From: a virus
IMG/VR virus record: IMGVR_UViG_3300020394_000646
Location: 1-40,166 of that record
Length of the DNA: 40,166 bases
Reading direction: 5' to 3' (one strand)
Shown here: positions 1-40,166 of the stretch, in pieces
Position numbering within the stretch: the first letter of the stretch is position 1
How the letters are laid out: each line of letters starts with the position of its first letter
Translations under genes and position numbers: made by a program
Notes under the pieces: generated by a model
What the model was told of the DNA's origin: nothing
Database searches by the model: none
What the model saw: the letters and a program-made list of their open reading frames with translations, nothing else

Positions 1-2
1 GG

Positions 3-689
3 GCAAAGGTATGGTCACATGCTTTCCAAGGACCTGGTGGTTGGTACATAGAGAATAGTCTAACTACACTTGGTCAAAAAGATCCTGTGTCAGAGTACAA
101 CAGACTACTATGGAACAGTGGCATAGATGCAGACAAAGACCTTGCACGTAAGCAGAAGAGAAAACTTACTTACATTGCAAACATCTATGTTGTAAAAGAT
201 CCAACCAATCCTCATAACGAAGGTCAAACATTCTTATATAAATTTGGTAAGAAAATCTTTGACAAAATTACAGCAGCAATGCAACCTGAGTTCGAGGACG
301 AGGAAGCAATCGATCCATTCGATTTCTGGCAGGGTGCTAACTTCAAGTTGAAAGCAAAGAACGTAGCAGGATACAGAAACTATGATAGTTCTGAGTTCGC
401 TGCATCTTCTGCATTACTTGACGATGATGATGCACTTGAAGCACTATGGAAGAAGCAGTATTCTCTCAAAGAATTTACAAATCCATCTGAGTTCAAATCA
501 TATCAAGATTTAGAAACCAGATTGAATGCAGTTCTAAACAACAAGAGAACACCTGTAGCACCAGAAGTTGCTAATGAAGAGGAAGAGATCGTAACTGCAA
601 CACCAGAACCTGTTGTTGCATCTGCACCAGCATCAGTCAATGAAGATGATGATGCACTAAGTTACTTTCAGAAACTAGCAGAAGAGTAA
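3..689 (+). CDS. 32: ssDNA-binding protein gp32 (5' end outside window)
   Basis: Homologue of T4 gp32, which coats single-stranded DNA during replication, recombination and repair. The reading frame is open from base 3 with no start codon, so the N-terminus lies outside the window; the GTG at 87 is internal. Visible gp32 core signatures are the segment around WYIENSLTTLGQKDP, the 'KLTYIANIYVVKDPTNPHNEG' type strand (split here: KLTYIANI, then VVKDPTNPHNEG) and the KFGKKIFDKI helix. The tail is acidic (EEEE near residue 160, EDDDAL close to the end), as expected for the gp32 C-terminal domain that recruits other replication proteins. The next gene starts directly after the stop codon. The family assignment is firm from these motifs. 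Confidence 0.93.
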   Translation, partial: AKVWSHAFQGPGGWYIENSLTTLGQKDPVSEYNRLLWNSGIDADKDLARKQKRKLTYIANIYVVKDPTNPHNEGQTFLYKFGKKIFDKITAAMQPEFEDEEAIDPFDFWQGANFKLKAKNVAGYRNYDSSEFAASSALLDDDDALEALWKKQYSLKEFTNPSEFKSYQDLETRLNAVLNNKRTPVAPEVANEEEEIVTATPEPVVASAPASVNEDDDALSYFQKLAEE

Positions 690-1256
690 GTGGATATCTT
701 ATCCTTCAATGAACATGTAGGGGTCTGGGATGGTAGTCTTACCGTCCTAGACCTTTCTCTTAGGCATGTAATGGAACTACATGAAAAAGATCCTAAGTCA
801 GACGGATACTCTAACGTAGATGGTTGGCAGAAAACTGGACTCGATAAGATGCCACAGTTCAATCCTTTGAAAGAGATGATAGTAAATAATTGCTATGAAT
901 ATCTACAGTCATATGACATAGTAAGACCAAGAGGTCTGGAATGTGTCCATCTTTTTGCTAACATAAACGGTAAAGGTGCATCTAATATGATGCATCATCA
1001 TACTTATGGACAGATCAGTGGAGCATACTGGTTGAAAGCACCACCAAGATGTGGTGATCTTATTATCATGAGTCCATTTACTAATAGGTACTTGAATACA
1101 GCAGTTGTACCTAAATCAGATCATAATGCATGTGTTATAAAACCTAAAGCAAACAAAGGAGTTTATTTCAACAGCAATTTGATTCACTATGTTGATGTCA
1201 ATAGGTCAGAGAAGTCACGAGTATCTATTGCTTTCCACATACTTATTCATGCCTAA
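690..1256 (+). CDS. 2OG-Fe(II) oxygenase family protein (TIGR02466-like)
   Basis: A 188-aa protein resembling the small 2-oxoglutarate/Fe(II) oxygenases common in marine T4-like phages. A histidine cluster (H102-H104) precedes the strand SGAYWLKAP, and the distal metal histidine is likely H166 in NLIHYV, followed by the 2OG-binding arginine R177 in SRVSIAF. This gives the expected order of iron and co-substrate ligands in a double-stranded beta-helix. The GTG start immediately follows the gp32 stop, and no in-frame ATG lies near it, so GTG is chosen; the gene is probably translated by coupling to gp32. Substrate is unknown: nucleic acid, protein or small molecule are all possible. Confidence 0.72.
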   Translation: MDILSFNEHVGVWDGSLTVLDLSLRHVMELHEKDPKSDGYSNVDGWQKTGLDKMPQFNPLKEMIVNNCYEYLQSYDIVRPRGLECVHLFANINGKGASNMMHHHTYGQISGAYWLKAPPRCGDLIIMSPFTNRYLNTAVVPKSDHNACVIKPKANKGVYFNSNLIHYVDVNRSEKSRVSIAFHILIHA

Positions 1257-1335
1257 GCTGTACCAAAAACGACTTTTTGTTTCAAAAAAAGGGCAAAAAA
1301 AACTCCGACCAAAAATTGACCCTTAAGGTTTTTTC

Positions 1336-1887
1336 ATGGAAAACATTATTATCATAGAAGAGAATATTGACGTAAAACCGTTTTTAGACGAAATGGACTT
1401 AGATGACTGGGATTGGGTATCTAAGCAAAGAGGTGTAGGTGGCGATAAGAGCCCATATGGGTTTTTACCGTTAGTTTGGGCAAAAGTCGAAAAAGGCGAA
1501 GATCCGCATGATGCGATGGGACAAAGAAAAACACCATTATACGATAAGTACAAAAATGTGCATAAATTTTGGGAAAGGCATAATATAAAGGAAACAGGTA
1601 GAGCAGGATTCTTTCGGCTCAAACCAGGCGATAAAGTCCTAAGGCATATTGATAAGGGGTTATATTACCAAAACAAAGATAGATATCACTTATCGTTACA
1701 AGGAGTATACTTATATCAAGTCGGTAATCAGGAATTCTATGTTGCACCTGGCACTTTCTTTTGGTTCAACAACAAGATACCACATGGTGCTGTCAATGTA
1801 AGTGATGTTGACAGATATACTCTAGTTTGGGATGTTCCTCATAGTGAGAACAATCCTCACCATCTAGCGAGGAGACAAAATTCTTAG
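1336..1887 (+). CDS. Aspartyl/asparaginyl beta-hydroxylase-like oxygenase
   Basis: A 183-aa protein with the ligand pattern of the aspartyl/asparaginyl beta-hydroxylase family. H104-x-D106 lies in VLRHIDKG, R117-x-H119 in DRYHLSLQG, the distal histidine is H150 in KIPHGAVN, and R160 in DRYTLVWDV is the likely 2-oxoglutarate ligand. The ATG follows an AAGG ribosome-binding site with a seven-base spacer. The 79 nt upstream are A- and T-run rich, and no clear promoter could be picked. The 3' end overlaps the convergent gp53 gene by 24 nt, so no terminator fits between them. A protein hydroxylase role is inferred from the family; the target is unknown. Confidence 0.7.
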   Translation: MENIIIIEENIDVKPFLDEMDLDDWDWVSKQRGVGGDKSPYGFLPLVWAKVEKGEDPHDAMGQRKTPLYDKYKNVHKFWERHNIKETGRAGFFRLKPGDKVLRHIDKGLYYQNKDRYHLSLQGVYLYQVGNQEFYVAPGTFFWFNNKIPHGAVNVSDVDRYTLVWDVPHSENNPHHLARRQNS

Positions 1888-2520
1888 ATTAGATCCTTTT
1901 TTCAGTTTTCTATTGACATATTGACTACTATCAGTATATGTGAGTAATTCCCTCATATCTTCTTTTATAACTTCAAGATAGTTAGATCTTACTACATTGA
2001 TTGATCTTTTCTTATTATTTCTATCTTCTTCAAACTGTAAATTTGATACTGACGTGGTTCCAGTTTGAGTATACTTCTTACCATTCTCAGACCAAGAGAA
2101 GGAGTGATCTGCATCAACCCATATTCCAGACTGTTGTAAAAGAAGTCCTTTTGAGTTTCTTACTTCTTTTGACTCATAATGGTGAATTTGTGTAAGAAGT
2201 GTCGTTGAGTACTTATTATCAATATATCTTTTGAAGTCATATTGATTCATTGGCCACTCATCTCTCACATTTAGTATATTATTACTTATCAGAACTACCC
2301 AATCTAATGAAGAATCTCCATATACTCTAAATGCCACATTATCAGGTCTATCATCACCATTTATAGAAAATCTTTCAAATGCAGCTATGCTACCTATAAT
2401 TTCTTCTCTTATTTTTCCTCTTTTGAATAAATTTGTCGAATTGACAAAATCAAGAGATGATCTCCTGTTATCAGCAAAGGATGGAAGTGATACTTTCGGA
2501 AAGTTTGTAAAATAAGCCAT
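1864..2520 (-). CDS. 53: Baseplate wedge subunit gp53
   Basis: A 218-aa homologue of T4 gp53, the wedge protein that helps join wedges around the hub in the baseplate. Recognisable features are the N-terminal MAYFTNFPKV segment, the stretch RPDNVAFRVYGDSSLDWVV and the following ILNVRDEWPMNQYDF, all typical of gp53 in marine T4-like phages. Length is close to T4 gp53 (196 aa). Its start shares one base with the end of the upstream gp48-like gene, so the two are probably translationally coupled. It is the last gene of the minus-strand group and ends inside the convergent hydroxylase gene. Confidence 0.85.
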   Translation of the reverse strand: MAYFTNFPKVSLPSFADNRRSSLDFVNSTNLFKRGKIREEIIGSIAAFERFSINGDDRPDNVAFRVYGDSSLDWVVLISNNILNVRDEWPMNQYDFKRYIDNKYSTTLLTQIHHYESKEVRNSKGLLLQQSGIWVDADHSFSWSENGKKYTQTGTTSVSNLQFEEDRNNKKRSINVVRSNYLEVIKEDMRELLTYTDSSQYVNRKLKKGSNLRILSPR

Positions 2521-4307
2521 TAGAATCCAATATCCTCAATATTGATTTTATTATCCCCTTGAAGGATTCCTCCCTCACCTTCTGGTTTCATCAAGTCTGC
2601 TATACTTGCATTAGCTTTCTGTTCTTTTGTTCCACCATCTCCATTTGGATCTAAGTAATCCTCGGCAAATATTGGAGTCAACTCAGTAAATGCTAATTCC
2701 ATGGTTGATCTAACAGGGTTAGACACTGCATTACTATCTGCATAAGACTGGTAAACATTTTCAGGTGTAAAGTTTGTTGATACTTGTGTCAAAGCACATA
2801 TTTTATGTATAGGTAAACCTCTAATCCTATTAGTTCCATTGAAGTAACCTATTCTAAACACTCTAGGTGCACCAATAAAGATATTTGCGGTTCCTATACG
2901 TTGACCAGACTGCCTACCAGCATACCCAGTAGGTTGCATGCCTTGTCTGAACACTCTCATTATATGTCTAGACATTTTTGCGTCTTGCTCATCATTTGGT
3001 GCAAAATCAAATCTAAATGTGAAATTTCTCAACTTTGGACTTGAGAACAATAATTCTAGATTTGGGTTTATTGCTATTCCCAAAGAACGTGCAACAAATT
3101 GATTAGTGTCTACATTTATATTGATAGAAGATAACATCATCTTTGCAAGGAATGCTGTCATTGCTGTTCCACCACCTCTGTCATCATTATCTAAACTTTT
3201 AAATTCAGTTATGAATTTACCAATATTATCCATACCCTTGAATACGTTACCGAAACCACCATCTTCAACCTCACCAATTTTGTTTGTAGCACCTTGAAAT
3301 GCTGCCATCTCCATCGCATTTGCTTTACCACCACCCCATTCAACACCATTACTTACTCTTAGGTCATTTGGAATAGGTAATTTTATTGTATTACCATAAT
3401 CTCCAAGATTTGTAGATCTAGTTGGACCTGAACCCTTTATTACATCTATTACTGCTGGATTATCGTCACGTCTTCTTTCTTTATTAAAAGCACCTACATT
3501 GGGTGGTTTATACTTAAAAGTCTCAAATCTGATATAATCTTGACCACCAGCCCCATATGCAGCATCAGCAGGATATTTTAGAACAGGGAATAATTTGAAT
3601 ATTTCTCCTAATCCATTGTTTGTATCTAAATTTTCTACTGTTTGTTCTTCTTCTTCTCTTTCATTTATGACGGTGGTTTCCCCTTCTGAAGTTGATATTC
3701 TAACACCAATATTATCCTCACTATACTCATTAGTATCCAAGTCTTTATATTTGAATAACAGAGGAAAACTTGAGTTCCTTACATGTTCATCTGTGTTTAT
3801 TTTATCCCATAAGTCTTTTAGATCACCGTCATCATTTCTTGCGATTGCTTCATTTGCTGCTTCCCATTGATCTTTTGATAAGACGAAGTTTTGTACTCCA
3901 GAAGTTTCTGACACATACTTCAATTGTGCTAATGTTCTAGTATATAACTCACTAAAATTATCAGATTTCACTAAATTTTTACCCAATTCTGTGTCTAAAT
4001 CTATTACTTCACCACTCAAAGTTTCAATTCTTATGACTGATCCAAAATTATCTCCAGTGACATCTGTTGATAATATTGGTTTTACATATACCTCTTCTGT
4101 TCCAGCACTTCCATCAGTCTCTGTTATATCTACTTCAATTCTATGATATCCATCATCATTTACTGCATCTGTACCAATATTACCATTTATACCCATCTCA
4201 CATGAGTAGGTATTTCCTAAATCTCCTCCCGCGAGAGATCCACCTTCATATACACAATTTTGCATTGCGTAATTATTTGCTTCTTTTTGTTCTTCTGCTA
4301 ATGACAT
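2520..4307 (-). CDS. 48: Baseplate tail-tube cap protein gp48-like
   Basis: A 595-aa protein whose C-terminal half looks like the gp48/gp54 tail-tube-like fold. The stretch LNPNLELLFSSPKLRNFTF, then an AKMSRHIMRVFRQGM helix, CALTQVSTNFTPENVY and MELAFTELTPIFAEDY is the pattern of gp48. In T4, gp48 sits on the hub and nucleates the tail tube together with gp54. This protein is much longer than T4 gp48 (364 aa); the extra roughly 250 N-terminal residues are acidic and I recognise no domain in them. It lies between gp53 and the head-completion genes on the minus strand, with one-base overlaps on both sides. gp54 proper is encoded separately at 5178. Confidence 0.75.
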   Translation of the reverse strand: MSLAEEQKEANNYAMQNCVYEGGSLAGGDLGNTYSCEMGINGNIGTDAVNDDGYHRIEVDITETDGSAGTEEVYVKPILSTDVTGDNFGSVIRIETLSGEVIDLDTELGKNLVKSDNFSELYTRTLAQLKYVSETSGVQNFVLSKDQWEAANEAIARNDDGDLKDLWDKINTDEHVRNSSFPLLFKYKDLDTNEYSEDNIGVRISTSEGETTVINEREEEEQTVENLDTNNGLGEIFKLFPVLKYPADAAYGAGGQDYIRFETFKYKPPNVGAFNKERRRDDNPAVIDVIKGSGPTRSTNLGDYGNTIKLPIPNDLRVSNGVEWGGGKANAMEMAAFQGATNKIGEVEDGGFGNVFKGMDNIGKFITEFKSLDNDDRGGGTAMTAFLAKMMLSSININVDTNQFVARSLGIAINPNLELLFSSPKLRNFTFRFDFAPNDEQDAKMSRHIMRVFRQGMQPTGYAGRQSGQRIGTANIFIGAPRVFRIGYFNGTNRIRGLPIHKICALTQVSTNFTPENVYQSYADSNAVSNPVRSTMELAFTELTPIFAEDYLDPNGDGGTKEQKANASIADLMKPEGEGGILQGDNKINIEDIGF

Positions 4308-4726
4308 TACTTGTAAAAACCACCTTTTTGTACTGTCGCTGCGTCGACACCCAACTCTACAGAACCTATAACTCTACGGAATTCTTCCATACCATAGGAT
4401 AATGCTTTGTCCCAGTCACTCATACCAAGTACAATGAAAGGGGTATCCATATAAGACTTTAGGTATTTATGGTACCCACGAACCTTTGTCGGATCTCCAC
4501 CATTATCAATATAACTCAGAATTGCTCTCCTGTTAGTAGGGGGGTTGTAGTGTAAGTTTAGACCATAGAATGCACCACCAGATGCTCCAAAAATGTAGCA
4601 TAGTGGGTTTCTATCCCAATATGGGAGTGTTTTCTTATATTTTGCACCATATCTGAAGATAGAAAGGGTGCCAGGTTTAGGACTCCCACTATAAGTTGAG
4701 TCTGGAAATTCGTCGCTATATGCCAA
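4307..4726 (-). CDS. 2: Head completion / DNA end protector gp2-like protein
   Basis: A 139-aa protein with the short core LPYWDRNPL, then GGAFYGLNLHYNPP and RRAILSYI, which I associate with the DNA end protector gp2 family of T4-like phages. T4 gp2 (274 aa) binds packaged DNA ends in the head and protects them from RecBCD-type nucleases. This version is about half that length, which is usual for marine relatives as far as I know. It overlaps the downstream end of gp4 by 11 nt and touches the gp48-like gene by one base. Its place next to gp4 supports a head-completion role. The assignment rests on one motif block, so it is moderate. Confidence 0.6.
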   Translation of the reverse strand: MAYSDEFPDSTYSGSPKPGTLSIFRYGAKYKKTLPYWDRNPLCYIFGASGGAFYGLNLHYNPPTNRRAILSYIDNGGDPTKVRGYHKYLKSYMDTPFIVLGMSDWDKALSYGMEEFRRVIGSVELGVDAATVQKGGFYK

Positions 4727-5147
4727 GTTCCTTCTCCGTCATTACTTGAAATTCCCATTTACGGTCAGCACAGAAATCTTTTGCTGCCTTCCATTTTGCT
4801 TGATTTTTTGCATATTCTAGTGCTTCATACATATATTTCTTTGTTTTTTTCTTCTGAGTGGGTGGATTACATTGCTTCAATGGTTTGATTTCTATTACTT
4901 TTTCCACCACCTTACCATGTAGATTCTTGTACTTGATATAGAAGTCAGGAAAGTATCTCTTCACTTTTTTGGTAGTTGGGTCATAGTATGGTATGAAGAA
5001 CTCTTCTGATGCCCATGTGAGAATTTGAGGTTTCTCATCACAATATACCATGAACTTTCTTTCCCAAAGTGACCTATAAATGATATTTTGGGGGTTGCCC
5101 TTATACTTTTTTGAGTTTCTGGGACGAAACTTCCCCTGATATGACAT
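4716..5147 (-). CDS. 4: Head completion protein gp4 (PD-(D/E)XK/TnsA-like fold)
   Basis: A 143-aa homologue of T4 gp4 (also called gp50/65), needed for filled heads to become able to join tails. The arrangement E29 (SLWERKF), D68 (RYFPDFYI) and E86-x-K88 (KVIEIKPL) matches the acidic active-site layout of TnsA-like PD-(D/E)XK nucleases, a fold recognised for this family. All catalytic positions are intact, so nuclease activity is plausible. It is the first gene of the minus-strand group; the ATG lies about 24 nt from a minus-strand CTAAATA box. The 30-nt gap to gp54 is divergent. Confidence 0.82.
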   Translation of the reverse strand: MSYQGKFRPRNSKKYKGNPQNIIYRSLWERKFMVYCDEKPQILTWASEEFFIPYYDPTTKKVKRYFPDFYIKYKNLHGKVVEKVIEIKPLKQCNPPTQKKKTKKYMYEALEYAKNQAKWKAAKDFCADRKWEFQVMTEKELGI

Positions 5148-5170
5148 ACATAGTATACACGTTCACGCTA

Positions 5171-5177
5171 TATTTAG
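5171..5177 (-). promoter_or_regulatory. T4-type late promoter (CTAAATA) for gp4-gp2-gp48-gp53
   Basis: On the minus strand this reads CTAAATA, a close match to the T4 late promoter TATAAATA and the same variant seen at 6127, 16462 and 30953. It lies 23 nt before the gp4 ATG, in the divergent gap between gp4 and gp54. No clear Shine-Dalgarno follows. Confidence 0.55.
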
Positions 5178-6119
5178 ATGGCTAGAGTACCAAGTGTCTA
5201 TAGAAATGATAGGCACCGCATGCCAACGGAAGAATTATATAGATCAAGAGTAGCAAATGGTGGTATTGCACCAGCCTTCAATAACATATATGATGTATCA
5301 ATAAATTTTGAAAATTCTCAAAGTCTAGCAAGTTATCTTTCTCAAAGCACTTTATACGATAAACAAGCATCACCAGGTCAATTTCTATCATTATTCTGCT
5401 CAGAAGCATTATTACCTGGTTCACAGATTCAAACATCTCAGGTAGATGGGTTGAGACAAGGTGTTTCGCAGAATTATGCTACATTTAGGAGATATCCTGA
5501 TATAAACCTTACATGGTATAGTCAAAGAGACTATTATACCAATGATGTCTTCAATGCTTGGTTAGAGTTTATATCACCTACTCACTTATCCAGAGGTGGA
5601 CATGGATTCAATACCACAGACCGTATCAATGATATTCCATCATTTAGAAGGTTGCAATATCCAAGAACTTACAAATGCCCTATAGAAATTACAGCATTTA
5701 GTAAGGAGGTGCATGATAAGGGTAAGAGACTAGATAAATCTGATAATTTTGATGTTGCATTCAACAGATCTAATAGTATTACTTACTATCTTCAAAATGC
5801 TTTCCCAGTCAATATTATTGCTTCTCCATTAGCATATGGTAAGTCTGAACTCATAAAAACAACAGTCTCGTTCAAATATGAGTACTTTTATATTGACAGA
5901 ACTGCATCAAATGGTAACGGATTCCTTACAAGTGACAAATTTAAGACTAGAGATCCTATAATAGATAAAACAATAAAACAACCCGTGTCTAGTAACATTG
6001 GAACTGGTAAAGAATATGACGATTACTTCATTGAGGCAGAAGAGCATGAATGGGGTCCTGATGGTCAACCTTCTGCTTCTGAGCAACTTAGAATTTATAA
6101 TGAAGGATTAGGTTCTTAG
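5178..6119 (+). CDS. 54: Baseplate tail-tube initiator gp54
   Basis: A 313-aa protein, nearly the length of T4 gp54 (320 aa), which completes the hub and starts tail-tube polymerisation. Recognisable segments are FLSLFCSEALLPGSQIQT, the strand YPDINLTWYSQRDYYTND followed by FNAWLEFISP, and the C-terminal YEYFYIDR block, all typical of gp54 in marine T4-like phages. The ATG is kept because it lies just after the divergent promoter region and begins MARVPSVYRN; no strong ribosome-binding site is visible. Transcription is away from gp4, and gp26 follows after a short gap holding its own late promoter. Confidence 0.8.
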   Translation: MARVPSVYRNDRHRMPTEELYRSRVANGGIAPAFNNIYDVSINFENSQSLASYLSQSTLYDKQASPGQFLSLFCSEALLPGSQIQTSQVDGLRQGVSQNYATFRRYPDINLTWYSQRDYYTNDVFNAWLEFISPTHLSRGGHGFNTTDRINDIPSFRRLQYPRTYKCPIEITAFSKEVHDKGKRLDKSDNFDVAFNRSNSITYYLQNAFPVNIIASPLAYGKSELIKTTVSFKYEYFYIDRTASNGNGFLTSDKFKTRDPIIDKTIKQPVSSNIGTGKEYDDYFIEAEEHEWGPDGQPSASEQLRIYNEGLGS

Positions 6120-6126
6120 TGCTATA

Positions 6127-6133
6127 CTAAATA
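6127..6133 (+). promoter_or_regulatory. T4-type late promoter (CTAAATA) upstream of gp26
   Basis: CTAAATA lies in the 35-nt gap between gp54 and gp26, 22 nt before the gp26 ATG, the usual position for a T4-type late promoter. A weak GAAAG-type ribosome-binding site follows. It probably drives the long hub operon to about 15442. Confidence 0.6.
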
Positions 6134-6154
6134 AAACGATTGAATTGAAAGATT

Positions 6155-6880
6155 ATGCCATTACCTAAAGTTGTAGCACCCACATTTGAGTTGACGCTAC
6201 TATCTACTGGTAAACCAGTAAAATATAGACCCTTTCTTGTAAAAGAGGAAAAAGCACTACTTATCGCTCTTGAGAGTGGTAAACAAAAAGACATTATCGC
6301 CACAGTGAAAAATGTCATAAAATCTTGTGTACAGTCTAGAATCAAAGTGGATGAACTTCCAGCATTTGATTTAGAATACCTTTTTCTCAATATAAGAGGT
6401 AAATCTGTAGGTGAGACTGTAGAATTACTTGTCAACTGTAATGATGAACCAGATACACAAGTTCCACTTACTATTGGACTATCTGACATCGGATTAGATG
6501 TACCAGAAGGACATGATAAGAAAATTGATATTGGTGGTGGGATTAGTATTCTTATGAAATATCCATCTATGGATGAATTCCTAAGAACTAACTTTACAGT
6601 CACTGACAAAGCTGATGACGATGGAGTTGATGCAGCATTCGATTCTGTAGCAAAATGTGTCGACACTGTTTATACAGAAGAAGAAGCATGGACACAGGAT
6701 GATTGTACATTAAAGGAGATTGTCAATTTCATTGAGCAACTTAGCAGTTCTCAGTTCAAAAAAATTGAACAGTTCTTTGCTACTATGCCAAAATTGAAGT
6801 ATGAAGGAGAGGTCATCAATCCTAATACACAGGTTGCTACTAAAGTTGAAATTGAGGGTTTGGCAAATTTTTTCGGATAA
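6155..6880 (+). CDS. 26: Baseplate hub subunit gp26
   Basis: A 241-aa homologue of T4 gp26 (208 aa), a protein required for hub assembly. The N-terminal block ELTLLSTGKPVKYRPFLVKE followed by EKALLIALESG is characteristic of the T4 baseplate gp26 family, as is LPAFDLEYLFLNIRGKSVGE near residue 70. The rest continues with YPSMDEFLR and a C-terminal helix rich in lysine and phenylalanine (QFKKIEQFFATMPKL). Its last base is the first base of the gp51 ATG, showing coupled translation. A late promoter lies just upstream. Confidence 0.83.
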   Translation: MPLPKVVAPTFELTLLSTGKPVKYRPFLVKEEKALLIALESGKQKDIIATVKNVIKSCVQSRIKVDELPAFDLEYLFLNIRGKSVGETVELLVNCNDEPDTQVPLTIGLSDIGLDVPEGHDKKIDIGGGISILMKYPSMDEFLRTNFTVTDKADDDGVDAAFDSVAKCVDTVYTEEEAWTQDDCTLKEIVNFIEQLSSSQFKKIEQFFATMPKLKYEGEVINPNTQVATKVEIEGLANFFG

Positions 6881-7059
6881 TGCTATATCACACGTCAATA
6901 GATAATTTTCTAGAGACGAATTTTAGTTTGATTCACCACCATAAGTGGTCTTTGAGTGATATAGAGTCGATGATACCATGGGAGCGAGAGGTATATGTAA
7001 AATACCTAGCTAGTGCATTAGAAAAACAACGATTAGAAGTACAGCAAGCTAATGGCTGA
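6880..7059 (+). CDS. 51: Baseplate hub assembly catalyst gp51 (59 aa)
   Basis: A 59-aa gene whose ATG overlaps the gp26 stop by one base and whose end overlaps the next gene by 8 nt. The translation runs MLYHTSIDNFLETNF to the core WSLSDIESMIPWEREVYV and ends KQRLEVQQANG. The DIExMIPWEREVYV block is the hallmark of the short gp51-like proteins found directly after gp26 in marine T4-like phages. T4 gp51 is 249 aa and acts as a catalyst of hub assembly rather than a virion component. Gene order (26 then 51) and coupling strengthen the call. Confidence 0.75.
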   Translation: MLYHTSIDNFLETNFSLIHHHKWSLSDIESMIPWEREVYVKYLASALEKQRLEVQQANG

Positions 7060-8569
7060 TATTACAAAGTTATCATCAATGATGCCTTCTTCGGGGGAAG
7101 TAAACCAGAAGGTAAATCTTCTGCTGGATGCACAGGCACAGCAAGAGACTAATACAAATGTAGTATCAGCAAAGGTAACTTCCATGTTCTCCAATTTGGA
7201 CAGAATGGAAGAGAGTATGTCAGTTATAAGAAAGTCACTCAATAGAGATATAAGATCAAGAGAAAGATATTATAATGAAGAAGTAAAGTTACTAAAGAAA
7301 GAACTTAAGACTACAGAAAGTCTGAAGGGAAGTCTGATGAATGTAGCAGCACTTGTGGCTGGTGTTAGTTTAGCATCAGCGATGGGTAACTTTCAGCAAG
7401 GTAATTTTGGTGCTGGTGCAAGAGATCTAACTCTTGCCACAGGAGCAGCACTATCACAATATTTGCCTGAGGTTATAACAGGATCAGCGATTATAATATC
7501 ACAACTATTAGGTTTTGGTAAGAGAGGAGGAGTAAAACCACAAACTGGAATGAGAGCTGGTCTATCTCCTAGAGCTGGTGCTGGTAAATTAGGACTCTTG
7601 TTACCACTCCTTGGTTTGATGGGATTGGGAGCACTTGCTGGTAAAGGAGGAGACGGTGATGCTGATAAGGTAAGAGGAGAACTTGTAAGAAAGCAGTTAG
7701 TAACAGATCAAACCATAAACCAACCAGATGTAGACAGGTTCAAAACACAGTTAGAAAGATTTTCATTCCTGATTGACAGATTACAATCAGATAGAGTTGA
7801 TCGAGTAAGTCCTATCATACCTGGTGGTATTTCAACAAGTGCTGCTGATGGTACTAAAATAACATCTTCAGGGTTGTTCCCTAATTTGATGAAGAACAAT
7901 AGATTGATGGAGTTACAAAATCTTCTTCAAGATCAATCAGGTGGAAGTTTGGATCAAATAGGTGGAAAGACAGTTCCAGTTTCTGACATGACTCTAAGTG
8001 AAATCAATCAATTCCAAACTGATTTAGACCCAGATGCAGAATCTGGAGTCGGTTTGTTCAATATTGATGATCCATTGGGTGCTGTAGAAGAGATGTTTGA
8101 CGCAAAAGGTCTCAAGTTTGATGCTGATAAGATACTATTCACTGAACAATTGCAAAGAGAATTAGCATTATTTGAGATAAACAAGTCATTACCAGAAGGT
8201 CAAAAATTGTCTGCGACTGATTTGACACCATTTAAGAATATGGATGCGGAGAAATTAGGTGGATTCTTACAAGCAATGCCAAACATAAGACCAAATACAT
8301 CAGAAAATGAAGTATTTGATTTATCACCTCTCTTTGAAGAGATTATAAGTGAAGATGATGGAGAAGGGAGTGGTGAGGATAAAATCAGTTCTAATACATT
8401 TGTGATGCCAAATAATCAGAAAAACGTTGCGATGATAGACGGTAACGCATCATCTGCTAGTGTAACTGTATCAACAGATTATAGTTCAAATGATGGTGTT
8501 ACTATAGACAACTTCCACAACATTATTCAGTATGACTCACCAGCAATCTTCGGTGGAGTTACTGCATGA
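7052..8569 (+). CDS. Unrecognised baseplate-cluster protein with hydrophobic segments (505 aa)
   Basis: No family recognised. Residues about 50-85 are charged and likely coiled coil (RERYYNEEVKLLKKELK). They are followed by three hydrophobic, glycine/alanine-rich stretches: about 92-108 (NVAALVAGVSLASAMG), about 137-153 (EVITGSAIIISQLLGFG) and about 177-196 (LGLLLPLLGLMGLGALAGKG). The rest is acidic and mostly helical-looking, with a DxD-rich region near 440. It overlaps gp51 by 8 nt and the next gene by 4 nt, so it belongs to the hub operon. A coiled coil plus membrane-like segments between hub genes would suit a tape-measure or tail-lumen protein, a role otherwise unassigned here; this is inference. 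Confidence 0.6.
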   Translation: MADITKLSSMMPSSGEVNQKVNLLLDAQAQQETNTNVVSAKVTSMFSNLDRMEESMSVIRKSLNRDIRSRERYYNEEVKLLKKELKTTESLKGSLMNVAALVAGVSLASAMGNFQQGNFGAGARDLTLATGAALSQYLPEVITGSAIIISQLLGFGKRGGVKPQTGMRAGLSPRAGAGKLGLLLPLLGLMGLGALAGKGGDGDADKVRGELVRKQLVTDQTINQPDVDRFKTQLERFSFLIDRLQSDRVDRVSPIIPGGISTSAADGTKITSSGLFPNLMKNNRLMELQNLLQDQSGGSLDQIGGKTVPVSDMTLSEINQFQTDLDPDAESGVGLFNIDDPLGAVEEMFDAKGLKFDADKILFTEQLQRELALFEINKSLPEGQKLSATDLTPFKNMDAEKLGGFLQAMPNIRPNTSENEVFDLSPLFEEIISEDDGEGSGEDKISSNTFVMPNNQKNVAMIDGNASSASVTVSTDYSSNDGVTIDNFHNIIQYDSPAIFGGVTA

Positions 8570-10647
8570 GTAATTTTACAGCAACAACCAAGTTGATGCA
8601 AATAGGTAGTGAAAGAGAGTCACTACTCAGTCTTAGAAATTTAAAGATAAAATCTAGACTTCAAAAAGATAGAGAAGAACTAAACAAAGCGTTCAAGGAT
8701 AGGGCTGATAGGCAACAGCAAAGAAGACAAACAGGAGCTAATGCTTTACTTGGATTAGCTGGTGGTGGTGCTGGTATTGGTGTTATAAGAAGGTTTAGAC
8801 CTAGAAAACCTAGTCCAACTACAGGGGGTGGTACAAGAAGGTTCAAGATATTCAGAACTAAACCAACTATATCAAGTGGTGGAAGAGTCAATACAAATAT
8901 CTTAAGAAATGGATCAAAGCTAAATTCACTTCTGACAGTAGCATTTACTGGATATGATTTTTTAGATAGGAAGGCATCAGGTCAAACTAATGTACAGGCA
9001 GGGACTGGTGCTGTTGCCACAACAGGTGGTGCAATTGCTGGTGGAGCTGCGGGTGCAAAGTTAGGTGCACTCATAGGATCTTTTATTGTACCAGGTGCTG
9101 GAACGGTTGTTGGTGGTGCGTTAGGTGGTCTTTTAGGTTCTTTTATTGGTGCTACGTCAGGTGGTAACATTGCTGACTCTATAACAGGTGCAAATGAGGA
9201 GACTAGAAGGAAATTAGAACTGAAGAAAGTTGATTTGCAAAAAGGATCTACACTTTTTGGATCAGCACTTGACAAGTTTGATGTAGTCCTTGATAAATTT
9301 GAGAAACTTAGACAGGATGACTTTGATCGCACAAGAACAAGAGATAGTGATTTTGTTATTCCAGCAAGACAAGGTGGTTTAGGTGGTTTTATCAATAGGT
9401 TTGCTAGACCAAAACGACCTTTATCAGATACAGTTAGTGGAGATACTTCTAATGAAGTTGAATTTGACGTAGCAAATCCCAATCAAAAACCAAGAAATCT
9501 TAAGGAGACGCTTCAAAGGGATTTGTATATCCTAAAAAGAATTCCTTACGGAGAGATACTAAAAGAAAGTATATTACAAACTGGAAGAGATTTTGTAGAT
9601 TCATTTACAGATCCTGTCAATATTGCACTGTTCATATTATTGAGAGGTAGAGCAAAGGGATTCGGAAAGGGGTTTATACCAAAGAAAATGATCAATGTTA
9701 CTCCTGGTAGCACTGCTAATCCATTTCCAAATCTTGGTAGTAGTAAAATTGCAATACCAAATACAAGTAGTGGTAGCATTGTAAAACCAAATAATATACC
9801 ATTCTTTGTCAAACCTCAGTTTATCAACAAAAATGTAACTAGAACTATAGAAGTTAGAAGACAAATTCGTAGAATAAACTACAAGACTAATAAGGTACTG
9901 GATGACAATAGAAGAATAGTAAGACAGGTTAGAAGTAAGAAATTTTTAGTAGATAAGGTTGACATATATGATAAAGCCATAAGAAATTTGATGAAGTTCT
10001 CCAAAGAGATGTCAACAGAAGCAGCTAAGTTCAAAAATAATAAAGAATTGACCAATGCTTACTTCAAATCTCAAAGAAGAATATCAAGTCAAATTGAAAG
10101 ATATAGGAATAAAGTTACACAGATTTCATTACAAGAAATAGAACAAATGAGACAAGGTGAGGAAATAATCAATAAAACTGATATTGAGTATTCTAGATTT
10201 GAGTTGATGCAAAGTAATATGCTTAGAAAGATAGTAACTGGTGATCCAATGACTGATGCAGAGATGACACTTTATAGGTCATATAGAAATTTCTTAGAAA
10301 GGAGAGCAGCTGACCCCAAGTTCAAGGTAGATACTGAGATAATTGACTTCTTCAACTTAGGTCCTACAGATCTTCAAATCCCCTATCCTAAGGGTAAGGT
10401 CGTGCCTAAAAAGAAATTCCCGTTCTCGAAAAGTGATTTCGACATCCAAAAGTATTTCAATAGTCCACAATTCAAAAGGATAAAGAAATTCTATGAAAAG
10501 AGCAATCCAGTAAATACGAGTTTCAATGTACTTCAAGAAGGTAATCAAACAACTAATGTCTCAATTGATAATAGTAATACTATAGCAATGTTTGGTGGAG
10601 GTTCCTCAATAAATATGATGGAGATAAACGGGTATATGTCAGTATAA
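8566..10647 (+). CDS. Unrecognised baseplate-cluster protein with glycine-zipper region (693 aa)
   Basis: No family recognised. The N-terminus is basic and helical (KSRLQKDREELNKAFKDRADRQQ). Residues about 146-205 form a glycine-zipper-like, membrane-active stretch (AIAGGAAGAKLGALIGSF, then VVGGALGGLLGSFIGA). After a linker, residues about 410-540 are basic and predicted helical (RTIEVRRQIRRINYKTNK and onward). The C-terminus (NVSIDNSNTIAMFGGGSS) resembles that of the preceding 505-aa protein (TIDNFHNIIQYDSPAIFGG), suggesting the two are related or act together. It overlaps neighbours by 4 nt and 1 nt. A tape-measure or DNA-ejection role is possible but unproven. Confidence 0.6.
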   Translation: MSNFTATTKLMQIGSERESLLSLRNLKIKSRLQKDREELNKAFKDRADRQQQRRQTGANALLGLAGGGAGIGVIRRFRPRKPSPTTGGGTRRFKIFRTKPTISSGGRVNTNILRNGSKLNSLLTVAFTGYDFLDRKASGQTNVQAGTGAVATTGGAIAGGAAGAKLGALIGSFIVPGAGTVVGGALGGLLGSFIGATSGGNIADSITGANEETRRKLELKKVDLQKGSTLFGSALDKFDVVLDKFEKLRQDDFDRTRTRDSDFVIPARQGGLGGFINRFARPKRPLSDTVSGDTSNEVEFDVANPNQKPRNLKETLQRDLYILKRIPYGEILKESILQTGRDFVDSFTDPVNIALFILLRGRAKGFGKGFIPKKMINVTPGSTANPFPNLGSSKIAIPNTSSGSIVKPNNIPFFVKPQFINKNVTRTIEVRRQIRRINYKTNKVLDDNRRIVRQVRSKKFLVDKVDIYDKAIRNLMKFSKEMSTEAAKFKNNKELTNAYFKSQRRISSQIERYRNKVTQISLQEIEQMRQGEEIINKTDIEYSRFELMQSNMLRKIVTGDPMTDAEMTLYRSYRNFLERRAADPKFKVDTEIIDFFNLGPTDLQIPYPKGKVVPKKKFPFSKSDFDIQKYFNSPQFKRIKKFYEKSNPVNTSFNVLQEGNQTTNVSIDNSNTIAMFGGGSSINMMEINGYMSV

Positions 10648-11930
10648 TGTCAGAAGAAGTAACTGCTGGTTTATGGACAAGAAGTCACAAACTGATAAAG
10701 TTTGATGTGGCTGGAGATATTAAGGTGCCTGAGGAGACTAATGTAGCTCAATCTCTGATGGGACAGATGTTATTCTGTAAGTATTATGAGGGTTTTGGTA
10801 ATACTCTAATAGTAAAGATAACTTGTGTGGATACTAATGGTCTTTTAGATAAGTTACCTATAAGGACTGGAATGTCAGTTGAATTGTCATTCAGACATGC
10901 AAGTTTAGAAAACGAGGAGATTTTTGAATTTAGTCAGGCAAAGAAAAATAATCTAATCATAGTCAATATTGATAACGGAACTCATCAAGACAAGAGACAA
11001 ATGTACACTTTGACGTGCATTACTCCAACAACTCTGAGTAATCATACAACAAGAGTATCTAATAAGTACAAAGGTGCAATATCCAAGACAGTAGGGACGA
11101 TACTTACATCAATATTAGGTGCTGATCCGTCTAGACAGGTTGTAAAGCCAACTTCAAATACATATGATTTTTGTGGAAATTATACAAGACCTATCAACCT
11201 TATCAATAGACTAGCAACAAAATCAGTAACACCTAAGGCTGAAGAAGAATCACCTGAGAAAGGTTTATGTGGTTTTATGTTCTTTGAGACTCAAAAAACT
11301 GGATATAATTTTAGGTCTATACGGGAGATGATGGAAAAAGAATCTGACTTCCCAGTCTATGAAAAGGTTGGAGCTAAAGATGCAATGAATACTAATCCAT
11401 TCACACTTGCTTCAACACCAAAATTTAGAGAAAGTCAAGATCTCATCAAAAAACTTAGGGCGGGTCAATACCAAACTTCTAATATGGTGTATAATATAAT
11501 GGATAGAAATGTAAATTTCTACATTCATAAGTCGGAAACAGACGGTGAGGTTGCTAGTTCAGCTGATGAACAGGTATCTCGTCGTATACTAAGTGTTCTT
11601 GATCTTGGGTCAACGACTGCAAAAGACAATGAGTTAGCAGAACTTGCTACGAAAGTGACTTGGAGACAAGCACATGCTGCTTCACAGTATCAATTACTAT
11701 ACTCTCAAATGCTTGATGTCACCATTCCCATGAACTTGAATCTTGAAGTTGGTATGACACTAAACTTCAAATTTCCCGACCTAAATACTGGCGAAGGCAC
11801 CACTGCTGGCGTCACACCAAGTTCTGGTAAGTATCTTATCGCAAGATTATCACATGAGTTTGGTAATCCTGTGGGAGATTATACAGGACTTACACTTGTT
11901 AGAGAACACTATCTACCATACGAGGAATAA
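10647..11930 (+). CDS. 27: Baseplate hub subunit, gp27-like
   Basis: A 427-aa protein, close to T4 gp27 (391 aa), the trimeric hub ring that binds gp5 and connects to the tail tube. Features consistent with the hub family are the N-terminal beta-rich domain (MLFCKYYEGFGNTLIVKITCVD, shown in part), PIRTGMSVELSF, the second barrel-like part around YTLTCITPTTLSNH, and the C-terminal GMTLNFKFPDL followed by SGKYLIARLSHEFG, a strand pair typical of gp27/gpD-like hubs. Placement directly before gp5, as a hub partner should be, supports the call. Sequence similarity to T4 itself is too low to be sure by eye. Confidence 0.6.
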   Translation: MSEEVTAGLWTRSHKLIKFDVAGDIKVPEETNVAQSLMGQMLFCKYYEGFGNTLIVKITCVDTNGLLDKLPIRTGMSVELSFRHASLENEEIFEFSQAKKNNLIIVNIDNGTHQDKRQMYTLTCITPTTLSNHTTRVSNKYKGAISKTVGTILTSILGADPSRQVVKPTSNTYDFCGNYTRPINLINRLATKSVTPKAEEESPEKGLCGFMFFETQKTGYNFRSIREMMEKESDFPVYEKVGAKDAMNTNPFTLASTPKFRESQDLIKKLRAGQYQTSNMVYNIMDRNVNFYIHKSETDGEVASSADEQVSRRILSVLDLGSTTAKDNELAELATKVTWRQAHAASQYQLLYSQMLDVTIPMNLNLEVGMTLNFKFPDLNTGEGTTAGVTPSSGKYLIARLSHEFGNPVGDYTGLTLVREHYLPYEE

Positions 11931-12157
11931 TGAAATCTATTGAAGATCACATTGCAAAGGATAAAGAAATCCTAGCAAATCCTAAAACTTCTGAACCAAT
12001 GCGTCATCATATTGAAGATGAGTTGCATGATTTGGAGGAATATGTCGAGCATCATAAAGATGAAATCGAAGCGGGAGATCACCACGACCCTAATGTATTA
12101 GAGGTATTTTGTGATGTTCACCCTGACGAACCAGAGTGTCTAGTATATGACGACTAA
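11930..12157 (+). CDS. Small acidic protein of unknown function (75 aa)
   Basis: Not recognised. It is rich in Asp, Glu and His (HHIEDELHDLEEYVEHHKDE), mostly helical in the first 50 residues, and ends with FCDVHPDEPECLVYDD, which has two cysteines and a histidine that could bind metal. It overlaps the gp27-like gene and gp5 by one base on either side, so it is co-translated with the hub. This location suggests a small assembly or chaperone factor, but nothing in the sequence shows it. Confidence 0.65.
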   Translation: MKSIEDHIAKDKEILANPKTSEPMRHHIEDELHDLEEYVEHHKDEIEAGDHHDPNVLEVFCDVHPDEPECLVYDD

Positions 12158-14148
12158 TGGTACTTGAACAAGAGTCTATAAAAACGCAACATCTTGGACA
12201 AGATGGGTTCTACTGGTTCATTGGACAAGTAGTAATAGACTCTGCGTGGAGAAATGAAGAAAATAAAGAAACAAACGATTACGGATATAGAGCAAAAGTA
12301 AGAATAATAGGGAAGCATCCATCAACTAATGACATACCGGATGATGAATTACCGTGGGCACATTTCTTATTGCCACCCACGTTTGGATCAGGTATCAATC
12401 ACTTTGGTTTCAGTAATTTTCTCCAAGGTGGCGAGACAGTTTTTGGATTCTTCCTTGATGGTATAGAGGCACAGCAACCAGTCATATTCGGTTCTCTAGC
12501 ACAGCATAAGAATATGAAGAACCTCATTGACTGGAAAGAGGTAGAAATTGCTGCTTCATCAGGATTTTCCCCAATCTCGGTTGACCCCTTCATAACAGGG
12601 GGTTTGGGAGTAACTACGAAGGTTGGTGGAGGAGATTCTACATTTGAAGGTGGCACAATTGTTGACAATAATGATCAGATTTTAGCATCCAGTGGTAAGA
12701 AGGTTGACACTATTGGTAAGATAGAGAACAATAAAGTAGTAAAACTAACCAAAGCATCAGAGTGTAGCACACCATCCAAGGCATTGAAGAATATGGGTGG
12801 AGCACTTGGTGATTTGATGAAGGTTCTACAGAAATTAGAGAAGACTAAAGCAGGGTACATAGATCCAGTATTGAATACTGTGGTAAATGTAGACAAATTA
12901 GTGGATTATGCTGCCAAGAAAATGGCAGGAAGTCTATCCAATGTCATAGCAAATACTAGAACTAAGTTATTCAATAACATTGACGAAGCGGTAAGTGGTG
13001 CAATGGATTTTCTTGACCCTAACTTCTTAGCAAAACAAATAGGTATAGAAAAAGCAAAGGATGGTATCTATTGTTTACTGCAAAATATAATGAAAGGATT
13101 GAAAAATCTTATTACTAAAGCAATAAAGAGTTTGATTGGTAAGTTGTTGAACTTTCCTTTATGTGCTATTGAGTCTTTCCTATCAGGTATCTTAGGTAAG
13201 ATAACAGATGATATACAGAAAGCAATCGCTCCATTGATGGCTGGTATCAAAGGTCTTATACCAAGTATTTCTTTACCCAATTTCGGAGGAATGTTGAGTA
13301 AAGCAATAGGTGCTATTCAAGGTCTTATGAAACTTCTTGCTTGTGAAGATTCTGAGTGTAAGTTAGACTTAGATGTTGAGTTGAACAAAGGACAGACAGG
13401 CAAGAAAGATATGGACTTTGCTAAGATGATTGGGATGACAAACCTTATGAATAAGACTGGTAAGGGTATTGATGGTATGATGGACAATATTTTTCCTGGT
13501 ATGACTGGAGATCCAGGACCTATGAGTGAGATGGAGAAATTAGCAGGTCCTTGTAATCCATATGACCCTGAGACATGCCAACCACCTAGTGTGCAGTTCT
13601 TTGGTGGAGGTGGTTTCGGAGCATTTGGTCAGGCAGTTGTCAATGAAATAGGACAAGTTGTGGGTGTAGACATGAAAGATCTTGGATTTGGATATACTGA
13701 GACTCCATATGTATCTTTTATAGACAATTGTGAGAATGGTAGGGGTGCTACTGGTATAGCAGTTATAGAGGATGAAAAGGTTGTAGAGGTCATCATGATA
13801 GAGACAGGTGATGGTTATCTTGGATCTGGTAGTGCAGGAGAAGAAGTAGTTGGTGTAATTGAAGGTGCAGATATTGTCAGCACAGGCACAGGATACCAAC
13901 CAACCGACACAGTATCAACATCAGATGGTTGTGTGATGACACCTGAGGTAATCAATGGTAGAATAGTAGGACTAAAAGGATCTTGCCCAATGGGTGGTGG
14001 TTTATCTGGTCTTGCTGTGAACAGTTCTACTGGTTATGGTGCAGTTCTAAGACCTAGAACAAAATTTGTACCAGTCAAAGAATATGCATCACCAAGCATA
14101 CCAAGCACAAGCGTCCTTACTGTAGTGGATTGCCCTAGAGGTGCATAA
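12157..14148 (+). CDS. 5: Baseplate hub/spike protein gp5-like, OB-fold without lysozyme
   Basis: A 663-aa protein with a gp5-type N-terminal OB-fold (residues about 12-130): FYWFIGQVVIDSAWRNEE, the YGYRAKVRIIGKHP strand, LPWAHFLLPPTFGSG and GETVFGFFLDGIEAQQPVIFGS (quoted in part) form the core seen in gp5/VgrG-like spikes. T4 gp5 follows this with a lysozyme domain and a beta-helix needle. Here residues about 180-440 are instead helical and Lys/Gly rich. No T4-lysozyme active-site layout is visible. Residues about 506-560 carry a GFGYTETPYVSF module also found in two fibre proteins of this window. The needle may be supplied by the next gene. It overlaps both neighbours by one base. Confidence 0.72.
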   Translation: MVLEQESIKTQHLGQDGFYWFIGQVVIDSAWRNEENKETNDYGYRAKVRIIGKHPSTNDIPDDELPWAHFLLPPTFGSGINHFGFSNFLQGGETVFGFFLDGIEAQQPVIFGSLAQHKNMKNLIDWKEVEIAASSGFSPISVDPFITGGLGVTTKVGGGDSTFEGGTIVDNNDQILASSGKKVDTIGKIENNKVVKLTKASECSTPSKALKNMGGALGDLMKVLQKLEKTKAGYIDPVLNTVVNVDKLVDYAAKKMAGSLSNVIANTRTKLFNNIDEAVSGAMDFLDPNFLAKQIGIEKAKDGIYCLLQNIMKGLKNLITKAIKSLIGKLLNFPLCAIESFLSGILGKITDDIQKAIAPLMAGIKGLIPSISLPNFGGMLSKAIGAIQGLMKLLACEDSECKLDLDVELNKGQTGKKDMDFAKMIGMTNLMNKTGKGIDGMMDNIFPGMTGDPGPMSEMEKLAGPCNPYDPETCQPPSVQFFGGGGFGAFGQAVVNEIGQVVGVDMKDLGFGYTETPYVSFIDNCENGRGATGIAVIEDEKVVEVIMIETGDGYLGSGSAGEEVVGVIEGADIVSTGTGYQPTDTVSTSDGCVMTPEVINGRIVGLKGSCPMGGGLSGLAVNSSTGYGAVLRPRTKFVPVKEYASPSIPSTSVLTVVDCPRGA

Positions 14149-14693
14149 TGTCAGAGAATAAAGTACCACCAATTATAATAAATCATCCCCATGACGGTTC
14201 TCTAAGGATCGGTAGGGAAGATAAAGATGTACTGAGAAAAGCAGATTGCCAGTTAAAGGCAGGATCGGATGCAACCTTACGTTTATTCAGAGATGGTGGT
14301 TGGGAAATAAGATCCAAAAGAGGTATAGAGGTAGATAATCCTGGTTCTAACATTATACAGTCAGGATCAGGACCTCTTTGTATAAAGGTAGACGGAGACT
14401 TCAATATTGAATGTGGTGGTGAGTTCAACGTGAACGCTGCGAAGATAGTTATGGAAGCAACTGATGCTGAAGAAGGTAATATAAAACTAAATGCAAATCA
14501 GGATTTCTTTGCAGAAGCAAAGAAAACTGCTAAATTGAATGGTAGTAACGTGCAAGTCATTGCAACACAGAATCTTATAGCAAGATCAGATGCTGCACAT
14601 GTATTGCAAGGAGGGTTTGTTCATGTACATGAATCTAACTCTAAGATCATACCACCATCACTCAAAGAATTCATTAGTAAAATACAAAAATGA
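14148..14693 (+). CDS. Needle-like beta-helical protein (possible gp5 C-terminal equivalent)
   Basis: A 181-aa protein whose middle (residues about 80-160) is made of short beta repeats such as GDFNIECGGEFNVNAAKI, then GNIKLNANQDFFAEAKKTAK and GSNVQVIATQNLIARS. This pattern resembles the repeats of gp5/VgrG-type triple-stranded beta-helix needles. Its one-base overlap with gp5 suggests that the spike needle, fused to gp5 in T4, is a separate chain here. The C-terminal 20 residues are helical and lysine-rich. No catalytic motif is seen. The needle role is an inference from repeats plus position. Confidence 0.5.
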   Translation: MSENKVPPIIINHPHDGSLRIGREDKDVLRKADCQLKAGSDATLRLFRDGGWEIRSKRGIEVDNPGSNIIQSGSGPLCIKVDGDFNIECGGEFNVNAAKIVMEATDAEEGNIKLNANQDFFAEAKKTAKLNGSNVQVIATQNLIARSDAAHVLQGGFVHVHESNSKIIPPSLKEFISKIQK

Positions 14694-15442
14694 ATATACC
14701 AGATATTTTCTCAGGTAAAATCGTAATAGGACCTGAACCACATGTTGATCAATCAGTAGAGACTCTTGATGGTGATAAACCATACGTAGGAACTCTTTCA
14801 GCAGTAGGACCTGTGTTTCTAGGAGAGCATAGTGATATAGCGTTTGGACATATTAACATAGGTACAGATATAGGTCTTCAAAAATTTGAGCCCAAGATGA
14901 AGGGTAGAGCATTGGATGTAGAGGGTGACGTAAGTATAGTTGGTAATGGTGGTGGTGCTCAAGGTGTCAATGCATTAGTAATAGATGGTGATGTTTATGT
15001 CACTGGTGCGGTTGATTGTTTATCTAAAGGTAGATTAGAATCAAGACACAAAACTGCTGACAGTTTACCTAAACCATTTGATATGGTACATCCCAGTAAG
15101 GGAGAAGGACATAGACTTAGATATGCTTGTATTGAAGGACCTGAGGTTGGTGTATATTTCAGAGGTAGAACACAGGACAATGAGATTGTGTTACCTGACT
15201 ACTGGAAAGACCTAGTGGTGATTGATAGTATCACGGTTCAAACACAACCAGTTGGATCAACACAGGATATTATAGTAAAGGAATGGGATGATAGTAAGAT
15301 AACACTTGAAGGTGTCACTGATTGTTTTTACCACGTATATGCTGAGAGAAAAGACGTCAATCCACTCGTGGTAGAATATCAAGGAGAAACTTGGGAGGAT
15401 TATCCAGATCCTAAGTATGACGATCCTAAGTATTCTAGGTAA
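14690..15442 (+). CDS. Virion structural / fibre protein with conserved phage beta domain (250 aa)
   Basis: The N-terminal half is beta-rich with short gly-containing turns (GRALDVEGDVSIVGNGGG, then ALVIDGDVYVTGAVD) typical of fibre shafts. From about residue 128 comes the conserved phage block FDMVHPSKGEGHRLRYACIE (extending into GPEVGVYFRGR), found in many marine phage fibre proteins, followed by the domain LPDYWKDLVVIDSITVQTQP and GSTQDIIVKEWDD. This last domain recurs as the separate 93-aa protein downstream. The C-terminus is acidic and ends with a PDPKYDDPKY repeat. It overlaps the needle gene by 4 nt. Likely a small tail or baseplate fibre. Confidence 0.6.
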   Translation: MNIPDIFSGKIVIGPEPHVDQSVETLDGDKPYVGTLSAVGPVFLGEHSDIAFGHINIGTDIGLQKFEPKMKGRALDVEGDVSIVGNGGGAQGVNALVIDGDVYVTGAVDCLSKGRLESRHKTADSLPKPFDMVHPSKGEGHRLRYACIEGPEVGVYFRGRTQDNEIVLPDYWKDLVVIDSITVQTQPVGSTQDIIVKEWDDSKITLEGVTDCFYHVYAERKDVNPLVVEYQGETWEDYPDPKYDDPKYSR

Positions 15443-15444
15443 CG

Positions 15445-15452
15445 TATAAATA
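15445..15452 (+). promoter_or_regulatory. T4-type late promoter (TATAAATA)
   Basis: An exact TATAAATA just after the stop codon of the 250-aa fibre gene, 23 nt before the ATG at 15476. Exact match and spacing make this one of the clearest late promoters in the window. Confidence 0.75.
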
Positions 15453-15475
15453 CTGAAGTAATAATATATCAGCAA

Positions 15476-15757
15476 ATGGCAGCAGAAGAGTATTCACCAA
15501 GCAAAGCCACTATTAGATGCAAAGGTAAGATTCCACCCGATGGACTCATATGTCTTCCTGATGCATGGGCGAACAAGATCAAACCAGAGTCAATGGTAGT
15601 TCAAATAACTCCATACGGTGTATGGCAAGAACTATACATTGAAGCAATCCTTTATGATGGCAGACAGGTTCAAATCAAAAACAACCTAGGTGCTGGTATC
15701 GCAGGACAGTATAATGCTATGGCAAACGTCAAAGACGGAGAAACCATAGAAGATTGA
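15476..15757 (+). CDS. Small beta-domain protein, paralogue of the fibre C-terminal domain (93 aa)
   Basis: A compact beta-rich protein. CKGKIPPDGLICLPDAW, then KPESMVVQITPYGVWQELYI and the following strands mirror, in order, the block YFRGRTQDNEIVLPDYW, DSITVQTQPVGSTQDIIV of the 250-aa protein just upstream. It therefore looks like a free-standing copy of that domain, perhaps a cap or linker on the same fibre. An exact late promoter lies 23 nt upstream, supporting a virion role. No enzyme motif is seen. Confidence 0.62.
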   Translation: MAAEEYSPSKATIRCKGKIPPDGLICLPDAWANKIKPESMVVQITPYGVWQELYIEAILYDGRQVQIKNNLGAGIAGQYNAMANVKDGETIED

Positions 15758-15804
15758 CATAAGCAGTCTTCTGCGTTATATTAGGGAGAACTACAAAATC
15801 TCTT

Positions 15805-15993
15805 ATGTACATTGAAGAATACGTCAGTAAAATCGAAATCAACATCCCAAGGGCATCTGTAAAGATCCATGGGTGTGATGGTCAGGTGCAAACAATTGAT
15901 TGTGACGATGCTGACCACTTCTGTACAATACATCAAATGTCAAAAAAGGCAGTGGAGATTGATGAGGAGATAGAATTGTTATACATATCCTAA
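15805..15993 (+). CDS. Unknown small protein (62 aa)
   Basis: Not recognised. The ATG at 15805 is preceded by a GGGAG-type ribosome-binding site about 16 nt upstream. The protein is predicted beta-rich in the first half (KIEINIPRASVKIHG) and has three cysteines (residues about 24, 33 and 40) in an acidic context. It ends with an acidic helix (KAVEIDEEIELLYIS). It lies in a run of small genes between the hub operon and the giant fibre gene. Confidence 0.5.
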   Translation: MYIEEYVSKIEINIPRASVKIHGCDGQVQTIDCDDADHFCTIHQMSKKAVEIDEEIELLYIS

Positions 15994-16004
15994 AGACAAA
16001 ATAA

Positions 16005-16349
16005 ATGATACAAAAATTAGTCAGTCAGATTCCAACTTCAGATGTGTTTGTGAAACTCAATCTTGAGACACAATACTACACAAAGCAAGAAGTGAATCAA
16101 CTAATTGCCGACGCAGTTGCTGAAGCAAGAAGGATTGACGAGGAGTCAATGCGTAAGCATAACAGAGATGCCACTATCATTAGTATGATACTTGGTTTCA
16201 CTACACTCGCACTTTTTGTTGATGGTTTACTAAGAATGTTGGGTATTATACCACCGTTCATGAACATTGATGTGGATATATTAGAGAAGATTGTACAGAG
16301 AGTAGAATCAGATATTTCACCTATCTTACAACGTTTGCCACGACGGTAA
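16005..16349 (+). CDS. Predicted single-pass membrane protein (114 aa)
   Basis: Not recognised by family. Residues about 29-54 are a charged amphipathic helix (EVNQLIADAVAEARRIDEES). Residues about 58-80 form one strong hydrophobic segment (TIISMILGFTTLALFVDG, then LLRMLGIIPPF), and the rest is helical and charged with a basic end (LQRLPRR). The topology resembles small phage membrane proteins such as holins or spanin-like factors, but one segment alone does not establish lysis. It sits between small late genes and the giant fibre gene, 11 nt after the preceding stop. The ATG is retained because the next gene's start overlaps its stop. Confidence 0.6.
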   Translation: MIQKLVSQIPTSDVFVKLNLETQYYTKQEVNQLIADAVAEARRIDEESMRKHNRDATIISMILGFTTLALFVDGLLRMLGIIPPFMNIDVDILEKIVQRVESDISPILQRLPRR

Positions 16350-16465
16350 TGGACTCCAACTTGAAAATCTACGATCAGCGTCTTTTGGAAGAAGAACCCG
16401 AAGATGTAGAGGATGAGGACTATATTGTACTGATACACACAAAGTTCAACGACGATGGCTGCTAA
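16349..16465 (+). CDS. Small acidic protein (38 aa)
   Basis: A short frame whose ATG overlaps the preceding TAA by one base (TAATG). The product starts MDSNLKIYDQRLLEEEPEDV, is strongly acidic in the middle and ends FNDDGC. Its stop codon lies inside the CTAAATA late promoter of the next gene. The coupling arrangement matches the real genes around it. Reality as a protein is plausible but unproven. Confidence 0.45.
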   Translation: MDSNLKIYDQRLLEEEPEDVEDEDYIVLIHTKFNDDGC

Positions 16466-16468
16466 ATA
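16462..16468 (+). promoter_or_regulatory. T4-type late promoter (CTAAATA) for the giant fibre gene
   Basis: CTAAATA, 33 nt before the ATG at 16502 and overlapping the stop codon of the 38-aa gene. GAAGG at about 16474-16478 follows. Same variant as at 6127 and 30953. Confidence 0.6.
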
Positions 16469-16501
16469 GGTTGAAGGAATTGGTGTCAGGATTTATAGGT
16501 A

Positions 16502-19500
16502 ATGCCGTTAAGTAGACTTGAAAATTTTCTAAAAAATATACAGGGTAATGTTTTATACGTTAACCCTGAAGAATTAGATGCGACTGATGATATAAGCAAC
16601 ACAGGTAATTCTAGAACTAGACCCTTTAAAACTATCCAGAGGGCATTACTTGAGTCTGCTAGATTTTCATATCAGTTAGGTAAAGATAATGATAAGTTTG
16701 ATAAGACTACTATTGTAGTAGCACCAGGTATTCATTATATTGACAATAGACCAGGCTATCAGATCAATACTGCGGGAGCAGTTACTGATGTCAATGGTTC
16801 TAGTCAGGCAATAAATGAATTCTCTATAGGTACAGAGTTTGATGTACAGAGCGATCAGAACGTTCTCTTTCAATTCAACTCTGCACATGGTGGTGTCATC
16901 ATGCCACGTGGTACATCCATCGTTGGTATGGATCTCAGAAAAACTAAGGTAAGACCTAAGTTTGTACCAGACCCAGCTAATACCAACATAGCAAATAGTG
17001 CGATCTTCAGAGTTACTGGTGGTTGTTACTTCAGAGAAGTTACAATATTTGATGGAGATCCAGCAGATAGAATATTCAAAGATTATACAACATCAGTATA
17101 TCAACCAAATTTCTCACACCATAAACTAACTGCATTTGAGTTTGCTGATGGTAAGAATCAGATAAGTGGTAAGGGTCTAACTGACCTAGACATGTACTAT
17201 GCTAAGTTGACACTGGCATTTGGTAACAGTTCTGGTCGTGCTATCCCATCATATCCTAGTAATACAGACTTTGAGAAGGTAACAGACGAATCAAGAATCG
17301 TTGGAGAACTATCTCAGGTAGGTGCAATTGAGATTGAGGACATATATTCAGGTGTAAACCCATCATCATCCACTGCTACCACAGTTGTGTCGGTTCAAAC
17401 TGCTGAGCCACATGATTATAACGTGGGTACTCCAGTTATAATAAGAGGCGTAGCCGGATCAGGTAACGTCAACGGTACAGAGTATGATGGTGTTCATATT
17501 GTTACTCAGGTATTGAGTGATACGTTGTTTACTTATAGTGTAACAACTGCACCAGCATCTACAGCAACTCCCAACCTGTCAGGTCTAGCTCCAACTGTTG
17601 CGATTGAAAGTGATACCGTAGCATCATCATCTCCATATATCTTCAACTGTTCTGTAAGATCAGTGTTTGGTATGAACGGACTTCATGCTGATGGTGCAAA
17701 AGCATCTGGATTCAAGTCAATGGTTGCTGCCCAGTTCACTGGTGTATCACTAAACAAGGATGATAATGCATTTGTAAAGTATGACTCAGTATCTGGAACT
17801 TATAAAGACCAAGCAACACTAGGAAGTTCCACTACATTACACACTGACTCGTTTGCAATACACAAACCAACTCATGAGAGTTTTCATATCAAGGCATCTA
17901 ATGATGCTGTATTACAGTTAGTATCTACGTTTGCTGTAGGTTGTGGTAAGCACTTTATTTGTGAGTCAGGTGGTGACTCATCTATCACTAACTCTAACTC
18001 TAACTTTGGTGAGAAAGCGTTAGGTGCTGATGGATTCAAGTTTGATGCGTTCAATAAAGATGATAAGGGATATCTCGTCAACATACTTCCAGCACAGAAG
18101 AATTATGCTAACCAAGTAAACTTCAACTGGTTGAAGATAGATGTAGAAGACACAGTCGCAGCACCAAGTAATAAGTTATACATCAGAGGTTATAAGAACA
18201 AGGACACAGTTCCTTCAGATAAAACTTCAATATTTACTGTTGGTAACAAGATTGGTGAGACACTGAACCTTACCATTGCTGGTATTACATCAACAGCAAA
18301 TGTATTGATGACAGTTCCTAGTGGAGTAGGACCTTCTGGTCAAAAAGTCCACATGGTAGGTAGAGCTGCTGGAATCAATAGTATAACAAGTGATGTTATA
18401 ACACTACAAGCAGATCATAATCTATTCCAAGGTGAGTCAATCAAGTTCTTCAGTGATACTGGATCATTACCTGATGGTATAGAGCACAAGAAGACATACT
18501 ATGCTATAACAGCATCACTTGCTGCTAACCAAATCAAGATAGCAACAACTAAGAATAATGCACTAGCAAATAATAATATTGCTGGCGTCAATAATCTTGG
18601 TGGTGAACTAACAGTCGTCTCTGATGTGGTAAGTAAAGTGCCAGGTGATCCTGGTCACCCAATACAATGGGATGAGACTGGTTGGCACGTAAATGTAGAC
18701 TCAGGTAATAATTTACATACGTTTATAGTACAGAACCAGACTGGTATTACACCTGAGACAACAAACGTATTTGTTAGAAGACAGGTTGATAATAGAAGAG
18801 ACCTAGAGAAAATATATCAAGCAACTTATATCATTCCTGAAGGAGCATCAAACGCTGCACCACCACAGAATGGTTATGTTATACAAGATAGTGGTGCTGT
18901 CATAGATGATGATAAGTTCCAGAACGACAATGTAGACCTTGCTAGTGATACAGATCTTAGAACAGATACTAACATCATCCATGCTTCATGGGCAAGTAAC
19001 GTTGGTATCATCACGTCTAAGTTCCCACATAGGTTGAAGAGAGGTCAGACTGTACAAATCAACAGACTAAGATCAACGAATAACAGTGGTGGACTATCAA
19101 ATCAAGGATATAACGGTGTATTTGAAGTATTAGAGATCAATGATAAGAAGACGTTTAGTATTGGTATAAGCACTAATCCTGGCGGTATTTCAACTATCAC
19201 AGCTAACGTACCATATACATTACACAATAACAATATTGTTGGATCAGGTCGTACGTTCTCTCCTTACTTCGTAAGAAAAGATTATGGTAATGCATATCAA
19301 ATCTTCAACCATCAAGTAATTCAGGAACACAGACCAGGCAGTCAAGATGGTATCTATAATCTAACTCTGTTATCTTACCATAGCATACCTGAGGTAGCAC
19401 CATTTGATATTGGGCAGAACAGATTCCCACAAAATATCAATGACCTCAGACCACAGGTAAGTGTAGATAACCCAGTTGACGATCCAGAACCAACCAAGTC

Positions 19501-22045
19501 ATATGCACTCAGAGGCACAATAGGTCAGGTAGAGGGTAGTGATCCTGCACATAGTATTACAAAAGAAACCAGTCTTAATATAATAGAGGACACTGGTGTT
19601 GGTCTTGGATTGACTGCCAGCAGCGTTTCAGGAACAGATGTCAGTATCTTTACTGAGGTTGACCATGGATTCAATGGTATATTGAATCTTGGTAACATAA
19701 CTGGTGGTACACAGTACGGTACTAACTCAGGCTCAGCTGAATTCTACTTCAGTGTGGATCTAGTTGGTGGTACTGGTAAAGGAGCAACTGCTGACGTTAC
19801 TGTCGCTGCGGCTGCAACTATCACAGCAATTGATTTAGTTGATCATGGTACAGGTTATACCGTAGGCGATGTTCTTACTGTAAAGGGCGTACCATTCATT
19901 ACACCAGGTGCTGACTGTCAAGTAACTGTCACCTCAATCGACAACAATGTGGGTGATGTTATTCAGATTGTTGGTGTTGGAAGTGATCAGTACAATGGTC
20001 TTAGTAGGATAACCAACATCACAGATCCAAATAAGGTGATGTTTGAGAAGAGTAATATCTCAGTTGGATCTACAGGTGGATACATGTACCACGTTGGTGT
20101 GGCAACTGCCATCAATAATATTGTACATGATACTATAAGTGGTATTGCTACGGTTACATTACATAGAGACATAGGACTAAAGCGTGGTGATGAGATTGTA
20201 ATTTCAGGTAACACAGGCGATAGGACAGTATTCAACGGAACATTCTCAGTTCAGGATAGGATTGGTTATGGATCATCAGTATCAGTCAAGATGGATGCTG
20301 GTACAGCTCCAGCGTTCCAAGCAGGACCTATAGCACATGGATCAGGTATTGGTTTACGAGGAAAGAATAGAGGTATAACAATATACGGTGGTACTACAAC
20401 TAACCTAACATCAGGTCTTACTACCACAACTAATACATTATCAGTACAGAACCACTCCAAGCTCAGAAGAGGTGACTACCTACAGATAGAGAATGAGATT
20501 GTTCGTATTACAAGCAATGCTACAACTTCTATAGCAAGGGGTGCATTGGGTACTAATGCTACATCACACCCTGCTTATGCTGCTGCGGTGAAGATCAAAG
20601 TATTACCCATGGAGTCAAGACGTCATAGTACGATCAGGGCATCAGGACATACGTTTGAATACATTGGTTTCGGTCCAGGTAACTACTCAACGTCACTACC
20701 ACAAACTCAAACCAGAGTTTTAGATGACGACGAGCAACTACTAGCACAGGCAACTACCTCTAGAGGTGGTACAATTGTGTACTCAGGTATGAATGACAAG
20801 GGTGAGTTCTTTGTTGGTAGGAAGAAGATAGATGCTATTACTGGTGAAGAGAAGTCAACTATTAGTGAGTTTGACGCTACTACAACCACTGCACTACCTA
20901 GCACACTGACACTAGATGAACTTACAGTCAACTCTAACTTCTATAGTTTAGGAAATACTGAGGTAGTTGACATTGAACTGAAAGGTAATAGGTCAGGTAA
21001 TGTAGGTAATAGTGTAATCATCGGGGTGAATGGATCTAACCAGACTGCTCCTACATCATCTACAGATGAAGTTATAATCAACACAACGTACGATAAGGGT
21101 GGTTATCTTGGTTGGGTAAGAACATCAGATTCTAGCCAACCTTGGAAGAAGTTCAGCCCAATATCATACGATCACACTGACTCTTATTCATTCGATAGAG
21201 TTGCAGTTGGTATAGCTGAGAATACAAGTGGTAGAGTATTTGATGTAACAGGTGATGCAAGCATAGGTGGTAACATAACTGCTTCTGGTATTGGTACATT
21301 CCAAACTGGATTGGTTGCAGGAAGTGCACAAGTATCAGACTTGACTTCAGGTAGAGTGGTATTCTCAGGATTGAATGGAGAACTACAAGATAGTTCATCA
21401 ATGATATTCTCAGGTGCTACACTCACAGTCAATACCTTAGTAGTTCAGCAGAATGCTACAGTTACAACAACATTACAAGCAGAACAGATAACATCTACGG
21501 ATGATATCAACGCTGCTGATGACATCACAGCAGGTGGAACAGTTACCGCTTCTGACTTTGTTGGAAATGGTACTATACCTATCGGTGGTATTATAATGTG
21601 GTCTGGAACAGATGCCAACGTTCCAAGTAACTGGGCTCTATGTAATGGAAGTAATGGTACACCTAACTTAGTTGATAAGTTTATCGTTGGTAGAGGTAGT
21701 GCATATGCTGCTGACAGCACAGGTGGTAGTGCTAATGCAGTAGTTGTATCACACACTCACTCAACTACAGAGTCTGGACACGAGCATAACTATGCATTTG
21801 CTTCAAGAGATGGAAGCACCATTGGCAATAATTATGCTGGTAGTGGTATTAGTAATGTCACAGATCAAGGTAACATATCTGAACTAGAACAGTCTGGAGG
21901 ACCTGATGGCGACAGACTAGCAGCATACACTGCTGATACAGAATCAGTATCAACTGGACTATCCGTTGATGCACAGGGTGTTAGTGGTACTAATGCTAAC
22001 TTACCACCATACTATGCTATCGCTTACATCATGCGTATTAGCTGA
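16502..22045 (+). CDS. Giant virion fibre protein with C-terminal tail-collar domain (1847 aa)
   Basis: The N-terminal NFLKNIQGNVLYVNPEELDA, then RTRPFKTIQRALLESARFS is the hallmark of very large structural proteins of marine T4-like phages and begins a pectate-lyase-like beta-helix. Many Gly/Thr-rich beta repeats follow. A GTGYTVGDVLTV module lies near residue 1116. A DLTSGRVVFSGLNGELQDS module near 1613 recurs in the 1006-aa fibre. From about residue 1690, IPIGGIIMWSGTDANVPSNW, ALCNGSNGTPNL, SHTHST and the ending PPYYAIAYIMRIS form a phage tail-collar domain, as in the T4 short tail fibre gp12. It is probably a baseplate-attached fibre or receptor-contact protein. A late promoter lies upstream. 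Confidence 0.8.
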   Translation: MPLSRLENFLKNIQGNVLYVNPEELDATDDISNTGNSRTRPFKTIQRALLESARFSYQLGKDNDKFDKTTIVVAPGIHYIDNRPGYQINTAGAVTDVNGSSQAINEFSIGTEFDVQSDQNVLFQFNSAHGGVIMPRGTSIVGMDLRKTKVRPKFVPDPANTNIANSAIFRVTGGCYFREVTIFDGDPADRIFKDYTTSVYQPNFSHHKLTAFEFADGKNQISGKGLTDLDMYYAKLTLAFGNSSGRAIPSYPSNTDFEKVTDESRIVGELSQVGAIEIEDIYSGVNPSSSTATTVVSVQTAEPHDYNVGTPVIIRGVAGSGNVNGTEYDGVHIVTQVLSDTLFTYSVTTAPASTATPNLSGLAPTVAIESDTVASSSPYIFNCSVRSVFGMNGLHADGAKASGFKSMVAAQFTGVSLNKDDNAFVKYDSVSGTYKDQATLGSSTTLHTDSFAIHKPTHESFHIKASNDAVLQLVSTFAVGCGKHFICESGGDSSITNSNSNFGEKALGADGFKFDAFNKDDKGYLVNILPAQKNYANQVNFNWLKIDVEDTVAAPSNKLYIRGYKNKDTVPSDKTSIFTVGNKIGETLNLTIAGITSTANVLMTVPSGVGPSGQKVHMVGRAAGINSITSDVITLQADHNLFQGESIKFFSDTGSLPDGIEHKKTYYAITASLAANQIKIATTKNNALANNNIAGVNNLGGELTVVSDVVSKVPGDPGHPIQWDETGWHVNVDSGNNLHTFIVQNQTGITPETTNVFVRRQVDNRRDLEKIYQATYIIPEGASNAAPPQNGYVIQDSGAVIDDDKFQNDNVDLASDTDLRTDTNIIHASWASNVGIITSKFPHRLKRGQTVQINRLRSTNNSGGLSNQGYNGVFEVLEINDKKTFSIGISTNPGGISTITANVPYTLHNNNIVGSGRTFSPYFVRKDYGNAYQIFNHQVIQEHRPGSQDGIYNLTLLSYHSIPEVAPFDIGQNRFPQNINDLRPQVSVDNPVDDPEPTKSYALRGTIGQVEGSDPAHSITKETSLNIIEDTGVGLGLTASSVSGTDVSIFTEVDHGFNGILNLGNITGGTQYGTNSGSAEFYFSVDLVGGTGKGATADVTVAAAATITAIDLVDHGTGYTVGDVLTVKGVPFITPGADCQVTVTSIDNNVGDVIQIVGVGSDQYNGLSRITNITDPNKVMFEKSNISVGSTGGYMYHVGVATAINNIVHDTISGIATVTLHRDIGLKRGDEIVISGNTGDRTVFNGTFSVQDRIGYGSSVSVKMDAGTAPAFQAGPIAHGSGIGLRGKNRGITIYGGTTTNLTSGLTTTTNTLSVQNHSKLRRGDYLQIENEIVRITSNATTSIARGALGTNATSHPAYAAAVKIKVLPMESRRHSTIRASGHTFEYIGFGPGNYSTSLPQTQTRVLDDDEQLLAQATTSRGGTIVYSGMNDKGEFFVGRKKIDAITGEEKSTISEFDATTTTALPSTLTLDELTVNSNFYSLGNTEVVDIELKGNRSGNVGNSVIIGVNGSNQTAPTSSTDEVIINTTYDKGGYLGWVRTSDSSQPWKKFSPISYDHTDSYSFDRVAVGIAENTSGRVFDVTGDASIGGNITASGIGTFQTGLVAGSAQVSDLTSGRVVFSGLNGELQDSSSMIFSGATLTVNTLVVQQNATVTTTLQAEQITSTDDINAADDITAGGTVTASDFVGNGTIPIGGIIMWSGTDANVPSNWALCNGSNGTPNLVDKFIVGRGSAYAADSTGGSANAVVVSHTHSTTESGHEHNYAFASRDGSTIGNNYAGSGISNVTDQGNISELEQSGGPDGDRLAAYTADTESVSTGLSVDAQGVSGTNANLPPYYAIAYIMRIS
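21338..21427 (+). repeat. Fibre module copy (DLTxGRVVxxGxxGELxDS), fourth copy
   Basis: About 30 residues, DLTSGRVVFSGLNGELQDSS and the following MIFSGATLT, match three in-gene copies at 28258, 28780 and 29080 in the 1006-aa fibre. The similarity is at protein level; DNA is diverged. Confidence 0.7.
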
Positions 22046-22051
22046 TAAATA
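22044..22051 (+). promoter_or_regulatory. T4-type late promoter (GATAAATA) with Shine-Dalgarno
   Basis: GATAAATA overlaps the stop codon of the giant fibre gene. AAGGAG (22060-22065) follows with good spacing to the ATG at 22077. Seven of eight bases match TATAAATA. Confidence 0.65.
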
Positions 22052-22076
22052 AACATATCAAGGAGTTCTTTGTTAA

Positions 22077-24731
22077 ATGGCGACTGTCAATAAGAAATTT
22101 GCGGTAGAAAAAGGTCTAGAGGTCGGAGATGACGCTCTAGTAGTTGATGCTGACAATAATAAGACTGGTATTGGTAAAACTGATCCCAAATACGGTCTAG
22201 ACGTAGCAACGACTGCCAATTTTGATGGCGTTCTGGCAGCAAATCAGGTTGGGATAGGTAGCACCCAGCCAGGTAAAGACATAGATTTCAATAAAGATGT
22301 TATTATAAGAAAGAAATTATTTGATGGCAATGAAGGTGCTGGTGCAAATAATAATGTTCTTATATCAGTTGGAACTGGTGTTTCGTGGAGTGCTGGAGCA
22401 GACATTCAGACAGACGCATCGGGATTACAAACTCAAATACAGTACAAAAAATCCGACGGAAAATTTGGTGGTGCTGATAATTTAGTTTATGATGACTCGA
22501 ATGATAGGGTGGGTATTGGTAGCACCCAACCTGAGTATCTCCTTGATGTCAAGGGTGCTGTTAGAATTGATGGTGTATTCCGTGATTCTAACGACACTGT
22601 TGGTGCGGGTGGATCTGTATTAGCAGCAGATAATTCTGGTGGTACACAGTGGGTTGGAGCTGGTGCTTCCACACTGAACATATATTATGTTGCAGAAGAT
22701 GGAGACGATGCTGCTGATGGTAAAACACTATCAACTGCAAAGAGATCAGTCAAAGGTGCATGTGGTGTAGCAAAAGCAGGAGACACTATTAGAGTAGCAG
22801 GAGGAATATATCCAGAGAATAACCCAATCTTCGTACCAAGAAACGTATCAGTTGACGGAGATGATCTAAGAAATACACAGATCATGCCTACAAATATAGG
22901 GCAAGATCTATTTGAAGTACATAATGGTTCTTTACTACAGAACATGTCATTCGTTGGTGCAGCAAACACCGCAGCGATGGTAACATTCCCACCTGGTGGT
23001 GTTGTCAATAGACATAGATGGAATAAAGACACAGGAACACACATTTACAATGGTGGGACAGTAGCCAATGCATTTACGGTGACAGGTGGAGGAAGTAAGT
23101 CTGTATCTGGTGCGACTTATAATCCTTTGACTGGAGTTTTGGTAATAACAAGTGCAGGACATGGACTTGATACTAGCAATACTATCACCATTGGCGTAAA
23201 CAAACTGTCATTTACATGTGATGCTGACAACCATGCTACCAGCCACACATATCCAAGAGCTGGAGATCCAGCACACAATACAGCACTTACTATATCAGCG
23301 TTTACCAGTGATACTATAACTGTCAATGTGGGTGCTGTGAAGGGTGTTGATAGTATAAAAGTAGGACCTAACTGGCATGCTGGTAATGCACTGACACCTA
23401 CAGCGATATTATACGATCCAACATCAGGTGTTACTACTGTTACGTCCGCAGGACATGGTCTAAACAATTCAAACAGTGTAGGTATAGTAACATCATCACT
23501 CAATTTCCAGTGTGAGCAAGACTATTATGCTACCAACCATCCATATCCTAGAGCATCAGACCCAATAGCTGGTATATTCACTGCTATTACAGCACACACT
23601 ACTGATACTATTACCTTCAACGTTGGTGATGCAGGAAGTCATGCAAGAATTGCTGGTATTATAACTCAGTCTCCATACGTCAGAAACTGTACAAACTTTG
23701 TACCTAACAGCGTCGGTATGAGGATAAATGGAGATCATGCTGATGGTACTAAGTCAATGGTTGTTGACTCATATACACAGTACAACCAAGGTGGTATCGG
23801 TGTTACCATATCCAACGATGGTTATGCACAGTTAGTTTCGATATTCACCGTATGTGATGAGTATGCAATCAGTTGTGTATCAGGTGGACAGTGTGACCTC
23901 AACAACTCTAACGCATCATTTGGTACGTTTGGAATAGTTGCATCAGGTGTTGGTACAGTAAATCAGACAGGTATTCTTACAGCAACAGCAGAGGAAGAAG
24001 ATAACACAGTTACAGTTTCTGGTCTAACTGATAGACCATACTCAGGTCAGGTATTATATCTTGGAGAGAAATTCAACGAGGTAGTCAGAGTCAACGTAAC
24101 AAACTCTGGTTCTGGTTATACTTCTGCGAATCCTCCTATCGTGACCATAGGAGCACCTTCCGGACCTAACGGGGCTAACGCAGAGGGTGTTGCAGTTGTC
24201 AGTGGTTTTGGTAGTATAACTGCTGTCAATATGTTCGCTACTGGATCACAGTATCGAGCTGTACCTTCAGTGACCATAGCGTCACCAGGCACAGGAGTTA
24301 CAGCTACTGCTTCTGCTGAACTTGAACCTACTTATTTTACTATAAATAGTGCGACACCTGTTACTGCTGGTGTTTCTACTATAACTATTGACCAAACACT
24401 TCCTGCTAATGTGGGCGTAGGGTCAACAGTTCCATTCGCAAGACAGTCTCTTATTCTTGCGTCATCATATACATTTGAATTCGTTGGTTCTGGACATACT
24501 ATTCCAGCTGCACTACCTAGAAACGGTGGTGTTACCATTCCTGAGAATGAAACAGTATCTGAATTTGGAGGTAGAGTAGTCTATACGTCTACTGATGAGA
24601 GAGGAAACCTTAAGGTTGGCGATGGGTTCACTATCAATCAACAAACAGGAACTATATCTGGAGATGCTTTCAACAAGAGTATCCAAGCAACGCTTACCCC
24701 ATTAATCATCGCTTTAGGAGGACAAATGTAA
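22077..24731 (+). CDS. Virion fibre protein with beta-helix region (884 aa)
   Basis: The N-terminal part has two copies of the fibre motif VGIGSTQP (near residues 57 and 147), the second continuing as EYLLDVKGAVRIDG. Residues about 206-265 (DGKTLSTAKRSVKGACGVAK, then GDTIRVAGGIYPENNP and VPRNVSVDGDD) open a right-handed beta-helix of the pectate-lyase type. A GSGYTSANPPIVTIG module near 675-735 also occurs in the gp5-like and 1847-aa proteins. A late promoter and AAGGAG site precede the ATG, and the next gene starts 1 nt after the stop. A receptor-binding or polysaccharide-contacting fibre is likely; no catalytic residues can be assigned by eye. Confidence 0.72.
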   Translation: MATVNKKFAVEKGLEVGDDALVVDADNNKTGIGKTDPKYGLDVATTANFDGVLAANQVGIGSTQPGKDIDFNKDVIIRKKLFDGNEGAGANNNVLISVGTGVSWSAGADIQTDASGLQTQIQYKKSDGKFGGADNLVYDDSNDRVGIGSTQPEYLLDVKGAVRIDGVFRDSNDTVGAGGSVLAADNSGGTQWVGAGASTLNIYYVAEDGDDAADGKTLSTAKRSVKGACGVAKAGDTIRVAGGIYPENNPIFVPRNVSVDGDDLRNTQIMPTNIGQDLFEVHNGSLLQNMSFVGAANTAAMVTFPPGGVVNRHRWNKDTGTHIYNGGTVANAFTVTGGGSKSVSGATYNPLTGVLVITSAGHGLDTSNTITIGVNKLSFTCDADNHATSHTYPRAGDPAHNTALTISAFTSDTITVNVGAVKGVDSIKVGPNWHAGNALTPTAILYDPTSGVTTVTSAGHGLNNSNSVGIVTSSLNFQCEQDYYATNHPYPRASDPIAGIFTAITAHTTDTITFNVGDAGSHARIAGIITQSPYVRNCTNFVPNSVGMRINGDHADGTKSMVVDSYTQYNQGGIGVTISNDGYAQLVSIFTVCDEYAISCVSGGQCDLNNSNASFGTFGIVASGVGTVNQTGILTATAEEEDNTVTVSGLTDRPYSGQVLYLGEKFNEVVRVNVTNSGSGYTSANPPIVTIGAPSGPNGANAEGVAVVSGFGSITAVNMFATGSQYRAVPSVTIASPGTGVTATASAELEPTYFTINSATPVTAGVSTITIDQTLPANVGVGSTVPFARQSLILASSYTFEFVGSGHTIPAALPRNGGVTIPENETVSEFGGRVVYTSTDERGNLKVGDGFTINQQTGTISGDAFNKSIQATLTPLIIALGGQM

Positions 24732-24732
24732 G

Positions 24733-25071
24733 ATGGCTGCGATTCCATTAAATAAATTCAAGACTATTACGCATACCGTGACAGACGCAGCAGTGGGTAT
24801 TTACACTTGCCCTCCTGGCGTAGCGTCACTTGTAATATTCGGCAACGTATCAAACGTTGGACAGGGTTCATCTATAACATCATTTACTGTACAACACAGT
24901 AGAAGTGGAGTAGATACTGAACTTGTAAAGAACGCCAGAATTCCACATCAGGATGCTATGTCATTCATTGATGGACGTCTCGTTATGGAGACAGGTGATA
25001 TCCTCAAAATTCAGGGGGATAACAATAATACTATGAAGTGCATTATTAGTATACTAGAGAACGCAAAGTAA
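24733..25071 (+). CDS. Small virion-associated beta protein (112 aa)
   Basis: A 112-aa beta-rich protein starting MAAIPLNKFKTITHTVTDA, with the strands TCPPGVASLVIFGNVSN and TSFTVQHSRSGVDTELV and the ending GDILKIQGDNNNTMKCII. Homologues of this shape sit between fibre genes in marine T4-like phages; the fold resembles small tail decoration or fibre-attachment proteins. It starts one base after the previous stop and ends one base before the next start, so the three genes form one translation unit. No precise function recognised. Confidence 0.6.
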   Translation: MAAIPLNKFKTITHTVTDAAVGIYTCPPGVASLVIFGNVSNVGQGSSITSFTVQHSRSGVDTELVKNARIPHQDAMSFIDGRLVMETGDILKIQGDNNNTMKCIISILENAK

Positions 25072-25072
25072 G

Positions 25073-26956
25073 ATGAGATTATTATCTGGGCGAGTTGGTG
25101 TAACATCATACGCTGGACTATCCACACACAGAAAACAGACACCAGGTCTTCCTGCTTTCCTTGGATTGGAAGAGGCAGAACCTAATCTTGGACTGCCCGC
25201 TAATAATAATATGGTACTATACGGTACTGTAGAGGGCGAAAGATTTTGGGATGTTCCTTCAGGAGCACCGTCTGGTAGTGTTGATGGTATAGAAGTACAG
25301 AAAGATGAGATAACTCCAACTGGTTTTGCTGGTTCAATTACAAAACTAAACTTCAAAGGTAATGGTGTTACTGTTACTCAGATGAAGTTAGACTTGGGTG
25401 GTGGTATAGAGGTTGGTATTGCTACCATGCAAATCAACAAGTCCACTAATGATGTAATGGACGCTGATGGATTTACGAGAGCGACAGGTATAACAACATT
25501 CAAAGTAGGTGCTGGTTTATCATTCTTCCCAGAACCAGGTCAGTCAGGTATTGTAAGTATATTCTCTGCGGCTGATGCTAGAACTAATATACAGAATGAA
25601 GATGGTACGTTCGGTTTTGGTAATGTTGGTACGATAAGAGTTGGTGCTGGTTTGACTGTAAACCAAGTATCAGTGGGTATCGCCAGCATTCAGGTGAACG
25701 GACAGTTTGAGCATGTGAATGCGAGTGGTATTATAACATCAAGTCTTGGGTTCAAGGGAGATTTAGCCGGTGCTGGAGTAACAGCTACTGCTGGATTCAC
25801 TGGAGATCTAACTGGAGACGTAACTGGAGATGTGACAGGAGATGTCACAGGTAATGTGACTGGAGACGTGACAGGTAGATTGACTGGAAACTTCAATTCT
25901 GCTGGTATATCTACCGCAAATCAATTCTTTAGTGATACAATACAAGCAACGGGTATTGTAACTACCTCAAAAGGATTCGTAGCACCTGTTGGTAGCTTTG
26001 GATTCTTAGGGTCACTCAACTCCGTTGGTGTATCTACTGTAGCATTTTTCAATGGAACAAATATTAATGTATCTGGTATTGCCACTGCTATTGGTGGTTT
26101 TGTGGCGGGTATTAATGGAGTCGGAGGATCTGGATTCGTCGGAAGACTAAATGGGCACGTTACTGGTGACATAAACTCATCAGGTGTATCCACTGTAGGT
26201 CAACTTGCTGCTACCACAGTCAATGCTAGTGGTATTATAACTGCATCACATTTCTATGGAAATGGTGCAAACCTTACGGGTATTGATGCAACTGCGATCC
26301 AAACTGGTAACACAGTTGTACAGACTGCTGCACTGAATATAGTAAATTCAGTAAATGGTACAGCGAGACTTACGATAGAGACGGCTGGTACTATAACTGC
26401 GGGTATCGCAACTGCTACCACATTCTCAGGTTCAGGAGCATCTCTTACAAACCTACCTTCAGCACAATTATCAGGAGCATTACCAGCCCTTGATGGTTCA
26501 GCACTCACAAGTGTGATCGCTGATAAAGTCGAGTTGACTGCAACTAACACAACTTCTGCTGATCATTACCTTACATTTGTAGATACTCTGACTGGTAATG
26601 AGGACTTGAGAACTGACTCAGATCTTAAGTGGAACCCAGGCACAAATGTTCTTACTGCTGCCACATTCTCAGGTAATGCTACTGGTCTTACTGGTACTCC
26701 TGCGATAAGTGTTGGTGATATTACGATGACTGGTAATATGTTACCAGACGTAGACGCTACCAGAAACTTGGGTGCAGCAGGAACACGTTGGCAAAACGTA
26801 TTTACTGCCGACATGCACTTCAGTAATGTAGGTACAGGTGGTAATGACGTTGATGGAAGTGAAGGTAACTGGACATTACAAGAAGGTAAAGATAATATAT
26901 ACATGATAAACAACATTTCGGGTAAGAAATATAAAATCAATCTAACCGAAGTATAA
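25073..26956 (+). CDS. Tail fibre protein with TGDV repeats (627 aa)
   Basis: An N-terminal cap (MRLLSGRVGVTSYAGLSTHR) leads into Gly/Thr/Val-rich shaft repeats containing many VGIAT, SGIIT and GVSTV units. Residues about 243-274 are eight tandem tetrapeptides of the TGDV type. The final 73 residues (555-627), starting NMLPDVDATRNLGAAGTRW and ending SGKKYKINLTEV, form a module that also ends the 1006-aa fibre. Such a shared C-terminal domain suggests a trimerisation or tip domain. The start lies 1 nt after the previous stop. Likely a long or side tail fibre; receptor unknown. Confidence 0.75.
   Translation: MRLLSGRVGVTSYAGLSTHRKQTPGLPAFLGLEEAEPNLGLPANNNMVLYGTVEGERFWDVPSGAPSGSVDGIEVQKDEITPTGFAGSITKLNFKGNGVTVTQMKLDLGGGIEVGIATMQINKSTNDVMDADGFTRATGITTFKVGAGLSFFPEPGQSGIVSIFSAADARTNIQNEDGTFGFGNVGTIRVGAGLTVNQVSVGIASIQVNGQFEHVNASGIITSSLGFKGDLAGAGVTATAGFTGDLTGDVTGDVTGDVTGNVTGDVTGRLTGNFNSAGISTANQFFSDTIQATGIVTTSKGFVAPVGSFGFLGSLNSVGVSTVAFFNGTNINVSGIATAIGGFVAGINGVGGSGFVGRLNGHVTGDINSSGVSTVGQLAATTVNASGIITASHFYGNGANLTGIDATAIQTGNTVVQTAALNIVNSVNGTARLTIETAGTITAGIATATTFSGSGASLTNLPSAQLSGALPALDGSALTSVIADKVELTATNTTSADHYLTFVDTLTGNEDLRTDSDLKWNPGTNVLTAATFSGNATGLTGTPAISVGDITMTGNMLPDVDATRNLGAAGTRWQNVFTADMHFSNVGTGGNDVDGSEGNWTLQEGKDNIYMINNISGKKYKINLTEV
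25799..25894 (+). repeat. Eight tandem TGDV-type tetrapeptide repeats (12-nt units)
   Basis: Units read TGDL, TGDV three times, TGNV, TGDV, TGRL, TGNF. Codons vary between units (act/aca, gga/ggt, gac/gat), so the protein repeat is kept while DNA identity is broken. Confidence 0.85.
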
Positions 26957-26987
26957 GAGAAGGGACACCGCACAACTCCCAATAGTA

Positions 26988-27887
26988 GTGCCATGCTATA
27001 TAATTCAAATCTCTTATACTATGGTTGACGTCAATGTCTACGATGGTCTAATCAGTGAAGACATGCACAGCTCAATGTATGATTGGGCACAGAACGTTAG
27101 CTGGTACTGTAAATGGATAGGCATGACCCATTTACTAGACAAGAAAAAGAAACTACTCAGAACAGGAGAACCGAGGAGAGTTTCGATTCAGGAATACATA
27201 CCTGAACTATCAGGTAAAAGTAGTAGTAAACATGTGTTAGGTGCTGAAACCTCAATAGAGGATATGATAGCACTATTCAGGTTTTCAATGTACAGACACC
27301 CAATTGGGTGGAGCAATGAATCTGTACAAAATCATTGCAAAGAAGCATGGAATATATTCACGTCTATAAACAATCAATTATTTGATGGTAAAGCAACACT
27401 GGATGCTGGGCTGAAGGAAGCGATAACTGGTTTATCAGGACCTACTGGTTATTTTATATCTGGTAAGTCATATTACGATAAGTATAACATAGAAAAGACT
27501 GACGCTGCTGGAGGATTCACCTGCTACCTGAATGGTCGTTCTACTGACCCTATGAAGAATGATAGGATAGGTCAGAGAAGTGGTCAAATGCACAAGGACA
27601 CTGATCCAAGAGCAAAAGATGATGACCCATACTATACAGTACTATTCGTATTGAATAAAGAATGGCATCCTGATTGGGGAGGAGAGATAACATTTTTTAA
27701 TGAAGAGGATACAGGTGCTAAACATTGGAAGCGTGGCTATAACTTAGGTTGGCCGGATAAAGTGGTTGGTAATAAACCAGGTCGTATTATAGTATACAAA
27801 CATAATACCACTCATATTTCAGCACCACCACGCATTACTGCTCCTGAAATTACTCAAAGATTAGCATTTAGAATAAAGGTAGTATAA
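26988..27887 (+). CDS. 2OG-Fe(II) oxygenase among fibre genes (299 aa)
   Basis: Iron and co-substrate ligands of the prolyl-hydroxylase-like family are visible: H202-x-D204 in GQMHKDTDP, the strand YYTVLFVLNKEW and WGGEITFF (about 230-237), PGRIIVY (264-270), the distal H276 in NTTHIS, and R291 in QRLAFRI. The N-terminal 190 residues are mostly helical and not recognised. The true start is uncertain: ATG at 26988 or the in-frame ATG at 27021 (MVDVNVYDG), neither with a convincing ribosome-binding site. A late promoter inside its 3' end serves the next fibre gene. A role in modifying a virion protein or host glycan is possible but not shown. Confidence 0.72.
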   Translation: MPCYIIQISYTMVDVNVYDGLISEDMHSSMYDWAQNVSWYCKWIGMTHLLDKKKKLLRTGEPRRVSIQEYIPELSGKSSSKHVLGAETSIEDMIALFRFSMYRHPIGWSNESVQNHCKEAWNIFTSINNQLFDGKATLDAGLKEAITGLSGPTGYFISGKSYYDKYNIEKTDAAGGFTCYLNGRSTDPMKNDRIGQRSGQMHKDTDPRAKDDDPYYTVLFVLNKEWHPDWGGEITFFNEEDTGAKHWKRGYNLGWPDKVVGNKPGRIIVYKHNTTHISAPPRITAPEITQRLAFRIKVV

Positions 27888-27890
27888 ATA
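27883..27890 (+). promoter_or_regulatory. T4-type late promoter (TATAAATA) for the 1006-aa fibre
   Basis: An exact TATAAATA overlapping the stop codon of the oxygenase gene, 31 nt before the ATG at 27922. It shows that the fibre gene can be expressed independently of the genes upstream. Confidence 0.72.
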
Positions 27891-27921
27891 GGAATAGTAA
27901 TAACTTAGGGTATAATAACTT

Positions 27922-30900
27922 ATGTCTAGGGCAAGAGAACTAGCCAAGGTTGGTGGAAAGAATCAACAAGTTGTGGCGGGTCTTTCCTCACACGTTGGTG
28001 TATCAACTTTTGCTTCTGATGTTTTTATGTACAGTAACCTTGAAGTTACTGGTACGACTACCTTCAACGGAGGCACACTAACTTTAGGGGATGCGAACAC
28101 TGATAATATTGTCTTTGGTGGTGAAGTAGATTCACATATTATTCCTGATGATGATGGCACATATAATTTAGGTTCAGCTACTAAAGAGTGGAACAACCTT
28201 TTCGTTGACGGTACTGCAAACATCGATGCATTACTGGCAGACACAGCAAAAATCGGAGACCTTACCGATAATAGGGTCGTTATCGCAGGTTCATCTGGGG
28301 AACTAGAGGACAGTGGTAATCTAACCTTTGATGGGTCAATCCTAACAACTACTAACATAGTAGTAACAGGAGACACAGATTTAGGAAATGCAACAAGTGA
28401 TACTATAACAGCAACAGGTCGTTTTGATAGTGACTTGACTCCTAGCACAGACGGAGCAAGAGACTTAGGACAATCTGATCTAGAATGGCAAGATTTATTC
28501 ATAGATGGTACTGCAAAGATTGACACACTAACTGTTGACGAGAATGCAACAGTAGCTGGAAACCTAACGGTTACTGGCAATGGCGTGATCAATGGTAACG
28601 TAGATCTAGGAAACGCAACGAGTGATACTATAACAGCAACAGGTCGTTTTGATAGTGACCTAGTTCCTAGCTCAGATAACGCTAGAGACTTAGGTGCTTC
28701 TGGTTTAGAATGGAAAGATTTATATATTGATGGCACAGCAAATATAGACACACTTGTAGCAGATACAGCAAAAGTATCTGACCTAACAGCAGGGAGAGTT
28801 GTCTTAGCTGGTACATCAGGAGAGATCGAAGATAGTGGTAATCTAACCTTTAGTAGTGGAGTCCTTACTACCACTGAGTTAGATGTGACTGGAGGAATAG
28901 TTATAACGGGAGGTTCCACATTATCACACGTGAATGCTTCGGGTGTTGGTACTATAACTCAGTTAGTATCCACAACTGCAACAGTTGGTGCTGGGCTTAC
29001 TGTTACTGGTGCGATAGACGGTAACGGTGGAGCAAACATCTCTGGAGCAGAGACAGTTCTATCTTCAGCAACAGTTAGTGACCTAACAAACAATCGTGTT
29101 GTTATAGCGGGTTCATCTGGTGCATTAGAAGATTCAGGCAACCTAACATTTGACGGTTCAACACTAACAGTCAATGGAAGTATTGATCTAAGTGGAAACA
29201 TAGATGTAGATGGCACTACAAACTTAGATGCTGTAGACATTGACGGTGCTGTTGACATGGCATCTTCCCTAACACTAGCAGGAAATGCTGACTTCAACGG
29301 AAACTTAGATGTAGATGGTACTTCTAATTTAGATGCTGTAGACATTGACGGTGCTGTTGACATGGCATCTACGCTAACTCTAGCAGGGAACGCTGATTTC
29401 AATGGAAACCTAGACGTTGATGGTACTACAAACTTAGATGCTGTTGATATAGATGGTGCGGTTGACATGGCATCATCATTGACATTGGCAGGAAATGCTG
29501 ACTTCAATGGAAACTTAGACGTTGATGGTACTACAAACTTAGATGGTACTAACATAGCTGGAGCTCTAGCGGTTTCAGGATCTGCAACTGTCGATAACTT
29601 ATCACTTGATGGTAATACTATTACAACATCATCTGGTAATCTTACGATAGACTCGAATGGTGGTACTACAACTATCAACGACAACGCTATCATTTCAGGT
29701 AACCTGACTGTAAATGGAACGACTACTACAATCAATTCTACTACGGTAAACATTGATGATAAGAACTTCCAAGTTGCTACAGGAGCTGCTGATGATGCAG
29801 CTGCTGACGGTGCAGGATTCACAGTTGACTCTGGAGACGGAGATAAAACATGGAACTTTGAAGCAACAGGCGATAACTGGGGTTCTTCAGAGAACATCAA
29901 CCTAGCATCAGGTAAGGTATTGAAGGTAAATAATACTTCAATATTGAGTGCTACAACACTTGGCTCATCTGTTGTATCATCATCACTAACAAGTCTTGGT
30001 ACTATAGGAACTGGTGTTTGGCAGGGAACTGCAATCAATGACACATACCTCGGAACAATCGACAATGCGAATAAGGTTTCCTTATCAGCGTTGAACATTG
30101 ACGGTGGTACAGATATTGGTGCTGCACTAGCAAACACTGACGAGATCATCGTTGATGATGGTGGTGGTGGAACCAATAGACGTTGTGATATGAGTAGAGT
30201 CAAGACATACATCTATGGTGCTATGTCTGGAGACGCTACCGCTTCATCAGGTGGTGCGGTTACACTTGCAAACTCAGGTGTATCTGCCGGAACAGTTGGT
30301 TCTTCAACTGCAATCCCAATCATTACTGTTGATGCTAAAGGTCGTGTAACAAACACCTCAACAACAGCAGTTGATAGCACAACAATCGCAAACGGTTCGG
30401 CATCAGTTGCAGTTGCAAGTAATGGCCCTATCACATCGACAGGAAACCATGACTTTACCGCAGGTATTGATGTTACTGGTAACATAACTGTATCTGGTAC
30501 AGTGGACGGTAGAGATGTAGCAAGTGATGGATCAAAATTAGACGGAATTGAAGCGGGGGCTACCGCAGATCAGACAGCATCGCAAATCTTGACACTTATC
30601 AAGACTGTTGACGGAGCTGGATCAGGTCTTGATGCTGATACTCTTGATGGTATCAGTTCTGCTTCCTTCTTAAGATCAGATGCTTCCGATACATTTACTG
30701 GTACGTTGACAGTTTCAGGTAATATATTACCAAACGCCAACGGTACTCGTGATTTAGGAGCATCGGGTACAAGATGGGCAAACGTCTACAGTTCTGACTT
30801 AGACTTATCCAACGAAGCCAAGGGTGGAAACACCATTGATGGCTCTTGGGGTTCTTACCTTATCGAAGAGGGTGAGGAACATCTTTATCTTACTAACAGA

Positions 30901-30942
30901 AGAAGTGGTAAGAAGTATAAGTTTATGCTAGAAGAAGTCTAG
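27922..30942 (+). CDS. Repeat-built tail fibre protein (1006 aa)
   Basis: An N-terminal cap (MSRARELAKVGGKNQQVVAG) precedes a shaft made of repeated beta modules. These include three copies of a roughly 30-residue module beginning DLTxxRVVxAGxSG, two copies of a DLGNATSDTITATGRFDSDL block, and three 35-residue tandem units (NLDVDGTTNLDAVDIDGAVD, then MASSLTLAGNADFNG). A SAGTVGSSTAIPIITVDAKG module near residue 790 recurs at the start of the next gene, DGRDVASDGSKLDGIEAGA lies near 860, and the final 73 residues match the end of the 627-aa fibre. Composition is Gly/Asp/Thr/Asn rich with almost no cysteine. A trimeric beta-structured long tail fibre is the best reading. Confidence 0.8.
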   Translation: MSRARELAKVGGKNQQVVAGLSSHVGVSTFASDVFMYSNLEVTGTTTFNGGTLTLGDANTDNIVFGGEVDSHIIPDDDGTYNLGSATKEWNNLFVDGTANIDALLADTAKIGDLTDNRVVIAGSSGELEDSGNLTFDGSILTTTNIVVTGDTDLGNATSDTITATGRFDSDLTPSTDGARDLGQSDLEWQDLFIDGTAKIDTLTVDENATVAGNLTVTGNGVINGNVDLGNATSDTITATGRFDSDLVPSSDNARDLGASGLEWKDLYIDGTANIDTLVADTAKVSDLTAGRVVLAGTSGEIEDSGNLTFSSGVLTTTELDVTGGIVITGGSTLSHVNASGVGTITQLVSTTATVGAGLTVTGAIDGNGGANISGAETVLSSATVSDLTNNRVVIAGSSGALEDSGNLTFDGSTLTVNGSIDLSGNIDVDGTTNLDAVDIDGAVDMASSLTLAGNADFNGNLDVDGTSNLDAVDIDGAVDMASTLTLAGNADFNGNLDVDGTTNLDAVDIDGAVDMASSLTLAGNADFNGNLDVDGTTNLDGTNIAGALAVSGSATVDNLSLDGNTITTSSGNLTIDSNGGTTTINDNAIISGNLTVNGTTTTINSTTVNIDDKNFQVATGAADDAAADGAGFTVDSGDGDKTWNFEATGDNWGSSENINLASGKVLKVNNTSILSATTLGSSVVSSSLTSLGTIGTGVWQGTAINDTYLGTIDNANKVSLSALNIDGGTDIGAALANTDEIIVDDGGGGTNRRCDMSRVKTYIYGAMSGDATASSGGAVTLANSGVSAGTVGSSTAIPIITVDAKGRVTNTSTTAVDSTTIANGSASVAVASNGPITSTGNHDFTAGIDVTGNITVSGTVDGRDVASDGSKLDGIEAGATADQTASQILTLIKTVDGAGSGLDADTLDGISSASFLRSDASDTFTGTLTVSGNILPNANGTRDLGASGTRWANVYSSDLDLSNEAKGGNTIDGSWGSYLIEEGEEHLYLTNRRSGKKYKFMLEEV
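28258..29169 (+). repeat. Three dispersed copies of a 30-residue fibre module
   Basis: Copies at 28258-28347, 28780-28869 and 29080-29169 all encode DLT-x-x-RVV-x-AG-x-SG-x-x-EDSGNLTF. A diverged fourth copy lies in the giant fibre gene at 21338. Confidence 0.8.
28382..28659 (+). repeat. 53-nt near-identical direct repeat pair
   Basis: Copies at 28382-28434 and 28607-28659 differ at only two bases by hand comparison, and encode LGNATSDTITATGRFDSD. High DNA identity compared with other modules suggests recent duplication or gene conversion. Confidence 0.85.
29197..29541 (+). repeat. Three 105-nt tandem repeats plus a partial fourth
   Basis: Units at 29197-29301, 29302-29406 and 29407-29511, then a partial unit to about 29541. 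Each encodes 35 residues with the period N-[IL]-DVDGT-x-NLDAVDIDGAVDMAS. Protein units are nearly identical while many third codon positions differ. Confidence 0.9.
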
Positions 30943-30952
30943 TATTTACCGC

Positions 30953-30959
30953 CTAAATA
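30953..30959 (+). promoter_or_regulatory. T4-type late promoter (CTAAATA) with Shine-Dalgarno
   Basis: CTAAATA in the gap after the 1006-aa fibre gene, followed by AAGGAG at 30967-30972 and the ATG at 30984. A textbook late-gene leader. Confidence 0.7.
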
Positions 30960-30983
30960 GTAACACAAGGAGATTAGAAATCA

Positions 30984-31796
30984 ATGGCTCTATACGGTAC
31001 TGGGTCAAACGTAAACCAAACAACCGACGTAAGTGCCGGTAACTACGGTTCTGCGTCAGCAGTTCCCATAATTACGGTTGATTCAGATAAAAGAATAAGT
31101 GCGATCAATACCGCAAGTATCGTTCTTGACGCTACGGTCAACGCTAACGCTAGTGTTGGAGACGTAGGTACATACGCATTCTTACAACAATCAGGTGCTG
31201 AGAACTCAGCAACTAACCCCGGCTCAACAGTAGCAGGGTCATCACTACGTTATAGTGATGCAACAGGAAGAAAATCAAACTCAGCACCTTCGGGTAACTG
31301 GCGTTGCATGGGTTATGATTCAGGTGCTGCACTCGTGAACTCAGGTTCAGGTACTGGTTCTGGTTCGGGTTCTGGTAACGTATCTGCTAACCCTAGTGGA
31401 AACTTATCGTTACAAGGTGGTAATGTTCAAGGTAACACCTCATTATCTTCGGGTAATATTCATGGTAACTTACAGGGTAACTTGCAAGGTGGTAATGTTC
31501 AAGGTAACACAAACGTAAACGTCGCTGGTAATATACAAGGTGGTAAAGGTGGTTCATATAACGTGAACCGAGGAGTTCCAACTGGACACTTAGCAGTTGG
31601 TGGTTCTGTAAACGTGGGTGGAGAAAACGTAGGTGTTGGTGGTAACGTAACAACTGAAAACTTAGCTGTTACTGGTAATATACCAACAGATAACTTGACA
31701 ATCAACGGTACTGCTTCTGTAAACGTCACAGTGAACTCAGTCACAGTCAACACAACTGTTGCTTACAGTTCTACTTTATGGTTACGTTACTCATAA
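30984..31796 (+). CDS. Gly/Asn-rich putative adhesin or fibre-tip protein (270 aa)
   Basis: Residues 1-50 (DVSAGNYGSASAVPIITVDS) share a module with the 1006-aa fibre just upstream. After a globular part with RCMGYDSG near residue 110, the protein turns extremely Gly/Asn/Ser rich. GSGTGSGSGSGNVS leads into irregular repeats such as GGNVQGNTSLSSGNIHGNLQ and GGKGG, then GGSVNVGGENVGVGGN and a Thr/Val/Asn beta-like end (NVTVNSVTVNTTVAYSS). No enzyme motif is seen. The composition recalls glycine-rich distal adhesins such as the T-even gp38 type, but no homology is claimed. It has its own late promoter and strong ribosome-binding site. A receptor-binding tip is the best inference. Confidence 0.6.
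   Translation: MALYGTGSNVNQTTDVSAGNYGSASAVPIITVDSDKRISAINTASIVLDATVNANASVGDVGTYAFLQQSGAENSATNPGSTVAGSSLRYSDATGRKSNSAPSGNWRCMGYDSGAALVNSGSGTGSGSGSGNVSANPSGNLSLQGGNVQGNTSLSSGNIHGNLQGNLQGGNVQGNTNVNVAGNIQGGKGGSYNVNRGVPTGHLAVGGSVNVGGENVGVGGNVTTENLAVTGNIPTDNLTINGTASVNVTVNSVTVNTTVAYSSTLWLRYS
31413..31510 (+). repeat. 26-nt perfect direct repeat in the adhesin gene
   Basis: Two identical 26-nt copies at 31413-31438 and 31485-31510, 72 nt (24 codons) apart, encode QGGNVQGNT. They keep the reading frame, so recombination between them would delete exactly 24 residues. Confidence 0.88.
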
Positions 31797-31799
31797 ATA
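31792..31799 (+). promoter_or_regulatory. T4-type late promoter (CATAAATA) with Shine-Dalgarno
   Basis: CATAAATA overlaps the adhesin stop codon. GGAGG at 31804-31808 precedes the ATG at 31820. Seven of eight bases match TATAAATA. Confidence 0.68.
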
Positions 31800-31819
31800 C
31801 TACGGAGGCATAAAAACAA

Positions 31820-32224
31820 ATGGCAACTAATTACGAAATAGCAGCAGCAAGAAATCCTAAGTGGTCAAATCCTGAGAAGAACATGATTGACTTGGAAGTT
31901 GATTTTGCTCCTCTTGACGAAGATTGGGTTCCTTATACTTGTTCTCCAACTGACGTTGTAGATCATTCGAGGACATTATATACAAATGCTTTAGCAGGGC
32001 AATATGGTACTATAGCAGATTATGAACATCATACGTTATGGACACCATACTACGAAGATAGTATTGAAGTTTCTACTGAAGGTTTAGTTCAGCTACTACT
32101 TGAGAAAGGAGTATTATCTGACGATGAAGTTGATAGTATATTGATAGAGAAAACAGAGCATGTAGGATATTATCGTACCACAACTGACGGTACAGACAGG
32201 CAATGGGGTGGTGGAATGGCGTAA
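31820..32224 (+). CDS. Fibre-associated small protein, possible fibre assembly factor (134 aa)
   Basis: Not firmly recognised. The central block EDWVPYTCSPTDVVDHSRTL followed by YTNALAGQYGTIADY resembles small proteins encoded after phage tail fibres that often serve in fibre assembly or as virion parts. The remainder is acidic, with a C-terminal helix (STEGLVQLLLEKGVLSDDEV) and the end DRQWGGGMA. It has its own late promoter and a strong GGAGG site, so it is a late gene made in quantity. It is the last gene of the fibre block. Confidence 0.55.
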   Translation: MATNYEIAAARNPKWSNPEKNMIDLEVDFAPLDEDWVPYTCSPTDVVDHSRTLYTNALAGQYGTIADYEHHTLWTPYYEDSIEVSTEGLVQLLLEKGVLSDDEVDSILIEKTEHVGYYRTTTDGTDRQWGGGMA

Positions 32225-32245
32225 CGTTGCGTCTTCTTTTTCGTT

Positions 32246-33229
32246 ATGGCACAACAATCTGATAAATGGCATCATACCATGTCGAGGTATTTGGGTCAAA
32301 ACCCTGATACCTCGTTTTTATTTGGAATTTTACCTGGCGTATGTCGTGAAGCAATAGGTCGACCTGACTTCCTTTATACCAACCAGCAAGCATTTCGCAG
32401 CGATAAGGTTTATACATGGTCAAAACATCATCATGATAAGATAAAGAGTAATAGATTTACTAAAGTACAGAGTTATTATGGTACAGCACCATTTCTGTGG
32501 GAACTGGGCAGAGCTGCGATCCAAGCCCAGCAGCGAGAACCTGAAGGGTCGTTATTCTTTTTACCACGAGACGATCAAGTTACCATAAGAGACGAGTCTT
32601 ATAAAGAAGTAGAACAACTACTTCATGATGCTCCGAAGCCCAGATCCGTCCTGCTGCCGTGGCGGAAGTGTGATATATGGAAACAATGGGAACTTATTAA
32701 CATACCAGAGGATTATACTATGATACAAATGAGTAATCCTATCATACGACAAGAAACTCTTAGTAAGTTATTCCTGAAGCACCAGCACATCTACATTCCC
32801 TGGCCAGGCACTGACATATATTATGGTGGTTTCTTACAAAAAGATGTAATAATATACGATAACATAAAACAATATAGGACTAAACAAAAGCATGAAATGG
32901 AGCGAGAAATGGAAGTTGTGCTGAATCATCTGAAGTGGGGATATGATTATCTTACCAAGAAGCAAAAAGATTTCTTTGAGTGGACTTGCGGCTGGCAGCG
33001 GCTCGATCCAGGTGACAGATCACACATGGTCACTACATTTCTAGGACTTGATGTAATAAAGAGTCCTATAGTACTATTCAATGACTTACAACAACATGGA
33101 TTCTTAGAACCGGATCGAGTTTTTCACCAGCAGGAAAGTTGGGAACAAGCATACGAGTGGATATTATCCCATAAACCAAAGGATTATAGTATAACAACTG
33201 AAGGTAAAAGTATGTTTGAGTTACTCTAA
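32246..33229 (+). CDS. Putative GT-B-like glycosyltransferase or surface-carbohydrate protein (327 aa)
   Basis: No firm family hit by eye. The order of features fits GT-B-like surface-carbohydrate enzymes: YYGTAPFLWELGRAA, the strand SLFFLPRDDQ, PKPRSVLLPWRKCDIW, then IYIPWPGTDIYYGGFLQKDV followed by IIYD. The last block resembles the common 'SN-x-x-GT-x-x-FYA-x-x-LGKPVI' acceptor-domain pattern. The C-terminal third (residues about 205-320) is helical and Trp-rich. The gene starts 22 nt after the fibre-associated gene without a clear ribosome-binding site and overlaps the convergent SIS-HAD gene by 4 nt. Its place beside sugar-activation genes supports a carbohydrate role, but this is inference. 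Confidence 0.45.
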   Translation: MAQQSDKWHHTMSRYLGQNPDTSFLFGILPGVCREAIGRPDFLYTNQQAFRSDKVYTWSKHHHDKIKSNRFTKVQSYYGTAPFLWELGRAAIQAQQREPEGSLFFLPRDDQVTIRDESYKEVEQLLHDAPKPRSVLLPWRKCDIWKQWELINIPEDYTMIQMSNPIIRQETLSKLFLKHQHIYIPWPGTDIYYGGFLQKDVIIYDNIKQYRTKQKHEMEREMEVVLNHLKWGYDYLTKKQKDFFEWTCGWQRLDPGDRSHMVTTFLGLDVIKSPIVLFNDLQQHGFLEPDRVFHQQESWEQAYEWILSHKPKDYSITTEGKSMFELL

Positions 33230-34092
33230 TCTAAAAAATTATCACCTGCACCACGGTCATCAATATATTTGTTTGCTCTAGGTTTACCAAAGAACAACTT
33301 ATGGTACTTTACACCCCACTTCTTAAGTTGTGCTTCGGTTCTTGATCTGCAATGGTAATCGGCTTCGGCCTGCTGGGCTATAATATCCTGAGGATACCTT
33401 GAAGTACTATGAATGAACCCTCTTGCTGTCATAAGATATATTGTATAACCATTATCGTACCATTCATTTACTTTAGCAATTCTATCAAGTCGAGGAACTG
33501 CTGACCATGGACTACCATCATGAGGTTCAGTCAGTGTGCCATCTATATCAATACAATATATGTCATCTCTTTTTTCTGTTATATCATCATAAGTTGTTCC
33601 ATCACGTGACTCAACATTATGAGGCAACAACGGTAGTTCCCAGCCGCCAGCGGCTATCATCAAATATATTGCAGACAGAGCATTTATCTCAAACTCATGG
33701 TAATATAAACTGTTTATGGTAATAGTATCAAGAACAGGGTGTTCTTCTGGAGCAATGAGCAGTACGGGGACACCGACTCTTTCCAACGCCACCACCATAG
33801 GACTATTGATACGACAAGTAATACCTATAATAAGATCAGCATTTGTACAGGCATAATCTAACCAATTCTTCTTCCAGTCTCCATCTCCACCTAATGCTGT
33901 TGTATTGATAGCATCAGGAGCAAAACAAAATTTATTTGTATGACGATATATGTCACTCGCCATGTGTTGAGCAATCGCAAGATTACCACCATTACCAATC
34001 AAAGCAATACGATTTGATTTTTTTAGATAATTTGCTCCTAGTTGGATTCCCTTTGCATTTGTAGCAACCATTCTACCTCTTGTATGTGCCAT
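33226..34092 (-). CDS. SIS-domain (GmhA-like) fused to HAD phosphatase
   Basis: Residues about 10-165 look like a phosphosugar-isomerase SIS domain of the phosphoheptose isomerase type: IALIGNGGNLAIAQHMASDI, then INTTALGGDGDW and ADLIIGITCRINSP. Residues about 175-288 form a HAD phosphatase of the capsule-biosynthesis type: CIDIDGTLTEP (nucleophile DxD), IYLMTARG (motif II) and FFGKPRANKYIDDRG (motif III lysine and acidic pair). The SIS part departs from GmhA: GGS is GGN, the STSGNS loop is TCRINS, and the C-terminal histidines are not visible, so isomerase activity is doubtful. The start at 34092 overlaps kdsB by 55 nt; an in-frame ATG at 34071 is an alternative. Last gene of the minus operon. 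Confidence 0.72.
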   Translation of the reverse strand: MAHTRGRMVATNAKGIQLGANYLKKSNRIALIGNGGNLAIAQHMASDIYRHTNKFCFAPDAINTTALGGDGDWKKNWLDYACTNADLIIGITCRINSPMVVALERVGVPVLLIAPEEHPVLDTITINSLYYHEFEINALSAIYLMIAAGGWELPLLPHNVESRDGTTYDDITEKRDDIYCIDIDGTLTEPHDGSPWSAVPRLDRIAKVNEWYDNGYTIYLMTARGFIHSTSRYPQDIIAQQAEADYHCRSRTEAQLKKWGVKYHKLFFGKPRANKYIDDRGAGDNFLD

Positions 34093-34763
34093 GTACGATC
34101 AACTGCCCTTATCTTACCACATTTTAGGTCAAAAGGCACTACATCATATTTACCACAGAAACCAATAGTATCTAGACCTTTCCAATATTTCACAAATGTC
34201 ATGTCAAGATCAGGAAATGCTCTAATTGCATCTATCTTATAAAGATATAATCCTAGTTGAGTGACTATGTTATCACATACCACATCACATTTTCTTTGCA
34301 TGTGCATGACTCTATTATTATTTACTACCATCTTCACAACATCTTCATCATCTATCTCTCCATCTTCCAACACTCTTGATGACTGTAGTACATCAATATC
34401 ATGAGTGACACCATACTCTATCATTTCGTCTAACCATACAGGTTTCGTCAATGGTTCGTCTCCTTGAATATTGAAAACAAAATCGGTGTGTAGATTTTGT
34501 GCAACTTCTGCAACTCTATGAGTACATGTATAATGTTTACCAGTAATCACACCTGTATATCCTTCTTTGTCTACAAGATCACAGATAACTTCGTCCTCAG
34601 TAGCAATAAGAACTTCGTCTATAAATTTTGACTGCTTTGCTATATCTGCTACCATCAGCACCATTTCTCTGCCATTGATTTTCGCAAGAGGTTTTCCAGG
34701 AAATCTACCAGAGGACATTCGTGCAGGGATAACTGCGGTTATTCGTTTATTGTTGAAACTCAT
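34038..34763 (-). CDS. kdsB: CMP-KDO synthetase-like cytidylyltransferase
   Basis: A 241-aa protein matching 3-deoxy-manno-octulosonate cytidylyltransferase (KdsB), which activates KDO with CTP for lipopolysaccharide core synthesis. The nucleotide-binding start ITAVIPARMSSGRFPGKPLA is canonical, as are EVLIATEDEVI, the FVFNIQGDEPL block with the metal-binding aspartate, and LGLYLYKIDAI further on. The usual C-terminal VDTPEDL is replaced by VDRTWHIQEVEWL, so the second metal aspartate seems changed and the sugar substrate may differ. The length is typical. It shares a 4-nt overlap with the upstream gene and overlaps the SIS-HAD gene downstream. Confidence 0.8.
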   Translation of the reverse strand: MSFNNKRITAVIPARMSSGRFPGKPLAKINGREMVLMVADIAKQSKFIDEVLIATEDEVICDLVDKEGYTGVITGKHYTCTHRVAEVAQNLHTDFVFNIQGDEPLTKPVWLDEMIEYGVTHDIDVLQSSRVLEDGEIDDEDVVKMVVNNNRVMHMQRKCDVVCDNIVTQLGLYLYKIDAIRAFPDLDMTFVKYWKGLDTIGFCGKYDVVPFDLKCGKIRAVDRTWHIQEVEWLLQMQRESN

Positions 34764-35728
34764 GGTTTTATTTTAGCATCAAGACGGACATCTTTCAACT
34801 GTCTCACAGATATATATTCTTCTGCCATTCGTTTCAATTTTGACCAATTATTATAAGTCTTTTCATTCTTCAAATCCCAGTCAGGGTGCGTGTATTCGTG
34901 TGGTAATTCTGCTGTACAACCAAAGACAGCATAGTCATCTTTGTCGAGATTGAAATATTCGTATGGTATCTTGAGTTCTCTCAATCTATACTCTATATTC
35001 CTACCTTCATTTACTATGTCATCAAGATGTAACCACACTAAGTCTTTATGTCTTTTATAGGCATCAAACAAATCTTTGAATACTGTCGGTCTACCTGTTA
35101 TCTTGAATGCTCTTTTACCTGCTAACTTCTTATCAAAACATGCTAATTTGCTTATCATACTATCAAGAACATCTTCTTTATAAGGTACGAAATTTCTACT
35201 TTCACCTAAGAATTTTAGGGCATCACCATGAGGAACAATTCTTTTACCATTGATACACTCACGTTGAGTTGGAATACCAATAAATGGATATGGTGTCATT
35301 GCCATCTTTACTGTATCCCACTCTTCTATAAGATGAATCCAATTATTATCATCAAATAATTTTTTATTGAATGAGGGTAAGAATGTGAAATGTTTATCCT
35401 CTTTATGTTGTGCATATGGCATTACATCTACTTCTTTTATAGTATCTCTATGTTTTACTGGTCTATCATCAACGTAGTTGTAGCACTCTCCATATTCATA
35501 ATCTAGTCTATGAATTGCAGTCAAACTCTTACGTTTCTTTCTCATTTTTATCTCTCCTCTTTCGTCTTTGTAATATAATAATTCATACTCTACCTCTCCA
35601 TCATATTGTAAAACATTACATGAGTGACCAGACTCATTGAATCGTAATTGTTCTATACATGATGCTCTATGTATCATTTTCATGTGAAACTTACCCGCAT
35701 TGTAAGCACCCCAATAAATGTTTCTCAT
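34760..35728 (-). CDS. Unknown protein in the carbohydrate operon (322 aa)
   Basis: Not recognised. The N-terminal third is basic and Tyr/His rich (MRNIYWGAYNAGKFHMKMIH; CNVLQYDGEVEYELLYYKDE). The middle holds MTPYPFIGIPTQRECINGK and IVPHGDALKFLGESRNFVPY. The C-terminal half contains KITGRPTVFKDLFDAYKRH, VWLHLDDIVNEGRNIEYRL and IPYEYFNLDKDDY, which read like a globular enzyme. No catalytic signature can be named. It has 4-nt overlaps with both neighbours, so it is part of the SGNH-kdsB-SIS/HAD operon and probably works on the same surface sugar. A transferase of some kind would fit, but nothing proves it. Confidence 0.55.
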   Translation of the reverse strand: MRNIYWGAYNAGKFHMKMIHRASCIEQLRFNESGHSCNVLQYDGEVEYELLYYKDERGEIKMRKKRKSLTAIHRLDYEYGECYNYVDDRPVKHRDTIKEVDVMPYAQHKEDKHFTFLPSFNKKLFDDNNWIHLIEEWDTVKMAMTPYPFIGIPTQRECINGKRIVPHGDALKFLGESRNFVPYKEDVLDSMISKLACFDKKLAGKRAFKITGRPTVFKDLFDAYKRHKDLVWLHLDDIVNEGRNIEYRLRELKIPYEYFNLDKDDYAVFGCTAELPHEYTHPDWDLKNEKTYNNWSKLKRMAEEYISVRQLKDVRLDAKIKP

Positions 35729-36294
35729 TTGTAGATATATTCCTTCAATTTATTAGCAATAACTTGATGACCTTCTGGAGTAGGGTGTACACCATAAGTC
35801 CACATGTCAGGGTTATTGGTATCCCAAAAATCGTCTCCCATAAGCATATCTTTGTTCTTACATAGTTTACGATATTGTGAGTAAGTATCGTTTGCTCGTC
35901 CAATCTTCCAAAATAAGTAAGGTATCTTTCGTGATTCGAGATAGTTTTCCATAGCGTAAACATTCTTCCACAAGTTTCTAATACCTAATTGTTGTGTATA
36001 TATTTTATCGTAATAAAACTTCGTGATTTTGTCAAGTGCTTTTCCAGGTCTTATACTTATCCACTTCCCTGATCTCCACATACTAAATCGTGTATTCATA
36101 GTGAATTGTATAACTACAAAATCACATTCGTTATTCTCCAACCACTCTATTGATCTATCTACTATCAGGTCATTACATTGACCCCCTCGTCCTATATTTA
36201 CTACATCATCAGATAGAAATGTAGAGTATCTATCGTGTATGTTTTCTAGGCAAGCACCATAAGTAAAACTGCACCCATTACAAAAGATTTTCAT
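35725..36294 (-). CDS. SGNH/GDSL hydrolase-like protein
   Basis: A 189-aa protein with SGNH-hydrolase blocks: block I NGCSFTYGACLE with nucleophile S9, block II NIGRGGQCND with the oxyanion glycine, a block III-like FTMNTR, and block V YGVHPTPEGHQVIANKL with the catalytic histidine. The aspartate normally three residues before that histidine is replaced by tyrosine, so the triad looks incomplete and may use a dyad. Such enzymes often remove or add O-acetyl groups on glycans, which fits the sugar genes downstream. It is the first gene of the minus-strand operon and overlaps the next gene by 4 nt. Confidence 0.72.
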   Translation of the reverse strand: MKIFCNGCSFTYGACLENIHDRYSTFLSDDVVNIGRGGQCNDLIVDRSIEWLENNECDFVVIQFTMNTRFSMWRSGKWISIRPGKALDKITKFYYDKIYTQQLGIRNLWKNVYAMENYLESRKIPYLFWKIGRANDTYSQYRKLCKNKDMLMGDDFWDTNNPDMWTYGVHPTPEGHQVIANKLKEYIYK

Positions 36295-36299
36295 AGTGT

Positions 36300-36306
36300 G
36301 TAAATA
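36300..36306 (+). promoter_or_regulatory. Possible late promoter (GTAAATA) for the VOC gene
   Basis: TGTAAATA differs from TATAAATA at one base and lies 21 nt before the GTG at 36328, in the 33-nt divergent gap to the SGNH gene. The match could be chance in AT-rich DNA. Confidence 0.35.
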
Positions 36307-36327
36307 CTAATACTATCTATATTTCGT

Positions 36328-36849
36328 GTGAATATTCTATCACAAAAGAATACTAAAACATTATGGCACATGGCATTTACCATACCCGATATAGATGAGG
36401 GTATTCGTTGGTATTGTGATGTGTTGGGGTGTCTGTTTTGCCAACGGTTCACTATCTCAACTGAAGATAATGGTAGGTCTAGCGGTTTCATAATGTCAAT
36501 GGCAGGGCATCACATATCTGTCTTAGAGGGTGCAACATCAGTTCCACAACCTAACTCAAGATTACCAAGACACAACGGTCTAGTATTCTTAGATAGACAG
36601 GAATACTTTGATCTCATCAAGCATTGCAAAGAACACCCTGAGATCAATGTAATTGACTCTAAGTACAATTTTCTTATACCTAAGAAGATTAGACCAGAAG
36701 AAGCACACTTGCATGGTCAGAATGTAAGATGTCACAGAACCACCATAAAAGACCCCTTTGACAACTGGATAGAATTCAAGTATTATTCATACGAGAATGA
36801 AATACACTCACAGAATTTACATCAACTAAGGAAACATGGGTCAGACTAA
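36328..36849 (+). CDS. VOC (glyoxalase/dioxygenase superfamily) protein
   Basis: A 173-aa protein with the paired beta-alpha-beta-beta-beta pattern of vicinal oxygen chelate proteins. The first module starts LWHMAFTIPDIDEGIRWYCD then VLGC, with H14 as a likely metal ligand; HNGLVFLD near residue 82 and IKDPFDNWIEFKYY near 140-152 (E149) supply the others. The GTG at 36328 is chosen because the first in-frame ATG (36370) would remove H14; there is no obvious ribosome-binding site. It runs divergently from the carbohydrate operon and overlaps the next gene by 14 nt. Activity (lyase, extradiol dioxygenase or resistance protein) cannot be told. Confidence 0.72.
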   Translation: MNILSQKNTKTLWHMAFTIPDIDEGIRWYCDVLGCLFCQRFTISTEDNGRSSGFIMSMAGHHISVLEGATSVPQPNSRLPRHNGLVFLDRQEYFDLIKHCKEHPEINVIDSKYNFLIPKKIRPEEAHLHGQNVRCHRTTIKDPFDNWIEFKYYSYENEIHSQNLHQLRKHGSD

Positions 36850-37207
36850 CTTTCGTCAATGGAATGAACAACCTACGGAAATGTTTGACGAGAAGTGGCA
36901 AACAGGTATGTGTGTAGAGTTCGGTCAAGAGGATAGACCAGAGTATGGAATAATACGTCTCAACATGGGTACATGCTTGAGTATATTAGTAGCATGTGGT
37001 TCGGGGGGAGAAGAAAGACCTAAACGTGATGTACATGTAATTATAACACCTAACATAAGGATAGTAGAACATGACGGTAGTAAACTATCTAATAAACTCA
37101 AATATTGTAGACATGACCAACACTATGAAGATAGTAACGAAGTAGCAATATCACACACAATAGAAAAGAGAATAGAAACATATCCACTAGAACCAAAATC
37201 ATTCTAA
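36836..37207 (+). CDS. Unknown protein (123 aa)
   Basis: Not recognised. It starts MGQTNFRQWNEQPTEMFDEK, has a beta-rich middle (YGIIRLNMGTCLSILVACGS, then RDVHVIITPNIRIVEHDG) and a charged, Tyr-rich tail. Its start overlaps the VOC gene by 14 nt, so the two are probably co-expressed. No signal peptide, membrane segment or metal motif is clear. It ends 82 nt before the CobT-like gene, in a gap that holds a promoter. Confidence 0.6.
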   Translation: MGQTNFRQWNEQPTEMFDEKWQTGMCVEFGQEDRPEYGIIRLNMGTCLSILVACGSGGEERPKRDVHVIITPNIRIVEHDGSKLSNKLKYCRHDQHYEDSNEVAISHTIEKRIETYPLEPKSF

Positions 37208-37233
37208 TGTGCCAATAAAAATATTGTCACAGC

Positions 37234-37250
37234 AATGGTAGATAACCATT
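37234..37250. promoter_or_regulatory. Dyad upstream of cobT-like promoter
   Basis: AATGGT and ACCATT flank a five-base AGATA loop: a perfect 6-bp inverted repeat ending 9 nt before the TATAAT box. Could be an operator, a weak terminator for the 123-aa gene, or chance. Confidence 0.45.
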
Positions 37251-37259
37251 TGTATTTGC

Positions 37260-37265
37260 TATAAT
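37260..37265 (+). promoter_or_regulatory. Sigma70-like -10 box (TATAAT) for the cobT-like gene
   Basis: TATAAT in the context CTATAATG, identical to the box before cobS, 24 nt upstream of the ATG at 37290. No good -35 is seen. A late-like TATAAATC lies at 37271 but is too near the start codon for a normal leader. Confidence 0.5.
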
Positions 37266-37289
37266 GATGTTATAAATCATCAGATACAA

Positions 37290-39557
37290 ATGACTGTCAA
37301 CATTGAAATCAAAGGCAACCTTGCTAAACTACTTGCGACAGAGAATCTATTGATCGAGCATAAGAATGTCGAAACAGCATCATTTGATGTTGAGCGTAGA
37401 GTTCTTACACTACCACAATGGAAGATCGACAGCGAACATGTATATGACATGCTAGTAGCACATGAGGTTGGTCACGCATTACATACACCTAACCGTAACT
37501 ATAAGTTAGAGGATAAGTATAAGGACATTCCACATGACTATGTAAATGTTGTGGAAGATGCTCGAATTGAGAAGTTGATGAAGCAAAGATTTGCAGGATT
37601 GAACAAAGACTTCTACAAAGGATACGAGGAGTTACATTCTATCAATTTCTTTGAGGTAGATGATACTGAGATCAATGACCTAAAACTTATTGATAGAGTC
37701 AATCTATATTTCAAGATCGGTGCATATCTTTGCATAGATTTCAATGACGAGGAGAATCAACTCATTACTGAAATCACTCAAGCAAATACATTTGATGAGG
37801 TTCTTGATCTATCACTCAAGTTGTTCAAGTTAGGCAAAGATCAAAAAGAATCAATCGACACTATGCTATCAGCAAAACTTGTCTCAAATGAGAAAGGTGC
37901 TATCAATGGCATGTCAGTAAACATGAGTCTTGATAATTCTCAAGATGACTCAAATAAGACTGATGATGAGGAAAATGGTCAGGTACAAACACCCTCTAAC
38001 GGTGCTGAAAATGGCGAAGATTCAAATGTATCATCTAAGTCTCAACTTGAGACACCAGTAGAGGACAAGAGTGAGGACGAGATAGATGACGAGACACTTG
38101 CTCTACAAGATAAAGCAGGTAATCATAACAACATTGAGACGTCAGACACACAGAAATCATTTGACGGAAATGTTCAGAGCAAACTCAATGATGATGAAGC
38201 AAGAGAAACCAACTATGTAACTGTACCAGAATTGAACCTTGCTTCAGTAGTAGTTGAGTTCGATCTCATTAGAGATAAACTAAACAGACACTTCATCACT
38301 AAGAATGATATTAGCGAAAATCATGTAGACTATTTCACTAAGTGTGTTGATGCTGAGATCAAGAGATATGTTGAGCATAAGAACAAATCTCGCAAAGATG
38401 TCAATAATCTTGTAAAAGAGTTTGAAATGAAGAAATCAGCAGACTCATACTCAAGACAGGCAACATCAAGGACAGGTATGCTTGACATGAACAAGTTACA
38501 CACATACAAGTATAACGAGGACATATTCAAGAAAGTTACCACTATACCAGAAGGCAAGAATCATGGTCTTGTATTCCTACTAGACTGGTCTGGTTCAATG
38601 CACTATCAGTTGAATGATACAGTAAAACAACTATTCAATCTTGTATGGTTCTGTCGTAAGGTTTCTATACCATTTGAAGTATATGCTTTTACAAATGACT
38701 CATACAGACTGAAACCCAACTATAAGCAAGATCACTACGGTTATGACTCACATAAGTTACATCAAACAGAGAAACATGGAGATTTGCTTATAGAAGGTGG
38801 TTTCCGTATGGTTCAGATACTTACATCAAGTGCAAGATCAAAGGAGTTAGATGAAATGATGAAGTTACTATGGTTACAGACTCATGCTATCTCTAGTCAT
38901 GATTTCACACCAGAATGTGACTTCAGATTATCAGGTACACCACTCAATGAAGCAATTATAGCAAGTGGTCAGATTATCAAGAGACTCATCAAAAGAGAGA
39001 AACTACAAAAATGCCATTGTGTAATCTTGACTGACGGAGAGGGATTTCATTCCAGTTATGTTGAGTATGGTTCTAACTGGGATAACGAGAACCACACTAG
39101 AATAGTTGATAAGACTAAATTCTGTGGTAGAAATGTTTATCCCTCTGAGACAGTAATAAGAAAGGGTGCTAGAACATTCACAGGTGGTCACAATGAGTCA
39201 GAGTTCACATGTAGTTTACTCAATGCTGTAAAGTCAGACCTACCTAACACACAATTCTTAGGTATCAGAATACTTGAAAGAGATTACTATGGTTTCTACA
39301 TGAGATATGCAAGAAAGGCATTTGACTCTTTCGAGGAAATGAAGAAACAAAACAAGAAAAATGGATTGATTGATTTTACTACAGATACTTTCGATCATTG
39401 GTTCTGTTTATCAGGTAACAAACTCAGAGCAAGTGATGAGTTAGAGGTCAAAGAGGGTGCTGTAAAGCGTGACATATCAACCGCTTTCAAGAGAATGAAC
39501 AGAGGTAAAAAGACCAACAGAGTCATGGTAAAACAATTCATCAATCAAATTGCTTGA
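37290..39557 (+). CDS. cobT: CobT-like protein: zinc-metallopeptidase motif plus VWA domain
   Basis: A 755-aa protein of the type annotated in cyanophages as peptidase or CobT-like. Residues 58-62 are HEVGH (HExxH zinc motif), and NVVEDARIEKL at 86-96 gives E89 as likely third zinc ligand. Residues about 205-305 are an acidic, low-complexity linker (TDDEENGQVQ, DKSEDEIDDETLAL). The C-terminal half is a von Willebrand A domain with the metal site DWSGSM at 432-437 and CVILTDGEG further on. This is the pairing of a MoxR-type AAA+ ATPase (CobS, downstream) with a VWA partner. Cobalt insertion into corrin is the bacterial CobNST role; the intact protease-like motif suggests a chaperone or protease function here. 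Its TATAAT box is upstream. Confidence 0.82.
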   Translation: MTVNIEIKGNLAKLLATENLLIEHKNVETASFDVERRVLTLPQWKIDSEHVYDMLVAHEVGHALHTPNRNYKLEDKYKDIPHDYVNVVEDARIEKLMKQRFAGLNKDFYKGYEELHSINFFEVDDTEINDLKLIDRVNLYFKIGAYLCIDFNDEENQLITEITQANTFDEVLDLSLKLFKLGKDQKESIDTMLSAKLVSNEKGAINGMSVNMSLDNSQDDSNKTDDEENGQVQTPSNGAENGEDSNVSSKSQLETPVEDKSEDEIDDETLALQDKAGNHNNIETSDTQKSFDGNVQSKLNDDEARETNYVTVPELNLASVVVEFDLIRDKLNRHFITKNDISENHVDYFTKCVDAEIKRYVEHKNKSRKDVNNLVKEFEMKKSADSYSRQATSRTGMLDMNKLHTYKYNEDIFKKVTTIPEGKNHGLVFLLDWSGSMHYQLNDTVKQLFNLVWFCRKVSIPFEVYAFTNDSYRLKPNYKQDHYGYDSHKLHQTEKHGDLLIEGGFRMVQILTSSARSKELDEMMKLLWLQTHAISSHDFTPECDFRLSGTPLNEAIIASGQIIKRLIKREKLQKCHCVILTDGEGFHSSYVEYGSNWDNENHTRIVDKTKFCGRNVYPSETVIRKGARTFTGGHNESEFTCSLLNAVKSDLPNTQFLGIRILERDYYGFYMRYARKAFDSFEEMKKQNKKNGLIDFTTDTFDHWFCLSGNKLRASDELEVKEGAVKRDISTAFKRMNRGKKTNRVMVKQFINQIA

Positions 39558-39573
39558 TGTGACAGTTCAAAAT

Positions 39574-39600
39574 AGTGGCACAACATACTGTTATGTCACT
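39574..39600. promoter_or_regulatory. 27-nt imperfect dyad before the cobS promoter
   Basis: The arms AGTGGCACAACA and TGTTATGTCACT flank a three-base TAC loop. As RNA this gives 12 positions with one G-U and one C-A mismatch. It lies 16 nt after the cobT stop and ends 10 nt before the TATAAT box at 39611, so it could be an operator over the -35 region or a terminator of cobT. Confidence 0.55.
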
Positions 39601-39610
39601 ATCTTTATAC

Positions 39611-39616
39611 TATAAT
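39611..39616 (+). promoter_or_regulatory. Sigma70-like -10 box (TATAAT) for cobS
   Basis: TATAAT in the context CTATAATG, 24 nt before the cobS ATG. A strong AAGGAG ribosome-binding site (39631-39636) follows. No clear -35; the dyad occupies that region. Confidence 0.55.
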
Positions 39617-39640
39617 GGAAACATAAACAAAAGGAGATTT

Positions 39641-40166
39641 ATGCCTACTACTTACGACAGCAACTTTCACATTGATAACATTGTGGAAAAGTATGGTAAA
39701 AAACTTGATGCTGATATGGTAAAGGCATATTGTGATGCTAACCCTATCGGTTATCAAACTATTACAAAATTCTTGAACAAGTACAAGACAAAACGTGGTC
39801 ATTGGAATGTGACTGTATCTCAAGCAAAGGCAAAACTTGAGCAAACATTCAATGAACCAACATTCATTCAAGAACCAGTCTCAGTACCTACAAATGTAGG
39901 ACTAGGCAAAACTACTATTGATGTAGAGAATCTAATACCTGAGAAGGACAAAACATTTGTTAGGTTCGGTCAGTTCCCTGATCTCAAGAAAGTTATCTCA
40001 TCAAAACTATTCTATCCAGTATTCATTACTGGTATGAGTGGTAACGGTAAGACATTCGGTGTTGAACAGGCATGTGCTGAGACAGGTAGAGAACTTATCA
40101 GAGTCAACATCACAGTTGAGACTGACGAGGACGATTTGATCGGTGGTTTCAGACTTGTCAATGGTC
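39641..40166 (+). CDS. cobS: CobS-like AAA+ ATPase (MoxR family), 3' end outside window
   Basis: The first 175 codons of an AAA+ protein annotated in cyanophages as CobS. After an N-terminal helical region (YDSNFHIDNIVEKYGKKLD; ITKFLNKYKTKRGHWNVTVS) the ATPase core begins with the strand YPVFITGMSGNGKTFGVEQA, containing the Walker A motif at residues 131-138, and continues RVNITVETDEDDLIGGFRLV, typical of MoxR/CobS. The Walker B lies beyond the window. In bacteria CobS with CobT forms the motor of aerobic cobaltochelatase; in this phage it follows the VWA partner directly with its own promoter and AAGGAG site, so the two likely form one complex. Confidence 0.85.
   Translation, partial: MPTTYDSNFHIDNIVEKYGKKLDADMVKAYCDANPIGYQTITKFLNKYKTKRGHWNVTVSQAKAKLEQTFNEPTFIQEPVSVPTNVGLGKTTIDVENLIPEKDKTFVRFGQFPDLKKVISSKLFYPVFITGMSGNGKTFGVEQACAETGRELIRVNITVETDEDDLIGGFRLVNG

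Follow-up and report, generated by a model that had tools for sequence, protein, structure and literature searches.

A candidate CMP-sugar module beside the tail-fibre genes of a psbA-carrying, T4-like cyanophage

Gene content of the locus

The window, a 40,166-nt stretch of viral DNA, comes from an ocean cyanophage that is T4-like and carries psbA. An ORF check confirmed that the four overlapping minus-strand genes described in an earlier note, with overlaps of at least 4 nt, are real (Table 1): the SIS-HAD and KdsB-like genes overlap by 55 nt, and the KdsB-like gene and U322, as well as U322 and the SGNH gene, by 4 nt each. The SIS-HAD gene is convergent with O327, and the stops of the two overlap by 4 nt. 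On the O327 side, O134 matches tail fiber families phrog_1795/1141 (9e-12), while the landmark on the right belongs to a family found in 463 phage records, with cyanophages in the majority. No exact copy of the late promoter TATAAATA was present upstream of the module, and the one-mismatch sites nearby are uninformative.

Table 1. Features of the locus (positions in the window)
Feature	Position	Strand	Basis
O270 and O134, tail-fibre-region genes, upstream of O327	30984..32224	+	PHROG match, conserved order
O327, putative GT-B-like glycosyltransferase, ends the tail-fibre gene run	32246..33229	+	AlphaFold, Foldseek, conservation
SIS-HAD fusion protein, 288 aa	33226..34092	-	ORF and family/profile matches
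HAD phosphatase domain	33238..33573	-	phrog_1238, structure-profile matches, motifs
SIS domain, GmhA/DiaA-like, active site altered	33613..34059	-	Profile match; E. coli GmhA alignment
KdsB-like CTP-dependent sugar-acid cytidylyltransferase, 241 aa	34038..34763	-	Pfam, KdsB structures, PRK13368
U322, uncharacterised alpha/beta protein, 322 aa	34760..35728	-	Family conservation; AlphaFold
SGNH/GDSL-like protein, possible glycan esterase, 189 aa	35725..36294	-	Weak Pfam match, sequence blocks
phrog_459 'peptidase', conserved landmark on the right	37290..39557	+	phrog_459 at 8.9e-226

Conservation and extent of the core module

A search for synteny in phage genomes, a check proposed in the earlier note, found the module order shared by many related phages. 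What is conserved is a core of the KdsB-like gene, SIS, HAD and the convergent O327, located beside tail fibres in ~40 IMG/VR contigs, in which O327 constantly adjoins SIS/HAD. Across 23–25 contigs, identity to the window protein ranged over 53–96% for KdsB, 46–95% for SIS(-HAD) and 41–88% for O327, and this conservation excludes chance ORFs. In most relatives SIS and HAD are two separate, unfused genes; mapped onto the tree of O327, the fusion requires three changes, and well-supported branches force at least two of these. The core is smaller than the four-gene operon described earlier, and the four genes do not form a single conserved unit: SGNH and U322 are patchy, being missing in many relatives that retain KdsB, SIS, HAD and O327. 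None of the papers searched describes the KdsB/SIS/HAD/O327 module.

We take SGNH and U322 to be strain-specific decorating enzymes. The SGNH protein matches Lipase_GDSL_2 at 3.9e-4, under the cut-off, with GCSFTYG (Ser) and HPT (His) blocks visible and the Asp of the DxxH block replaced by Tyr. U322 belongs to a family with up to six copies in relatives and gave no domain match in Pfam, PHROG or profile searches; its AlphaFold model (pLDDT 80) has as best PDB match the Stf0 sulfotransferase, at an E-value of only 0.24. A sulfotransferase assignment, suggested by motif resemblance and this weak match, was set aside, as hhalign to phage sulfotransferase-like proteins gave 0.1% and neither a PDB-sequence profile search nor viral structures lent support. 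For O327 (AlphaFold pLDDT 90), the best Foldseek PDB matches are mostly GT-B proteins (Gtf3 at 5e-3, TarL, PglA, GtfC), all of them weak (E-values of 5e-3 or weaker, TM-scores of about 0.2–0.37), and on this modelled structure it may tentatively be called a putative GT-B-like glycosyltransferase.

The cytidylyltransferase and the SIS-HAD protein

The KdsB-like protein matches Pfam CTP_transf_3 (1e-24) and KdsB structures (down to 1.8e-18), as well as PRK13368 (3e-39; 134.7 bits, under the cut-off of 255) and TIGR00466 (91.3 bits, under the cut-off of 155.2). In E. coli KdsB numbering, R10, S13, R15, K19, R78, D100 and D235, CTP/Mg residues of the kind described in KdsB (PMC3149649), are kept in 23 of 23 phages. 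Among the C-terminal sugar-pocket positions that bacterial KdsB conserves, H181 is replaced by Q (21/23), E210 by D (23/23), Q211 by T (22/23) and R213 by G (23/23); R157, Y185 and Q98 are retained. H181 and E210 of KdsB presumably contact KDO. Among 74 bacterial KdsB sequences, G75C and E210D did not occur and H181Q occurred once; all three are common to the phage proteins and the KdsB-like protein of one Prochlorococcus-sized genome (G197). A scan of bacterial genomes with KdsB recovered ordinary, distant KdsB only.

In the SIS-HAD protein, a SIS fold is predicted on weak scores: Pfam gives only 0.018, and profiles match the GmhA structure 5i01 at 6e-4 and DiaA at 7e-3. Residues H43, D47, E135, Y143 and R94 of the domain are invariant in 25 phages. 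The catalytic and metal residues of GmhA are H61, E65, Q172 and H180, and in an alignment with E. coli GmhA these correspond to H, D, E and Y in 25/25 phages. Since the equivalent of His180 is Tyr throughout, the SIS domain may not be an isomerase.

The HAD domain falls into phrog_1238 (1.2e-18), with profile matches to capsule biosynthesis protein 9iqw (3.5e-10) and to 1xpj (2e-8), and displays the HAD motifs (DxD, T, K, DD) as DIDGT at 182, TARG at 222, GKP at 269 and IDDRG at 277. Against TIGR01689 (EcbF/BcbF) it scores 15.6 bits, under the cut-off of 162. The name 'phosphoheptose isomerase' attached to phrog_1238 is wrong, the domain being HAD with no SIS part.

Elsewhere, this HAD is associated with ulosonate genes. 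In other phages it occurs as NeuA-NeuB-HAD (L040), NeuA-x-NeuB-HAD (L031), cytidylyltransferase-HpcH aldolase-x-HAD (L029) and HAD-x-KdsA-like-PseF-like (L039), and one Prochlorococcus-sized genome (G203) has two fusions of it, one with a cytidylyltransferase and the other with a SIS domain, each beside NeuB. Its neighbourhoods contain many sugar genes (NDP-sugar dehydrogenase, carbamoyltransferase, NeuB, KdsA-like), and heptose-type kinase and nucleotidyltransferase genes accompany it in P-SSM2, L027, L034 and L038. In some cases a DUF3310 gene is inserted.

Likely host and source of the sugar acid

The phage psbA is 92–95% identical to psbA of Prochlorococcus-sized genomes, which makes a host of the Prochlorococcus type likely. 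A SAR11 host, considered from the resemblance to pelagimyophages, was dropped once psbA/psbD had been found; the single-cell relative AG-345 comes from an extracellular-particle sort and says nothing on the host (PMC6122165).

Searches of 13 contigs from related phages yielded neither a PF00793 match (KdsA/DAHP-type) nor NeuB, and TIGR01362 (KdsA) gave no match in the 11 Prochlorococcus-sized genomes with the closest psbA, which represent the host that we infer. In four such KdsA-less genomes, KdsB-like genes adjoin HpcH/HpaI or HMGL-like aldolases and HAD_2 phosphatases. The examined pieces of G001, G002, G003 and G005 held no relatives of these host aldolases; with neither a condensing enzyme nor an aldolase relative, the pathway is therefore incomplete in the phage.

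A possible CMP-ulosonate route

The claim of a compact sugar-activation module holds up: a SIS-HAD fusion is encoded together with an enzyme resembling CMP-sugar synthetases, and a GT-B-like gene converges on them. We read the conserved core as a phage-borne module that would make and use a CMP-activated 3-deoxy-2-ulosonic acid, KDO-like but probably not KDO itself because KdsA is missing from the phage and from its likely Prochlorococcus host. CMP-ulosonate chemistry is moderately supported, and to the reading as a whole we give an even chance. The substrate, the order of steps, the SIS role, the acceptor and the benefit to the phage we infer as follows. The host would supply an ulosonic acid, free or phosphorylated, or a sugar-phosphate precursor, through its own NeuB or pyruvate-aldolase pathways; the SIS domain would bind or isomerise a sugar phosphate, and the HAD domain would remove the phosphate; with CTP and Mg, the KdsB-like enzyme would then join CMP to the free acid, and O327 would transfer the sugar to an acceptor, either the envelope of the host or the fibres of the phage itself. 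Changing the host surface or excluding superinfecting phages, as suggested earlier, is plausible by analogy, such roles having been proposed for similar islands (PMC7029224). A wider proposal, tentative and on balance doubtful, is that streamlined Prochlorococcus and its T4-like phages share a KdsA-independent CMP-ulosonate route, in which a pyruvate-type aldolase of the host would form the 3-deoxy acid and phage SIS, HAD, KdsB-like enzyme and transferase would divert the sugar to a chosen surface.

The same genes could be assigned to other sugars. A heptose module, with SIS and HAD acting as GmhA and GmhB and the cytidylyltransferase activating a heptose or heptose-derived sugar, would fit GmhA being the closest match of the SIS domain and the heptose-type genes accompanying HAD in P-SSM2 and the three other phages. 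However, the module includes no heptose kinase or ADP-heptose nucleotidyltransferase, the SIS domain falls under all gmhA cut-offs and is without the catalytic His180, and KdsB-type enzymes, to our knowledge, activate ulosonic acids, not aldoses, so we consider this unlikely. A true CMP-KDO module, in which SIS, HAD and KdsB would take the place of KdsD, KdsC and KdsB to raise the supply of KDO for the LPS or capsule of the host, is in our estimate very unlikely: the enzymes do parallel three of the four steps that lead to KDO, the similarity to KdsB is clear and a HAD relative lies near a KdsA-like gene in a large-genome phage, but KDO-8-P synthase (KdsA) is missing from the phage contigs and the 11 genomes, the SIS domain is GmhA-like rather than KdsD-like, the KdsB residues have changed (H181Q, E210D and others, including those of the KDO pocket), and both KDO and heptose are reported absent from cyanobacterial LPS (PMC4390846). 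On these same grounds the 'KDO/heptose-like' sugar of the earlier note is too specific and disfavoured.

That the module acts on nucleotides or DNA (hypermodification) instead of surface glycans seems extremely improbable. The HAD domain shows a distant resemblance to polynucleotide kinase phosphatases (phrog_415, 3e-6) and the DUF3310 insertions point the same way, but it is closer to the capsule biosynthesis protein, and its neighbourhoods are full of sugar genes. It is possible, if somewhat unlikely, that the CMP-ulosonate chemistry is unchanged and the tail fibres of the phage itself, not the host surface, receive the sugar: across the clade the module abuts tail-fibre genes, with O327 lying after them in the same orientation, whereas genes of this sort in the pelagimyophage host-recognition island have been read as host-surface modification (PMC7029224).

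KDO is reported absent from cyanobacterial envelopes, yet an activating enzyme of the KDO type is conserved in these phages by their host-recognition genes. If the CMP-ulosonate reading is true, either the photosynthetic cells that are most abundant or the phage fibres would bear an undescribed acidic sugar, with consequences for how phages recognise or guard these cells.

Comparison with known systems

The phage cytidylyltransferase resembles KdsB (TIGR00466/PRK13368) in its fold, CTP loop, QGDEPL motif and both Mg-binding Asp residues, but it lies under every kdsB cut-off, is without a KdsA partner and has a sugar pocket altered at G75C, H181Q, E210D, Q211T and R213G. Likewise, the SIS domain shares with GmhA (SIS_2 family) the GNGG loop, the H61 equivalent and the general fold, while differing in E65->D, Q172->E, H180->Y, the replacement of the STSGNS loop by TCRxxS and its frequent fusion to HAD. 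The HAD domain has the motifs of EcbF/BcbF and phrog_1238 and clear homology to 9iqw and 1xpj, although it stays far under the TIGR01689 cut-off. At the level of gene clusters, the pelagimyophage host recognition cluster (PMC7029224, in which a term search found no mention of KdsB or cytidylyltransferase) is likewise a hypervariable island that lies by the tail fibres and carries glycosyltransferases and LPS-type sugar genes, whereas the window belongs to psbA-bearing cyanophages and has a fixed KdsB/SIS/HAD/O327 core. The sugar cluster of P-SSM2 (PSSM2_308-313) contains a homologous HAD, 43% identical, within a sugar-nucleotide cluster, but has a heptose-type kinase and nucleotidyltransferase where the window module has KdsB and SIS.

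Conserved core and variable cargo

The four minus-strand genes that the earlier note had described as one operon were confirmed as ORFs overlapping by 55, 4 and 4 nt, and the SIS-HAD stop also overlaps, by 4 nt, that of the plus-strand, GT-B-like putative glycosyltransferase O327. The window, a viral record of 40 kb, encodes T4-like single-strand DNA-binding, tail-tube, baseplate and tail-fibre proteins. Over the module it is near-identical to a 132.9 kb IMG/VR contig, G001, the proteins being 98-100% identical. The glyoxalase-like gene, divergent from SGNH, is kept beside the module in some of the clade; the tail-fibre-like protein has imperfect internal repeats.

Table. Positions of the module genes and neighbouring features in the window
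Feature	Position	Strand	Type
SIS-HAD	33226-34092	minus	ORF
KdsB-like	34038-34763	minus	ORF
U322	34760-35728	minus	ORF
SGNH	35725-36294	minus	ORF
Glyoxalase-like gene	36328-36849		
Tail-fibre-like protein	27922-30942		
Antisense to tail-fibre-like gene, probably spurious	27963-28919, 28959-30212		long ORFs

IMG/VR scans with the SIS-HAD, KdsB and O327 queries returned 38, 19 and 47 loci, respectively. Nearly all loci of sufficient length shared one order, of which cut, short contigs retain only a part: tail fibre, the tail-fibre-region genes O270 and O134, and O327, facing SIS, HAD and KdsB, with phrog_459 ('peptidase') beyond. Exceptions were L068, where HAD is missing between SIS and O327, and L055, where module and O327 lie on the same strand in a different order. 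SGNH and U322 fall outside the conserved core: a near relative (L043) has neither, and many relatives carry other cargo in their place, namely 1-6 U322 paralogues, NDP-sugar dehydrogenase, oxidoreductase, aminotransferase or carbamoyltransferase. Conservation as a set, which the earlier note required of its operon, therefore holds for SIS, HAD and KdsB together with O327, which stay neighbours across relatives, and fails for the patchy SGNH and U322.

SIS and HAD are two genes in most relatives and a single fused gene in the window. The fused state requires three changes on the O327 tree, and well-supported branches force at least two of these; the link has therefore been made or broken repeatedly. 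In four loci a DUF3310 gene (one identified by Pfam, the remaining three near-identical by eye) lies between them (L015:2393-2599, L024:3508-3714, L025:3397-3624, L059:3416-3622).

Predicted properties of the module proteins

The HAD domain has all four catalytic motifs and finds a match (3.5e-10) in 9iqw, the PDB entry of a capsule biosynthesis protein. In phrog_1238 and cyanophage records (L003:11989-12333) this HAD is named 'phosphoheptose isomerase', though it lacks a SIS domain. SIS is GmhA-like overall, but three of four positions differ: H, D, E and Y, invariant in 25 phages, stand at GmhA H61, E65, Q172 and H180. The domain is strongly constrained, yet is no standard GmhA.

Compared with 74 bacterial relatives, phage KdsB-like proteins carry G75C, H181Q, E210D, Q211T and R213G at otherwise near-fixed positions (H181 and E210 presumably being KDO contacts), and score under all kdsB cut-offs. 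The residues that bind CTP and Mg in KdsB, as described in PMC3149649, are all retained. Taken together, this predicts an enzyme with its CTP chemistry kept and its sugar pocket altered.

The O327 model (pLDDT 90) had mostly GT-B proteins as top structural matches, all weak. Comparison of the U322 model (pLDDT 80) gave no convincing relative, and a sulfotransferase assignment, when tested, was unsupported. The U322 family, which lacks a known relative, has a conserved C-terminal IPYxxFxLDxDDY motif and is strongly expanded, with as many as six highly diverged copies lying between phrog_459 and SIS (L074:3106-9019; L056; L024; L113). SGNH scores under the Pfam cut-off, and its sequence lacks the usual Asp of DxxH.

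Host context and possible source of the sugar acid

The presence of psbA in G001, and of psbA and psbD in G002, G003 and G007, identifies these phages as cyanophages. The psbA of G001 shares 92-95% identity with its counterpart in eleven cyanobacterial genomes of 1.6-1.8 Mb, which we infer to be Prochlorococcus from their size and from psbA, a gene that can move between lineages. None of the eleven had a KdsA match; KdsA is present in some larger, Synechococcus-sized genomes, with psbA more distant from that of G001. Neither a KdsA/DAHP-type synthase nor NeuB was found in 13 phage contigs, which are possibly incomplete. According to a review, cyanobacterial LPS lacks both KDO and heptose (PMC4390846).

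In four of the KdsA-less genomes above (G197, G257, G199, G243), a KdsB-like gene adjoins genes for a HAD_2 phosphatase and an aldolase of the pyruvate type; in G197, HAD, HpcH/HpaI and KdsB are consecutive, and its KdsB shares G75C, H181Q and E210D with the phage proteins. Aldolases of this type use pyruvate to form 2-keto-3-deoxy acids, which would account for a KdsB-type enzyme without KdsA. Loci of KdsA-less, Prochlorococcus-sized genomes combining KdsB-like, HpcH/HpaI or HMGL-like aldolase and HAD phosphatase genes are L228:8036-11064, L230:7257-9448, L233:8640-10116 and L234:7127-9417. An HpcH/HpaI aldolase also occurs on one core-bearing phage contig (represented by both L073 and L084).

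The Prochlorococcus-sized, KdsA-less genome G203 has two genes in which the phage-type HAD is part of a fusion, one with a cytidylyltransferase and one with SIS (L232:8837-9901 and L232:15237-16157). Each is preceded by its own NeuB neighbour, and the SIS fusion has the reverse domain order to that of the phage. In other phages (L040, L031, L029, L039), HAD lies beside a NeuB, HpcH aldolase or KdsA-like gene, plus a cytidylyltransferase; in L027, L034, L038 and cyanophage P-SSM2, the same HAD adjoins heptose-type genes. On a 459 kb viral contig (L039:7359-10724), HAD, KdsA-like and PseF/KdsB-like genes are in proximity.

Proposed role

The most economical reading is that the module dephosphorylates and CMP-activates a KDO-like ulosonic acid from the host. 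The host would supply the acid, the module would remove its phosphate and couple it to CMP, and O327, likely the module's transferase, would transfer the activated acid to the host envelope or the virion. Since surface-sugar genes beside phage tail fibres are already known (PMC7029224), such a module would be a variation on an established theme, its unusual part being the KdsA-free context.
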